DNA of 48,413 nucleotides from a virus. The position numbers and the translations under genes were made by a program. This document shows positions 1 to 48,413 of this stretch, one piece after another. The first letter of the stretch is position 1. The number at the start of each line of letters is the position of its first letter. The DNA is taken from positions 1 through 48,413 of IMG/VR virus record IMGVR_UViG_3300025098_000077; one strand, 5' to 3'. Under the pieces are notes generated by a model. It was given only the letters and a program-made list of their open reading frames with translations. It did no database searches and was not told the origin of the DNA.

Positions 1-1
1 C

Positions 2-61
2 TACATAGAGTATGAAACATTCCTAGAGTTAGAAAGGAAGAGCTCTTCTAATGTCCTTTAA
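2..61 (+). CDS. C-terminal end of an upstream gene (partial)
   Basis: One frame is open from the left edge to a TAA at 59-61 and would encode the last 19 residues of a protein ending SSSNVL. It overlaps the start of the next gene by 11 bases, like other gene pairs here. The fragment is too short for a functional call. It is probably another virion gene, judged only from its downstream neighbours. Confidence 0.5.
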   Translation, partial: YIEYETFLELERKSSSNVL

Positions 62-2879
62 TCAAACAATTAAAAATAATCAAAGTTTGTATTTTAAATT
101 TTTAAAAGACAACTTGTTAATGAACAAAGATGTTTATTTAAATTCTTACAGTCTTAAAGACAGGAATTTAAAGGAATCTGAATTAAAAGATCTTAAAAAA
201 TATGAAGAACTTCTTGGGCGGAAAATAAAAAACGTCTCTCAGTTCAATGAAGCTGATGCAAATCATTTCAAAGATATCGAAACTTACATGAAATTCTTGC
301 ATGAAAAAACTTTAAGCTACAGAGAAGAGTTGACAAGTAATTTAAATAATAGAATAAATCACATTGAATCTAAAAAAATAGAAGTAAAAGGCAAAATAAA
401 TGAAATTTTGCAAAAGCTGAATCATCTAAGTGGGTTCACAGAGACATACAGGTTTGTTTTCAAAGAAGATTTCTACAACTTATTTAACATCAGCAAGTCA
501 TTGATCAATCTGCCCTCAATGGAGATTGACGTTGAATCAAACATTGCTACTTTACCAATAAGTGTCAAAACGTTACATAAAGTTAAAAACATTATCATAA
601 GTAGCGATTCAGAAGGAATACCAGGCAGCGCTAAGAGTGGTCAGAATAAAATGATTTACTCTTTAATAGACTCAAATCCGAACACTTTTTTTGAGTTCTT
701 TAAACTCAATAGCGGGCCTGCTAAGCTTGTTTTGAATTTCCGGTTTGAAAAAAATACTGTAGTAAATCAAATAAAAATAAAGCGAGCTTTTAGCTCTGCA
801 AGCAACTCACTAGAAATAGAAGACGTTCTTTTTAATAAGAAAAATAGTAGATCGATAAAAAGACTGATTGACCCAAGTTTACAGTCTATGAATATAAGTC
901 CAAGTAAAAACGGCGAGCTAACTATAACGCACTTGCCAATTGAATGTGATTCTTTGACTTTAGTATTGAAATCAAAAGAGTATACAACTACAGCCGAGGG
1001 TTTGAAAATATTCAACATCAGCTTAGAAAAAGTAGAGTTCTATTCTATAGAATACCAAGATGAAGGGGAGTTCAATTCTACAAGGATTGTAACTCCAGAG
1101 AATTTGTTTGTTTTAAATTCTGAAACAAAAATCTTTCCTAGTGAATCAATTTCATACGAAGAAACACTGTCAGTGTCTATGGATAATGGTGGGCAAAGAA
1201 ATTTAATGCCTTACTATCGTAACAGAACAAAAGACCTGATCATACCTGCAAAACAGAATTTTTTAAATTATGTTTACGGCTTAAAAAGAAACATCGAAGC
1301 AACCTCTTCTTCAGAGGAAATATCGAATGAAGACTACTTTGTAAACTCAACGAGCTTGTTGAAAACTGTAAACAAAAAAATAAGTCCTATAAATTATTCT
1401 ATCAATGAAGAGAGTTGTAACGAAACGTTACGAGTCGTTCAAGGTGAAATTTTCAGAAGAAGTTCAAATAAAGAAAAGGCTATAGTTTTAGGCAGGGCCA
1501 CACTTGAAGGGATCAACAAGATTACGATCCCTTTTTCATTAGCTTCTTTTAAAATCGAAGAAGAAGATGTCATACTATACGGGAGCAATAAAAAGCTAAC
1601 AAGAGTAGAGACTGAAAACGAAGTAACTGATGAAGAGAAATTCTTTATAGATTATAAAGAAAACTTGATAGTCGTTTTTTTAAACATACGAAAAAGCGTT
1701 TCATTGAAAATGTTACTAAAGCCTTACAGTGGAAGCATTATCTACAAGAATGAAGGTTACTATATAGAGTTAAAAGAGCCTTTTGAGTACGACAAAAGGT
1801 TGATAAAAGTAAAGACCTTTACAACAGATGATGAGAAGTATGAAGTTATAGTGCCTAACGAAACTTCTAAAGTATTTTTGCCAGATGAAAATATTACTGA
1901 AATTGAAGTTGTAGAAGAAGCTGAAACGAATTGGAAGCAACTTACTCTTGATGTAGATTACAGTATCAAATCATTGAACGGAGGAATTGTTCATTTAAAT
2001 GAAACTGAAAATCAAATTAAGATTAATTATAAAAAAGAAAATGTAAAAACTTTAAATAAAAACGAGTTTGAAATTTGGGGAAACAAAAATGAAGTGAAAG
2101 GTTTGTTTTTGTACCCAGAGCACGTTTCTTTTAACGATCATGAAGGAGAAGTCGGCAAAGGAATTAAACAGCGAAACATAGAGGGTGTAAGCAACATAAT
2201 AGAGGGCACATTAAAATTTAGCCCAGGGCCTGTAGCAAGAGCTTACAAAGAAGTAGCGTTCATTGATGGGTACACTGAATTTTTAAATATCAAAAAGATG
2301 AAAAAAGATTTCATCCCAAAGATAGAATGGTCATCTGAAGGAGATAGCGAGTTCGTTCTTTTTACTGCAGATAAGATCCCTTATAAATTGAGCAGCTATA
2401 GCGAAAGCATTAAAATTTACAATAAAATTGGGAAAGAACTTGATAGCGAGTTACTGGATCAAGTTCCGGAAAACGAAATAATATTCAAATTAAATAAACC
2501 CGAAGAAGACATCAAAGCCTATGCTGAAGGTTATTACATAGAGTACTATTATCTAAACAATAAAACTGATGACACATATAAGTATTCAGTAGATTATAAA
2601 AATGGAATTATTTATTTTTCCAACTTAACGGAAGTCGAAGACAGTAGATTCAGATGCAAATACGGGAATATCAAAGTAGAGTATAATTTGTATCATGAGA
2701 TAAAAGAGTTTAAGTTTGAAAAAAAGAACGGGATTGTTTCTGTAGAGACAGAAGAGTTTGGAACTGGGAACAATAAGATAAAGTTTTTCTGGCATGAAGT
2801 AGAAAACAAGACCTCTTTAAAAGGGCTTGAAAAATTTTACTCTCCGATTTTATATAGCTTGAAGATAGGTATGAATTAA
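51..2879 (+). CDS. large virion protein with discoidin-like domain (baseplate/tail candidate)
   Basis: This is a 942-residue protein with no signal peptide. Residues about 35-125 are charged and helical, likely coiled coil. Residues about 175-335 look like a discoidin/F5-8C-type beta-sandwich: a segment around LIDSNPNTFFEF is followed by alternating beta strands such as LVLNFRFE and IKIKRAF. The rest is acidic, beta-rich and ends near PILYSLKIG. A GGAAGAG Shine-Dalgarno-like sequence precedes the ATG. The next gene starts 2 bases after the stop and has a similar layout, so the two probably act together in the tail or baseplate. That role is inferred from size, beta-rich composition and the tail-fibre-like gene two positions downstream. 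No enzymatic motif is seen. Confidence 0.6.
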   Translation: MSFNQTIKNNQSLYFKFLKDNLLMNKDVYLNSYSLKDRNLKESELKDLKKYEELLGRKIKNVSQFNEADANHFKDIETYMKFLHEKTLSYREELTSNLNNRINHIESKKIEVKGKINEILQKLNHLSGFTETYRFVFKEDFYNLFNISKSLINLPSMEIDVESNIATLPISVKTLHKVKNIIISSDSEGIPGSAKSGQNKMIYSLIDSNPNTFFEFFKLNSGPAKLVLNFRFEKNTVVNQIKIKRAFSSASNSLEIEDVLFNKKNSRSIKRLIDPSLQSMNISPSKNGELTITHLPIECDSLTLVLKSKEYTTTAEGLKIFNISLEKVEFYSIEYQDEGEFNSTRIVTPENLFVLNSETKIFPSESISYEETLSVSMDNGGQRNLMPYYRNRTKDLIIPAKQNFLNYVYGLKRNIEATSSSEEISNEDYFVNSTSLLKTVNKKISPINYSINEESCNETLRVVQGEIFRRSSNKEKAIVLGRATLEGINKITIPFSLASFKIEEEDVILYGSNKKLTRVETENEVTDEEKFFIDYKENLIVVFLNIRKSVSLKMLLKPYSGSIIYKNEGYYIELKEPFEYDKRLIKVKTFTTDDEKYEVIVPNETSKVFLPDENITEIEVVEEAETNWKQLTLDVDYSIKSLNGGIVHLNETENQIKINYKKENVKTLNKNEFEIWGNKNEVKGLFLYPEHVSFNDHEGEVGKGIKQRNIEGVSNIIEGTLKFSPGPVARAYKEVAFIDGYTEFLNIKKMKKDFIPKIEWSSEGDSEFVLFTADKIPYKLSSYSESIKIYNKIGKELDSELLDQVPENEIIFKLNKPEEDIKAYAEGYYIEYYYLNNKTDDTYKYSVDYKNGIIYFSNLTEVEDSRFRCKYGNIKVEYNLYHEIKEFKFEKKNGIVSVETEEFGTGNNKIKFFWHEVENKTSLKGLEKFYSPILYSLKIGMN

Positions 2880-2881
2880 AA

Positions 2882-4945
2882 ATGAGTAAAAAAAAATTAC
2901 TGTTGTCGCATTTAATAAAAGATTTTGTAAAAACAAAAAGTAGAGCTCCCTCTCAAAGAGAGTTAGACTACATGTATAACAAGCATTTGATTGACCATCC
3001 GGATTTTGAAGAGACTGGGCTCAATGGAAGTGAAGAACAAAGGTTCAATCAAAGCGTAAACAAAGAGTCTTCTGCAAAGAATTTTAATGAAGTTGTATCT
3101 AGGTTTATTTCAGAGCAAAAATTTATATCAAACGAGCTAGAAAAAATAGACGAAAAAACTGAAAATGAATTCAGATTATACGCTAATAAATTTAACGAAA
3201 GCTTGAAGCATATAAAAACGCTTGAAAGAAACATTAACAAAAACCTTTTGTTACATTCAAAAGACGACATTTATACGCATGGTTTCGTTGAGAACTTTCA
3301 AGATTACAAGAATATAGATTTTAACAAAAGCAACATCTATATGTTGAATGGAAAAGTCACTCTTGGGTACACAAAAATTGCAGGAGAAAACTTCCAAAGT
3401 AAAAATTTATCTTATTCGCTTGCTTCTAGAGAAGGGCGAAGTCTTGGACAGAGAAATATTAATGATATTTCAAATGCTGTAAATGAAGATGGCAGCTTTT
3501 TTAAAGTTTTAGGTTTTTCTAAAGTACCTAACGATAGTATAGACTTTATAGTAAGTATTGATTTTGATGAACCAAAAGAAATTGATACTATAAAATTCAC
3601 TGTACAAGCGATAGAGTCAAATTCAAAAATCTTCTATAGTTGCTACTATAATGATAGTTCTTCGCAATACAAAGAGGTCTTTGAAAGCAGTTTAGCAATC
3701 GATAACAATGAAAACTTTGTAGAGATTAACAAAAAAAATGTTAATTCAATAAAACTTGTTTTCAACAAAAATGGTTATGACTACAAAGATGGAGAGGACT
3801 ATGTATACATATTCGATTTAGACTTTTTAGGCGGTACAACAAAAGCATTTAAAATTAACGAAGAGTCTATTTTAAACCTAGGACCATATAAAATTTTAGA
3901 CGAAGAAGGAAATGAAGTTAACTTTTCAATGGCCACCATCAAGGGCGGAACATGCTGTATAGTTCCAGAAAAAACTTCAGTAGATTTTTATTTGTCTAAA
4001 GACAATTTGAATTGGATTAAAGCAGATTACAATGATACGAGCAAAAAAGTAATTCAATTTGAAGAAGGCGAAGAGACCTTTGATGGGAATGGAGTTTTTA
4101 AAAAATTTACATTCGGTGAAAACAATGCGTTGAGTAACATTATAGAAGATACGAGCAAGATTGATTTGAAACCGCTAGCGCATCAGAAGTATTTGAGCCT
4201 TTACGTGGAGAAAGAAAAGTTCAATGAGATCGTTAAAAAATCTCTAATCATAAAGAGGAACGTATGTAACAAGAAGAACAAAACTACGTATTCTGCGAAA
4301 GAAGGTTGGTACTTAAATGAAAATAAATATTACTGTTGTATAATAAATATAGAAGAGCCTGAAGGGCGCTACTTGGACTTTGGAGAGCGGTCTTGCTTCA
4401 TAAATGAAAAGCAAGTTAGCGGAAAACACTTCTTGAGTTACGGAAGTCATAAGTTCAAAACAAGCGAAGAAAACTGGTTTGACCTAGATGAAGATCAGGA
4501 GGGCTTGTTCCAAACTGAATTACAGCTGAGAGAAGAAGATATCTTGTATCCTTACAATCATAAGTACATTGTAGAGGGGTTTGAATATTCTGATTTTTTT
4601 GCTGGAGAAAAAGTTTATTTAGCAAAAAATGATGTGTATAGTTACGAGCTAAAAGAAGTCTCAAACCAAAGGTTTCTTATAGACAAAGATTTAAGCAAGT
4701 TTACTTTTATTAATAGCAATTTCACCAATGACGCTGGTGTTCTTGAAGAAGCAGTCTTCATCGCAGTAAATGCAAAAGAAGAGTCAAGTGAAGCAAAAAT
4801 AGAAGACTATAAATTCAAGTGCAGAAAAAAGAATCCAATAAACGAAACTAGCAGCAATAACGAGCTGTATGTAAAAGCGGTATTGAAGTCTTCAGACTCA
4901 AGTGTAACTCCAAAAATCGATCAAATTCAAGTTAGGGTAATATAA
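2882..4945 (+). CDS. virion protein with discoidin-like domain, relative of the preceding gene
   Basis: This 687-residue protein has the same plan as its upstream neighbour: a helical N-terminus (about 1-125), then a discoidin-like beta domain (about 155-310, strands such as FIVSIDFDEP and IDTIKFTVQ), then further beta-rich sequence. The C-terminus (LKSSDSSVTPKIDQIQVRV) resembles the closing strand of tail/baseplate proteins that carry a TP-x-I-D-x-I motif. It overlaps the next gene by one base (TAATG), so the two are translationally coupled. It is probably a baseplate or tail component that binds a partner or carbohydrate. No catalytic residues are visible. Confidence 0.6.
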   Translation: MSKKKLLLSHLIKDFVKTKSRAPSQRELDYMYNKHLIDHPDFEETGLNGSEEQRFNQSVNKESSAKNFNEVVSRFISEQKFISNELEKIDEKTENEFRLYANKFNESLKHIKTLERNINKNLLLHSKDDIYTHGFVENFQDYKNIDFNKSNIYMLNGKVTLGYTKIAGENFQSKNLSYSLASREGRSLGQRNINDISNAVNEDGSFFKVLGFSKVPNDSIDFIVSIDFDEPKEIDTIKFTVQAIESNSKIFYSCYYNDSSSQYKEVFESSLAIDNNENFVEINKKNVNSIKLVFNKNGYDYKDGEDYVYIFDLDFLGGTTKAFKINEESILNLGPYKILDEEGNEVNFSMATIKGGTCCIVPEKTSVDFYLSKDNLNWIKADYNDTSKKVIQFEEGEETFDGNGVFKKFTFGENNALSNIIEDTSKIDLKPLAHQKYLSLYVEKEKFNEIVKKSLIIKRNVCNKKNKTTYSAKEGWYLNENKYYCCIINIEEPEGRYLDFGERSCFINEKQVSGKHFLSYGSHKFKTSEENWFDLDEDQEGLFQTELQLREEDILYPYNHKYIVEGFEYSDFFAGEKVYLAKNDVYSYELKEVSNQRFLIDKDLSKFTFINSNFTNDAGVLEEAVFIAVNAKEESSEAKIEDYKFKCRKKNPINETSSNNELYVKAVLKSSDSSVTPKIDQIQVRVI

Positions 4946-6474
4946 TGTTAGAACCAACGAATTATTTAAATAATCTAAACAAAAGAATAGAAATTAGCAG
5001 TTCTGAAATAGGAAACGTGCAGCTGAAAGAAAGCTTCGTGTTAAATAGTCGTAGGAATGCTTTGGATTTTAGTACAATTAGCAGTTATTTAAATGAAGTG
5101 ATTGTAACAAGTTATTCCACTCTTTGCTCGGCGCCTAAATATCCTAAAGATGCTGTCAATCATGGAATATCTGGAATGACAATAGCAACTTGGCTTGAGA
5201 GCGATGGGAACAACAAGTTCAATGAAGAGGTCTTTTGGTTCAAGTCAAACAACATTGATGTAGATGGGCGGCCTTGTACTATAAAAGAATCGATCCAACA
5301 TATATGGTCCAACCTAAGTCCCTTGATAACTCAAGAAAGACGTAGGTCTGTAGATTTAGGCCCGTTGGAAAATGCCTTAAGTTGTTTAGAAACAAAAGTT
5401 GAAAGATTTAAAACAGACAGTTTTGGAGAAACCTTTGTCTTGAATTGTAATGAAGCCTGGAGTAAGCAAACTTGGCCTTTATCGAAGCATATTTACGAAG
5501 TTTTAAAGCAGCTAACAGTTGGGCATAATATACTTGAAATTGAAGGGCTAAACAATGTTGCTAACTTAGAGTATCCAAATTTAAATTGGGCTATAGCGCT
5601 TGAAGATTTACTCGACGTAGACGTGACAAGTGTGCCGCCAGAAGGCGGCGACTCTTTGATTTGGAATGAAGAGTCAGGGAATTGGCAACCAGGAAGTAGT
5701 GACGTAAAATATATAACAGAGTTAAGAGATGTCAATACGGCGGCTTACACATTGCAAGAAAACGATGTGCTAGTTTGGGACCCCTCTGCAAAAGACGATC
5801 AGGCGGCTCAAGACGGAGAAGACGGAGCGTGGATACCTGTAGCATCAAGTTCTTTATTTGAAAGCAACAGCGTTCAATATATGGACGATCTGCTAGACGC
5901 AGACATTAGTAACGCAACGCATGGACATGTGTTAACTTGGGATGAGACGCACGTAGACGACACGGACCCAAACAATACTCAACCTGGAGCATGGGTACCG
6001 AAAGCAATACCTGAAGCTCCGTCTCCAAATAACGGAGTTCTTAAAAATTACGAGCAGTGCCATTTAGGTCCATTTACAAAAGAAATTCCTTACTCTTATC
6101 CGCATTATGAAATTGGGCCAGGAGAAAGTCCTGTGATGTTTCTGTTTAGAAACAATACTGGGAGCAATTTAAAGCTAGAAGACTTTAGCTTTACTTGCGC
6201 GGAATTGTATTCTGATGAAATAAGATTTTCTTTTGTAAAAGCAGATACAGCCCAACTTTCAGCAAATTCATACGTGACAATATCAGACTTGTTTGTAATG
6301 GACAAAGAGAACGTGGACGTAGCCACAAACAACCAAGGTATTGGTAATTTTGAAGGGAGTTTAGGGGGTGTCGGAATAGACAATAAGGAATATTTTGGAT
6401 TATTATTAAACACTTATGAAAAGACCGGATTTGACAACTCAAACTTCTTTTTAAATTTAGAAGCTACAGATTGA
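4945..6474 (+). CDS. tail fibre/adhesin-like protein with W-x-P-G repeats
   Basis: This 509-residue protein has three tandem units of roughly 50 residues in about 220-350. Each contains a D-x-L-x-W-[ND]-x2-[ST] segment ending in a W-x-P phrase (SLIWNEESGNWQPG, LVWDP...GAWIPV, LTWDE...GAWVPK). Such units are common in phage tail fibres and structural adhesins. The final ~140 residues form an acidic beta-rich domain that may be the receptor-facing or trimerisation tip. The gene starts inside the stop of the previous virion gene. Host-binding or baseplate-decoration function is inferred. Confidence 0.6.
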   Translation: MLEPTNYLNNLNKRIEISSSEIGNVQLKESFVLNSRRNALDFSTISSYLNEVIVTSYSTLCSAPKYPKDAVNHGISGMTIATWLESDGNNKFNEEVFWFKSNNIDVDGRPCTIKESIQHIWSNLSPLITQERRRSVDLGPLENALSCLETKVERFKTDSFGETFVLNCNEAWSKQTWPLSKHIYEVLKQLTVGHNILEIEGLNNVANLEYPNLNWAIALEDLLDVDVTSVPPEGGDSLIWNEESGNWQPGSSDVKYITELRDVNTAAYTLQENDVLVWDPSAKDDQAAQDGEDGAWIPVASSSLFESNSVQYMDDLLDADISNATHGHVLTWDETHVDDTDPNNTQPGAWVPKAIPEAPSPNNGVLKNYEQCHLGPFTKEIPYSYPHYEIGPGESPVMFLFRNNTGSNLKLEDFSFTCAELYSDEIRFSFVKADTAQLSANSYVTISDLFVMDKENVDVATNNQGIGNFEGSLGGVGIDNKEYFGLLLNTYEKTGFDNSNFFLNLEATD

Positions 6475-6505
6475 TTTTATCGGTGTTTAAGCAATAAAAT
6501 AAATC

Positions 6506-6529
6506 TATAAAAGCCTTTATATTTTTTTT
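6506..6529 (+). promoter_or_regulatory. AT-rich inverted repeat with T-run between virion genes
   Basis: The 69-base gap after the fibre gene contains TATAAA at 6506-6511 and TTTATA at 6516-6521, followed by a run of eight T residues. It could be a weak intrinsic terminator on the + strand or an AT-rich late-promoter element for the next gene. The stem is only A-T pairs, so neither reading is secure. Confidence 0.25.
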
Positions 6530-6543
6530 GATGGAGATTGAAA

Positions 6544-6879
6544 ATGCCAAATAACGACACACCTTTGCCAGATATGAATTTAGTTTCTTACCGTTTGAAA
6601 GAAATAGAGTCTAACTTGGATAAGCATTTGGAAAAATTGTCTGACAAGATTGATTTACTTTTGAATGAGCTAAATCAAACTGCAATATCTCAATCAGAAA
6701 CAAAAATAAAAGTTTCTAAATTAGAATCAGAAGTGGAAACATTAAAAAGAAGTGATTCTAAAACTAAAGAAGAGATAACATCTTTAAAAGTATCAATAGC
6801 TGAAAAATTAAGTTGGGGAGCTGTGGGTGGGGTGATTAGCGGAGTAATAATTAAAGTTATTGAAATGAACGGAGGATGA
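6544..6879 (+). CDS. coiled-coil protein with C-terminal membrane segment (holin/XhlA-like)
   Basis: This is a 111-residue protein. Residues about 10-85 are a long charged coiled coil with regular hydrophobic spacing (LKEIESNLDKHLEKLSDKID). Residues about 90-107 are hydrophobic and glycine-rich (WGAVGGVISGVIIKVI), compatible with one membrane helix. The ATG at 6544 is chosen because GGAG lies 7 bases upstream; a TTG two codons earlier overlaps that site. The shape resembles small phage XhlA-type membrane proteins associated with lysis, but no sequence signature proves it. Confidence 0.55.
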   Translation: MPNNDTPLPDMNLVSYRLKEIESNLDKHLEKLSDKIDLLLNELNQTAISQSETKIKVSKLESEVETLKRSDSKTKEEITSLKVSIAEKLSWGAVGGVISGVIIKVIEMNGG

Positions 6880-6880
6880 C

Positions 6881-7108
6881 ATGGGAATTGATATAAACGA
6901 AGAGTTCGACCAACGTACGTTAAGAAGAATTAGTAATTTAGAAGAACGAGTTAGAGATATCTTTACCGCACAAAACAATCTTGCTTCTATCAATCAGGTT
7001 CAACAGTTAATATCTGTAATGAGCACTGAAATGGCAGTATTGAACGAAACGGTAAGGTCTCTTGAGAGAAGAATATCTATTTTAGAAGATATTCCTAACA
7101 TAGACTAA
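6881..7108 (+). CDS. small coiled-coil protein
   Basis: A 75-residue, strongly helical protein (ISNLEERVRDIF, LNETVRSLERRISILED) preceded by GGAGG. It begins two bases after the stop of the membrane protein, so the two are probably expressed together and may interact through their coils. The family is not recognised. It is the last + strand gene; its stop overlaps the stop of a small - strand gene. Confidence 0.55.
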   Translation: MGIDINEEFDQRTLRRISNLEERVRDIFTAQNNLASINQVQQLISVMSTEMAVLNETVRSLERRISILEDIPNID

Positions 7109-7182
7109 GAATTCAAATACTTCTTTTTTAAAACTTCTTGAAGGGCCTTTTTCATTTTATCTTTACATTTAGAGCAGGACAT
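7105..7182 (-). CDS. 25-residue CxxC mini-protein
   Basis: The - strand reads ATG TCC TGC TCT AAA TGT and stays open for 25 codons (MSCSKCKDKMKKALQEVL, then KKKYLNS and stop). A C-x2-C pair at residues 3-6 precedes a lysine-rich amphipathic helix. The start sits in a TAATG overlap with the stop of the upstream gene, the coupling used throughout this region. That placement and the Cys pair support a real gene, though 25 codons could occur by chance. One Cys pair could bind metal only as a dimer. Confidence 0.4.
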   Translation of the reverse strand: MSCSKCKDKMKKALQEVLKKKYLNS

Positions 7183-7514
7183 TAATCTTGCTCTACGTTT
7201 AGGTCTGAAACTTCAGGAGCTTTTAATTTCTTTTTGAGTCTAGTGTTTTCTGATCGGATCTTTTTGAGATCCGACTTTAGATCAGCCATCTCTTGAATAG
7301 CGACTTCAAAAAGATTTTGGGAATCCAAAAGTTCAGCTTTGCACTTGTCGTAATCAGACTGAAGCTTAGCAATTGCATCTTTAAGAGATGCAATGTTTTT
7401 AGTTCCTTGACTTGCAGCACGGTTAGAAGTTAATTGTTGCTTCAGAGAAATGATTTCATTTTCAAGCGCAACAATCCTTTTAGAGCTTGCAACTCTTTCT
7501 TTAAATAAACTCAT
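7182..7514 (-). CDS. coiled-coil protein, function unknown
   Basis: A 110-residue soluble protein that is almost entirely predicted coiled coil (ALENEIISLKQQL; EIKMADLK-like heptads; ENTRLKKKLKAPE) with a short acidic tail. It starts one base after the stop of the upstream gene. No catalytic or DNA-binding motif is visible. A scaffold, chaperone or tail-associated role is possible but unsupported. Confidence 0.5.
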   Translation of the reverse strand: MSLFKERVASSKRIVALENEIISLKQQLTSNRAASQGTKNIASLKDAIAKLQSDYDKCKAELLDSQNLFEVAIQEMADLKSDLKKIRSENTRLKKKLKAPEVSDLNVEQD

Positions 7515-7515
7515 A

Positions 7516-8010
7516 TCAAAACCCTCCGTTAGGTTTATTAGGTGTAAAAAGTAAATGAGGTAACCAGTTAGGCGATTTAGAATTAAAAGAATGATCTGTG
7601 TCTAAAATAGCATGGATACCTACTTTATCTACTTTAACACCAATGACATTGTCCATTGCAAGTACTTCGGAAATTCTTTCTGAAAGCCAACGCTTCCCTT
7701 GAACTTCCCATTCTGGGAGTTTGCCATTTTGGTTGAAGTCTACAACACAACTAGAGTGAGTGGATACATCCTTCAAATCAGCGGCAAAAGAAATTGTAAC
7801 ATCTTTGAAATGTCTGCATCTTCTCAGCCAAGTAAAAACAGCTGACGAGAGTTGATCTTTAGAAATGTTTTCAGTAAGGTTGGCTCCGCCAGGAATTATC
7901 ATTTTAACTTGTTTATTTATCTTTGGTCCTGAAAGCTTTTGAACTAAAGACTGTTGATGAGCTATAGAAGGATTATTGCCTAGCTGCTTGATAGCACTAT
8001 GTTTGTCCAT
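7516..8010 (-). CDS. conserved-looking phage protein of unknown function
   Basis: A 164-residue protein not recognised as a known family. It has a basic, glutamine-rich N-terminus, a central alpha/beta part (KDVTISFAADLKD; SCVVDFNQNG) and a His/Asp-containing end (HAILDTDHSF, NWLPHLLFTPN). The final segment is reminiscent of metal-binding or peptidase loops but lacks a definable motif. It overlaps the upstream gene by about 30 bases. Confidence 0.5.
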   Translation of the reverse strand: MDKHSAIKQLGNNPSIAHQQSLVQKLSGPKINKQVKMIIPGGANLTENISKDQLSSAVFTWLRRCRHFKDVTISFAADLKDVSTHSSCVVDFNQNGKLPEWEVQGKRWLSERISEVLAMDNVIGVKVDKVGIHAILDTDHSFNSKSPNWLPHLLFTPNKPNGGF

Positions 8011-8669
8011 GAATTTACCTCTTTTTTTAAAAGAATATAATCTTGATTAGTTAAATTGAATTTCTTCTTTACGTTTTTCCAAGTACTGTTTTCGTACATT
8101 AAACTTATAAGTATAGAGTATAAAAGTTTATTACTATGGAAAAGGAAATGCAACTCTAAGTTTATGTGATTGTCAAAGGTTTGAGTTGGAGCAAAAGAAA
8201 CTGCTGATGGGTTTGAATGAAAGTCTCTCTTCACGTATTGAAGAATCTTTCTTATTATTTTGAAAAGACCGTATTTGATTTCTTGAGCTATATAAAAAAG
8301 GAATCTATAATCCTTAGAATAATTATCATAAAGGATTGTTTCTTTTTGCATGTGCATTAAGAATGATTCGTTTAAATGGTCTGTAAATTTAAGTTGGTTT
8401 AAAAGAAGGTGGTCTTTGTAAGCTTTTGTTTTAAATGAAAGTGAAGCTTTTGGTTTATCATCTTTAACAAGCAAAGAGAATAAAGTTAGAATGTTTATAT
8501 TATCGTTATGGCCTGGAGAAAAAAAATCTTTTTCCCAGACTTGAAAACAAGGTTGCATTAATTCTAAACAATTTTTTAAAGAAGATGCAGTTGCTAAAGT
8601 TTTGTAAGACCTATAAGAAGACAAAAAATCTTGATAAGAATCTATAAATAAACTATTTTTGTAATTCAT
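7980..8669 (-). CDS. unknown protein with possible C-terminal helix-turn-helix
   Basis: About 229 residues from the ATG at 8669 (MNYKNSLFID), rich in Lys, Phe, Tyr and Leu and mostly helical. The C-terminal ~45 residues (LISLMYENSTWKNVKKKFNLTNQDY) have the rhythm of a winged or helix-turn-helix DNA-binding segment like sigma region 4. An earlier part (IAQEIKYGLFKIIRKIL) is loosely like sigma region 2. A divergent phage sigma or transcription regulator is therefore possible but weak. In-frame starts at 8681 and 8708 exist; none has a clear Shine-Dalgarno. Confidence 0.4.
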   Translation of the reverse strand: MNYKNSLFIDSYQDFLSSYRSYKTLATASSLKNCLELMQPCFQVWEKDFFSPGHNDNINILTLFSLLVKDDKPKASLSFKTKAYKDHLLLNQLKFTDHLNESFLMHMQKETILYDNYSKDYRFLFYIAQEIKYGLFKIIRKILQYVKRDFHSNPSAVSFAPTQTFDNHINLELHFLFHSNKLLYSILISLMYENSTWKNVKKKFNLTNQDYILLKKEVNSWTNIVLSSS

Positions 8670-9009
8670 TGTTTTCAACATAAGCGTTAAAAAAATGTAT
8701 CCAGTCATCTAACAGCATGGTGCAAAGTATATCTTCTCTATCATCTTTAGTTATAGCAACGGGAATCTTACCGTTAATATCAGCATCATTGATAGCTTGT
8801 TTTAAAGCACCTTTTATATGGCACCTTTTATGACGTTTAGCTTCTATATGTATGACCGGCATGTCAACATCAGAGACTTCAGAGCCTCCAGATCTAGATT
8901 GACCTATTCCTCTTTTTGCGTCAAAATCTGTATTGTCTGTAAAGTATTTAGCAAGCTGTCTTTCGAAAGCAGCTCCTTTTATTCTTGCTCCTCGACCTCT
9001 CGAAGCCAT
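8653..9009 (-). CDS. PD-(D/E)XK nuclease, Holliday-junction-resolvase-like
   Basis: A 118-residue protein with the compact resolvase/VRR-like pattern: KGAAFERQLAKYF (E16), SDVDM (D47/D49), HIEAKRH (E56-x-K58) and a following helix with Q71. These are the acidic and lysine residues expected for a metal-dependent PD-(D/E)XK active site. The ATG at 9009 is chosen over a longer frame because GGAG sits 8 bases upstream and the fold starts directly after it. It probably cleaves branched or replication-intermediate DNA. It overlaps the next gene by about 17 bases. Exact substrate unknown. Confidence 0.65.
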   Translation of the reverse strand: MASRGRGARIKGAAFERQLAKYFTDNTDFDAKRGIGQSRSGGSEVSDVDMPVIHIEAKRHKRCHIKGALKQAINDADINGKIPVAITKDDREDILCTMLLDDWIHFFNAYVENNELQK

Positions 9010-9010
9010 A

Positions 9011-9646
9011 TCAAGACTCCTTTTGTATTTCAAAGTCAAGTTTTGAACTTTGAGAAACAATATCGACTAGCTTAAAAGCCAAAGCTTCATCTGAATTAAA
9101 ATAAAAATTTGTTTTGCCTTCAAAATTCTTAGTCCAAAGAGACTTTTTTATTTTTGTTCTATTTTTAATTATATCATCAGTGAGCTCTTTACAATGACTA
9201 TAATGGTCATTTAAATGGGACATGCTATCAATAGAATTGATATGAGAGCCGTCCATTACAGGTTGGTGATAAAAGAAGGTCGTGTTGGGAGAACAGATTC
9301 TGTAATCTGCTGCGCTTAAAATCAATAACCCTGCGCTTGCGCACAGGCCTAATGTGTGAACAACTACGGGGCAAGATATTTGTGTAATAACATCGTATAT
9401 AGCCAGGGCATCTGTTAAGGATCCTCCAGGAGTATTTAAAAGAATTGTAATTTGCTGCTCTTTATCTAACTCTTCAAGATGCTTTAATTGGCTTATTAAA
9501 AGCAAAGCAGAGTCTTGATTAACTTCGGTAAAAAATGGAACGGACCTAGTATCTGCACCAAAATATTTTGGTTCGAAACAGTTCCAAGACTCGAAATCGT
9601 TAGTCATTAATAGCTGAGAGATTAAATTTTGCTTCAGTTGATTCAT
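9011..9646 (-). CDS. clpP: ClpP-family serine protease (caseinolytic/prohead protease-like)
   Basis: A 211-residue protein with ClpP/crotonase-fold hallmarks: LNTPGGSLTDALAIYD (oxyanion region), the nucleophile motif GLCASAG with Ser104, and FYHQP with His127. The C-terminal SDEALAFKLVD matches the ClpP segment SAxEAxxYGLVD. Length is typical. The catalytic Asp of bacterial ClpP falls in a stretch here reading NFEGKTNF, so Glu or Asn may occupy that place; activity may be altered. Phage ClpP relatives process head proteins or host regulators, but no capsid gene is visible in this window, so the role is open. It starts one base inside the neighbour's 3' flank. Confidence 0.8.
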   Translation of the reverse strand: MNQLKQNLISQLLMTNDFESWNCFEPKYFGADTRSVPFFTEVNQDSALLLISQLKHLEELDKEQQITILLNTPGGSLTDALAIYDVITQISCPVVVHTLGLCASAGLLILSAADYRICSPNTTFFYHQPVMDGSHINSIDSMSHLNDHYSHCKELTDDIIKNRTKIKKSLWTKNFEGKTNFYFNSDEALAFKLVDIVSQSSKLDFEIQKES

Positions 9647-9649
9647 TTT

Positions 9650-10072
9650 TTAGCTTTCGTAAAAGATTTTTTGCTTTAGATAGGCAGGAGTAATTTTTGT
9701 ATAATCAGTATAAGGTATCTCTAGGTAATCATAACCTGCATCGATTAGCATTGTTTTTTTTCTGTTATCACGGTACTGAATATTATTGAAATTTTTCTTC
9801 TGATTAAAGACAGAATCTTTAGATCCAAAAGATTGCATCTTGTAATGTTGAATGCCGTGGCATTCAATGATGATATTGTATTCGTCTACGTACCAATCTA
9901 TCGCGTCCATGCGGTTTGGATAAGAAGGAACAAGGTCTACCAAAGGGACTTCTTGATAGCACTGAAGCTGTTTGAAGAAGTTATCGGAAACAAAAATTTC
10001 TTTAAGTTTTTTATGAAGCTTTGATGCTGAAGGGTAAGTGTAGTATTGATTTTTCCAGCTTGACCTAGGCAT
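9650..10072 (-). CDS. Vsr-like endonuclease (EDxHD-type)
   Basis: A 140-residue protein of very-short-patch-repair fold. E25 lies in an N-terminal helix, D56 in RMDAIDWYV, a strand IIIECHGIQHY carries E70 and H76, and D102 lies in YRDNRKK before the closing strand GYDYLEIPYTD. E, D, xH and D occur in the order described for EDxHD homing-type endonucleases related to Vsr, which are known from phages. It likely makes a nick or double-strand cut in DNA. It is a free-standing gene here, not inside an intron or intein. The start overlaps the stop of the upstream gene. Confidence 0.65.
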   Translation of the reverse strand: MPRSSWKNQYYTYPSASKLHKKLKEIFVSDNFFKQLQCYQEVPLVDLVPSYPNRMDAIDWYVDEYNIIIECHGIQHYKMQSFGSKDSVFNQKKNFNNIQYRDNRKKTMLIDAGYDYLEIPYTDYTKITPAYLKQKIFYES

Positions 10073-10367
10073 TAAAGTCTTCTCCTATTATAATTTCTTT
10101 ATCTTTATCAAAACCTAAAACACCTTGGTCGACTAAAAAGTTCAAAAGATCTACCCAAAGTTTATCATCTGGAATATGATGAAACTTGCCTGTAGCGCTT
10201 ATTTGCTCTAAATAAATCTTACCTGTAGGTTCGTGCAGTAAAGCAACATATTCAGACAAAGATCTTTTAGCTGTCGCCATATGGACCCAAGGGCCACCTT
10301 GAAACATGTAGGGTGGTAAGTTTACCCTTGCTCTAGAAGCTATTTTAAAGTCTCCATATTCAGCCAT
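10065..10367 (-). CDS. small protein of unknown function
   Basis: A 100-residue protein with an aromatic, glycine-rich N-terminal half (YMFQGGPWVHMA), a central beta segment and an acidic C-terminus (EIIIGEDFNA). The family is not recognised. It overlaps the genes on both sides by 8 bases, which supports translation as part of the cluster. Confidence 0.5.
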   Translation of the reverse strand: MAEYGDFKIASRARVNLPPYMFQGGPWVHMATAKRSLSEYVALLHEPTGKIYLEQISATGKFHHIPDDKLWVDLLNFLVDQGVLGFDKDKEIIIGEDFNA

Positions 10368-11103
10368 TTTGACACTCTTTCCTTTTCTGACAATGATAAT
10401 CTACACAATAGGGTTTGGTAACCGTCTTAGTTTGGTAAGACGTATAATATTCAATTGCGTCAATATAATTTTGTTGATGAGCTTTTTTAACTCTTCCGTT
10501 GGAAAAGTGTTTGAAAGAATAATTTCTTTGACTCCTATTTCTAAAAGAAGCAGGAGCGGTAGAAAGGTAATGCACTTTTACAGAAATTTGATTCGTCAAA
10601 TTAGAGTATACCTCTTTAAAAAAAGATATTTTAGCAGAAGATAAAAAATCGTTTTGCTTTAAATGTTCGTCTACAGTAGGGTAAAAATTTAGAATATGAA
10701 TTTTAGATCTAGTAGACTGTTCAAAAAGGATAATATCAGTTTTATAAGCTATAGAAAAATTATTTATATTATGGATAGGTTCAAAATCAACTGATAAAGG
10801 TGTGAACTTGGTGATTGGAAACAAATTGTAAAAGCTATTATACAAGTTAATAGACCAGTTGATTAAATATTGTAAATCATCTAGGGAAGTTAAATTTGGA
10901 TAATATTTTTTTATATTTTTTTTGACTAGTTCAATAAAAGTTTTATTTAAATCAGTTACTTCATTTTTAAATATCTTTAAATTTAAATCTTTCAAAGAGC
11001 AATAAATTAGCAATTGTGAAGGATGGAGGCTGTAAACTGATCCGCCAAAATCACTAAGTTTAGAGCAATATAAAAATGTATTAAAATTTGATTCTTTAAC
11101 CAT
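10360..11103 (-). CDS. unknown protein with C-terminal Cys/His cluster
   Basis: A 247-residue protein, helical and aromatic-rich at the N-terminus, with a beta core around residues 125-150 (IAYKTDIILFEQ, KIHILNFYPTVDEH). The last 20 residues contain YCVDYHCQKRKEC, a three-Cys plus His cluster. The layout (beta core with an Asp, then terminal Cys cluster) recalls Cas4/RecB-type iron-sulfur nucleases, but the E-x-K of that active site is not evident. It may be a decayed or divergent relative. It overlaps the upstream membrane-protein gene by one base. Confidence 0.45.
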   Translation of the reverse strand: MVKESNFNTFLYCSKLSDFGGSVYSLHPSQLLIYCSLKDLNLKIFKNEVTDLNKTFIELVKKNIKKYYPNLTSLDDLQYLINWSINLYNSFYNLFPITKFTPLSVDFEPIHNINNFSIAYKTDIILFEQSTRSKIHILNFYPTVDEHLKQNDFLSSAKISFFKEVYSNLTNQISVKVHYLSTAPASFRNRSQRNYSFKHFSNGRVKKAHQQNYIDAIEYYTSYQTKTVTKPYCVDYHCQKRKECQNG

Positions 11104-11576
11104 TAATAAACCATTTTGACGATCAGGAAAGAAGTGAGACCTGTAATGAAAACTCCTGATAAAGTATAAATGATAGTTTTAGTTTTTTGAGCCCGGTAAA
11201 GGCTTTCTTGGAGAGAGAGTTTTTCAGATAAAAAATCATTCTCTTTAACAAGGTCAACAAATCTATCATCTGCATCTTGTTGACAATTAGCAAGCTCTGC
11301 TTGGCATTGTTTAGAAAGCAAGTTTAAATTAGCAGCCATAGTCGATTCTATTGAATCGATCTCAACCTTAAGCAAAGCTAGGTCTGGGACTGAAATTAAA
11401 TAACCTTCGTCAAGAACAACATCGCCAGGTAAATGGTAAGGCGCAGAGATATAATAATTGCCGAGCTTTAATTTAAAGTTTAAAGAATCTAAAGCTAAAT
11501 TTGCTATTTCTTGATTAGCAGCAAATGCTGGAGTTGAAAAAAATAGAAAAAGAAATATAAATAGTATTTTTTTCAT
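11103..11576 (-). CDS. exported protein with signal peptide, coiled coil and C-terminal membrane anchor
   Basis: A 157-residue protein beginning with a textbook Sec signal (MKKILFIFLFLFF, then STPAFAA with an A-x-A cleavage site). Residues about 60-130 form a coiled coil (LALLKVEIDSIESTM, VKENDFLSEKLSLQES), and residues about 133-155 are a membrane helix. The body would lie in the periplasm of a Gram-negative host. It starts inside the stop of the next membrane-anchored coiled-coil gene. The pair resembles a lysis or superinfection module topologically, but there is no lipobox as in outer spanins. Confidence 0.55.
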   Translation of the reverse strand: MKKILFIFLFLFFSTPAFAANQEIANLALDSLNFKLKLGNYYISAPYHLPGDVVLDEGYLISVPDLALLKVEIDSIESTMAANLNLLSKQCQAELANCQQDADDRFVDLVKENDFLSEKLSLQESLYRAQKTKTIIYTLSGVFITGLTSFLIVKMVY

Positions 11577-11893
11577 TTAGATGCCTTGCAGATTTCGCAT
11601 TTTAATTCCAAACAAGCAGCGCGATAGCGGATTATTTTTTGGGAGCAAATTTGATTTTGCTCAATAATACATTCATGTTGAAAAGTTTTTATTTTATTTA
11701 AATGTTTTTCACGCAAAGTTTTAATTTGCGACCCAAGCAAAACCACTTGTTTTATTTCTTTAGCACACATTATTTCCTTAGGTTTGGGCTTTGGACTTAA
11801 AAGGTACCCAACAAGGATCCCAGAGAGGAAGATGCTTGAAAGAAACATGATGAAAATTTTTAAATCTTGAATTTTCTCTAAAATAACGTTCAT
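11573..11893 (-). CDS. N-terminally anchored coiled-coil protein (Rz/spanin-like topology)
   Basis: A 106-residue protein with one membrane helix (about 13-32, IFIMFLSSIFLSGILVGYLL), a proline-lysine linker (SPKPKPKE) and a Cys-rich helical domain (QIKTLREKHLNKIKTF, five to six Cys in the last 40 residues). Topologically it is like inner-membrane spanin Rz. It overlaps its neighbours by 4 bases on both sides (ATGA type). Function is inferred only from topology and its partner gene. Confidence 0.5.
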   Translation of the reverse strand: MNVILEKIQDLKIFIMFLSSIFLSGILVGYLLSPKPKPKEIMCAKEIKQVVLLGSQIKTLREKHLNKIKTFQHECIIEQNQICSQKIIRYRAACLELKCEICKASK

Positions 11894-12183
11894 TTGAAAT
11901 TACCTTTCTCTTCTGCCTGCTTCTCATTGTACATAAGCTTTATATGCTTTGACAAAAAGATAGGCTCAACAGAATAGCTATTTCTATAAGCTTCATCGTA
12001 AGTTATTACAGAATAAAGAGGCTTAGAGTAATTTGTATTAATTTGAGGTAAAATTAAGTTTCTTTGTATTAAAGCTTTTTTAATTCTATCAATTGAAGTG
12101 CCTATATAATTATCTCCAGCTTCAAGATAGTAAAAAGTTTTGTTTTTAAGTATGTAGATACCGAGCGTCTTAGAATCAAGCAT
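11890..12183 (-). CDS. small protein of unknown function
   Basis: A 97-residue protein with an N-terminal beta hairpin (LGIYILKNKTFYYLEAGDNYIG) followed by a helix and a Lys/Glu-rich tail. The opening looks superficially like GIY-YIG nucleases, but the GIY..YIG spacing and catalytic Arg/Glu are not present. It is tightly overlapped by both neighbouring genes. Confidence 0.45.
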   Translation of the reverse strand: MLDSKTLGIYILKNKTFYYLEAGDNYIGTSIDRIKKALIQRNLILPQINTNYSKPLYSVITYDEAYRNSYSVEPIFLSKHIKLMYNEKQAEEKGNFK

Positions 12184-12487
12184 TAGAAGTCCTTGTGAGT
12201 ATTTTTAAAAATTTTAAATCGTGATCTGTCGTGTTTAAAGATTCTATCAGAAAAGTTTGAGTATTTTCAGTAAGAACGTAGACCTCTCCGGAAACCATAG
12301 GGGTAGTATCAATAAGAGAGAGAGTTGAGTCGAGGGCATGGATTATAGCAATTCCAGAAATACAATAAAGAGACATATTATGCTGAGAAGTATTCTTGAA
12401 ATGTAAAGTTCTGTTTTTTTGTAAAACAATTTCTTCACAAGACAACTCGTCGAAAGAAATGAGTTGTTTAGATAGATGGTTAGTCAT
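12176..12487 (-). CDS. cupin-like small protein
   Basis: A 103-residue protein from the ATG at 12487, chosen because GAGGAG lies 7 bases upstream and overlaps the 3' end of the primase-helicase gene. The core (LYCISGIAIIHALD, then G-E-V-Y-V-L then FLIESLN) follows the beta-barrel pattern of single-domain cupins: a strand with glycine, a G-x3-Y turn and an N-terminal-half repeat. Metal-binding histidines are sparse, so it may bind a ligand rather than catalyse. The fold assignment is moderate, the function unknown. Confidence 0.45.
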   Translation of the reverse strand: MTNHLSKQLISFDELSCEEIVLQKNRTLHFKNTSQHNMSLYCISGIAIIHALDSTLSLIDTTPMVSGEVYVLTENTQTFLIESLNTTDHDLKFLKILTRTSNA

Positions 12488-14972
12488 TTGAATACTCCTC
12501 TGAGTTGACCATAATGACTTTCTTACCATCACTAGAAAGGTAGCCAGAAGACTTTAAATCTCTAAAATTCTCTGCATCATTCAAGCAAGAATCAGCATTG
12601 ACTGGCGTCAAAGAGACAGTTTTTGGATCTAAATCAAGAACAAGCTTGTCTTTGAAACCGCTAATTTTATTTTTAGTAAAATTAAGAAGTAGTCTTGGGT
12701 ACATGTTACTTTCTTGATCTTTCCAAAATATTTCGCAATGTTCCTTACGATCATGCATGTCATTGTAAACGTGAAATATAACATTAGGTCTATACATCAA
12801 AGCGCGCGCATCAGCAAGATCGTCATCTACGGGTAGCTTGATCTTACTGTGATCCATAGGCATGTTCTTACGATACTCTGCTGTAGCTATCATGCAAGCA
12901 TGGTATTTAATTGTAAGATTTTTCTGCTGATTAGATATAGAAGTCATTCTACTTGATTGCTCAAGATTCATAAAATCCATATAGTTGTGGGTGTTGTCAC
13001 AAATCATCATTAATTTTCGTTCAGGATAACGATTTCTGTAGTATCGTAAATTTCTTTCCAAGGTGGATAATGTTGCCCCATCTTCACTATCGATGATGAC
13101 CAATCGCTCACTTTGAATTAGTTCTCTAAAATGCTCATTAGCTTTCTCAAAAGCATGAGTGTATTCTACAGGAAGATCCTTTAAGAAAGAGTTGGGTTGA
13201 ACAACCATACCGATACTGAGAGGAACCCCTTCGGGGTAGAGCATTCTATATATATTGGTCTTGATACGAGGTTCAATTTGCTCGTAAGAATCATCAGTAC
13301 TATGAATTAGTACAGTCGCGTTTTCGTCTGATAACGCAACGTCAGTACCAATCATTAAGCAAGTAGCGGTCTTGCCGGAGTTAGCCCTACCACCGACATA
13401 CATGAGTGCGCCAGAAGACCAACTCATCCCACCATTCATATTGTTGGCAAAGCTTTCAAAATAATTCATTTTGAAACCGGCTGCGGAAAGATCAGTGGAA
13501 GCAGAAGCTCTAAGTTCTTGTATTGCATCGAACCTGTTGATCTGATAATTGATACCGATTGAATCTGATTTATATTCCTTTTCAATCAATTCAAGCATTT
13601 GTTCATGAGAGGCCATATGAGCCCTAATGTTATCAGGATCTTGGTCTACAGCTCGCATATAGGCTTCTGCAGCTGTTTTTGTTTTCTCTAATTTTTGAGA
13701 AAATTTATTCGATCTAATGGCGTTTACATCTGCTAGGATTGAAGAAGTTGAAACTGTAGTGAACTGAGCAAGCTCTTTAATTAAAAGTTCTCTTTTGACT
13801 TCTGTTTCTTCAGAAGCAATTATAGGAACCATTTTTTGACAGATTACATCTGGGGTATGGTTTTCTGAAAAAGAATTTAATTGCCATTCAAATGCTGATA
13901 TTTTCGTTAGATTAAGATAATCTTCAGGAGAGGTTGACTGCTTTAAAAATTCATCTGTGTCTTTAAACTCGGAATCTTCGGGAGGCATCACCACATAAGT
14001 GCTTATTCCAGAAGTTGCTTTCAAGATGTTTTCTAGAACTCTTTGAGTAGCAGCATAACCAGCTTGGTCCCAATCAAAGTTTAAGTATAGTTTTCTAACT
14101 CCGATTTGCTTCAAGTAAAGAAGATGGGTTTCAGTGAAAGCGGTGCCGCAAACAGAAACGGCATTTTTTATACCGAGTCGATAAAGCTGCATAAGGTCGC
14201 CAGGTCCTTCAACAACATATAGGCCATATTTTTTAGCATCTCTATAAGCTACGTCTATGCCCATGAGCGCTTTGTTCTTTTTATAAATCGTAGACTCTGG
14301 ACTATTGGTGTACTTTGGTATACTAAGGGTTTCAAAGTTTTGATTTCGGCAAATAAAACCAACAGTCCGTTTTGCATGGTCCTTGATGGAAAACGTAACC
14401 TTGTTTGAGCCAAAATAGTCTACGAATCTAGTGCTAATTAAATTAGTATTTGAAATATAGCTAGAATCCCAGCCCTTTGATACAAGTTTTGCAACTAGTT
14501 CATCCTTGTCAAGGGAGGCTGCTGGAACAAAAGTTTGAATCCAATTGCGTTGAAGCATGTAATCGTTGTCGTTTGGGTTTATAGTAGCCATTATATCTGA
14601 GATATCTTGAGCCAGCTTAAATAACTTGATTCGCTCTTTGTCTTGCTCTGACAAGACGCCTGGAGAATAAGGTATATCAAGCATGTCACAAAGTGTTGGT
14701 ATTGTGATTAACAGCCAATCTGAACCTGATAAAGGCAATTGGTCAAAATGCTCAGCGCAAGTGAATATATCACCATAAAAACCGCAACTGAAACATTTAA
14801 CGGTCTCGTTGTTGGTTCTTGGGTTGAGGCCCATGCTAGGTGTTTTATCATCATGAGAAAAGCAATTGAACTTTTTAGATAGATCTAAATCTTTACCTAG
14901 TTTCATTTGAAGGTACTCAGGAAGCTTGGATCTTAATAGTGTGATGACTTCGTCGGTATCAGTTATATACAT
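12480..14972 (-). CDS. bifunctional DNA primase-helicase (DnaG/DnaB-type fusion, T7 gp4-like)
   Basis: An 830-residue protein with three recognisable parts. The zinc-binding domain has C37, H40, C60 and C63 (NCFSHDDKTPS ... KCFSCG). The Toprim primase core has VVEGPGD (E255, D259) and the NFDWDQAG DxD pair (D300, D302). The RecA-like replicative helicase has Walker A GGRANSGKT (K534, T535) and Walker B MMICDN (D659). It should unwind DNA and prime lagging-strand synthesis for the phage replisome, working with the polymerase III pieces and RecA here. Length fits a full fusion with a linker at about 370-480. No intein is visible. Confidence 0.9.
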   Translation of the reverse strand: MYITDTDEVITLLRSKLPEYLQMKLGKDLDLSKKFNCFSHDDKTPSMGLNPRTNNETVKCFSCGFYGDIFTCAEHFDQLPLSGSDWLLITIPTLCDMLDIPYSPGVLSEQDKERIKLFKLAQDISDIMATINPNDNDYMLQRNWIQTFVPAASLDKDELVAKLVSKGWDSSYISNTNLISTRFVDYFGSNKVTFSIKDHAKRTVGFICRNQNFETLSIPKYTNSPESTIYKKNKALMGIDVAYRDAKKYGLYVVEGPGDLMQLYRLGIKNAVSVCGTAFTETHLLYLKQIGVRKLYLNFDWDQAGYAATQRVLENILKATSGISTYVVMPPEDSEFKDTDEFLKQSTSPEDYLNLTKISAFEWQLNSFSENHTPDVICQKMVPIIASEETEVKRELLIKELAQFTTVSTSSILADVNAIRSNKFSQKLEKTKTAAEAYMRAVDQDPDNIRAHMASHEQMLELIEKEYKSDSIGINYQINRFDAIQELRASASTDLSAAGFKMNYFESFANNMNGGMSWSSGALMYVGGRANSGKTATCLMIGTDVALSDENATVLIHSTDDSYEQIEPRIKTNIYRMLYPEGVPLSIGMVVQPNSFLKDLPVEYTHAFEKANEHFRELIQSERLVIIDSEDGATLSTLERNLRYYRNRYPERKLMMICDNTHNYMDFMNLEQSSRMTSISNQQKNLTIKYHACMIATAEYRKNMPMDHSKIKLPVDDDLADARALMYRPNVIFHVYNDMHDRKEHCEIFWKDQESNMYPRLLLNFTKNKISGFKDKLVLDLDPKTVSLTPVNADSCLNDAENFRDLKSSGYLSSDGKKVIMVNSEEYSND

Positions 14973-14987
14973 TTTTTTAATCTTTAT

Positions 14988-16094
14988 TTAGTTAATATTT
15001 TTTTGGGGGGGGTCTTTTAAAGAGTTGTTAGAAACTTTAATGAATTTTACATTTAGGGGTGAAAGGTCTCTTATGGAAAAGAGACCTAAATATGATAAAG
15101 AAGATGCAATAGAGTTGTTGAAATTAGTGACAAACTGATTCAAAGTAGTTTCAGGGTATTGTTTAACACCTTGCTCCCCTTCAATATGGGTGATGGTTTT
15201 TTTATAAAAAAACTCTTGTTGAAAAGATTCAGAAGCCTTACCTCTGTAATTTTTATATCTGTATTGATTTTTAAAGAGCGTACCAAAAGAAATTTTATTG
15301 AAAAACTTTAAAAGTTTTGATTCTTTCCACCCATGGCTTTCAACAGTTTTACTAAGTAAATTTCCGAGCATGATTGCATCCGCACCTGCGGAAAGATACT
15401 TTACTGCGTCTCCAGTATTTCTTATTCCACCGTCTGCGATTATGGTAACGTTATCTTTTATACCTTGAGTATAAAATCCAAACCAAGTCTCATAGACAGC
15501 AGAAAGATTTGGAACGCCGCAACCAGTAACTGTTCTAGTTGTAGAAGCTGAGCCGGGGCCCATGCCGACTCTTATATGAGAGCAGCCTGCTCTATAAACA
15601 TTGTAAGCTGACTTATAAGTAGCTACAGTTCCTGACATTAAGTTATTGCACCAAGAAACGTTTGAATACTTATTATAAACTTTATAAAGCTCAACCATGT
15701 CTCCATGAGCAACATCAACGGAAATATTTATAGAAGCATTAGGTTTATTAATTTTTATCCAATCATTTAAAAATGAAAAATATGTGATGCTAGCACCTAC
15801 TGAAAACCAATAATTTTCAGAGGAACTGTAAAGCTCTAAAGAAGTGACAAGGTGCTTTTCGTCAAGGTACCTGCAGAAAACAGGTGCCTGGTTTAATTCT
15901 AAAAACGTTTTAGCAAACTCAAGACCAGTGACGGTGTCCATTGGGCTGCTATAAATATAAGTAAAATCTATATCTGCATCTGACCTGCTTTTTAATACCC
16001 CAGCACGCGGTTGGAGTAAAACATCATCAGTTGAAATCTTGACTTCACCGTTAAGAACTGAATCGTTATGTAAAAGATGGTCTTTTGATTTCAT
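14988..16094 (-). CDS. IMP dehydrogenase / GMP reductase-family TIM barrel, catalytic Cys replaced by Ser
   Basis: About 368 residues from the ATG at 16094, which overlaps the upstream stop in an ATGA. The barrel is well conserved: DVLLQPRAG near the start, SSPMDTVTG, DVAHG, MSGTVATY, GMGPGSASTTR, IIADGGIRNTGDA, GADAIMLGNLL and YRGKAS. CBS domains are absent, as in GMP reductases and some phage relatives. The loop normally reading GS-x-C-TTR here reads GSASTTR (codon TCT), so the nucleophilic cysteine needed for IMP/GMP chemistry is Ser184. The enzyme may be inactive, altered or a binding protein. It probably affects guanine nucleotide pools, consistent with the nearby nucleotide genes. Confidence 0.8.
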   Translation of the reverse strand: MKSKDHLLHNDSVLNGEVKISTDDVLLQPRAGVLKSRSDADIDFTYIYSSPMDTVTGLEFAKTFLELNQAPVFCRYLDEKHLVTSLELYSSSENYWFSVGASITYFSFLNDWIKINKPNASINISVDVAHGDMVELYKVYNKYSNVSWCNNLMSGTVATYKSAYNVYRAGCSHIRVGMGPGSASTTRTVTGCGVPNLSAVYETWFGFYTQGIKDNVTIIADGGIRNTGDAVKYLSAGADAIMLGNLLSKTVESHGWKESKLLKFFNKISFGTLFKNQYRYKNYRGKASESFQQEFFYKKTITHIEGEQGVKQYPETTLNQFVTNFNNSIASSLSYLGLFSIRDLSPLNVKFIKVSNNSLKDPPQKNIN

Positions 16095-17104
16095 AAGAAG
16101 TCTTTTAACATTTCCTTGTCGGTGCAAACATTCTTATAGTCGCAGAAACGACACTGCCAATCACCTTTTTCGACAGCTTTGACGATACGTTTTTTGCCCT
16201 CCTCTAGTTGCTTTTTACGCTTCTCGTACTGGGTTGTATCTGTCTTGCTTAGGAGACCTTTGTCATAAAGGTCAGTGATCTTTTCTTCTGAATAATTCAA
16301 TTCATAATCAGGAGGAGGTATAGATATTGTTTCAGAACCAACAGAATCTGAGACTAGCTTGTAAGCCTCGAGTATACTTTGGATAGTAATGCCTGAATTA
16401 ATCTTCTCACCAAGGATTGGAGTGTGACCTTGATAATAAATGTAGTCTAGACCATCCTCTTCTTGTTCTACAGTGACCAAATATTCTGCATACCTGCCTG
16501 TATCTCTAGCCCCGTAAGTAAGCAGGCCTTCACCAAATTCTTCATTATTATTAGCGTACCACCACTGATATATACCTAATTGCATCAAGTGAGAATCTCT
16601 AGGAGTGCCAATGAGATTTTTCTTATATTGAGACTCTGTACCGAGTACAGTATTAGCATTGAACCCATAAACGGATTTGACTTCTACAATATGCATTTTG
16701 GTGGTTTCTGGATTGATTACAATTAGATCAATTTTACCAGAAACATTATATTGAGGAATGTAAACACTAGTTTGACCAGCAATAAAGACGCCGGACTCTT
16801 TTGCCATGTTTACGCAATAATCTTCATAAAGCTGGCCTTGTATCCAAATCCAGCGCAAATATTTACTTGGAGCAAGCTTGTTTTCATGAAGGACATTTAT
16901 TAAAGGTTCAAGATGTTCATACTTCTTGTCAAAGTAATAGCTATCTGTAGCGAACCTGAAATAAGATTGCCTTTTACACTTTCCAATAACCTGTCCTTCA
17001 ATAATTGAAGTAGCTGAAGAAGGCCAAAGCGTAGGTGCTTTTTGTTCATCAAGTTTTGGGCGTTCAAGGTATTTTGAAATATGTTTAATAAAAGACCAAG
17101 TCAT
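16091..17104 (-). CDS. Cas4/RecB-like PD-(D/E)XK nuclease with iron-sulfur cysteines
   Basis: A 337-residue protein with the Cas4/AddB-type arrangement: an early Cys43 (GKCKRQSYFR), the nuclease core SGKIDLIVI (D126) and HIVEVKSV (E141-x-K143), the QxxxY motif (Q175-Y179), and a terminal WQCRFCDYKNVC (C318, C321, C327). Four cysteines in this order normally hold a 4Fe-4S cluster. It is expected to be an exonuclease or flap-processing enzyme for recombination or DNA-end processing. There is no CRISPR array or other Cas gene, so it is a phage recombination-type nuclease. It is coupled to both neighbours by 1-4 base overlaps. Confidence 0.8.
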   Translation of the reverse strand: MTWSFIKHISKYLERPKLDEQKAPTLWPSSATSIIEGQVIGKCKRQSYFRFATDSYYFDKKYEHLEPLINVLHENKLAPSKYLRWIWIQGQLYEDYCVNMAKESGVFIAGQTSVYIPQYNVSGKIDLIVINPETTKMHIVEVKSVYGFNANTVLGTESQYKKNLIGTPRDSHLMQLGIYQWWYANNNEEFGEGLLTYGARDTGRYAEYLVTVEQEEDGLDYIYYQGHTPILGEKINSGITIQSILEAYKLVSDSVGSETISIPPPDYELNYSEEKITDLYDKGLLSKTDTTQYEKRKKQLEEGKKRIVKAVEKGDWQCRFCDYKNVCTDKEMLKDFL

Positions 17105-17403
17105 TAATTATCCTCTAAGTTTATTTCTGCTTCTTCATTTTCAGCTTCAGCTTTTTGTAATTCGAATTGCTTTTTAATCTCTGCGACACGTTCATCTTGA
17201 AAAGTTTGGAATTTGTCGCCCATTTCAACCTCCATGCCTTTTTCTTCTAGTTCTTGGTAAAGATACTCTACCAGTAGAGAAAGCTGAATCATTGAATTGA
17301 AATTATAATCAATTCGAGCTTCCAAAGCTTGAGTTAGTGGAATTAAGAATCCGAAAGGTACAGACTGCTCTTGCATTTCAGGGTTTAGTTGTTCTTCTGA
17401 CAT
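17104..17403 (-). CDS. small acidic protein of unknown function
   Basis: A 99-residue, very acidic protein (E/D-rich tail NEEAEINLEDN) with a central helical part (ALEARIDYNFNSM, LLVEYLYQELEEKG) that looks like a dimerising coiled coil. No family is recognised. It lies exactly between the metallophosphoesterase and the Cas4-like nuclease genes with no spacing, suggesting shared expression. Confidence 0.5.
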   Translation of the reverse strand: MSEEQLNPEMQEQSVPFGFLIPLTQALEARIDYNFNSMIQLSLLVEYLYQELEEKGMEVEMGDKFQTFQDERVAEIKKQFELQKAEAENEEAEINLEDN

Positions 17404-18471
17404 TTAAATTACGCCTTTTTTTGTGGGTAAATGGGATCCTAAATAAATAGGATGTGAATCGTTAAAGTTGGTGTTACCTTCTGAGTCTTGATAGATGACT
17501 GCGTAGCCATTCATTGCATTTTTGAATCTCAAATCTGCCCTGAATTGATAAGGTAGTTTGTGAGCCATAGCGCCTTGCTCGATAAGCATCTTTCCAGCCA
17601 CTATGCCTTTATACACTTTATGTGTATGGCCTACTACAATAGAATCAAAATCATCTTGATCCATTCTGTTAGAAAAATGGTCAAGTAGTTTTACTACTGT
17701 AGCGCCAGGGTACTTGCTTGCAAAACCACTTGGATGCGTAAAAATAGTTTTACCAATTCGCACGTACCAAGAGTCATTTTTTTGATAATGGACATTAGAA
17801 AAATCGTGCATTTTTTCTAAATCTCCAAATGAATTTAAACGCTCACCATTTGCTATTCTGCATAATAGGTCAGGGCGATAAACGTTCATGACATCTGAAG
17901 ATATTCCACTATTTTTAATGGCACGAGTAGTACGATAATCATGATTCCCTGAAACCAAAACAACCATAGGGAATTTACTGGAAAGGTAATGAACTAAATC
18001 AAAAGCTGCCTTGTATTCTTTTATTGCTGCAATGTTTTTACTTTTAGAAAAAGTACTAAACATGTAAGCGTCCAAGATGTCTCCGTTTAAAACAACGATA
18101 TCAGCGTCTTTATGTTGTTCTAACGCAATTTTCATATCTTCCCACAAGAAAAAGGGGATGTGAAGATCGCTGAAAGATATGATCTTTCTTTTTTTACTAG
18201 TAGTAAGACCCAAATCAAGTTTTTCGCTGCTCGACCTAAACTCTTTAGCGGCGTCTATAATGGAGCGCCAAGCGTTATCGTATTCTGGAATTGTTGATTC
18301 AGAAATATTATCTCTAGAAATCTTAGTCCTAACAGCATGAAAGGTTCTTTTAACTGGGAAGCCAGGAGTTCCATTGGTATGCTTTAAAGAGATTAATTCA
18401 GCTATTTCTTTAAAAGTTTTTTCACCTGTAAAGAGTTGCAATAAATATTCTTCTTCAGGGGTCCATCTCAT
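17404..18471 (-). CDS. metallophosphoesterase with N-terminal HTH/Myb-like segment
   Basis: A 355-residue protein. Residues 1-60 resemble a Myb/homeodomain-type DNA-binding segment (WTPEEEYLLQLF, TFKEIAELI, RTFHAVRTKI). The calcineurin-like phosphoesterase core follows with SDLH (D102, H104), NGD (D131), GNHD (N176, H177), THPSG and GHTH, covering the five metal-binding motifs in order. It probably hydrolyses phosphodiester or nucleotide bonds; the DNA-binding front end suggests a nucleic-acid substrate as in SbcD/Mre11 relatives. GAGGTG upstream of the ATG overlaps the stop of the polymerase C-piece. Confidence 0.8.
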   Translation of the reverse strand: MRWTPEEEYLLQLFTGEKTFKEIAELISLKHTNGTPGFPVKRTFHAVRTKISRDNISESTIPEYDNAWRSIIDAAKEFRSSSEKLDLGLTTSKKRKIISFSDLHIPFFLWEDMKIALEQHKDADIVVLNGDILDAYMFSTFSKSKNIAAIKEYKAAFDLVHYLSSKFPMVVLVSGNHDYRTTRAIKNSGISSDVMNVYRPDLLCRIANGERLNSFGDLEKMHDFSNVHYQKNDSWYVRIGKTIFTHPSGFASKYPGATVVKLLDHFSNRMDQDDFDSIVVGHTHKVYKGIVAGKMLIEQGAMAHKLPYQFRADLRFKNAMNGYAVIYQDSEGNTNFNDSHPIYLGSHLPTKKGVI

Positions 18472-18473
18472 AT

Positions 18474-19718
18474 CTACACCTCGTATAGCACAATTGAATT
18501 TAAAATTAATTTTATATCAGGTTCTGTACGTTCTACTTTGACCTTGCAGCAAACAATGTCAGTCTCTTTAAGATTGAGTTTAGAAATTTTAGACCACATT
18601 TGAGGAAAAATAACAATTTCTGCAGTAGCAGTTTTGTCATTGATTTCAATGAAGGCCATATTCTTACCCTTCCTAGTGACTATGTTCTTTATGGAAAGTA
18701 TGACGCCAGCAACGTTAGCATATTGCGATTCGTTTAGAAATGAAATTTTATCGCTATTAATTTTAATTAAATCCATAGGGTGGCCTCCAATATAGCACCC
18801 TATGTAATTTGCTTGATCTAAGATTTCTTTCATTCCAAGCTCTACAAAATTATCTTTTAATAATTCTGGAAAGTCAGTTTTTTCTTTAGATTTTAAAGTA
18901 ACTTTTTTTTTCAACTCTTGGTCTTCGAGAGGTTCAAGCTCTGAAGAAAGAATATGAAAATTATCCATGTCGCCTTCTTTGATCTTATCTTTATCAATTC
19001 GATTTTGAATTTTTTTTAATTCTTTTCTAAGGAAATTTCGTCTTTCTATGAGCGGAATGATCCTAGCATTGTAAGCATTTCTTTCGATTACGTCTAGTTC
19101 TCTTTGTTTATAATCCTCCATACTCTTAACATAAGAGTATATTTGAGGACATTTTTCAAGGAGATCTGCTCTATCGTAACCAAGCTTGTCGAAAGCCCCT
19201 GCTTTGACGAGAGCTTCGAAAGTTTTTGTATTTACTTTTTGCAAATTGACGCGGCTAACAAAATCTTTTACAGATTTAAAAGGTGTTTTTTGTCTAGCTT
19301 TAATAATCATTCTTGCTGCTGTGCGACCAACATCTCTTATTGCATTTAAACCAAAATAAATTTCTTTGTCTGCAATGGTGAATTCAAATCCAGACTGATT
19401 TACATAAGGTGGATTTACAGTCACATTAAATTTTTTAGCTTCTTCAATGTATTCTGGGGCTTTAAGAGCCCAGCTTTTAGGTTGCAAAGTTTTGCTTCGT
19501 GTAGACATTAATGCTGTGAAAAATTCTACAGGATAATGTGTTTTCATGTATGCGCTTACATAGGTAAGTATGGAGTAGCTAACACTATGTGCTTTGTTAA
19601 AACAATTAGAAGCGATTGCGCCATTTTCTAAAACAAAGTTATGATTTCCTTCTAGAGAGGTTACACCAATATCGTATACTTCTTGTTTTCCGATATATTC
19701 TTTTGAAATTATCTTCAT
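18474..19718 (-). CDS. dnaE: DNA polymerase III alpha, C-terminal piece with N-terminal split intein (Int-C)
   Basis: A 414-residue protein. Residues 1-38 are a DnaE-type Int-C (GKQEVYDIGV, HNFVLENGAIASN) ending in Asn38, followed by the +1 extein CFNKAHSVSYS, the canonical DnaE splice site. The extein continues with the rest of the fingers (YVSAYMKTHYPVEFF), a helix-hairpin-helix segment (GLNAIRDVGRTAARMI, KAGAFDKLG), a charged helical insert and an OB fold (VAGVILSIKNIVTRKGK, MAFIEINDKT). It should be spliced in trans to the piece encoded at 27955-29562. The ATG lies 4 bases after the upstream stop. It cannot polymerise alone because the catalytic Asp residues are on the other pieces. Confidence 0.9.
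   Translation of the reverse strand: MKIISKEYIGKQEVYDIGVTSLEGNHNFVLENGAIASNCFNKAHSVSYSILTYVSAYMKTHYPVEFFTALMSTRSKTLQPKSWALKAPEYIEEAKKFNVTVNPPYVNQSGFEFTIADKEIYFGLNAIRDVGRTAARMIIKARQKTPFKSVKDFVSRVNLQKVNTKTFEALVKAGAFDKLGYDRADLLEKCPQIYSYVKSMEDYKQRELDVIERNAYNARIIPLIERRNFLRKELKKIQNRIDKDKIKEGDMDNFHILSSELEPLEDQELKKKVTLKSKEKTDFPELLKDNFVELGMKEILDQANYIGCYIGGHPMDLIKINSDKISFLNESQYANVAGVILSIKNIVTRKGKNMAFIEINDKTATAEIVIFPQMWSKISKLNLKETDIVCCKVKVERTEPDIKLILNSIVLYEV
19605..19718 (-). other. split DnaE intein, C-terminal half (Int-C)
   Basis: The 38 codons from the start of the polymerase C-piece match the block F/G region of cyanobacterial split DnaE inteins. They include the VYDIG and HNF motifs, a terminal Asn at 38 and Ser at the penultimate position. 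Cys39 of the extein is the +1 nucleophile. Confidence 0.9.
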
Positions 19719-19721
19719 AGA

Positions 19722-19958
19722 TCAATCACTTATCCTAATTGTAAGGTCGCTAAGCTTCAAGGGTCTGGTAAACCCTCGTTGAGAGGTTTTTTGAAGACTT
19801 ATTGATTCGACTTGTTGTTTTAAATCTATCAGGTCTGAAGCATAAATGGTTGAGCTTTCAAATCCGTCAAAATTAAATCTGTTTTGATTGGTTTCAATAT
19901 TTGAAGAATTGAAAAAATTACAGAATTTTGGGGTTTCATAGGTTGCGACTATACGCAT
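19722..19958 (-). CDS. small protein, paralogue of the product at 36353-36598
   Basis: A 78-residue protein with an N-terminal strand MRIVATYETPKF, a central FDGFES, IYASDL and a C-terminal RPLKLSDLTIRI. The same framework (MKIIAEYTEPKY, PDGFET, IYAQS, RPMSLSDLTIKI) occurs in the protein at 36353-36598, so the two are paralogues. AAGGA lies 6 bases before the ATG. It is the first gene after the strong terminator at about 20.0 kb. Function unknown. Confidence 0.6.
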   Translation of the reverse strand: MRIVATYETPKFCNFFNSSNIETNQNRFNFDGFESSTIYASDLIDLKQQVESISLQKTSQRGFTRPLKLSDLTIRISD

Positions 19959-20007
19959 TTAAATTCCTTGAGGTTTTGTTATTTATTGTAGTGAATTTTT
20001 TATATAT

Positions 20008-20042
20008 AAAAAAAGGGGTAGCCCGCTAATGCGAACCACCCC
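20008..20042 (-). terminator. intrinsic terminator after the repeat tail-fibre gene
   Basis: Read on the - strand, GGGGTGGTTCGC (20042-20031) pairs with GCGGGCTACCCC (20026-20015) through a four-base ATTA loop. The stem is 12 bp including three G-U pairs, and a seven-T tract follows (20014-20008). It ends transcription of the fibre genes before the polymerase C-piece. Confidence 0.85.
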
Positions 20043-20088
20043 TCAAAAACAAGAGATTACTTTATTTGTTACTGTATATTGGTTTTGA

Positions 20089-23000
20089 TTAAATTGATTG
20101 CCAACCAAAAGATGACGTGCCTACGACTTTTATTTTTTGCCCTGCAGTAAGCGTTGTGCTACTAGCGGTAGCTCCGTCAACCTGACTATCAGAAGCAAAA
20201 GTTATAGTATTGGAACCAACATTTTTAATCACGTATTCTTTAGAAACCATATCAGAATCATCTGAAGCAGGAAGGGTGCAAGTTTTATCAGAAGAAACGT
20301 TGAAGAAAACAATATGATCATCACCAGTAACTTGATAGTTGTCTGCTTTTATATCTATTTTTCTTCTAATTCCGTCAGTTTCTAAAAGGCCGTTAATTAA
20401 AACATCGCCATCAGCAGTAATATTACCGGCAGACGCTAATACAAGATTATCTCCAGCTGCTATCTTGACGTCGCCACTTGCAGAATTTAAATTTAAATCT
20501 CCAGAGGTAGATTTAAGATCGTTGCCATTTAATTGCAAGTTGTCAACGCGAAGATTTAACAATCCAGTGAGTTGGCCACCAGTTAAAGTAGCAGTACCAT
20601 CTGTAAGAGTAGACGCTGTTAAGCTGTTAATACTTGCAATATCACTGCTACCATCGAGAACAAGAGCTTTGTTTGCGGCAGCAGTACCATTAGTAATATC
20701 GTCAATTTTTTCTGCATCTGCTTCAGTAATTACAGCGTTGGTTCCGAGAGTAAGTTGACCAAAAGTAACACTATCAGTTGTACCTACAGCTTGACCGATA
20801 GCAATACTACCATCAGTAATAGTAACACCAGTACCGCCAGAAACATGAGCTCTTACTTCAGATGCACTTGGACCAGTGTAAGTAAATGCACCAGTAGAGG
20901 CGTTATAAGCAAAGCTTCCATCTCCACCTGCATCAGTGGCTGAGATGGCTCCTCGTGAGTATATCTTCAATACTGAGGCTGCCAGCTTACTGTTAGTTCC
21001 ATCGGCTCCATCGTCTACAATGAACAGGTCGTCATCCATTAAAACGGCACAATTATTAGATTCGCCATCGATTTCAAGAGCACTAAGGGCAACTTTACCT
21101 GCGGTAAAGATTTGACTTAGTTTACTGTCAGCAATAGACCCTTCAAGCTGGGAGTTAGTTATGGCCTCTGATTTTATTTGAACCATGCCGTTTGAAACAG
21201 AAAAATCGTCAGAATGAAAAGACGCTACACCTTTAATTGAGCCAGAAGCATCATCGGCATTAATGGTAATAGTATTGTTTGAAACAACAGTACTTATACT
21301 ATCTCCACCAGTAAAGGTGATTGATTCGCCTAAATTGACAGCATCAGAGCTGCCAGAATCAGCTGCTAGATTTAGTGTGCTGTTAGAAAGCTTTGCGTTT
21401 TCGATGCTGCCTGCAAGCTGTGCATTAGTGATAGTTCCAACAAGGCTTGCGGTAGGGTAATTGGTTGCATCTGCAAGATCAAATGCTGGGGTGGCATCAG
21501 AAGCACCAAGCGCCAATGAGACACCACCAAAACTTATAGTACTGTTAGAGAGCTTTGCGTTTTCAATACTCCCAGCAAGCATAGCATTTGTGATGCCAGC
21601 ATCTTTTACAGAAATGGTAAGACCAGTGCTACCATTATATGTAGTACCAGAACTAAGCTTAATACTGCTGTTATCAACAGCGAGACTGCTTAGATCGGCT
21701 CCTAAAGAAATTCCAGAAATAGTACTATTCGCAAGTTTTGCATTGGCAATGCTGCCAGCTAGTTGCGCATTTGTAACTGTGCCTGTTAATGAGGTAGTAG
21801 GCAAGTTAGTAGCATCGGCAAGATCAAAAGCAGGTGTAGCGTCAGAAGCACCCAAAGCGAGTTGAACACCACCGAAAGAAATAGTGCTGTTAGCTAGCTT
21901 AACGTTTTCAATGGAACCTGCTAACATTGCATTTGTAATACCAGCGGCTTTAACTTGCAACTCGTTAGAAGTAGAATCAACTTCTATTGAGCTATCGTCG
22001 ACTTTAGCATTAACAGTAACAGAGCTTCCTAAAGATACAGAGCCACCAGTTTGTAACCCACTTCCAGCAGTAATTGTTACTGCTGAATTTAACAACTTAG
22101 CATTCGCAATGCTGCCAGCAAGCATTGCATTTGTAACGCCTTCAGCTTTTACTCTCAAAGTATCAGAATTAGTTTCAATAGAAGAGTCATCAACATTGAC
22201 TGACAGTATCTGTCCAGCAGAAAGATCTAGACCATCACCAGCTACAGCTGACTTTAATCGAAGTCCGGTAGAATCTTCAAGTGCTGAAGCTGTTGCTAAT
22301 TGAACAGCCGAACCAGAAACTTTATCTCCAGCAGTAATTGTATTAAGTTTTGAATCTTCAATGGAACCAGCTAGTTGATCGTTGGTAATAGTACCAACAA
22401 GGCTCGAAGTAGGGTAGTTTGTAGCATCTGTTAGATCAAATGCAGGAGTTACGTCAGATTGACCAAGGTCTAAAGATACGCCACCAAAACTTACGCTATC
22501 ATTAACAAGTGAAACATTAGCAATTTGACCTGCAGCAAAAGTAATCGTACCAGCAGAAACATCTAGAGTTTTGCCTGCGCCAATAGTGATATCAGAAGTT
22601 GCAATAGAGACACCATCGATTGCACCACTATTTATATCTACATTGGTCATTGCTTGGCTAGCAAAATCGATAGCACCAGCTGCTTCAAAAGCACCAATCT
22701 TGGTGGCTGTTAAAGTGTCGGCTACAAAAGTGAGATCTGCACTATCTGAAAGCACACCATCAGTACCTGCAAATACTACTTGTGTAGCTGTTAAATCATC
22801 TGCAGTTAGAGTTTTAGCTCTTAAATCAAATGCACCGACATCTACATCTGAGGCAGCGCCTTGCAGGATAGCAAGTTTTTGTGCTGCCGAAGTAGAAAAG
22901 GTACCTGCAGAAACGTCCAAAGTTTTACCAACACCAACAGTGATATTTGATGTTGCAATAGTAGTACCATCAATAGTGCCGCCATTGATATCAACAGAAG

Positions 23001-23673
23001 AGAAGGAGGGAGCGCCACCACTTACGGTAATATCATTGCCAGCGATAGTAACGTTACCAGCAAGCAAGGTGCCAGCAGTAATAGTGCTGATGCCTGTTAT
23101 ATCTTTATTAGTATCAAGCACAACTGCTTTACTAGCGGAAGCAGTACCAGCAGTAACGCCATCGAGTACATTCAACTCGGCTGCATCTGCACCTACTACA
23201 ACTCCAGCGATCTTAAGGTCGCCAGCAGCTGGAAGGTTTAGTTTAGCTTGCAAGGTGCCGTCAACGCTGCCACTTCCATTAAAATCGACAGTAGTGTCTC
23301 CGGGTGCGTCTTGATTGCCTTCAAAAAGCTTCCAGGTTGCATCATCAGCGTCACGAACAAGACCGTGGTACTTAGGCGTACCGTCAGTGTCTTCTACACC
23401 ATATAAGCCAATATCTGCACTGGAGGTACCAGCACCAGTATTAATTTTAGCAAGCTTAACCATCGGTTCCTCAACGCTAAGCTTGTCTACGGTAACTTCT
23501 GTAGCATTTCCAGTAACGGTCAAGTTGCCTTCAATTACAACATTGCCTTTAGCAGTCATATTGACGGTTTGGACGTCTTTCCATGGTACTATTGAGGTAC
23601 CTAAGGTATCTTGTCCGCCTGCTGAGAAGTCCCCCCCAGTAGGGGCGTCTTTTTGTCTTAAGCTAGAAGCCAT
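20089..23673 (-). CDS. giant repeat tail-fibre protein
   Basis: A 1194-residue protein rich in Ala, Ser, Thr, Gly and Asp and almost free of Cys. The N-terminus (MASSLRQKDAPTGGDF, NVVIEGNLTVTGN) resembles fibre attachment regions. Residues about 380-830 carry repeated units built on AGSIENAKLSNSTISFGGV and LALGASDATPAFDLADAT. TLDVSAG units lie before them. The final ~75 residues (DDHIVFFNVSSDKTCTLP ... SSFGWQSI) form a compact tip domain seen at fibre ends. AGGAGATTAAATTATG gives a clear ribosome site. It should be a trimeric host-recognition fibre. Long reverse-strand open frames opposite it are codon-bias artefacts. Confidence 0.85.
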   Translation of the reverse strand: MASSLRQKDAPTGGDFSAGGQDTLGTSIVPWKDVQTVNMTAKGNVVIEGNLTVTGNATEVTVDKLSVEEPMVKLAKINTGAGTSSADIGLYGVEDTDGTPKYHGLVRDADDATWKLFEGNQDAPGDTTVDFNGSGSVDGTLQAKLNLPAAGDLKIAGVVVGADAAELNVLDGVTAGTASASKAVVLDTNKDITGISTITAGTLLAGNVTIAGNDITVSGGAPSFSSVDINGGTIDGTTIATSNITVGVGKTLDVSAGTFSTSAAQKLAILQGAASDVDVGAFDLRAKTLTADDLTATQVVFAGTDGVLSDSADLTFVADTLTATKIGAFEAAGAIDFASQAMTNVDINSGAIDGVSIATSDITIGAGKTLDVSAGTITFAAGQIANVSLVNDSVSFGGVSLDLGQSDVTPAFDLTDATNYPTSSLVGTITNDQLAGSIEDSKLNTITAGDKVSGSAVQLATASALEDSTGLRLKSAVAGDGLDLSAGQILSVNVDDSSIETNSDTLRVKAEGVTNAMLAGSIANAKLLNSAVTITAGSGLQTGGSVSLGSSVTVNAKVDDSSIEVDSTSNELQVKAAGITNAMLAGSIENVKLANSTISFGGVQLALGASDATPAFDLADATNLPTTSLTGTVTNAQLAGSIANAKLANSTISGISLGADLSSLAVDNSSIKLSSGTTYNGSTGLTISVKDAGITNAMLAGSIENAKLSNSTISFGGVSLALGASDATPAFDLADATNYPTASLVGTITNAQLAGSIENAKLSNSTLNLAADSGSSDAVNLGESITFTGGDSISTVVSNNTITINADDASGSIKGVASFHSDDFSVSNGMVQIKSEAITNSQLEGSIADSKLSQIFTAGKVALSALEIDGESNNCAVLMDDDLFIVDDGADGTNSKLAASVLKIYSRGAISATDAGGDGSFAYNASTGAFTYTGPSASEVRAHVSGGTGVTITDGSIAIGQAVGTTDSVTFGQLTLGTNAVITEADAEKIDDITNGTAAANKALVLDGSSDIASINSLTASTLTDGTATLTGGQLTGLLNLRVDNLQLNGNDLKSTSGDLNLNSASGDVKIAAGDNLVLASAGNITADGDVLINGLLETDGIRRKIDIKADNYQVTGDDHIVFFNVSSDKTCTLPASDDSDMVSKEYVIKNVGSNTITFASDSQVDGATASSTTLTAGQKIKVVGTSSFGWQSI

Positions 23674-23698
23674 AATTTAATCTCCTGTGTAAAATTTT

Positions 23699-26600
23699 TT
23701 AGTTTCGATATCCTGTAAAGATTGAATCACCATTAGTGGTATCTACTTCGAAATGGGCGTCTTCGTGTGTCTTGGCTTTGCAGCCGTAAAAAATGATGTC
23801 ACCTGCGCCACTATTGGTTATAATATCGGCCATGTCAATTTCGAACGGACCGAGATGTGAGCTAATTTTTATGGTTGAAGGCATGATGACAGAATAAACA
23901 CTAGAACCATGATCTTGCTGCTCAAATAGTCCACCGTCTCTTACTTCTAGGAGGTCAATGTTGTCAGCATTGTTTTTGGCTTGTGTATCAAGTTGAGTGA
24001 CTGCAGTTTTTAAATTGGTTCCATCAGCATAGTTAGCATCAGCTATAACAGTGTAAGTGCCATTACTATTAAGTCCAATTGCGGTTTCATGCGTGTGGGA
24101 TAATGCTTGAAGAGCTGTGATATCAGTATCATTCGAACTGATGTTGCTCGCATTGGAGGATATACCAGAAGTATTCGTGCTGATGTCACCATCATTACCT
24201 GTAATCTGACTCTGTAGACTCGTGAGCGTTGAAGCGTGAGAAGACTGAGTAGAGGTAAGGCTGTTAATGCTCGTTGTGTGAGATCCGATACTGCTAGTAT
24301 TGGAGGCTACATCTGTTTCAAGATCATCAATGTCGCTCTCAGCAGCAGTCATCCTGGTACCGAGATTTGATATATCCGTATCGTTTGAACTGATGTTGCT
24401 TTCAGCAGAACTTATACGAGTCGTAAGACCTGCAATGTCAGTATCATTACTTTGGATGGCGGCCAAGTTAGAGGCTATATCAGAGTCATTCGCACTGATG
24501 TTGCTCGTATTGGTCGAGATGTTACTAGCATTAGTGCTGATTGAACTGGCGTTGGTACTGATACTCGATGTATTAGTAGCCACATCAGACTCTAGGTCAT
24601 CTATATCACCTTCAGCCGCTGTCATCCTGGTACCAAGACCTGCGATGTCAGTATCATTACTCTGAATTGCCGCTAAGTTGCTAGTGATGTCTCCATCATT
24701 TGCTGTAATTTGGGTTTGCAATCCAGTAATTGCAGAGGAGGTGCCTAATTCAGAAGCAACATTAGTTGCTAAAGTTGAATCTGAAGAAACAGAAGAGATG
24801 AAACTAGCGTTTGTGCTTAATGAACTAGCAATAACGCTGTTAACTGCATCTGCTCCAGCAGCTCCAGTTGGGCCCTGGATACCAGTGTCTCCAGTGTCGC
24901 CTTTAGGTCCGGTAGGGCCGGCAACACCCTGTGGGCCAGTTGCTCCTTGTATTCCTTGCGAACCAGTTTCGCCTTGAGGTCCAGCTGGACCTTGAAGACC
25001 TTGATCCCCTGTTTCACCTTGAACACCTTGAATGCCTTGTTGACCAGTTTGGCCAATTGGACCTTGCTCTCCTTGAGGACCAGTACTTCCTGCTGCACCC
25101 TGAGGGCCGGTTGAACCTTGGTCTCCAGTGTCGCCCTTAATGCCTTGGGCGCCTTGAATTCCGTCAGAACCATCAATGCCGTCAGAACCAGCAGGTCCAG
25201 CTGCGCCTTGAGAGCCTGTTTGTCCAGCAACGCCTTGAATTCCTTGAATTCCTTGATCGCCAGTATCGCCTTTTACGCCTTGAGGGCCTTGTATGGATCC
25301 TCCAGAGACAAAAACGCTCCCATCATGTATGTGGAGGGAATCATTAGATTCAACAAGATAAGCATCTCCTTGAGTGGGAGATGAAATAATGCTTAGCGCA
25401 TTTACATCAGCTACGGAACCTTTAAAGGTAATCCCTGTGCCTGCGGGTCCTTGAGAACCAACCGAGCCAGCTGCTCCTTGTTGACCTTGAATTCCTTGTT
25501 CACCTTGTGGTCCAGTTTCGCCTTGCGGCCCGGTTAGCCCTGTAGGGCCTTGTTGACCGACATCACCTTGAGGTCCAGCCGCACCGGCAGCGCCGGCAGC
25601 ACCTTGAGGTCCGGTAGGGCCCGCAACACCGTCTGAACCGTTTGAACCAGCCGCCCCTGTAGGGCCAGCGTCTCCTTGAGCACCTTGAGGTCCGGCGGGA
25701 CCTTCTGTTCCCTGTAGCCCCTGTGGGCCTTGAATTCCTTGTGGGCCCGTATCTCCAGAAACTCCTTGCGGACCGGTTGCACCAAGAGCGCCATCTTGAC
25801 CATCCTGACCGTCTTGACCAATAAGTGATTCTAAGAATTGGGCTTCAGTACCAGAATTTCCATTAGAGATCCATATTTGATAAGCTGAAGAGCCATCAGA
25901 ACCATTTTGACCATTTACTCCTGCAAGACCCTGCAACCCTTGATCACCATCGTCTCCTTTTGGGCCGGTCGATCCATCTGCCCCATCTGCCCCACTAGGT
26001 CCTGCAACGCCTGCAGGGCCCGCAGGGCCTTGGATAGAACCACCATCTACCCAAGTACTAGTGGAAGAGTTCCATACATATAAGGTGTAGTTCTCATCAG
26101 TAATAGTGTAAGCGTCTCCAGATGCTGCGCTACTTTCATATTGGGTTAAACTACTGAAAGTACTTTCATTGCCCTTGAGGTTAATACCTAAACCGGCAAC
26201 CCCTTGTGGGCCTTGGATCCCTTGAGGCCCCTGTATTCCTTGGCTCCCATCAACTCCATCAGTACCTGCAACTCCCTCTGGACCTGCAGGGCCTTGAACA
26301 CCAGCGCTTCCAGTTGCGCCTATTAAACTATCTAAAAAATCTTGTTCGTTGCCAGTATTTCCAGCAAGAATCCAGGTTTGGTATGCAGAGCTACCAGCTA
26401 CACCTTGCGAACCGGCATCACCGGTATCCCCTTTTAACCCTTGGATTCCGTCAGCGCCGTCTGCTCCGGCAGGACCTTGAGGGCCAGTCGCTCCAGGGTT
26501 CCCTTGAACACCTTGGGCTCCTGTTTGCCCAGGATTTCCTTGGGGGCCTTGAGGTCCATCAACTCCGGCGGGACCTTGAGCTCCAGTTAAGCCTGTTGGC

Positions 26601-27112
26601 CCTTGAGGGCCAGTCAAACCGATGGGACCTTGAGGGCCAGTGGCTCCAACATCCCCTTGAAGACCTTGAATCCCAGTAAGACCTTGAACGCCTGGAGCTG
26701 AGCTTAAATTAATTACCCAAGAATCGTAATATAATTCGCTAGCATTGTTAGATACATGAGAAAATGATAGTTGATCCGTCGAATAACTAGTGACGGTTGC
26801 TATTTGCACCTTGGTTAAATCTGTTGATGGGGCAATTGAAATATATTCTCCGCCAACATATGACAACCCACTAGTAACGGTTAAAGTGCCATTTGAATCA
26901 TTGGAATGCATAGATGTAGAAGTAGTAGAAAAGTTAACGCTTTCTCCGGGACTTCCTGCGGCACCATCACTACCCTGAGGCCCCTGAGGACCCTGAGGTC
27001 CAGCTGGTCCAATAATACCTTGTTGAACTTCTAACAGTACTTTTTCTTTTATATTATTAACTACTGATGGATCTAGAGACCCTTTTCGATTATCTGTTCT
27101 TCTTGTAGCCAT
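23699..27112 (-). CDS. collagen-like tail-fibre protein with coiled-coil stalk
   Basis: A 1137-residue protein. After a basic N-terminus (MATRRTDNRKGSLDP) come several collagen blocks of G-x-y triplets, rich in GPQG, GATG and GDTG. They are interrupted by two SAYQxW-x-x-G-N-x-G modules and two GDAY...W/G-GSIQGP modules, both common in phage fibres. About 220 residues of regular SNxSxNDTDIAxL-type repeats follow, forming a trimeric coiled-coil or beta-helical stalk. A final ~110-residue tip ends at FTGYRN. AAGGATTTAAAAAATG precedes the start. It very likely forms a trimer and works with the neighbouring repeat fibre in host attachment. Confidence 0.9.
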   Translation of the reverse strand: MATRRTDNRKGSLDPSVVNNIKEKVLLEVQQGIIGPAGPQGPQGPQGSDGAAGSPGESVNFSTTSTSMHSNDSNGTLTVTSGLSYVGGEYISIAPSTDLTKVQIATVTSYSTDQLSFSHVSNNASELYYDSWVINLSSAPGVQGLTGIQGLQGDVGATGPQGPIGLTGPQGPTGLTGAQGPAGVDGPQGPQGNPGQTGAQGVQGNPGATGPQGPAGADGADGIQGLKGDTGDAGSQGVAGSSAYQTWILAGNTGNEQDFLDSLIGATGSAGVQGPAGPEGVAGTDGVDGSQGIQGPQGIQGPQGVAGLGINLKGNESTFSSLTQYESSAASGDAYTITDENYTLYVWNSSTSTWVDGGSIQGPAGPAGVAGPSGADGADGSTGPKGDDGDQGLQGLAGVNGQNGSDGSSAYQIWISNGNSGTEAQFLESLIGQDGQDGQDGALGATGPQGVSGDTGPQGIQGPQGLQGTEGPAGPQGAQGDAGPTGAAGSNGSDGVAGPTGPQGAAGAAGAAGPQGDVGQQGPTGLTGPQGETGPQGEQGIQGQQGAAGSVGSQGPAGTGITFKGSVADVNALSIISSPTQGDAYLVESNDSLHIHDGSVFVSGGSIQGPQGVKGDTGDQGIQGIQGVAGQTGSQGAAGPAGSDGIDGSDGIQGAQGIKGDTGDQGSTGPQGAAGSTGPQGEQGPIGQTGQQGIQGVQGETGDQGLQGPAGPQGETGSQGIQGATGPQGVAGPTGPKGDTGDTGIQGPTGAAGADAVNSVIASSLSTNASFISSVSSDSTLATNVASELGTSSAITGLQTQITANDGDITSNLAAIQSNDTDIAGLGTRMTAAEGDIDDLESDVATNTSSISTNASSISTNASNISTNTSNISANDSDIASNLAAIQSNDTDIAGLTTRISSAESNISSNDTDISNLGTRMTAAESDIDDLETDVASNTSSIGSHTTSINSLTSTQSSHASTLTSLQSQITGNDGDISTNTSGISSNASNISSNDTDITALQALSHTHETAIGLNSNGTYTVIADANYADGTNLKTAVTQLDTQAKNNADNIDLLEVRDGGLFEQQDHGSSVYSVIMPSTIKISSHLGPFEIDMADIITNSGAGDIIFYGCKAKTHEDAHFEVDTTNGDSIFTGYRN

Positions 27113-27123
27113 TTTTTAAATCC

Positions 27124-27519
27124 TTAAGCCAGAGTATAACGAGCGAGTAAGACTGGAGTATCAGTCTCACTGTGCATTCGAGGCAGTTGATTGTCAGGCC
27201 ACAACAACTCAAGTGTAGTTGAATTGATAACTTTATAATCACCAGGAGAGCCAGGTGAAAGCTGGGGCGACAGTGTCAAACCGTCTAGAATTATTATAAG
27301 AGTGTTGATTCTTGCTGAAGAAGGCAGATTGATAGTTTTTAAAAAATCTTGAGCTAAGATTTCATCCTCTAGAGAGAGCTCAGAAAAAGATTGCCATTGA
27401 GGAATCTGATCAGTTAGGTCGTAAGTATAAGTTCTTTGGTTATCGTCATAAACGTTTACCGTATTGACAGTAATTGTAGAGCCGTCTATATTTACTAAGC
27501 CGGGGTACACAACAGTCAT
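27124..27519 (-). CDS. virion-region protein of unknown function (fibre-associated)
   Basis: A 131-residue beta-rich protein (LVNIDGSTITVNTVNVYDD; INTLIIILDGLTLSP; LLARYTLA). The ATG at 27519 is used because AGGAGGT lies 7 bases upstream. It lies immediately before the collagen-like fibre gene and has the same strong ribosome-site style, so it is probably a late structural or fibre-assembly protein. The family is not recognised. Confidence 0.55.
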   Translation of the reverse strand: MTVVYPGLVNIDGSTITVNTVNVYDDNQRTYTYDLTDQIPQWQSFSELSLEDEILAQDFLKTINLPSSARINTLIIILDGLTLSPQLSPGSPGDYKVINSTTLELLWPDNQLPRMHSETDTPVLLARYTLA

Positions 27520-27574
27520 AATTACCTCCTGCAAGTTGCAAAATTGAAGTTATTGTTTTGAATTTAATATAACA

Positions 27575-27943
27575 TTATGACTGATGAGTATACAATGCAT
27601 GAATCTGTTTTGAGACTAAGTCTTCAAAAGCAGTTAACGTTAAATGCAACCCATCTGGGGTTAAATAATAACCTTGCTGAACAGATTGTTCAGACTCTAC
27701 CCTGGACAAAGAAACACCATCTACAAAAAACATGGAGTTTTGTGCATGAGCTGGATCGACTGGAGGCGTCAAAGCTATGGTATTTCCATCTTGGAATAAC
27801 GTTGAATCTATATCATGGTATGAAGGTAGAGATCGTATGATTTCTTCATGAGTGCTTGTTTTGTTAACATTGAGGACATCTATAGATACATTGCTGTCTT
27901 TTATAAAGGTAGAGTGAGAGGAATTTGTAGAATGCGTAGTCAT
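27575..27943 (-). CDS. virion-region protein of unknown function
   Basis: A 122-residue protein with a Ser/Thr/His-rich N-terminus and a C-terminal half reading MFFVDGVSLSRVES, QQGYYLTPDGLHLTLTAFEDL. That half resembles short beta-hairpin phage structural proteins. AAGGATTCTTTATG precedes the start. It begins 11 bases after the stop of the polymerase middle piece and leads the fibre cassette. Confidence 0.5.
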   Translation of the reverse strand: MTTHSTNSSHSTFIKDSNVSIDVLNVNKTSTHEEIIRSLPSYHDIDSTLFQDGNTIALTPPVDPAHAQNSMFFVDGVSLSRVESEQSVQQGYYLTPDGLHLTLTAFEDLVSKQIHALYTHQS

Positions 27944-27954
27944 AAAGAATCCTT

Positions 27955-29562
27955 TTACTTTTTTAATTGTAAGTTTCGTTTATAGATGGTCTCGATTTCA
28001 AGCATTTCGTTATCATTTGTTAAAAATTTATGATCTTCAGTAGCTTTGATTTCAGAGCCATCTTTAAGAGTATATTTAAACACATCTTGAATGCCTCTTT
28101 CGTGCCATTGGGTTACTTGCTGTGAATATTTTGTATCAGTAACTTTGTTGTACGAAGTGATTTCGACTTGCATTTTGTTATCAACGATGTCTTTAATTGT
28201 CAAAACTCCTTGAGAAGTATTGATTTTAGTAGTCGCTGCTAGACAGTAATCAGCAAACCCAACAAGGTTATCCCAAAGTTCATTACTGTACGTTTCGGAC
28301 AAACCGCCAGTATTGATGCAACCACTTATAAATTGAGTTTTATAAACATTCAAAACCTCAACCTTTTTTTTGCCCATTGCACGTCTAATATCATCAGATT
28401 CTTTAGGAGTAAAACCTGCGATTTTGGAACAAATTTCCATCACTTGCTCTTGGTAAACAAGAGTCCAGTAAGAGTTTTTAAGTATTTCTGCAACGGGATC
28501 AGGAAGATCTTCAGGAGCAAAATTGTTGTATTTGTTCAAAATGTACTGTTTGTCAAGGCCAGCTTGAAGCGGTCCTGGTCGATTTAAAGCAGAAATAGCA
28601 GATAAATCTTCTATAGATTTAGGTTTGATTTTTATAATCAATTCCTTGGCCATACCTGAAGTTTCCATTTGAAAAACCCCAGTAAGCAAACCTTTTTCTA
28701 AAGTTAAATAAGTTTCTGTATCAAAATCAGGAATTGCGTATGGGTTTAATTGAATTTCGTGATTGTCATAAATAAGTTTAGTACATTCTTTAACAATAGA
28801 GAGAGTGTCAATGCCTAAGAAATCGAACTTAATAAGCCCAAGTTCTTCACATTCGTCTTTGTCAAACTGAGTTATTCTTTCAGATTTCTTATTTTTCCAA
28901 AGGGGTACAGTGTTTTTTATTGGGTTGTCGGATATAATCAATCCTGCGGCGTGAATACCAAAGTTGGACACCATGCCCTCTATTCTGTCTGCAAAATGTA
29001 AAAACTCAGAAAACTTTTCAGTTTCTTCTAGTTCTGGATGTTGATCTAGAATTTCTTCAAGAGTTGATTCTTTTCCAAATTTAGGTGGAGGAATATAATC
29101 TAAGAGTTCTGAAAGGTGATTCGTATCACCGTCAGTAATTCTATAGAAACTTCTCGCTAAAGATTTAGGTTTAAATGTTCCATGAGTAATAATATTAGCA
29201 ACATTATCTTGACCCCAATAGTCAATACACCAGTCAATTGCAGTCTCACGGTCTAAAGCATCATGGTCTATGTCGATATCTGGGGGGCTGCCTCCGATAG
29301 TGTCTGATCGAGCTTTTTTAAAGTCAAATTCAGACGTTAAGCCGGTAACATAAAGTAAGATACTATTATGAGGATTATGGTTGAAGAAGGTTTCGTTTTT
29401 AGAATAAGCACCGTTAATTAAACAGCTGTTCATTCTTTCCAAATCTTCAATAGAAGACATTTTAATTTCAAATTCTAAATAATCTGGATCGACTTGATTA
29501 TATCTTGTGTCTATTATAAAAGAGTCTATGCTTTGTAATATTTTTTTTCTTTTTTGATCCAT
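27955..29562 (-). CDS. dnaE: DNA polymerase III alpha, middle (catalytic) piece ending in split intein Int-N
   Basis: A 535-residue protein. SPPDIDIDHD (D95, D97) and LIKFDFLG (D247) supply the three catalytic aspartates of C-family polymerases. THGTFKPKSLARS, FGIHAAGLII, GVFQMETSGM, NRPGPLQAG and YQEQVMEI are classic alpha-subunit motifs. The extein ends GFADY439. Cys440 begins a 96-residue DnaE-type Int-N (CLAATTKINTSQG, WHERGIQDVFKY, block B T508-x2-H511) that stops at the gene end. It needs the PHP piece (33583-34938) and the Int-C piece (18474-19718). No Shine-Dalgarno is evident before the ATG. Confidence 0.9.
   Translation of the reverse strand: MDQKRKKILQSIDSFIIDTRYNQVDPDYLEFEIKMSSIEDLERMNSCLINGAYSKNETFFNHNPHNSILLYVTGLTSEFDFKKARSDTIGGSPPDIDIDHDALDRETAIDWCIDYWGQDNVANIITHGTFKPKSLARSFYRITDGDTNHLSELLDYIPPPKFGKESTLEEILDQHPELEETEKFSEFLHFADRIEGMVSNFGIHAAGLIISDNPIKNTVPLWKNKKSERITQFDKDECEELGLIKFDFLGIDTLSIVKECTKLIYDNHEIQLNPYAIPDFDTETYLTLEKGLLTGVFQMETSGMAKELIIKIKPKSIEDLSAISALNRPGPLQAGLDKQYILNKYNNFAPEDLPDPVAEILKNSYWTLVYQEQVMEICSKIAGFTPKESDDIRRAMGKKKVEVLNVYKTQFISGCINTGGLSETYSNELWDNLVGFADYCLAATTKINTSQGVLTIKDIVDNKMQVEITSYNKVTDTKYSQQVTQWHERGIQDVFKYTLKDGSEIKATEDHKFLTNDNEMLEIETIYKRNLQLKK
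27958..28245 (-). other. split DnaE intein, N-terminal half (Int-N)
   Basis: Codons 440-535 of the polymerase middle piece. Cys1, the WHxRG-x-Q-x-VF-x-Y segment and the block B ATEDHKFL agree with cyanobacterial split DnaE Int-N halves (about 100 residues). The insertion point after GFADY is the canonical DnaE site. No homing-endonuclease domain is present. Confidence 0.9.
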
Positions 29563-29633
29563 ATGTAAGGAGCCCTAATGTTTAGAAGGTGGATGTTACC
29601 TACTGTACGTAGATGTAAAAATGGTTGTTAGGG

Positions 29634-32168
29634 TTATTTTAAGAACCCATATTTATATACGCCAGGTTGGAGCTGGTTTGCTAAACGTGAATGCTTGAGA
29701 CGTATCAGTTCCCATTTGGCCTTTAGAGCAGGGCTTGTGTACCAGAGTTTTTTATGCTGATAAACGCCTGCGTCCCAAGCTTCTAGATGAAGCTTTATGG
29801 AAGTGCCTTTTTCATTTACGTGGGTGGTTTGTTTTCTTAAAGGTAGGCTTTCTAAAAAAAGATCGTTAAGGTTTTGAAGTATTTCTAAAGCCAAAGGTGA
29901 GAGATTTAAATCAGGAAGTATAGAAGAAAAATAGGGGTCGCCATTTTTACGCCATTGAGGCGTGATGTCTACTCCGTCTTTCGTTTGAAGGACAAAAGGT
30001 ATTGAGTTTCTTTTTGCGTCTCTATAAAGGCTTCTTGTTTCACGATTAGTTCCATAAAGATCAAGAGCTTCTTTACGAGTCAACCAAAAGAAATGGTTGT
30101 GGATGTTATGAGCTTTACCTTTATACTCAACATCTCTCATGGAGGTCATGTTGTTAGAAGTATGAAGTAAAGCATAAACGTGGCAGTCGTCTACCCACTG
30201 CTCGTAGCCTTCTTTTTCAACCTGAGGTGCTAGATATTCGTCTTTTTGGTTTGTCCAACTACTCTTTACGAGTTTTCGTGTTGAAAAAAGTGCGATAGTT
30301 CTACGCCAAGTTTCGCCTATTGTAAGATCAAAATTGCATCTGCCTTTATCTGTAGGTTTCCCACTTAATAGAGCTACGCCTGTAGTGGAATCTACAAAGT
30401 TATTTCCTTTGTTACACATGATCCCTAGACTATTAAGAATCATACCTTTATCATTCCCTAGCACTTCTTTTGTTTTTAGTCCGCTAGAAAATTTAGGTGT
30501 ATCAATAACTGATGGCTTCGAAGAAAGAGCAGACACCCAAACAGAGGCCTCTCTGCCCTTTGCCGAGTATAAGTTTTTTTCTCCAAGAGAAATAACGCTT
30601 TCTTCTATCGTATCTTTCAGAGTGAAGGGAAGGTCTTGGTTAGCTTCAGTAACACCCTCATTCCAGATAGTAAAGGTTATACCCCACCTATCACTGACAT
30701 CTGCAAAATGAGAGGCTTGAAACATAAAGCCTGAATAATAAGAATAACGATCGTACCAAAAAGTTCGAAATTTAAAGAAAGAAGCTGAAGTTATAAAATT
30801 GGGATTGCAAAATACTCCTATGGTTTTTTTCTTGAACCCATAATGTGAAGCTAGTTGCTCACACTGGTAAAGAAACTGAGTGTATAGTTGTCGATTCGCC
30901 CTACCTAATTTGGGCATGGTGTTATTGACAAGGGTTTTTGATGCTACACCTTTTCGGGTTTCACCTTTTGCTCCTGCAATACCGTCTTCTGCATAGGGAG
31001 GGTTGATCAGAAATACCAACCTTTTTCCATTTTTTGCACCCTCTTTTAAGAGTTTCTTCACTGAAAGTGGAAGCACATTGTCAGTTCCGTCAAAGAATGG
31101 ACTGTGTGATTCAGGATTTAGAAAGTCGTACTGAAAGATTTGTGCTCCTTCATTATAATCTTCTCTTTTGATAACTTGAATGTCCGTTAGCTCTGCTGTA
31201 GAAAGAATAAGGTTTGCAAATTGATAGTCGCGGGTTAAATTGCCAGTGCCTGCGCAACAGTCCCAAACGATACAATCGTCACGCCATGTTTCGCCAAGTA
31301 CTTCATCTATTTGAGAGTTAGCTTCATCTACCCATAAAGTCGGTGTATAAAAGACGCCTTGACGACGACGGGTGTCGTCTTCAATAATCCTGTCTCTCAT
31401 TGAAACAAGTTCGTCAATTTCAATAGCAGGCAAACCTCTTTGAACTTTATCAAAAAAACCATTTGTTGCCGATAGAGATATTTGATATTCTTTAGAGTCT
31501 ATTACTAATATGTTTTTTTTAGTTGGGTGCAAGTAAGCACAATTGTCGTCTGTTTCAGAATAACAGATACAATTATAAAAGATGTGCGCCCTTTCAACAG
31601 AAGAGTATTTATCTTTAGGGAAGATATGGTCAACCCAGTATTGATACATTTGAGAAAGATTTTCTTTTGAGGGTTTAGTTTTTGTAACTGTGTCTTGAGA
31701 AAGATTTTCGCAATGTAGTTTTAGTTCTAATCCTGTAAGTTCAGAAGTTTTGTAAAGAAAAACATCTAACTCGATTTTAAGCTCAGGATCTGGGTTACTA
31801 GGAGGTCTTGACCAATCAACTTCAGAATCTAAATAGAACTCGATAGAATTGAAAGGTATCACAAAAGAGTAAGCATCGTCACCAACGAGAATAAAGTTGG
31901 GCAAAGATTTGCCTTCTTCTTTAAGTCGATTGTAATAATACAACACTTGAGCTAAAACAATAGAACGGTTTTTTACATCTGTTAAATCTTTATTAAATTT
32001 AGCTTCTAGTAAAAGTGAGATAGTATTATTTGGACCTTGCCATTCAATAATACCGTCGGTTTGCCAACCCTTACCTTTTGCAGTAATAAAGTTAGCTGCT
32101 GTTTGTTTTTGTAAAATGTTGCGAAAAAAAACTTCAACGTCTTTTTCTGCATTAAATAAATGGGTCAT
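29634..32168 (-). CDS. nuclease-methyltransferase fusion (type IIG-like, N6-adenine family)
   Basis: About 844 residues from the ATG at 32168. The N-terminal ~110 residues look like a PD-(D/E)XK nuclease: WQTDGIIEW (D38), SLLLEAKF (E55-x-K57) and AQVLYYY (Q74-x3-Y78). The middle is an Eco57I/HsdM-type methyltransferase with GVFYTP before motif I VWDCCAGTGNL (303-311) and motif IV INPPY (388-392). The C-terminal ~250 residues are probably the target-recognition part. It may methylate phage DNA and possibly cut unmodified DNA. The gene lies between two polymerase pieces. A longer frame to 32210 is rejected because the domain starts at MTHLFNAEKD. Confidence 0.75.
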   Translation of the reverse strand: MTHLFNAEKDVEVFFRNILQKQTAANFITAKGKGWQTDGIIEWQGPNNTISLLLEAKFNKDLTDVKNRSIVLAQVLYYYNRLKEEGKSLPNFILVGDDAYSFVIPFNSIEFYLDSEVDWSRPPSNPDPELKIELDVFLYKTSELTGLELKLHCENLSQDTVTKTKPSKENLSQMYQYWVDHIFPKDKYSSVERAHIFYNCICYSETDDNCAYLHPTKKNILVIDSKEYQISLSATNGFFDKVQRGLPAIEIDELVSMRDRIIEDDTRRRQGVFYTPTLWVDEANSQIDEVLGETWRDDCIVWDCCAGTGNLTRDYQFANLILSTAELTDIQVIKREDYNEGAQIFQYDFLNPESHSPFFDGTDNVLPLSVKKLLKEGAKNGKRLVFLINPPYAEDGIAGAKGETRKGVASKTLVNNTMPKLGRANRQLYTQFLYQCEQLASHYGFKKKTIGVFCNPNFITSASFFKFRTFWYDRYSYYSGFMFQASHFADVSDRWGITFTIWNEGVTEANQDLPFTLKDTIEESVISLGEKNLYSAKGREASVWVSALSSKPSVIDTPKFSSGLKTKEVLGNDKGMILNSLGIMCNKGNNFVDSTTGVALLSGKPTDKGRCNFDLTIGETWRRTIALFSTRKLVKSSWTNQKDEYLAPQVEKEGYEQWVDDCHVYALLHTSNNMTSMRDVEYKGKAHNIHNHFFWLTRKEALDLYGTNRETRSLYRDAKRNSIPFVLQTKDGVDITPQWRKNGDPYFSSILPDLNLSPLALEILQNLNDLFLESLPLRKQTTHVNEKGTSIKLHLEAWDAGVYQHKKLWYTSPALKAKWELIRLKHSRLANQLQPGVYKYGFLK

Positions 32169-32248
32169 TTTTTGTCTTATGTATAAATATAAAAGAAGGG
32201 TTGGTAGCAAAAGTCTTAAATTGCAAAATTTATATTTTCATTACAAGT

Positions 32249-32644
32249 TCATTTGCAAAGAATAGAATCTTCTGATGCGATCTTATTGATAAGGCTATCT
32301 TGCCTTAAAGGTATTAGAGGGTTTGTTTCTCGACCCCAAATCCAGAAACCAAAATGATCAGTAATTAAAGCATCTTGAAGAATTAATTTTTTGGCAAAAA
32401 AATCAGAAACAACATAAAAAGCAAGAGGCTTTCTCAAAGAAGGGTAATCGGTGTAGGGAGAATAATTCTCATAAGAGGGAAGCGCCGTAGACTCTTGAGT
32501 GCGAGGTTTTAAATATAGTTCAGAAAACCAAAGAATATCTTCAGGAATTTTACTCTTGCAAGCGTTTGTGTAGATTCTATAAACCATGTAAGTTATACAA
32601 GATTTTATATTTGACTTTATAAAGGACTCATTGAGGGAGGTCAT
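32249..32644 (-). CDS. small protein of FGFWIWGRET family, copy 1
   Basis: A 131-residue protein from the ATG at 32644, which overlaps the upstream TGA as ATGA. The C-terminal half (AFYVVSDFFAKKL, HFGFWIWGRET) matches that of the next gene (FEFWIVSDYFANKL, HWGFWIWGRET), so the two arose by tandem duplication. Function unknown. The aromatic, strongly conserved core suggests a folded domain rather than a linker. Confidence 0.6.
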   Translation of the reverse strand: MTSLNESFIKSNIKSCITYMVYRIYTNACKSKIPEDILWFSELYLKPRTQESTALPSYENYSPYTDYPSLRKPLAFYVVSDFFAKKLILQDALITDHFGFWIWGRETNPLIPLRQDSLINKIASEDSILCK

Positions 32645-33054
32645 TGAGGATTGTTGTAACTTTCCCATATTTTTTGAAAAACATAGTCTATTAATATGGA
32701 TTGGCCAGTAGTTTCTCTACCCCAAATCCAAAAGCCCCAGTGGTTTGTAACCAAGTGGCCATTGTCTTTGAGTTTGTTAGCAAAATAATCGCTAACAATC
32801 CAAAATTCAAAAGGTTCTCTTACTTTGGGGTCTGGTTCGGGAGGGCAATAGTTTGTACCTTCGTAATCTTCGTCTACTTTCCAAATGTCGAAATCTTCCT
32901 CATATTGACAGAATAAGTCTTCATACCATTGTTGAGAAGTGAGGTCCCAATCTCTTTGACCCTTTTCTAAAAGCTCTTTAATTAAAAGATTAGCTCTAGC
33001 ATGAACATGCTTTTCTAAAAAGTTCTGCGCTTCTGCGCTCTGGTCATTAAGCAT
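32641..33054 (-). CDS. small protein of FGFWIWGRET family, copy 2
   Basis: A 137-residue protein whose N-terminal half is helical and acidic (WYEDLFCQYEEDFDIWKVDED) and whose C-terminal half carries the shared VSDYFANKL and WGFWIWGRET motifs. It is followed by its paralogue with an ATGA overlap and overlaps the upstream gene by 8 bases. Not assigned to any known family. Confidence 0.6.
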   Translation of the reverse strand: MLNDQSAEAQNFLEKHVHARANLLIKELLEKGQRDWDLTSQQWYEDLFCQYEEDFDIWKVDEDYEGTNYCPPEPDPKVREPFEFWIVSDYFANKLKDNGHLVTNHWGFWIWGRETTGQSILIDYVFQKIWESYNNPQ

Positions 33055-33298
33055 CAGTTACCTTTACAAGAGTGTCTGCGTAAAATATTGACAGATTGAC
33101 GTGTCTGCTAACTAAGGCAGAAATAAAAGCGCCACCTTTTTTTGTGTAATTGTACAAGATCTTTTGACCACGAGTATCAGTGTGGCCTATTACCTTTTTG
33201 CCAGAATAAAGGTAGCGGCCATCGGTAGAAAAAGATCCAGAGGTAGAATTAGCGGAAGAGTTGGAGTGCCAAAACTTAGGCACTAAGTGCTCCTTCAT
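33047..33298 (-). CDS. small protein of unknown function
   Basis: An 83-residue basic protein from the ATG at 33298, overlapping the upstream TGA as ATGA. The sequence begins MKEHLVPKFWHSN and has a Ser/Gly/Tyr-rich middle (YLYSGKKVIGHTDTRGQK). No motif is recognised. A longer reading to 33313 lacks an ATG-type start context. Confidence 0.5.
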   Translation of the reverse strand: MKEHLVPKFWHSNSSANSTSGSFSTDGRYLYSGKKVIGHTDTRGQKILYNYTKKGGAFISALVSRHVNLSIFYADTLVKVTDA

Positions 33299-33570
33299 TT
33301 TGCAGTTTTCCAAGCATCAACATTTACGAATTGAGCTTGAACAATTTTTACATCTTTAGGAAGGTGGGAGCCATTTTGTAAAAGCTCAAGCCTAATTCTT
33401 CTTGCAGATTTTCTAGTTGTGTAAAAAGAAATGTTTTTGTAATTGATTACAAGGCCCGTATTCTTGTTCATTACTGCATAAAGATTGATCATTGTAGTAT
33501 TGCCAGAATTGCGAATCTTAGTCGCAATTTCTTGAATGTATTTTTCTTCTTTATTGAATTGTGTTTTCAT
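33295..33570 (-). CDS. small basic protein of unknown function
   Basis: A 91-residue, Lys/Arg-rich alpha/beta protein (KYIQEIATKIRNSG, TTRKSARRIRLELLQNG). The first gene after the polymerase PHP piece, 12 bases downstream of it. Charge suggests nucleic-acid or nucleoprotein contact, but no known domain is seen. Confidence 0.5.
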   Translation of the reverse strand: MKTQFNKEEKYIQEIATKIRNSGNTTMINLYAVMNKNTGLVINYKNISFYTTRKSARRIRLELLQNGSHLPKDVKIVQAQFVNVDAWKTAK

Positions 33571-33582
33571 TGTGAATCTCTT

Positions 33583-34938
33583 TCAAAAAGGTTTGTCGCT
33601 ATTGTCTGCAAGAGCAGCCATGTGTTTGTTAAAAATGAGCGGTGTGGCACCGCGACCTTCGTTTAAAAATCTTTCAAAAATTAAACCGTACTTAATAGGG
33701 TCAACTTCTGTAATGCCCAAAGCATAAGCTATGAGAGAGCCTGCGGCAGAGCCGCGACCAGGTCCGTGAAGAACGCCTCTTTCTTTTGCACCCTTCATGA
33801 ATTGAGAAACAATTAATAAGTAATCTGCAAAACCCATTTTTTTGATAACACTCAACTCATAGGTAAGTCTTTGCTGGTAAATCTCAGGAGGCATTTCTTT
33901 GAAACGGTCAAATAACCCATGTTGACTTTCTAAAGCAAGAAAATCAATATCAGTAAAACCTTCTGGAAGGTCTTTGTATTTAGGGTAACGGTTCATGCGA
34001 TCCATAAAATAGGAATCGCTATCTATCATGTCTGCTAAAGTTTTAGTATTACTAATAACATCATAAGGCATATTTTGATTTTTTGCTTCGTTCCACATCC
34101 AGTCATGACTCGCCATATGGACGTTAATTTCGCCAAAAGTGAATCTTTTAGGATTGGATAAAGTAGTTTTTGTCTGCATACATAGAGCTGCTTCGTGATG
34201 CATCTTGTCATGCTCATAAGCGTAATGACAATCATTTGTAACGATCATTGGGAAGTCGTTGTCTAGAGCAATCCTTTGCAAGACCTTATTGACTTCTTGT
34301 TGCTCATGGTCTCTATGAAGTTGCAACTCTATGATAAATTTATCTTTAAAGATGGCTTTGTGATGGTGTATTAGTTTTTCAGCAGCTGTAATTTCATTAT
34401 TTAATATCAGTTGACTAGCTCTGCTTCCGAGACAAGTAGTGGTAGCAATAATTCCTTCAGAATGATCTGCTAGCAAAGCGTCATCAATCCTAGGTTTCCT
34501 ATAGAAACCGCTAGTGTATGAATCTGAAGAAAGTTTCATCAAGTTGTGCAACCCAACATTGTTTTCAGCAATAAGGATTAAATGATAATAACTTTTTCCA
34601 AGTTCATCTGGTTCTTTTAACGTTCTGTCATTAACTGCATAATAAGCTTCCATACCAATAATAGGTTTTATGTTTGCTTTGTTACACTCTTTAAAAAACT
34701 TGTAACATCCTGAAATGTTGCCATGATCAGTCATAGCAACAGCAGGTTGATTCATATTTTTAACAAAGTGAGGAAGTCTTTTAATTTTATTAATACCATC
34801 TAGCAAAGAATACTCTGTATGTACGTGCAAGTGTACATATGGGTTTTCGTTTGCTGGTGCTTCTTTCATCTCAAGATTAACTGCAGGAGCTGAAGCTCTA
34901 TGGTTGCTCTTGCGGTTGTGGTTCTGGTTGTTGCACAT
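33583..34938 (-). CDS. dnaE: DNA polymerase III alpha, N-terminal piece (PHP domain plus start of palm)
   Basis: A 451-residue protein. The PHP domain shows HLHVHTEYSLLDG (36-48), AMTDHGN, GMEAYY, TTTCLG, LHRDHEQQE and TNDCHY, so the metal-binding residues of an active PHP phosphoesterase appear intact; it may proofread. It continues into the polymerase core with GFADYLLIVSQF and GPGRGSAAG (392-400), then GLIFERFLN and stops at DNSDKPF. The segment after FLN (GRGATPLIFNK) lacks the catalytic aspartates, which are on the middle piece. No intein is visible. The start is uncertain: an in-frame ATG at 34869 would avoid the 41-base overlap with recA. Confidence 0.9.
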   Translation of the reverse strand: MCNNQNHNRKSNHRASAPAVNLEMKEAPANENPYVHLHVHTEYSLLDGINKIKRLPHFVKNMNQPAVAMTDHGNISGCYKFFKECNKANIKPIIGMEAYYAVNDRTLKEPDELGKSYYHLILIAENNVGLHNLMKLSSDSYTSGFYRKPRIDDALLADHSEGIIATTTCLGSRASQLILNNEITAAEKLIHHHKAIFKDKFIIELQLHRDHEQQEVNKVLQRIALDNDFPMIVTNDCHYAYEHDKMHHEAALCMQTKTTLSNPKRFTFGEINVHMASHDWMWNEAKNQNMPYDVISNTKTLADMIDSDSYFMDRMNRYPKYKDLPEGFTDIDFLALESQHGLFDRFKEMPPEIYQQRLTYELSVIKKMGFADYLLIVSQFMKGAKERGVLHGPGRGSAAGSLIAYALGITEVDPIKYGLIFERFLNEGRGATPLIFNKHMAALADNSDKPF

Positions 34939-35971
34939 TGTTTAAATTTTCCATGTAATTTGATTCTTGATTCAAACATAATTTTTTAAAATGGTCGTAA
35001 TGAAGTGGACTGTCAATCAGAAGATCTTTTAGCCCATTTTTACCGCCAGTACATAAAGTTTCTTGCTCTTTGGTCTCTGGATTTTCCCACTTTACTGCAG
35101 AACCAGCAAACCTAACTAAACCTATATCTTTAGCGTATCCGATAAGATCAAGGTGGGGGTCTGTGCCAACACCACAAACAAAGTCGAATTCAGCTACTTT
35201 ATTTAAAGCAGGGGCCACTTTGTTTTTTACGATCTTAACCTTCATGGCAATAGCGCCATCAAGATCTTTAGAAGGTTTACTACTTACTCTGAGCCTAACA
35301 GAGGAATAGAATGGAATAGCATTGCCACCTGAAGTTGTTTCTGGATTTCCGTACATTACGCCAATGTTAATGCGAACTTGATTAATAAAGAGATACAAGC
35401 AGTCATTATCAACACTTATCTTTGATATTGCTCGTAAAGCTTTAGAAAGAAGTCTTGGCAAATCGCCAACACCTGTTTCGTTCATTAGACGCTTAGTGTC
35501 TCTTTCACTTTGAGCAGCATCGATGGAATCAAAAATTATCACACCTACTTTGCCTGTTTTGCCAAGGTCTTGGCAGAGCTGCAACGCTTCTTCTGCAGTG
35601 TCAGGATAACAGAAAATCATTTTTTCTGACTCAAGACCCATAGATGTAACAAGATCAAGCCCTGTTGTTCTCTCTAGATCTATGTAAACTGGAGGTCTAT
35701 CATAACCAAACTTTGAGACATACTGATGAGCTATCTGCAGACATAAAGAAGTTTTTCCTGCAGAAGGAGGACCATAAATTTCTACCACCCTGTCGCTAGG
35801 TAAGCCGCCGACCCCAAGTGTAGCGTCAAGACTTATGGAACCGGTAGAAATAGGCTTCACTTTTTCATACCTGGGACCCAAGCTCATTATATTTTCTTTA
35901 CCAAATTTCTTTGCAATGGAAGCTGCTATCATGTCAATTTCAGGTATGCCTGTAATTTTTTTATTTGCCAT
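34898..35971 (-). CDS. recA: RecA-family recombinase
   Basis: A 357-residue protein with Walker A GPPSAGKT (67-74), STGSISLDATLGVGGLP, VIIFDSIDA (Walker B), and the L1/L2 region with GNPETTSGGNAIPFYSSVRL. It is closer to bacterial RecA than to T4 UvsX. It forms filaments on ssDNA for recombination and recombination-dependent replication, together with the primase-helicase, Cas4-like nuclease and Whirly/SpoVG-like ssDNA-binding candidates here. The C-terminus is a Pro/Gln tail (QQPEPQPQEQP) instead of the acidic tail of RecA. The 64-base gap upstream has A/T runs; no promoter is certain. Confidence 0.93.
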   Translation of the reverse strand: MANKKITGIPEIDMIAASIAKKFGKENIMSLGPRYEKVKPISTGSISLDATLGVGGLPSDRVVEIYGPPSAGKTSLCLQIAHQYVSKFGYDRPPVYIDLERTTGLDLVTSMGLESEKMIFCYPDTAEEALQLCQDLGKTGKVGVIIFDSIDAAQSERDTKRLMNETGVGDLPRLLSKALRAISKISVDNDCLYLFINQVRINIGVMYGNPETTSGGNAIPFYSSVRLRVSSKPSKDLDGAIAMKVKIVKNKVAPALNKVAEFDFVCGVGTDPHLDLIGYAKDIGLVRFAGSAVKWENPETKEQETLCTGGKNGLKDLLIDSPLHYDHFKKLCLNQESNYMENLNNVQQPEPQPQEQP

Positions 35972-36035
35972 ATTGTTTTGATGCTTATTTCTTGATTGTT
36001 CAGTTGAATGCTTTTGTAAAAAAAATTTTTATTTT

Positions 36036-36242
36036 TTAATTTTGATTAGTAGATTCGTAAAGTTCCCAGCCTTGAGGAGAGATACCTGAAATAAGGAACT
36101 CTCTATAAGCTGAAGGAAGGTTGGGAACTATATTTTGTATTGGGTGTGTTCTAGAAAGAATAGCTGCGTATTCTTCCTGAGTAATTGGCACATATATAGT
36201 GACGTCTTTACCTAAAATGGGATCAAATTTAGTTATGTTCAT
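36036..36242 (-). CDS. small protein, paralogue of the product at 36908-37120
   Basis: A 68-residue protein read from the ATG at 36242 (MNITKFDP). A longer open reading to 36344 is rejected because it would overlap a better small gene and adds only a Lys-rich stretch. The pattern PIQNIVPNLPSAYREFLISGI is shared with the protein at 36908-37120 (YIQNIVPQLSASEREFLITGI), so these are paralogues. Function unknown; helical and acidic. Confidence 0.55.
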   Translation of the reverse strand: MNITKFDPILGKDVTIYVPITQEEYAAILSRTHPIQNIVPNLPSAYREFLISGISPQGWELYESTNQN

Positions 36243-36360
36243 CTTCTTCTTTTTCTTCGGTGTCAGGGCATTTATCGCAGTAATTTTCGCTAGCATGATA
36301 TTGGTGGCCGTTTTCACAAGTCCTCCAATAAAGGTGCCAATCATCAGGTATATTACTCAT
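36229..36360 (-). CDS. 43-residue zinc-ribbon-like protein
   Basis: The - strand from ATG at 36360 reads MSNIPDDWHLYWRTC, then ENGHQYHASENYCDKC, then an acidic tail ending DEHN. C15, H19 (or H22), C28 and C31 form a compact C-x3-H...C-x2-C knuckle. AAGGA lies upstream of the ATG. The start overlaps the upstream gene by 8 bases and the end overlaps the next gene by 14, the coupling pattern of the cluster. It probably binds one zinc ion and contacts nucleic acid or protein. Confidence 0.6.
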   Translation of the reverse strand: MSNIPDDWHLYWRTCENGHQYHASENYCDKCPDTEEKEEDEHN

Positions 36361-36598
36361 GAGATCCTTCTTCAATCTTGATTGTTAAATCGGATAGACT
36401 CATTGGTCGGCCCAAGCCGACGTGTGAATTACGAAAAGTCTTATTCTTAATGATGAATGCTAACTCTTCAATACTTTGGGCGTATATATATCTAGTCTCA
36501 AACCCGTCTGGCTCGGAGCGATTTGCGTAAGTGTTTATTCCTACTAGCTTGCGATAATGATAATACTTGGGTTCCGTGTATTCAGCAATGATTTTCAA
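36353..36598 (-). CDS. small protein, paralogue of the product at 19722-19958; TTG start
   Basis: An 81-residue protein beginning MKIIAEYTEPKY and ending with LGRPMSLSDLTIKIEEG. It shares its framework with the protein at 19722-19958. The start codon is TTG: AAAGGA sits 6 bases upstream, and no ATG fits the conserved N-terminus. It overlaps the 3' end of the upstream gene by 17 bases. No known domain is recognised. Confidence 0.6.
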   Translation of the reverse strand: MKIIAEYTEPKYYHYRKLVGINTYANRSEPDGFETRYIYAQSIEELAFIIKNKTFRNSHVGLGRPMSLSDLTIKIEEGSHE

Positions 36599-36911
36599 TT
36601 GATATCCTTTTAGGAAAGGGGGATTGATTAGATGTTGTGGCGAGCGTCCAGGTTGAATTTTGGTCGCGTTGTAAGCCGGATTGAATCAAGGCTAATTCAA
36701 CCCCTTCAAAGATTTTATCAAAAAGTAATTGTGACGAGTCTGTATATCGAAAGACCCCTTCGGGGTCTTGCACGTCATGATTGACCTTAGGATGAAGTTC
36801 TATAAGTAGATTATGCGCAAATTCACAAACATCAGAAGTATCATAAGGGTATTGTGACTTTGCAGCTTGAAAAGCATCAAGGCAAAAGTTAAAAATTTTA
36901 GTGGTTTTCAT
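36582..36911 (-). CDS. protein of unknown function
   Basis: A 109-residue, mainly helical protein (IFNFCLDAFQAAKSQYPYDTSD, LLFDKIFEGVELALIQSG). No family is recognised. It sits in a run of small overlapping genes between dCMP deaminase and recA. A stable hairpin with a UUCG-type core lies inside its coding sequence (36751-36769). Confidence 0.5.
   Translation of the reverse strand: MKTTKIFNFCLDAFQAAKSQYPYDTSDVCEFAHNLLIELHPKVNHDVQDPEGVFRYTDSSQLLFDKIFEGVELALIQSGLQRDQNSTWTLATTSNQSPFPKRISIENHC
36751..36769. repeat. hairpin AAGACCCC-TTC-GGGGTCTT within a coding region
   Basis: An 8-bp perfect stem closes a three-base loop, readable on either strand. The - strand transcript would contain AAGACCCC-GAA-GGGGTCTT. 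A shorter version (ACCCC-TTC-GGGGT) is at 13225-13237 inside the primase-helicase gene. No T tract follows, so it is not a typical terminator. It may affect mRNA stability or be a codon coincidence. Confidence 0.4.
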
Positions 36912-37120
36912 TCTATACCTTTAAAATGTTCCTGCCACACGTCTTCTACTATTCCTGTGATTAAAAATTCACGTTCTGAAGCAGACAATTGTGGAACTAT
37001 GTTTTGAATATATTCGTCTGTGGAATGTCTATTATCAACTCTGTCTAATTGAGATTGAGTTACATTGAGATCTAAAGTGTTGAACTTTAAAGTTAAGATA
37101 CATTTTTTTGTAACAAGCAT
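36908..37120 (-). CDS. small protein, paralogue of the product at 36036-36242
   Basis: A 70-residue protein whose C-terminal half (YIQNIVPQLSASEREFLITGI) is nearly the same as that of the 36036-36242 product. The N-terminal half (ILTLKFNTLDLNVTQSQLDR) is a beta hairpin plus helix. It overlaps the next gene by 4 bases. Function unknown. Confidence 0.55.
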   Translation of the reverse strand: MLVTKKCILTLKFNTLDLNVTQSQLDRVDNRHSTDEYIQNIVPQLSASEREFLITGIVEDVWQEHFKGIE

Positions 37121-37153
37121 TTTTTTTGCTGGACTTTCAAAAAGTAAAAAAAT

Positions 37154-37621
37154 TTATTTTACTTTTTTATATTTGGTAAGATTGTGTGATATGCATTGTT
37201 GGTGTATGGCAAGCTTAGATCCGTACGATTCTTGAAAGAAGATAGAATCAATACCAACGCTAAGAATGTTTTTATAACAGTTCCAACAAGGTTCGACATT
37301 GCAATAAATTGTAGCGCCATTAAGAGAAATGCCATTTTTTGCAGCTTGATTGATTGCATTGGTTTCTGCATGTATTGTACGGACGCAATGAGAATCTTGC
37401 AAAAAACAGCCATTGGTATGGCAATGAGCTTGTGCTGGAAGGGAGCCGTTATAGCCAGTAGCTACAATTGCTTTAGCTTTCACTATTACGCAGCCTACTT
37501 GCTTTCTGGGGCAAGTAGATCTTGTGGCCGCTTGAATGGCTATGCTCATAAAATAGTCATCCCAACTTTGGCGAATTGGAGCTGTATTACTTTTCGTGAC
37601 TCCTGGGAAGAGTGTAGTCAT
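37154..37621 (-). CDS. dCMP deaminase (cytidine deaminase-like, zinc dependent)
   Basis: A 155-residue protein with the deaminase signature: TIHAETNAI (zinc ligand H84, catalytic E86) and EPCWNC (C112, C115). The preceding STCPRKQVGCVIV and ATGYNGSLP are typical of the dCMP deaminase/ComEB group. It converts dCMP to dUMP for thymidylate synthesis and fits with the reductase and MazG genes upstream. The start at 37621 keeps the conserved SWDDYFM region and overlaps the previous mini-gene by 35 bases. Confidence 0.85.
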   Translation of the reverse strand: MTTLFPGVTKSNTAPIRQSWDDYFMSIAIQAATRSTCPRKQVGCVIVKAKAIVATGYNGSLPAQAHCHTNGCFLQDSHCVRTIHAETNAINQAAKNGISLNGATIYCNVEPCWNCYKNILSVGIDSIFFQESYGSKLAIHQQCISHNLTKYKKVK

Positions 37622-37724
37622 GAATTTTATTTCCAGTTTCTTTCATACCTAACAAATGGAAGATTTCCATGAGCGGATGTGCTATAAGGTTATGAATCGT
37701 GTAAGCAAATTTATTTTTTTTCAT
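37587..37724 (-). CDS. 45-residue conserved phage mini-protein (NLIAHPLME family)
   Basis: From ATG at 37724 the - strand encodes MKKNKFAYTIHNLIAHPLME followed by IFHLLGMKETGNKIHDYTLP and RSHEK. The HNLIAHPLME...LLG...IHDxTLP pattern is one I recognise from small hypothetical phage proteins, though no function is known. It overlaps the upstream gene by 14 bases and the dCMP deaminase by 35. It fills the only gap in this gene run. Confidence 0.6.
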   Translation of the reverse strand: MKKNKFAYTIHNLIAHPLMEIFHLLGMKETGNKIHDYTLPRSHEK

Positions 37725-38376
37725 TATCAATATTTTCATCTAAATTTATAACTTCAAAAGTTACCTTACTGGCGAGTATTGCGTCTCTTATTCTTCTTTG
37801 ACTTTTATTTAAGGAAGATTTTCCAGTTTTTATATCTATAAATCGAACTGAATTCATTTCAGAAGATACGCCATCAATAATATCTGAGAGGCCGTCAAAA
37901 CAAATATAGTCTATAGGATTGCCCATAAACCTGTAATCTTTAGGGTTAGTACCTTTGACAACATAAGGGGCGAGATGTTCTGAAGCTTGGCCTCTCAATA
38001 TTGACCTGGAACGTTTCAGAGCGTCAGTTCTTGTTTCTTTTTGGACTTTTTTTATTTCTGTCTGATGAAATTTCTTTTCATTGTGGAGTTCAGTCTGAGC
38101 GACTTCAATCCTATTCAACAAAGAGCTATTCTCAAGTTTCATTTCATAATTTTCATGGATTTGAATCTTATGGTCTGATTCAATCTTTTGAACAAGTAGT
38201 TTCATGGATTTGATTTCTTTTTGAAAATCTTCAATTTTTGTGAAGTTCTCTTCTTTTTCAAAAAGAAGCGCGTCTATTCTTTTTTGTAATTTTATTTTTC
38301 TAAGAGTTTGAATATGCAATGTATAAGCAGCGTATGCATAAGCTGCAAACAGTACTATATTAAAAATATATGTCAT
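37711..38376 (-). CDS. membrane-anchored endonuclease related to archaeal Holliday junction resolvase (COG4741-like)
   Basis: A 221-residue protein with an N-terminal membrane segment (about 3-20), a coiled coil (about 25-115) and a compact PD-(D/E)XK domain. SILRGQASEHLAPY (E133), NPIDYICFDGL (D156), VRFIDIKTGKSSLN (D181-x-K183) and Q193 make up the active site. This order of membrane helix, coil and nuclease is characteristic of the predicted endonucleases of the COG4741 group. It probably acts on branched DNA at the membrane. Substrate unproven. Confidence 0.75.
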   Translation of the reverse strand: MTYIFNIVLFAAYAYAAYTLHIQTLRKIKLQKRIDALLFEKEENFTKIEDFQKEIKSMKLLVQKIESDHKIQIHENYEMKLENSSLLNRIEVAQTELHNEKKFHQTEIKKVQKETRTDALKRSRSILRGQASEHLAPYVVKGTNPKDYRFMGNPIDYICFDGLSDIIDGVSSEMNSVRFIDIKTGKSSLNKSQRRIRDAILASKVTFEVINLDENIDNEKK

Positions 38377-38384
38377 TTGTTAGC

Positions 38385-38966
38385 CTAGAAAGCATTATTT
38401 ATTTTAAGGAATAAATAAAATACTTTGTGTAATTTATTAAATGTTTCTTCGTCCAATTCAATGTTAGAGTCAATCAAAATAATTTTTAAACACAATTTAA
38501 AAAAGATTCTGTCTGAACCGCTCTTTTTAACTGGAAAAAAGATTTTGTTTTTTTCTAAATCAATATGCTCAGTAGAAGCATTATGGATAAAATAAACTTT
38601 ACCAAATATGTTAATAGAGCTAGGTATTGAAATATCGTTGAAATTCTTATCCCACCAATATTTTATTGACTCTTCTATTACATGCTGACGAGCATTATCC
38701 ATTGATACTCCTGAACTTGAAATCATTATAGAAATGAGATCTTTACTTGTAAGAGGGGTTTGATCTATTATTGAAGTGAAAGCTTCAAATTTATAATTAT
38801 CATCAAAAAATACATCAACAGAATTTAAAAAAGTTTGCTGTAAATATTTTTTATTACGATTTTTAGGATGAGATAATTTTACGTAATCAGTTATTGAGCT
38901 TTCGATAACTGCTCTAACTATACGTTTATAATCTACATCATGATCAAGCTCCTCTTCGTCAAGCAT
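38385..38966 (-). CDS. protein of unknown function
   Basis: A 193-residue acidic protein, mostly helical in the first two thirds (VIESSITDYVKLSHPKNRNK, IEESIKYWWDKNF) with beta strands around INIFGKVYFIHNAS. No family is recognised. It lies between the MazG-like and endonuclease genes with gaps of 1-8 bases and is presumably in the same transcript. Confidence 0.5.
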   Translation of the reverse strand: MLDEEELDHDVDYKRIVRAVIESSITDYVKLSHPKNRNKKYLQQTFLNSVDVFFDDNYKFEAFTSIIDQTPLTSKDLISIMISSSGVSMDNARQHVIEESIKYWWDKNFNDISIPSSINIFGKVYFIHNASTEHIDLEKNKIFFPVKKSGSDRIFFKLCLKIILIDSNIELDEETFNKLHKVFYLFLKINNAF

Positions 38967-38967
38967 A

Positions 38968-39303
38968 TTACACTACCTTGTTACCATGTCGATAGGGGCG
39001 TGTTTTGTTATATTCCATTTTTTCCTCAATGGCATTTTGCAAATCAATATTATATTTACCACAAAAATCAAAAATTCTTATGATACAATCTGCAAGTTCA
39101 ATTGGTATTCCTTCGGGTTTGGAAGGCTTGTTTTCATTATAATAAATATGCTCAGGCTTGTGGCCATTTCGGTGTTCTTCTAGGGCTTCTGAAAGCTCTG
39201 AGTGCATCAAGCAAATTAAATCACCTACAGTTCTAGGTTCATCGTGCCAGCCATGTTCTTTTGCATTATTATAAGCTGATTGTACAGCATCGTTAATTTT
39301 CAT
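38968..39303 (-). CDS. MazG-like nucleotide pyrophosphohydrolase
   Basis: A 111-residue all-helical protein with HSELSEALEEHR and, after a loop, IPIELADCIIRIFDF: the ExxE...ExxD metal site of MazG/all-alpha NTP pyrophosphatases. Such phage enzymes hydrolyse dNTPs or (p)ppGpp-related nucleotides to shift host pools. The gene follows nrdB by 3 bases, supporting a nucleotide-metabolism role. Confidence 0.8.
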   Translation of the reverse strand: MKINDAVQSAYNNAKEHGWHDEPRTVGDLICLMHSELSEALEEHRNGHKPEHIYYNENKPSKPEGIPIELADCIIRIFDFCGKYNIDLQNAIEEKMEYNKTRPYRHGNKVV

Positions 39304-39306
39304 ATA

Positions 39307-40275
39307 TTACTCCCATTTAATTTGACCAACCATACCAGACGCATTGTAGTCCGTAACGGCTCCTTCAAAAAAGTTTTTAAAAGAGTCTCCAGAGACAATC
39401 CAGTCCAACCAGGGTATAGGGTTGGTTTTTTGTTTAAAAATTGGTTTTAAACCTAACTGAAGAAGTCTTCTATCAGCTAGGTATTTGATGTATTTTATAA
39501 CATCGTTTTTACTAAGGTCGTTAATAGAGTCAGAGTCAGCATAAATAAAATTGATCAATGATTCTTCTAGCTCAACAGCTTTCGTGAAGTTAGTATAAAT
39601 GTAACTTTTTAAAGTGTCAGTAACTAAATTGGGATTTTCTTCAAGATAAGTATGAAAAAGTTTAGTCATTGCTTCCACATGCATAGTTTCATCTCTAATA
39701 GACCATTCTACGATTTCGCACATACCTTTCATTTTTCCAAACCTTTGGAAATTTAAAAGCATGACGAAAGCACTAAAAAGACTCATTCCCTCATTGCAAA
39801 CCGATCTAGCAAGCTCGAAAGCTAAATTTTGATCATGTTTTTTCATGCTTTTTGGAGGGGCAGTCATGAACTCGATTTTAGTAGCCATTTCTTTGTACTT
39901 TAGAAAGATAGAGTACTCTCCTTCAGGTATACCTAAGGTATCGTTCAATAACGCATAAGAGCGTTGATGAGTACCTTCCCTGTTAGCAAAGGATAATAAC
40001 ATGTTTCTGATTTCGTTATTTTTAAAAGAATGTATGAAAATATCACAATAATTTCCACCAACAGCCACGTCTGACTGAGTGAAAATGCGCAAAATATTAG
40101 TAATATGATCTTTTTCAGATTTTGAAAGCTTGTTGGATTTCCATTGGTTTAGATCTTCTTGGAGTTTTGCCTCCCAGCTTCCCCAGTGTATTTTTTCATG
40201 ATCTTCTGCATATTGCATAGCCCAAGGGTATGCAAAGGGCTTGTATGTTTTTGAATATTCTGTCAACCTTGACAC
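39307..40275 (-). CDS. nrdB: class I ribonucleotide reductase small subunit (NrdB)
   Basis: About 322 residues. Di-iron ligands are visible: FTQSDVAVG (Asp), REGTHQRSY (Glu and His), CNEGMSLF (Glu) and RDETMHVE (Glu and His). The Tyr four residues after the first His fits the radical tyrosine. The enzyme supplies the radical to NrdA. The GTG at 40275 is chosen because GAGGAG lies 8 bases upstream; an earlier GTG at 40284 would overlap that site. It overlaps the end of nrdA by 13 bases, so the subunits are coupled. Confidence 0.93.
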   Translation of the reverse strand: MSRLTEYSKTYKPFAYPWAMQYAEDHEKIHWGSWEAKLQEDLNQWKSNKLSKSEKDHITNILRIFTQSDVAVGGNYCDIFIHSFKNNEIRNMLLSFANREGTHQRSYALLNDTLGIPEGEYSIFLKYKEMATKIEFMTAPPKSMKKHDQNLAFELARSVCNEGMSLFSAFVMLLNFQRFGKMKGMCEIVEWSIRDETMHVEAMTKLFHTYLEENPNLVTDTLKSYIYTNFTKAVELEESLINFIYADSDSINDLSKNDVIKYIKYLADRRLLQLGLKPIFKQKTNPIPWLDWIVSGDSFKNFFEGAVTDYNASGMVGQIKWE

Positions 40276-42011
40276 GATAAACACTCCTCTATGTCTTTAA
40301 GCGTCCTGCGTTCAACTTTCGTTGATACTTTCTCCCCAGTTACGCCTGCGCTAGTCCTCAAGTAATAAAGTCCTTTCAAAGACTTTTTCCAAGCAGCCAG
40401 ATGCACAAGGCTTACATAGTTTATATCAGAACCAGCTGGAAAGAAAAGGTTAACTGATTGCCCCTGGCAAATAAATTCCTGTCTAGTGGCAGCGTGATCT
40501 ATAATCCACATTTGATCAATCTCAAATGCTGTTTTAAAAACTTCTTTTTGATGAAGAGATAAACATTCTAAATGTTGAACTGAGCCTTGAGAGAGAATTA
40601 CAGATTGAATCTGTTCTTGCAACCATGCGTCTCTAGCAAGAGAGACATCATCAGTACCAAGAGTTTCAGGAGGTAACGATTCAGCATGTTGTTCTAAAGC
40701 TGCTAGCAAGTATTTATTAATTTGTAAAAAAGAGCCAGCCCTAGTTCTATGAGTAAAAGCGTTACTTTTCCAGGGCTCTATACTGGGGGAAGTAGAAAGA
40801 ATTATGGAAGAATTAGCATTTGGAGCAATAGCAAGTAAATGACTATTTCTAACCCCTGAACCAATACCATCGAGGTATTCGCCTTTGGTTTCAGCTAGTA
40901 GGGTTGTGGCTTTAAAAGCTTCACTCTTTATATGCGTAAACATTTTAATATTTGTCGAAACAGCAAAAACTGATTCAAAAGACAGGTTTTTTTTCTGCAA
41001 ATAAGAATGAAAACCCATAGCACCAAGGCCGAGCGAGCGCTCCCTAGTAGCCGAATAGACAGCTTTTGATAAAGCAGTTGGAGCATGATCGATAAAATGT
41101 TGCAAAACATCGTCTAAAAAATAAATTAAATCTTTTACAATTTGAGAGTCTTTCCACTCATCAAAGAGTTCTAAGTTGAGTGAAGATAAACAACAAACAG
41201 CAGACCGATCAATAGACGTAGGTAAGTGAATTTCGTTACATAAGTTACTGCCATTTATTTTAAAACCTTTATCTTTTAAAGGTTGGGGCAACTTGCGATT
41301 AGCTTCATCAATAAAGTTTAAATAAGGTTCTCCGGTACGAAAACGTACCTCAAGAACTCTTTGCCACAAATCTCTTGCGTCAAGCGTATCTGTGATAGTG
41401 CCGTCTTTTGGATCAAGTAAGTCCCAAGATTTAGCAGCAATAACCGCTTCCATGAATTTATCAGTAATATTGATTGCATTATTGAGGTTGAAACATTTGC
41501 GATTAGCATCGCCGCCAGTTGGCATTCTCATATTTAAGAATTCGACGATATCAGGATGAGATATATCAAGATAAGCAGCATAGCTACCTTTTCTTGTGCT
41601 ACCCTGCCTATAAGCAACCATATCTGCATCAACGGTCTTTATAAAGGGCATTGGTCCGGGGCTCTTGTTAGACACGGATCTTACATCAGACCAGTGGCCA
41701 CCAACACCACCTCCCATAACGCTCATCCATCTTAACTCTTCAGAATGTTGAATTAATCCCTCGACTGTGTCTGGGACGTAAGTTAAGAAACATGAAATAG
41801 GAAGGCTTTTTGTTCCTGCATTAGATAGGATTGGACTACTAAACATAAACCAACCATTAGAAGCGTACTGGTATATCCTCTCTGCTAATTCAGAGGAAGA
41901 AGCATACGTGTACGCAGCGCGTTTAAAAGCTTCTTTAGGATCTGATTCGGTATCTTTGAGGTAGTAGTTTTTTAATAATTTTTGTGCGTGAGTAGATAAT
42001 TGGAAAGTCAT
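40263..42011 (-). CDS. nrdA: class I ribonucleotide reductase large subunit (NrdA)
   Basis: About 582 residues, shorter than the usual 750 because the N-terminal ATP cone is absent; allosteric activity control by that cone is therefore unlikely. The active site is intact: LPISCFLTYVPDT, NLCNEIHLP (radical Cys and Glu) and CCLSSLNLELF. The tail ends ECLSCQG, the redox-active Cys pair that shuttles electrons. It converts NDPs to dNDPs for phage replication. The ATG at 42011 has a purine-rich AGAAAGAAGA upstream. Confidence 0.93.
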   Translation of the reverse strand: MTFQLSTHAQKLLKNYYLKDTESDPKEAFKRAAYTYASSSELAERIYQYASNGWFMFSSPILSNAGTKSLPISCFLTYVPDTVEGLIQHSEELRWMSVMGGGVGGHWSDVRSVSNKSPGPMPFIKTVDADMVAYRQGSTRKGSYAAYLDISHPDIVEFLNMRMPTGGDANRKCFNLNNAINITDKFMEAVIAAKSWDLLDPKDGTITDTLDARDLWQRVLEVRFRTGEPYLNFIDEANRKLPQPLKDKGFKINGSNLCNEIHLPTSIDRSAVCCLSSLNLELFDEWKDSQIVKDLIYFLDDVLQHFIDHAPTALSKAVYSATRERSLGLGAMGFHSYLQKKNLSFESVFAVSTNIKMFTHIKSEAFKATTLLAETKGEYLDGIGSGVRNSHLLAIAPNANSSIILSTSPSIEPWKSNAFTHRTRAGSFLQINKYLLAALEQHAESLPPETLGTDDVSLARDAWLQEQIQSVILSQGSVQHLECLSLHQKEVFKTAFEIDQMWIIDHAATRQEFICQGQSVNLFFPAGSDINYVSLVHLAAWKKSLKGLYYLRTSAGVTGEKVSTKVERRTLKDIEECLSCQG

Positions 42012-42090
42012 ATAGTCTTCTTTCTGCAAAATATTAGTTTAAAAAGCAATAATTTTACATTAAGGCCTAAAATATGACTTTAAAGTAGCT

Positions 42091-42333
42091 TTAAAAAAAG
42101 TAATTGCGTAAAACCAAGGTTATGTTAACAAGCAGTCCGCATAGCATGGCTGCTATAACAGCAACTATAGATTTAGATATGCCTGTTAAAAGGAAGAAGG
42201 AAATAATAACTGATAAGCAATCAGTAAGAAATGGATTTTTTAGTAAAAATCTTTTTACCACTGCAGGAAAATGTAAAAAAGAGAAAAAAAAAGAAATGTA
42301 AGATATTATTCCTAATGTGATTCCACTCTCCAC
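42091..42333 (-). CDS. small membrane protein
   Basis: An 80-residue, very hydrophobic protein with two to three predicted membrane helices (ISYISFFFSFLHF; CLSVIISFFLLTGI; IVAVIAAMLCGLLV). The start is GTG at 42333 with GGTGGTGA just upstream. A + strand open frame over the same stretch (42104-42301) is not credible. It could be a holin-like or other inner-membrane protein. The 79 bases down to nrdA (42012-42090) hold only A/T runs and no certain promoter. Confidence 0.45.
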   Translation of the reverse strand: MESGITLGIISYISFFFSFLHFPAVVKRFLLKNPFLTDCLSVIISFFLLTGISKSIVAVIAAMLCGLLVNITLVLRNYFF

Positions 42334-42336
42334 AAG

Positions 42337-42681
42337 TCACCACCAGCCAGACAAACTGGCATTTAGGTCTGCGTAAGCAGAAAGCATTCTGGAAAAGTGA
42401 ATGATATCTTTGTTGGAGAGATGAACGCTCCAAGTGTGTTTCTTTTTTTCATTCGTTTCTACAAAATTTTTCAGTTTTTTTGATAAAGTTTTTATTTCTT
42501 CTGGAGATATTTTTTTTCTGAACAAAGTTAAAGAAAATTCATTTTCTAAAAAAGTGCTATACCTCGTGCCTTTAAAAGCGGAAGCATCTTTTGTATAAGA
42601 GCTAGAATCTATCAAAAGGGGAGGATCGAAAGTTGGAGGGAGAGAGTCGGAAGGAAGAGACCAGAAAAGATCTAAAGACAT
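42337..42681 (-). CDS. protein of unknown function
   Basis: A 114-residue protein with a Pro/Ser-rich N-terminus (SLPSDSLPPTFDPP) and a helical C-terminal half (EEIKTLSKKLKNFVETN, MLSAYADLNASLSGWW). No domain is recognised. It lies downstream of the 183-residue gene and upstream of the membrane protein with short gaps. Confidence 0.5.
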   Translation of the reverse strand: MSLDLFWSLPSDSLPPTFDPPLLIDSSSYTKDASAFKGTRYSTFLENEFSLTLFRKKISPEEIKTLSKKLKNFVETNEKKKHTWSVHLSNKDIIHFSRMLSAYADLNASLSGWW

Positions 42682-42690
42682 TTTATTTCC

Positions 42691-43242
42691 TTAAGAAGAT
42701 GTGAATTTCATTTCAACAGAAAGTGATAAGCCAATTTGTTCAAAAACTTTTCTCAAGTCCAGCAAAGTGTCTATCCGTTGTTTCCAAAAAGATTTAACAA
42801 TTTTTGCTGCACGTTCTGCTGAAACGGTGTTTACTAAATAAGATTCTGCCATCTTTTCGATAACTGAAGCTGCTGGACGTTTAGCGCCTCGCTTAGCATA
42901 ATTTGAAACTATCACACTAATAATGTCTGCTTTCCTAATTGTGTTTCCACCGCCTATAGTATCTGCCATAGAGCATGCTACGGAATAATAGTTGGAAGCT
43001 ATCTGTATATTACTCCCCAATTGAAGAAGAAGGCTTCTAAACTTAACCAGAGTGAGATCTTTATTGGAGGGTATTTCAATCATCAAACTGGTAGCCCACT
43101 CATAGAGTGTTTTTTCATAAAAAATAAAATCTTTTACAAAGGCTTGCGTGATCTGAGTGTAAAGTTCAGCACCCTCAGTTAAGGAGTCAATGATATCTTC
43201 AGCGGTGGTTTGAGGTATTTCCTCTACCGTATCATCAGACAT
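42691..43242 (-). CDS. protein of unknown function in the ssDNA-binding cluster
   Basis: A 183-residue helical protein (AEDIIDSLTEGAELYTQI, SNYAKRGAKRPAASVIEK, KSFWKQRIDTLLDLRKVFEQ). It starts 5 bases after the SpoVG-like gene and lies in the run PhoH, Whirly-like, 89-residue, SpoVG-like. A replication-accessory role is suggested only by position. Confidence 0.5.
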   Translation of the reverse strand: MSDDTVEEIPQTTAEDIIDSLTEGAELYTQITQAFVKDFIFYEKTLYEWATSLMIEIPSNKDLTLVKFRSLLLQLGSNIQIASNYYSVACSMADTIGGGNTIRKADIISVIVSNYAKRGAKRPAASVIEKMAESYLVNTVSAERAAKIVKSFWKQRIDTLLDLRKVFEQIGLSLSVEMKFTSS

Positions 43243-43247
43243 GCTTC

Positions 43248-43658
43248 TCAGTACCCCCAGAGTGGTTTGCGATCACGAGGTGGCTTTGAATTTGCAGAAG
43301 CTGCAGGTGCAGCTTTTGCATTTACTGCAGCTGTAGCTGCTCGACTAGAATTAGAATGGTTACTCGAAGATTGAGAACGATTGTTGTATTGATTTATAAT
43401 TGAAGACTTAAGCTCTTCTGCAAAAGAAGTGCCGTCCTCACCCTTGAATCTAACGTCATCAAAGTATTTTTCTACTGAAACGCCATCTTCAGTAACTGTA
43501 CCCTTATGGGAAGGTACAGAAACAAAAAGACCATTAGAGCCATCTATAATCTTAAAGCCTTCGATGTCCATGATGTCGTCGATAGTTACGGTAACAAAAG
43601 CTTTAAGCTTGCTGTTCTGGTTATTTAAAGGGCGTACTGAAATAGAGTATGAAAACAT
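43248..43658 (-). CDS. SpoVG-like nucleic-acid-binding protein
   Basis: A 136-residue protein. Residues about 1-92 follow the SpoVG fold: ISVRPLNNQNSKLKAFVTVTI, then EGFKIIDGSNGLFVSVPS (SpoVG: ...VIDGNNGLFVAMPS), then a C-terminal helix FAEELKSSIINQYNN. The remaining ~44 residues are Ser/Ala/Asn-rich and disordered, ending in RKPLWGY. Bacterial SpoVG proteins bind DNA and RNA. Here the neighbour is a Whirly-like ssDNA-binding candidate, so a role in phage DNA or RNA handling is likely. Confidence 0.75.
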   Translation of the reverse strand: MFSYSISVRPLNNQNSKLKAFVTVTIDDIMDIEGFKIIDGSNGLFVSVPSHKGTVTEDGVSVEKYFDDVRFKGEDGTSFAEELKSSIINQYNNRSQSSSNHSNSSRAATAAVNAKAAPAASANSKPPRDRKPLWGY

Positions 43659-43662
43659 TTAT

Positions 43663-43932
43663 TTATTCCTTGTTTTTCTTATTAATTGTTACTTCGTTTT
43701 GATTTAAAAATACTTTGTAGTAGTAACCTGCCATAAAGTATATAGAGAACAATTGACTTAAATTAGCTTCAAGTAAATTGCTTTTTACAGTTTTCGTGAT
43801 TACTTGAATATAATCATCTATGTGCTGTAGGTTTTCGTTTTCTTGATCAGCAAAACATTGCTTGAGTATGGTTTGAAATAACTGTTCAGAAGACATGTTT
43901 AATAAGCCTTCTTTAGTTTTTATTTCAAACAT
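43663..43932 (-). CDS. small helical protein
   Basis: An 89-residue protein from the ATG at 43932, which overlaps the TGA of the Whirly-like gene by 8 bases. It is helical (GLLNMSSEQLFQTILKQCF) with a hydrophobic stretch LFSIYFMAGYYYKVFLN. Unrecognised. Coupling to the Whirly-like gene suggests a shared process. Confidence 0.5.
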   Translation of the reverse strand: MFEIKTKEGLLNMSSEQLFQTILKQCFADQENENLQHIDDYIQVITKTVKSNLLEANLSQLFSIYFMAGYYYKVFLNQNEVTINKKNKE

Positions 43933-44362
43933 TATTCCATCCAAGAATGATTGGAATGGCGCTAGAGAAAAGTCTACCTAGCACATTAAATTCACCACCA
44001 GTAAGACTTACGCTAACTCGGTTATCACCCATATTCAGGGTCATCATGTAAGTGCCGGTGTATTTACCTTCCCCGTGAGAGAAGGTGAGCTTCTTATTAG
44101 TCGAATCGTTAACATGGAAAAAAGATCCCCATTTTGGATTGTTTGGGTCATCGAAAAATAAGCAGAGATCGTTAATACCAAAAGCAAAAGTTACTTTCTG
44201 GTTTCTCCAATCGTAAGTTTTATCACCTACAGAAGGTGCCATTTCTAAAAGCACTGCACCGTTCTTGCTAATTCTACCATTGTCATCTCTCCTAGGTGGC
44301 AATACTGTGAATTGAGCAGCGGCTGTCTTCTTATAGATGTTAAAGCTTGAAGGGTAATTCAT
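43925..44362 (-). CDS. Whirly-domain-like ssDNA-binding protein
   Basis: A 145-residue protein that follows the Whirly domain throughout: FNIYKKTAAAQF at the position of the plant YKGKAAL motif, GAVLLEMAPSVG (plant LLLQFAPSAG), YDWRNQKVTFAF (plant YDWSRKQVF), SFFHV, a pair of beta strands YMMTLNMGDNRVSVSL, and EFNVLGRLFSSAIPIILGW (plant EFAVLISAFNFVLPYLIGW). Whirly proteins form oligomers that bind ssDNA. It probably serves as the phage SSB, since no OB-fold SSB is seen here. The gene starts inside the stop of phoH (ATGA type). Confidence 0.75.
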   Translation of the reverse strand: MNYPSSFNIYKKTAAAQFTVLPPRRDDNGRISKNGAVLLEMAPSVGDKTYDWRNQKVTFAFGINDLCLFFDDPNNPKWGSFFHVNDSTNKKLTFSHGEGKYTGTYMMTLNMGDNRVSVSLTGGEFNVLGRLFSSAIPIILGWNNV

Positions 44363-45243
44363 ATTTTGTCCTTGTTTAATTCTTTGTCAATATTGTATAT
44401 AAGGTCAGGAATGAGACCTCTATATTGTTTTGTTAATTCAATTTTTGAGGTAAATTTTGAATTTTGAAATGATTCTGAGTTCAAAAGTGTATAAAGACCA
44501 CTTTCTGAATATTTAAATCCTGCATCAATCTGATTTGGATCTCCACAAAGTATAATTTTGCTGTTAGCGCCTATCCTAGATAACACTGTCTTAAGTTCGT
44601 GCCAAGTTAAATTTTGACATTCATCAAGCACAAAAGTGCAGTTTTCGAAAGTGCACCCTCGAGTGAATTCAACTGGCATAAATTCTATGTGCTTTTTGTC
44701 TAACATGGTTTGTAAATAATCTCTGCCAGATGCACCTAACATTTTATTTAAAATTATCTCAAAACTACCTATATATGGAGCATATTTTTCTTGCATATCT
44801 CCTGGAACAGGACCAAACACTTGGTTTTCATGAGAGGAAACTAGGTGGGTTGGCTTGCACAAATAGATTTTCTTCTTGTTAGAAAAGTAGTTACTAATTG
44901 CTTTTGCTAAAGCCAATGTCGTTTTACCAGTCCCAGCAGCACCTAAGGCTGCTATAATAGAAACAGAGGGTTCTTCCAATAAATTGCAATAAACCACTTG
45001 TTTTAAATCTTTTGGAGCGAATCCGTTAATAGATTTGTTTTTAAAAGAGTCTATAAGCTTAACTGTTCCATTGATAGACAAAACGACTGTTTTTTTATTT
45101 TGACTGTTTGTTACAAAGCAGAAATCGCCATTTTTTAGTTTTAAAAGCTGCGCTATTTCTTCATTTAAGAAATTCAACTCATATAATGATTCAAAAGAGG
45201 AGTCTGGAATGACTATTTCTTTAATAGGTTTCTTGCTACTCAT
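44359..45243 (-). CDS. phoH: PhoH-like ATPase
   Basis: A 294-residue protein with Walker A GAAGTGKT (101-108), KPTHLVSSHENQVFGPVPGD, RGCTFENCTFVLDECQN (Walker B D207, E208) and CGDPNQID, the PhoH core, typical of many marine and large phages. The N-terminal ~75 residues are extra. It is probably an RNA/DNA-dependent ATPase or helicase; the physiological role in phages is unsettled. It heads the run with the Whirly-like and SpoVG-like genes. Confidence 0.88.
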   Translation of the reverse strand: MSSKKPIKEIVIPDSSFESLYELNFLNEEIAQLLKLKNGDFCFVTNSQNKKTVVLSINGTVKLIDSFKNKSINGFAPKDLKQVVYCNLLEEPSVSIIAALGAAGTGKTTLALAKAISNYFSNKKKIYLCKPTHLVSSHENQVFGPVPGDMQEKYAPYIGSFEIILNKMLGASGRDYLQTMLDKKHIEFMPVEFTRGCTFENCTFVLDECQNLTWHELKTVLSRIGANSKIILCGDPNQIDAGFKYSESGLYTLLNSESFQNSKFTSKIELTKQYRGLIPDLIYNIDKELNKDKI

Positions 45244-45279
45244 AAAGCTGACCCTTTAAGTTAAAAAAGAAGTACTTTA

Positions 45280-45309
45280 ATAGTAGAGTAAAGAAGAAGG
45301 ATATAGCAA
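45280..45309 (-). promoter_or_regulatory. possible sigma-70-type promoter upstream of phoH
   Basis: In the 150-base gap before phoH, the - strand has TTGCTA (45309-45304) and TACTAT (45285-45280) separated by 18 bases. Each matches four of six consensus bases. The rest of the gap (45310-45393) shows no gene or clear hairpin. The call is tentative. Confidence 0.3.
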
Positions 45310-45393
45310 GTAAGCGGGAATTGCTGAGTAAAAACTAATTGAAATGGTTGAAGCTTAGTGTGGTGACAAGCAGGGTTGCTGTAAGGCTGTTGC

Positions 45394-45657
45394 TTACTTA
45401 CTTCCAGGCGAGGTTTCGCTTGGAGCATTTCTTAGGGAGCTGCCATTACCTTTAACACTGCCAGTAGCAAAAACTTCTGCATTGTGAGGCACAGTAGTAT
45501 CAGAGTAGGTTGCTGCAGGAACGCCTGCGCCATTAATGATGATATCTCGGCCATGTAAATTTTCTTGTGAAATCAAATTGGCAACGGTCGCATCAGATGA
45601 AAGGGTGACTTGGCGAGCGCCAGATCCGGGGATAACAATGAGTGTAATGTTGGTCAT
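45394..45657 (-). CDS. ThiS/ubiquitin-like beta-grasp protein (single domain)
   Basis: An 87-residue protein. The core (LIVIPGSGARQVTLSSDATV, NLHGRDIIINGAGVP, EVFATGSVKGN) has the order of ThiS/MoaD-type beta-grasp proteins: strand, strand, helix, a ThiS-like INGxxVP turn, then the G-x-E-V strand. The tail is not Gly-Gly: it reads SVKGN and continues for 16 residues. The same domain occurs twice in the protein encoded at 46307-46753. An E1-like gene is nearby. Role unknown: sulfur carrier, conjugated modifier or structural protein. Confidence 0.65.
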   Translation of the reverse strand: MTNITLIVIPGSGARQVTLSSDATVANLISQENLHGRDIIINGAGVPAATYSDTTVPHNAEVFATGSVKGNGSSLRNAPSETSPGSK

Positions 45658-45713
45658 TTTTTCTCTTTCGAGTAAAGGGAGAGTAAGTAGTTGTTTTTAG
45701 ATAAAGTGAATTG

Positions 45714-46019
45714 TTATTCAGCGGCCCAACCAAAAAATAAAAACTTTTTGAGTTGGGCAGAATGTTCTTTTTTTAATTCTATACAGCCAGCAGGGCCGTA
45801 TTTGTCTGAATAACGAGTGTTTAATAAATTTGCGGCTAAAGAGTCGGCTGCAGAAATTTCTAGTGGCTCTGAAGAAGCCATAGTATAATACTCTTTTTCA
45901 GCTATAGTGCCGGTATAACCGGCAGATCCGTAGTCGTGTTTTGCTTCAAAGACTAAGTTGCTGAAAGCTTGAGAAGCATTTTCTGCTGAAGTAGATAAAT
46001 AAAAAGTAGAAGAGCCCAT
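45714..46019 (-). CDS. small protein, paralogue of the neighbouring 46033-46317 product
   Basis: A 101-residue protein from the ATG at 46019, with AAGGA 6 bases upstream. The middle (AFSNLVFEAKHDYGSAGYTGTIAEKEYYTM, residues about 16-45) matches AFLNLLEQEAAWQDNYQIQG of the adjacent protein. Both also share a C-terminal GC-x-[EF]-[LI] stretch. The AGYTGTIAEK wording is familiar from small hypothetical phage proteins. It lies between two ubiquitin-like genes. Confidence 0.55.
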   Translation of the reverse strand: MGSSTFYLSTSAENASQAFSNLVFEAKHDYGSAGYTGTIAEKEYYTMASSEPLEISAADSLAANLLNTRYSDKYGPAGCIELKKEHSAQLKKFLFFGWAAE

Positions 46020-46032
46020 AGGTTTCCTTATA

Positions 46033-46317
46033 CTATTGAATAAAAAACAGATATTTAGTGTTGGTGTCATTTTTTATAAAAACGCAACCTAGTGTTTTTG
46101 GACGCAACTTAAATGGTCTATTTGAATTAATAAAAGAAACCGCCTCTTCTTTAGAAGGAAACTCATCAAGAGAAACAATTTTATACCTTTTATAAGGGGC
46201 AAAAAAGCCTTGAATTTGATAATTGTCTTGCCAAGCTGCTTCTTGTTCGAGGAGATTTAAAAACGCTTGTTTAGCGCCGTCACCAGAAGAGATAGAATAT
46301 TTTAAATCAGATACCAT
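46033..46317 (-). CDS. small protein, paralogue of the neighbouring 45714-46019 product
   Basis: A 94-residue alpha/beta protein from the ATG at 46317, which overlaps the stop of the tandem ubiquitin-like gene; AAGGG lies upstream. The sequence KYSISSGDGAKQAFLNLLEQ followed by an aromatic strand and TLGCVFIKNDT matches the next gene. A longer in-frame reading to 46458 is antisense-like hydrophobic sequence within the Ubl gene and is not used. Function unknown. Confidence 0.55.
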   Translation of the reverse strand: MVSDLKYSISSGDGAKQAFLNLLEQEAAWQDNYQIQGFFAPYKRYKIVSLDEFPSKEEAVSFINSNRPFKLRPKTLGCVFIKNDTNTKYLFFIQ

Positions 46318-46753
46318 TATTGCCCTTAACGCTACCAGTGGCGAAGACTTCATTTCCGGAAGAAATGGTTGTAGTTTCCCACTCAGCAGGGGGTACACCA
46401 CGGCCATCAACAATAATATCGCGGCCATGTAAGTTTTCTTGGCAAACCAGAGCTGCAACTGTAAGGGTTGAAGTTGAGCCAGCCATTGAAATTTGGCGAG
46501 CGCCAGATCCAGGAATAACGATCAAAGTAAAAGATGAATTATTACCCTTGACGCTACCGGTAGCAAAGACTTCTGCTCCGTTAGGAACTGGTGTGGTTGC
46601 CCATTGATCTGCAGGGACACCCACACCGTCAATGATAATATCGCGGCCGTGTAGGTTCTCTTGGCAGGCAAGATCTGAAACAGTAGCGCTAGAGTTTAAA
46701 GAAGTTTGGCGAGCGCCAGATCCAGGAATTACAATAAGTGTGATGTTAGTCAT
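46307..46753 (-). CDS. tandem ThiS/ubiquitin-like protein (two beta-grasp domains)
   Basis: A 148-residue protein from the ATG at 46753. Domain 1 (about 1-72) and domain 2 (about 75-148) repeat the same sequence: LIVIPGSGARQ, QENLHGRDIIxDGxGVP, W-x-TT and EVFATGSVKGNN. The repeat is closest to the single-domain protein at 45394-45657. Each domain ends SVKGN, with no Gly-Gly. The head-to-tail arrangement recalls polyubiquitin-type precursors. Together with the E1-like enzyme encoded upstream it may form a modifier or sulfur-carrier pathway. Shared AGAGAAAAAATGAC leaders precede this gene and the single-domain gene. Confidence 0.7.
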   Translation of the reverse strand: MTNITLIVIPGSGARQTSLNSSATVSDLACQENLHGRDIIIDGVGVPADQWATTPVPNGAEVFATGSVKGNNSSFTLIVIPGSGARQISMAGSTSTLTVAALVCQENLHGRDIIVDGRGVPPAEWETTTISSGNEVFATGSVKGNNGI

Positions 46754-46772
46754 TTTTTTTCTCTTTTTAAAT

Positions 46773-46801
46773 AAAAAAGGGGGCAAAGCCCCCGGTTTTT
46801 T
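46773..46801 (-). terminator. intrinsic terminator or attenuator before the tandem ubiquitin-like gene
   Basis: On the - strand, A6-CC precedes GGGGGC (46793-46788), a TTT loop and GCCCCC (46784-46779), followed by six T residues (46778-46773). The 6-bp G/C stem plus U tract fits an intrinsic terminator for the E1-like/H1-like genes. Only about 20 bases separate it from the next start codon. Confidence 0.75.
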
Positions 46802-46843
46802 GAATGATGATGTTTTGTTAATGTTGAAAACGGATTGTTTATT

Positions 46844-47029
46844 TTAAGCTTTTCGAGAATTTCTTTCTTCTTGAACTAGCTTTCGAAGTTCTTGCAGATC
46901 GGCTTTTGCTGTTTGGGCTGCATTTCTAATCCGACGTCCAGCAGCATCATTGCCAGAGTCAAATTTCTCAGCATCGGTTAGAGCATCAGTTAGATTTGTA
47001 ATAATTTCATTAATTTTTTGTTTTGTCAT
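46844..47029 (-). CDS. histone H1-like (Hc1-type) small basic protein
   Basis: A 61-residue helical protein reading DALTDAEKFDSGNDAAGRRI and RNAAQTAKADLQELRKLVQEE. The pattern of an acidic helix, G-N-x-A-A-G-x-R-x-R and a C-terminal LRK helix is that of the N-terminal domain of chlamydial Hc1 and related small phage and bacterial H1-like proteins. It may bind DNA or organise a nucleoprotein. It overlaps the E1-like gene by 4 bases. Confidence 0.6.
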   Translation of the reverse strand: MTKQKINEIITNLTDALTDAEKFDSGNDAAGRRIRNAAQTAKADLQELRKLVQEERNSRKA

Positions 47030-47760
47030 GTTTTTGACCCTATTGTAAATGTAGATAAAGTAGTGTTGATGTTGGAGGGTAAAGAGAATATTTGTTTAGG
47101 TTGAGGAGTGTAAGTTTCTCCATGCCTGTCTTGAGCAGCTAAACCACACAAAGTGTGTACAACAGAAGAGGAAACGATGCAAGTTAAAGTCGTAATAATA
47201 CGTGCATCACAAGCGCTTTCAGTCACTTCTTCATCTGTTTTTAAGGTGCTTAAATAAGAGTCAATCTGTGCAGAGTAGGCTGGATCGATAATATTGATTT
47301 CTGCATGTTCGAAACCCATCCTTGTTTCAATGACGTAGTCAAGGAGAAGGTGAGAGCGGACCCCTTCGATAATATCTTTTCTTGCTGAAAGAGAATCGAC
47401 TGCAACAAAAACATAATCTTCAAGGTTGTCTTTGTCTTGTTCAGAAAGAAAGAACTTATTATTTGTTTCGACTACTACCTCTGGATTGAACTGAAGTAGT
47501 TTTTGTTTAAAAGCGGTTACTTTAGGTAAGCCAACTTGTTCTAAATCGTAAATTTGATTAGGCAAGTTGTGAGATTCGACTATATCAGCGTCCCAAACAC
47601 GAAAATGTTGCCAACCCATTTTAGCAGCTAAAAGTCCAACCCAACTGCCAGTAGCACCAACTCCAATGATATTTAAAACTTTATCTTGAGAGTCTTCTGG
47701 TCCAAAAAAAGCACCATGTCGTAAAAAAGATACATTAGTTGCGTTAAATGATTCCGTCAT
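47026..47760 (-). CDS. ThiF/MoeB/E1-like adenylating enzyme
   Basis: A 244-residue protein from the ATG at 47760. It contains the nucleotide-binding IIGVGATGSW (G33, G35, G38), RVWDADIVESHNLPNQ (D57, D59, N65) and GLPKVTAF (K80), then VAVDSLSARKDI (D122). Cys184 in ESACDAR is a candidate catalytic cysteine. No zinc CxxC is present. The usual Arg before Gln in the HNL-x-R-Q motif is Asn. E1-like enzymes adenylate the C-terminus of ubiquitin-like proteins. The neighbouring ThiS-like genes support that link. No E2 or JAB gene is seen in the window. Confidence 0.85.
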   Translation of the reverse strand: MTESFNATNVSFLRHGAFFGPEDSQDKVLNIIGVGATGSWVGLLAAKMGWQHFRVWDADIVESHNLPNQIYDLEQVGLPKVTAFKQKLLQFNPEVVVETNNKFFLSEQDKDNLEDYVFVAVDSLSARKDIIEGVRSHLLLDYVIETRMGFEHAEINIIDPAYSAQIDSYLSTLKTDEEVTESACDARIITTLTCIVSSSVVHTLCGLAAQDRHGETYTPQPKQIFSLPSNINTTLSTFTIGSKT

Positions 47761-48413
47761 TGTCAATATAGTCCTTGCATTGTTTTCTGGTTTCTAGGTC
47801 TACTATTTCTAAAGTAGATGTTAAGGCTTCGTACATGTCTTGAATAGAAAAAGTATTATTCTTTAAAGTCTCTTTAAAAAAGGTGAGGCATTTATCTATT
47901 GTAGGGAACTTTTTGGTAAAAGCGGAATCTGAAAAAAAGCTAGGAATTTGTTTCTGCTTACCTGTAATGAAAAAGGTAAAGAATGCTATTTCTCTCTCAT
48001 CAAAAGTTGCGTAAAGAGCTTCTTGGAGCTTTTGTAAGTTACTAGAATGAAGGCTTATGGTTTTGGTAAATTGTTGAGTAGGCGGCATGTAAACATTGTA
48101 GTTATCGAAAATATCATTTAAAACTCCGATTACAATTTCTTCGTTAAGATCATTTGAAAGGACTTTATCATCTTTGGAATTTGCAAAAAAAGAGCTTTCG
48201 AAACTTTTTGACGATGTAAATCTTCCAAGATTCCATCCTGAAGCATTCTTTTTTTTCATCTTTGGCTTGGGTTTGATAAACTTGGTTCTTGCAGCTTGAT
48301 GAATATAAGAAAAGTCATAGTCGCGAACTACGCGGATTGGAACACCTTCGTGTACTGTGTCTGTGGTAGGATCGTAAACTCGACTGTAAAATTGATCTTT
48401 CTTATTAAAAATA
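47744..48413 (-). CDS. unknown protein, N-terminus beyond the right edge (partial)
   Basis: The frame is open through the right edge, so the ATG at 48259 need not be the start. Upstream of it the sequence reads FYSRVYDPTTDTVHEGVPIR, VVRDYDFSYIHQAA and KPKPK in the same frame. At least 222 residues are visible: an N-terminal basic part, then helices (IVIGVLNDIFDNYNVY; LEIVDLETRKQC). Neither an E2 nor a JAB signature is seen. It overlaps the E1-like start by 17 bases and is probably co-expressed with it. Confidence 0.55.
   Translation of the reverse strand, partial: IFNKKDQFYSRVYDPTTDTVHEGVPIRVVRDYDFSYIHQAARTKFIKPKPKMKKKNASGWNLGRFTSSKSFESSFFANSKDDKVLSNDLNEEIVIGVLNDIFDNYNVYMPPTQQFTKTISLHSSNLQKLQEALYATFDEREIAFFTFFITGKQKQIPSFFSDSAFTKKFPTIDKCLTFFKETLKNNTFSIQDMYEALTSTLEIVDLETRKQCKDYIDNDGII

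Follow-up and report, generated by a model that had tools for sequence, protein, structure and literature searches.

The window analysed here is a stretch of 48,413 nucleotides, positions 1 to 48,413 of the IMG/VR virus record IMGVR_UViG_3300025098_000077. Towards its right end an E1-like enzyme, an Hc1-like protein, a tandem and a single ubiquitin-like (Ubl) protein and two small paralogues are encoded in one run on the minus strand, all of them present as the original prediction had it (Table 1). For the E1, the ATG at 47760 is a likelier start than the listed TTG at 47766. The terminator-like hairpin separates the enzyme block from the first Ubl gene. Some of the close contigs have the Hc1-like gene between E1 and Ubl; others, among them L025, L026, L031 and L032, lack it.

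Table 1. Features at the right end of the window and their positions
Feature	Position	Strand	Remarks
JAB/JAMM protease gene, C-terminal 222 codons	47744..48413	-	gene runs past window edge
E1-like adenylating enzyme (ThiF superfamily)	47026..47760	-	one adenylation domain; Cys186 a candidate catalytic residue
Hc1 (histone H1-like) small helical protein, 61 aa	46844..47029	-	PF07432 3e-13
Intrinsic-terminator-like hairpin	46779..46793	-	GGGGGC-TTT-GCCCCC then TTTTTT; candidate from consensus scan
Tandem Ubl gene	46307..46753	-	two beta-grasp domains, each with ATGSVKGN end
Small protein family A (parA), 94 aa	46033..46317	-	11-base overlap with Ubl stop
Small protein family B (parB), ~101 aa	45714..46019	-	distant paralogue of family A
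Single Ubl gene	45394..45657	-	one beta-grasp domain, ATGSVKGN, then 16-residue low-complexity tail
PhoH-like ATPase	44359..45243	-	conserved downstream; outside the proposed system
Whirly-family ssDNA-binding protein	43925..44362	-	conserved downstream neighbour; independent marker of genomic position

Inspection of the sequence to the right of position 48413 proved informative. The gene at the edge, which had been recognised as incomplete, encodes within the window the C-terminal portion of a JAB/JAMM protein, whose motif lies just past the edge. On a contig of 136,780 bases whose E1 is identical, E1 adjoins this JAB gene and the JAB gene in turn adjoins an E2-like gene. The earlier remark that no E2 or JAB is visible thus reflects an artefact of where the window ends. 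A small Cys4 (Zn) protein is encoded just upstream of the E2-like gene. The Zn and E2-like genes overlap by 14 bases, E2-like and JAB are 3 bases apart, the JAB stop and the E1 start overlap by 17, and E1 and the Hc1-like gene overlap by 4.

The E1 is short in this group (about 215-285 aa), consists of one adenylation domain and resembles ThiF (Pfam ThiF, 5.2e-21). When it was compared with E1s 24-60% identical to it, residues G35, G37, G40, S41, D59, D61, N67, N70, Q71, K82, D124, R129 and C186 were invariant in 24/24, and we infer that Cys186 is the catalytic residue. The complete JAB copy (L002:4914-6023, 369 aa) carries the motif HSHHNMSPNPSNQDD outside the window. The JAMM pattern E...HxHx7SxxD is present in it as HSHHNMSPNPSNQD plus E36, and HSHx7SxQD is intact in 23 of 24 JABs. 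Its match to Prok-JAB is weak (0.0078); 10 of 12 homologues match the same family, likewise weakly. Sequence searches of the PDB with the Ubl, E2 and JAB profiles gave nothing meaningful.

The E2-like protein is large (700-1100 aa), with a long variable N-terminal part and an HPH...CLG arrangement containing a candidate catalytic Cys; HPH, CLGEA, W and AN..D..G are invariant within the close family. The E2-like gene beside JAB in divergent phages is homologous to that family (hhalign 96.8%, E 2e-10), and its product aligns to eukaryotic UBC at HPN and the catalytic Cys (P 8.6e-4; reversed control 0.54) in a comparison of a single pair with manually entered UBC sequences. The model of the E2 domain (pLDDT 83.6) has a UBC-like order of helices and strands. 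Foldseek found no E2 for this model in the PDB, and among viral models it returned one uncharacterised homologue and one weak unknown, nothing else. None of the Pfam E2 families matches the domain, and comparisons of the close family with nine CBASS E2 domains (by profile) and with single E2 sequences (by hhalign) were not significant. Chemokine matches of the E2 profile in the PDB (E 0.09-0.8) were set aside as chance. The protein is best described as a putative and distant E2, an assignment to which motif and profile point, with no fold match. No known E3 was recognised.

Sequence matches of the Ubl are weak (Lambda_tail_I 9.4e-5, TIGR01683 ThiS 3.6e-4, ThiS 0.015, SAMP2 0.032), and tblastn of phages with the Ubl gave no match. 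Its AlphaFold2 model (pLDDT 87.5) agrees with the predicted beta-grasp fold, the top PDB matches including ThiS, ubiquitin, MoaD, SAMP1 and ISG15 (Foldseek probability 1.00, best E 1.5e-3). The precursors contain 1-4 repeats with KGN followed by variable residues, which implies that they are processed. In all but one, Lys-Gly-Asn and not Gly-Gly ends or punctuates the Ubls, the exception being L097 with AGAN; a count of 57/57 comes from a set chosen on KGN and is not a frequency. The motif is kept in extremely divergent Ubls and is the literal C-terminus in many, and its Gly is exposed only by cleavage between G and N.

The two small protein families, A and B, are weakly similar to each other (BLAST 2.9e-5; profile 6.4e-5). 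That family B is exclusive to the Ubl system was rejected because phages of Rhodococcus, Gordonia and Caulobacter have homologues too; these three genera are not among the organisms named in the E1 matches. A fusion in L057, where a relative of family B stands behind four Ubl domains, still ties the family to Ubl.

In related phages E1 and Ubl co-occur. Fifteen distinct viral contigs share one gene order, namely NTase-like, Zn protein, E2-like, JAB, E1, Hc1 (where present), Ubl (with 1-4 repeats), PhoH and Whirly, so the grouping cannot be put down to chance. The Whirly gene also served as an unrelated marker, scanned with no selection for the Ubl system. It gave 17 loci, and the system is present in all 16 of those with complete upstream DNA, which indicates that it is core and not accessory. 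Its position is likewise constant by this marker (16/16), between replication and nucleotide-metabolism genes, with PhoH, Whirly, RNR and DNA polymerase as neighbours. In about 25 far more divergent phages E1 adjoins JAB with Ubl nearby, and most have an adjacent E2-like gene. No relatives of the E2 or of CBASS E2-E1 were confirmed in bacterial genomes, and hence no bacterial source or prophage was found. For the NTase-like neighbour PADLOC returned no match and Pfam none that was credible, and a CD-NTase identity, read by eye from motifs, is unsupported by either.

Taken together, the genes, their order and core status, the conserved residues of catalytic type and the beta-grasp model make it probable that the operon constitutes a complete ubiquitin-like conjugation cascade belonging to the phage core genome. 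In the scheme that we infer, a precursor of 1-4 Ubl copies in tandem, in some cases bearing a C-terminal tail, would be cut by the JAMM protease at the Lys-Gly-Asn punctuation to give single Ubls with an activatable C-terminus; the protease may also strip Ubl from targets. The E1 would adenylate the Ubl C-terminus and receive the Ubl on Cys186 as a thioester. The E2-like protein could then accept it on the Cys of HPH...CLG and attach it to proteins of the infected cell, presumably phage or host proteins important to the phage cycle, with the variable N-terminal part of the E2-like protein and the small Cys4 protein possibly choosing among them. This accords with the original prediction in so far as a phage E1 has Ubl partners and protein modification is possible; the other suggestion made there, interference with a host Ubl defence, has gained no specific support.

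It is conceivable, if rather doubtful, that the Asn is retained, which would leave Lys-Gly-Asn at the end of the mature modifier and have the E1 activate, as MccB does, an Asn at the C-terminus. The reason for considering this is that N is conserved while the next residue varies freely or is absent in otherwise dissimilar Ubls; a discarded N would predict the reverse pattern. The product would be either an asparaginyl thioester or a conjugate linked through succinimide, and we know of no ubiquitin-type bond like it.

Comparison with known systems helps to place the phage operon. Cap2 of type II CBASS is an E2-E1 fusion that conjugates the CD-NTase itself. The phage operon is like Cap2/Cap3 in having predicted E1, E2 and JAB activities beside a nucleotidyltransferase-like gene, but its E1 and E2-like genes are separate in 15/15 contigs and it has a dedicated Ubl. 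Homologous E1s, 25-32% identical, occur in crAss001, Flavobacterium phage Fpv3 and Xanthomonas phage PhiXhv-15, in clusters whose annotation goes no further than thiamine biosynthesis protein or metalloprotease. The first two have JAB (Prok-JAB 4.9e-4 and 7.6e-3) and Ubl-like neighbours; PhiXhv-15 encodes an 892-aa HPH...SLCLG protein, and no JAB was identified there. The Ubl candidates carry KSG or end in SGG, in place of KGN. Among the bacterial operons that Iyer et al. (2006) described, two types, 6d and 6e, encode E1, JAB, Ubl and an E2-fold protein together; 6d has a separate E2 and a stand-alone Ubl, and 6e includes a metal-binding Cys/His protein and has its Ubl in 1-3 tandem repeats, each of 70-75 aa (PMC1779556). 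Those operons are sporadic whereas the phage operon has a fixed core position, separate JAB and E1 genes, KGN as the Ubl end, and an E2-like protein of the above size with an active-type Cys.

The antiviral target of Bil is the phage tail, and a phage-carried defence of this type might place Ubl on virion proteins of competing phages and spoil their progeny (superinfection exclusion). The E1 matches PADLOC E1-E2 models, and the operon shares its four component types, Ubl, E1, a putative E2 and a JAB-type protease, as well as a Ubl precursor that would require proteolysis, with BilABCD, the component types also with other bacterial E1/E2/JAB/Ubl operons (PMC11354881). BilD, however, combines an inactive and an active adenylation domain and BilB has the CEHH motif (Cys, Glu+6, His+8, His+13) (PMC11354881), whereas the phage E1 has a single domain, and CLGEASSLIYRAF and its relatives, with HPH...CLG, are without the CEHH pattern. 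The fixed place in 16/16 Whirly-marked loci is also unlike that of sporadic defence cassettes, and we consider this explanation unlikely.

Still less probable is a reaction in which the Asn at the end of the Ubl is itself modified by the E1, through a succinimide and then attachment of a nucleotide, outside any thioester cascade. The persistence of KGN in divergent Ubls, often as the terminus, recalls microcin C7, in which the E1-like MccB recognises the C-terminal Asn of the MccA peptide MRTGNAN and acts on it via succinimide (PMC12250964, PMC13255007). MccB nevertheless has a heptapeptide substrate, forms no thioester (PMC12250964) and has no E2 or JAB partner, whereas Cys186 of the phage E1 is invariant and the E2-like and JAB genes would be left unexplained. 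The thiolation of a nucleotide, tRNA or cofactor, with the E1 loading ThiS-like sulfur carriers, takes up the earlier suggestion that a metabolite or nucleic acid could be thiolated. The Ubl fold is close to ThiS and MoaD, the E1 is ThiF-like and nucleotide-metabolism genes are nearby, yet this is very improbable, because no rhodanese, cysteine desulfurase or other sulfurtransferase, thiolation enzyme or sulfur-accepting synthase was recognised in the window and flanking genes scanned, the Ubls have KGN and not the C-terminal Gly-Gly of such carriers, the precursors are tandem, and E2-like and JAMM genes lie alongside in the close group. A structural or tail-assembly role like that of the lambda TAPI (Ubl) and TAPK (JAB) pair, prompted by the weak Lambda_tail_I match and a JAB protein in a phage, is scarcely credible given that the genes recognised around the operon include none for tails, the JAB has no NlpC/P60 match and lambda lacks E1 and E2-like genes.

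Work on ubiquitin-like conjugation in bacteria has dealt mostly with its use against viruses. No description of a complete phage-encoded Ubl cascade was found in the open-access literature, the scope of the search. That the toolkit looks complete and is a fixed part of the genome suggests that phages, like cells, have a protein-tagging pathway of their own. The chemical question of whether the tag ends in Gly or Asn is directly testable, and experiments are possible because distant E1-JAB relatives, crAss001 and Flavobacterium phage Fpv3, have cultured hosts. The operon also brings numerous divergent lineages of E2-like, JAB and Ubl proteins to the question of how ubiquitin signalling arose. 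If the conjugation cascade is real, bacterial viruses would use the same type of chemistry for replication, host take-over or rivalry.

All six features of the minus-strand run originally predicted in the window, namely an E1, an H1-like protein, tandem and single beta-grasp proteins and two small paralogues, were located there (see table). The E1 is a ThiF-family protein with one adenylation domain (Pfam, 5.2e-21), and the Hc1-like protein matches PF07432 (3e-13). Sequence matches of the ubiquitin-like proteins (Ubls) are weak (ThiS, 3.6e-4; separately Lambda_tail_I, 9.4e-5, and ThiS, 0.015). An AlphaFold2 model has the order beta-beta-alpha-beta-beta-beta, and among the best matches in the PDB are ThiS (complexed with ThiF), ubiquitin, MoaD, SAMP1 and ISG15; structure prediction thereby agrees with the original assignment of the tandem and single proteins to the beta-grasp fold. 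A terminator-like hairpin lies between the enzyme genes and the first Ubl gene, and may uncouple Ubl from enzyme expression levels.

It had also been stated that the right-edge gene is incomplete, which is correct, and that no E2 or JAB gene is visible, which is an effect of the window's edge. The record IMGVR_UViG_3300037631_006549 (136,780 bases) carries an E1 and tandem Ubl identical to those of the window and extends past its edge. The product of the gene cut there has 369 aa and carries the JAMM motif HSHHNMSPNPSNQDD; this single protein matches Pfam Prok-JAB weakly (0.0078), but 10 of 12 homologues match the family as well. Upstream of it is a 960-aa protein in whose C-terminal part the motifs (GGPYLV...IYIHPH...ACLGEAS...W...ANSADTWG) appear laid out as expected for an E2. 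The small Cys protein may be an accessory protein of the zinc-finger type or an E3-like factor, and the NTase-like protein has no credible Pfam match and no PADLOC match. Because spacing within the enzyme block is short or overlapping (-14, +3, -17 and -4 bases), a single transcription unit is suggested.

Features by location (L002, related copy reaching beyond the window edge; L023, related viral locus; others, window)
Feature	Location	Observation
Six-gene run	45394-47766	minus strand
Terminator-like hairpin	46793-46779	
Family B small protein	45714-46019	also in L016, L017, L018
NTase-like protein	L002:1053-1835	upstream, with homologues in 15 contigs; GSYA...DDVDFYF (GS...DxD) pattern by eye
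Small Cys protein	L002:1826-2062	just upstream of E2-like gene; Cx5C...CxxC conserved in 13/13 aligned homologues
Degenerate Ubl-like protein	L023:11373-11579	68 aa, no KGN end, between normal Ubl genes
DNA polymerase III alpha, first gene	33583-34938	minus strand
DNA polymerase III alpha, second gene	27955-29562	minus strand; ends in N-intein (PF14890, 1.5e-6), which starts CLAATTKI
DNA polymerase III alpha, third gene	18474-19718	minus strand; begins with C-intein, MKIISKEYIGKQEVYDIGV...NGAIASN, then CFN
Collagen-repeat protein	23699-27112	1137 aa; PF01391, 3.6e-74; within split-polymerase region
IMP dehydrogenase / GMP reductase-like gene	14988-16127	PF00478, 2.1e-41

The JAB profile also returned 31 divergent loci (L077-L107), about 25 of them distinct, in nearly all of which E1 adjoins JAB, and most of which have an adjacent E2-like gene and a nearby Ubl of about 70 residues. 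The adenylation residues and the candidate catalytic Cys186 are invariant across 24 representative E1s, the others being 24-60% identical to that of the window, and 23 of 24 JAB proteins have an intact JAMM motif. JAB takes the form of two ORFs in L073 and L076: stop codons separate the N-terminal one, which holds the JAMM motif, from the C-terminal one. By hhalign, the divergent E2-like genes and the family of the window are homologues (96.8%, E 2e-10). The divergent set also aligns with seven eukaryotic E2 reference sequences, entered by hand, with HPN/HPH and the catalytic Cys in exact register (P 8.6e-4; reversed control, P 0.54). Comparison of the close family alone with E2s fell below significance, and its domain, modelled by AF2 (pLDDT 83.6), gave no E2 in Foldseek. 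Overall, the E2-like protein is likely, though not proven, to be an E2.

Profile searches with E2-like, E1 and JAB gave 17 contigs, 15 distinct, sharing the order NTase-like, zinc protein, E2-like, JAB, E1, (Hc1), Ubl, ..., PhoH, Whirly, with minor losses or rearrangements; the E1-Ubl order thus recurs in related phages. Such searches favour contigs that have the system, so an unrelated protein, Whirly, served as a second, independent query. It returned 17 loci, and all 16 with complete upstream DNA belong to system-bearing contigs; the seventeenth (L121) ends 1 kb upstream, with no JAB in the examined part of its record. The Ubl system therefore belongs to the core genome of these phages. These are tailed phages, as a terminase gene is present in four of the long records (123-162 kb).

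The Ubls occur in one to four copies per gene (in L057, four are followed by a family B protein in a single ORF) and end in, or are punctuated by, Lys-Gly-Asn in the close group and in all divergent loci examined but L097, which has Ala-Gly-Ala-Asn. Among 57 distinct domains gathered by the KGN motif itself, one of them spurious (L098, inside a JAB protein), Asn is the very last residue in 26, and elsewhere the next residue is variable (S, G, A, T, N, R, M, Q, V and others). JAB would probably cleave between Gly and Asn, leaving an ordinary Gly-ended modifier for which Asn is a cap; studies of MccB explain why a modifier ending in Asn would be poorly suited to forming a thioester, the adenylate being captured by the Asn side chain (PMC12250964, PMC13255007). 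Cleavage after Asn, giving an Asn-ended tag, fits better with a next residue that varies freely and is often absent altogether, but this possibility, the most novel of the readings, seems less likely to us. Other outcomes share the remaining probability.

Three other phages, crAss001, Flavobacterium phage Fpv3 and Xanthomonas phage PhiXhv-15, have distant E1s whose annotation is thiamine biosynthesis protein. In the first two JAB adjoins E1, with a plausible Ubl upstream; PhiXhv-15 encodes an 892-aa protein containing HPH...SLCLG, as well as a small protein whose last residues are SGG. Unlike the window-type Ubl, these modifiers lack a KGN end, which makes it probable that phages have several kinds of Ubl system. 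Family B proteins are also present in phages of Rhodococcus, Gordonia and Caulobacter, none of which is among the named E1 matches.

Elsewhere in the window, three separate genes make up DNA polymerase III alpha; the second and third carry the two halves of a split intein, at the cyanobacterial DnaE site.

Three known systems were considered and rejected: Bil, by the single-domain E1 and an E2-like protein without CEHH; CBASS type II, by the unfused E1 and E2; and lambda TAPI/TAPK, by the E1 and E2-like genes, with no tail genes recognised nearby. A search of open-access literature, largely without subscription journals and preprints, found no account of a complete Ubl cascade encoded by a phage. 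In composition (E1, E2-like, JAB and Ubls, with no sulfur-transfer genes recognised) the operon resembles bacterial operons predicted to conjugate their Ubl partners (PMC1779556). The core status of the system and its position beside genes of replication and nucleotide metabolism favour a function in the cycle of the phage itself, acting on phage or host proteins, rather than a defence module that the phage carries.
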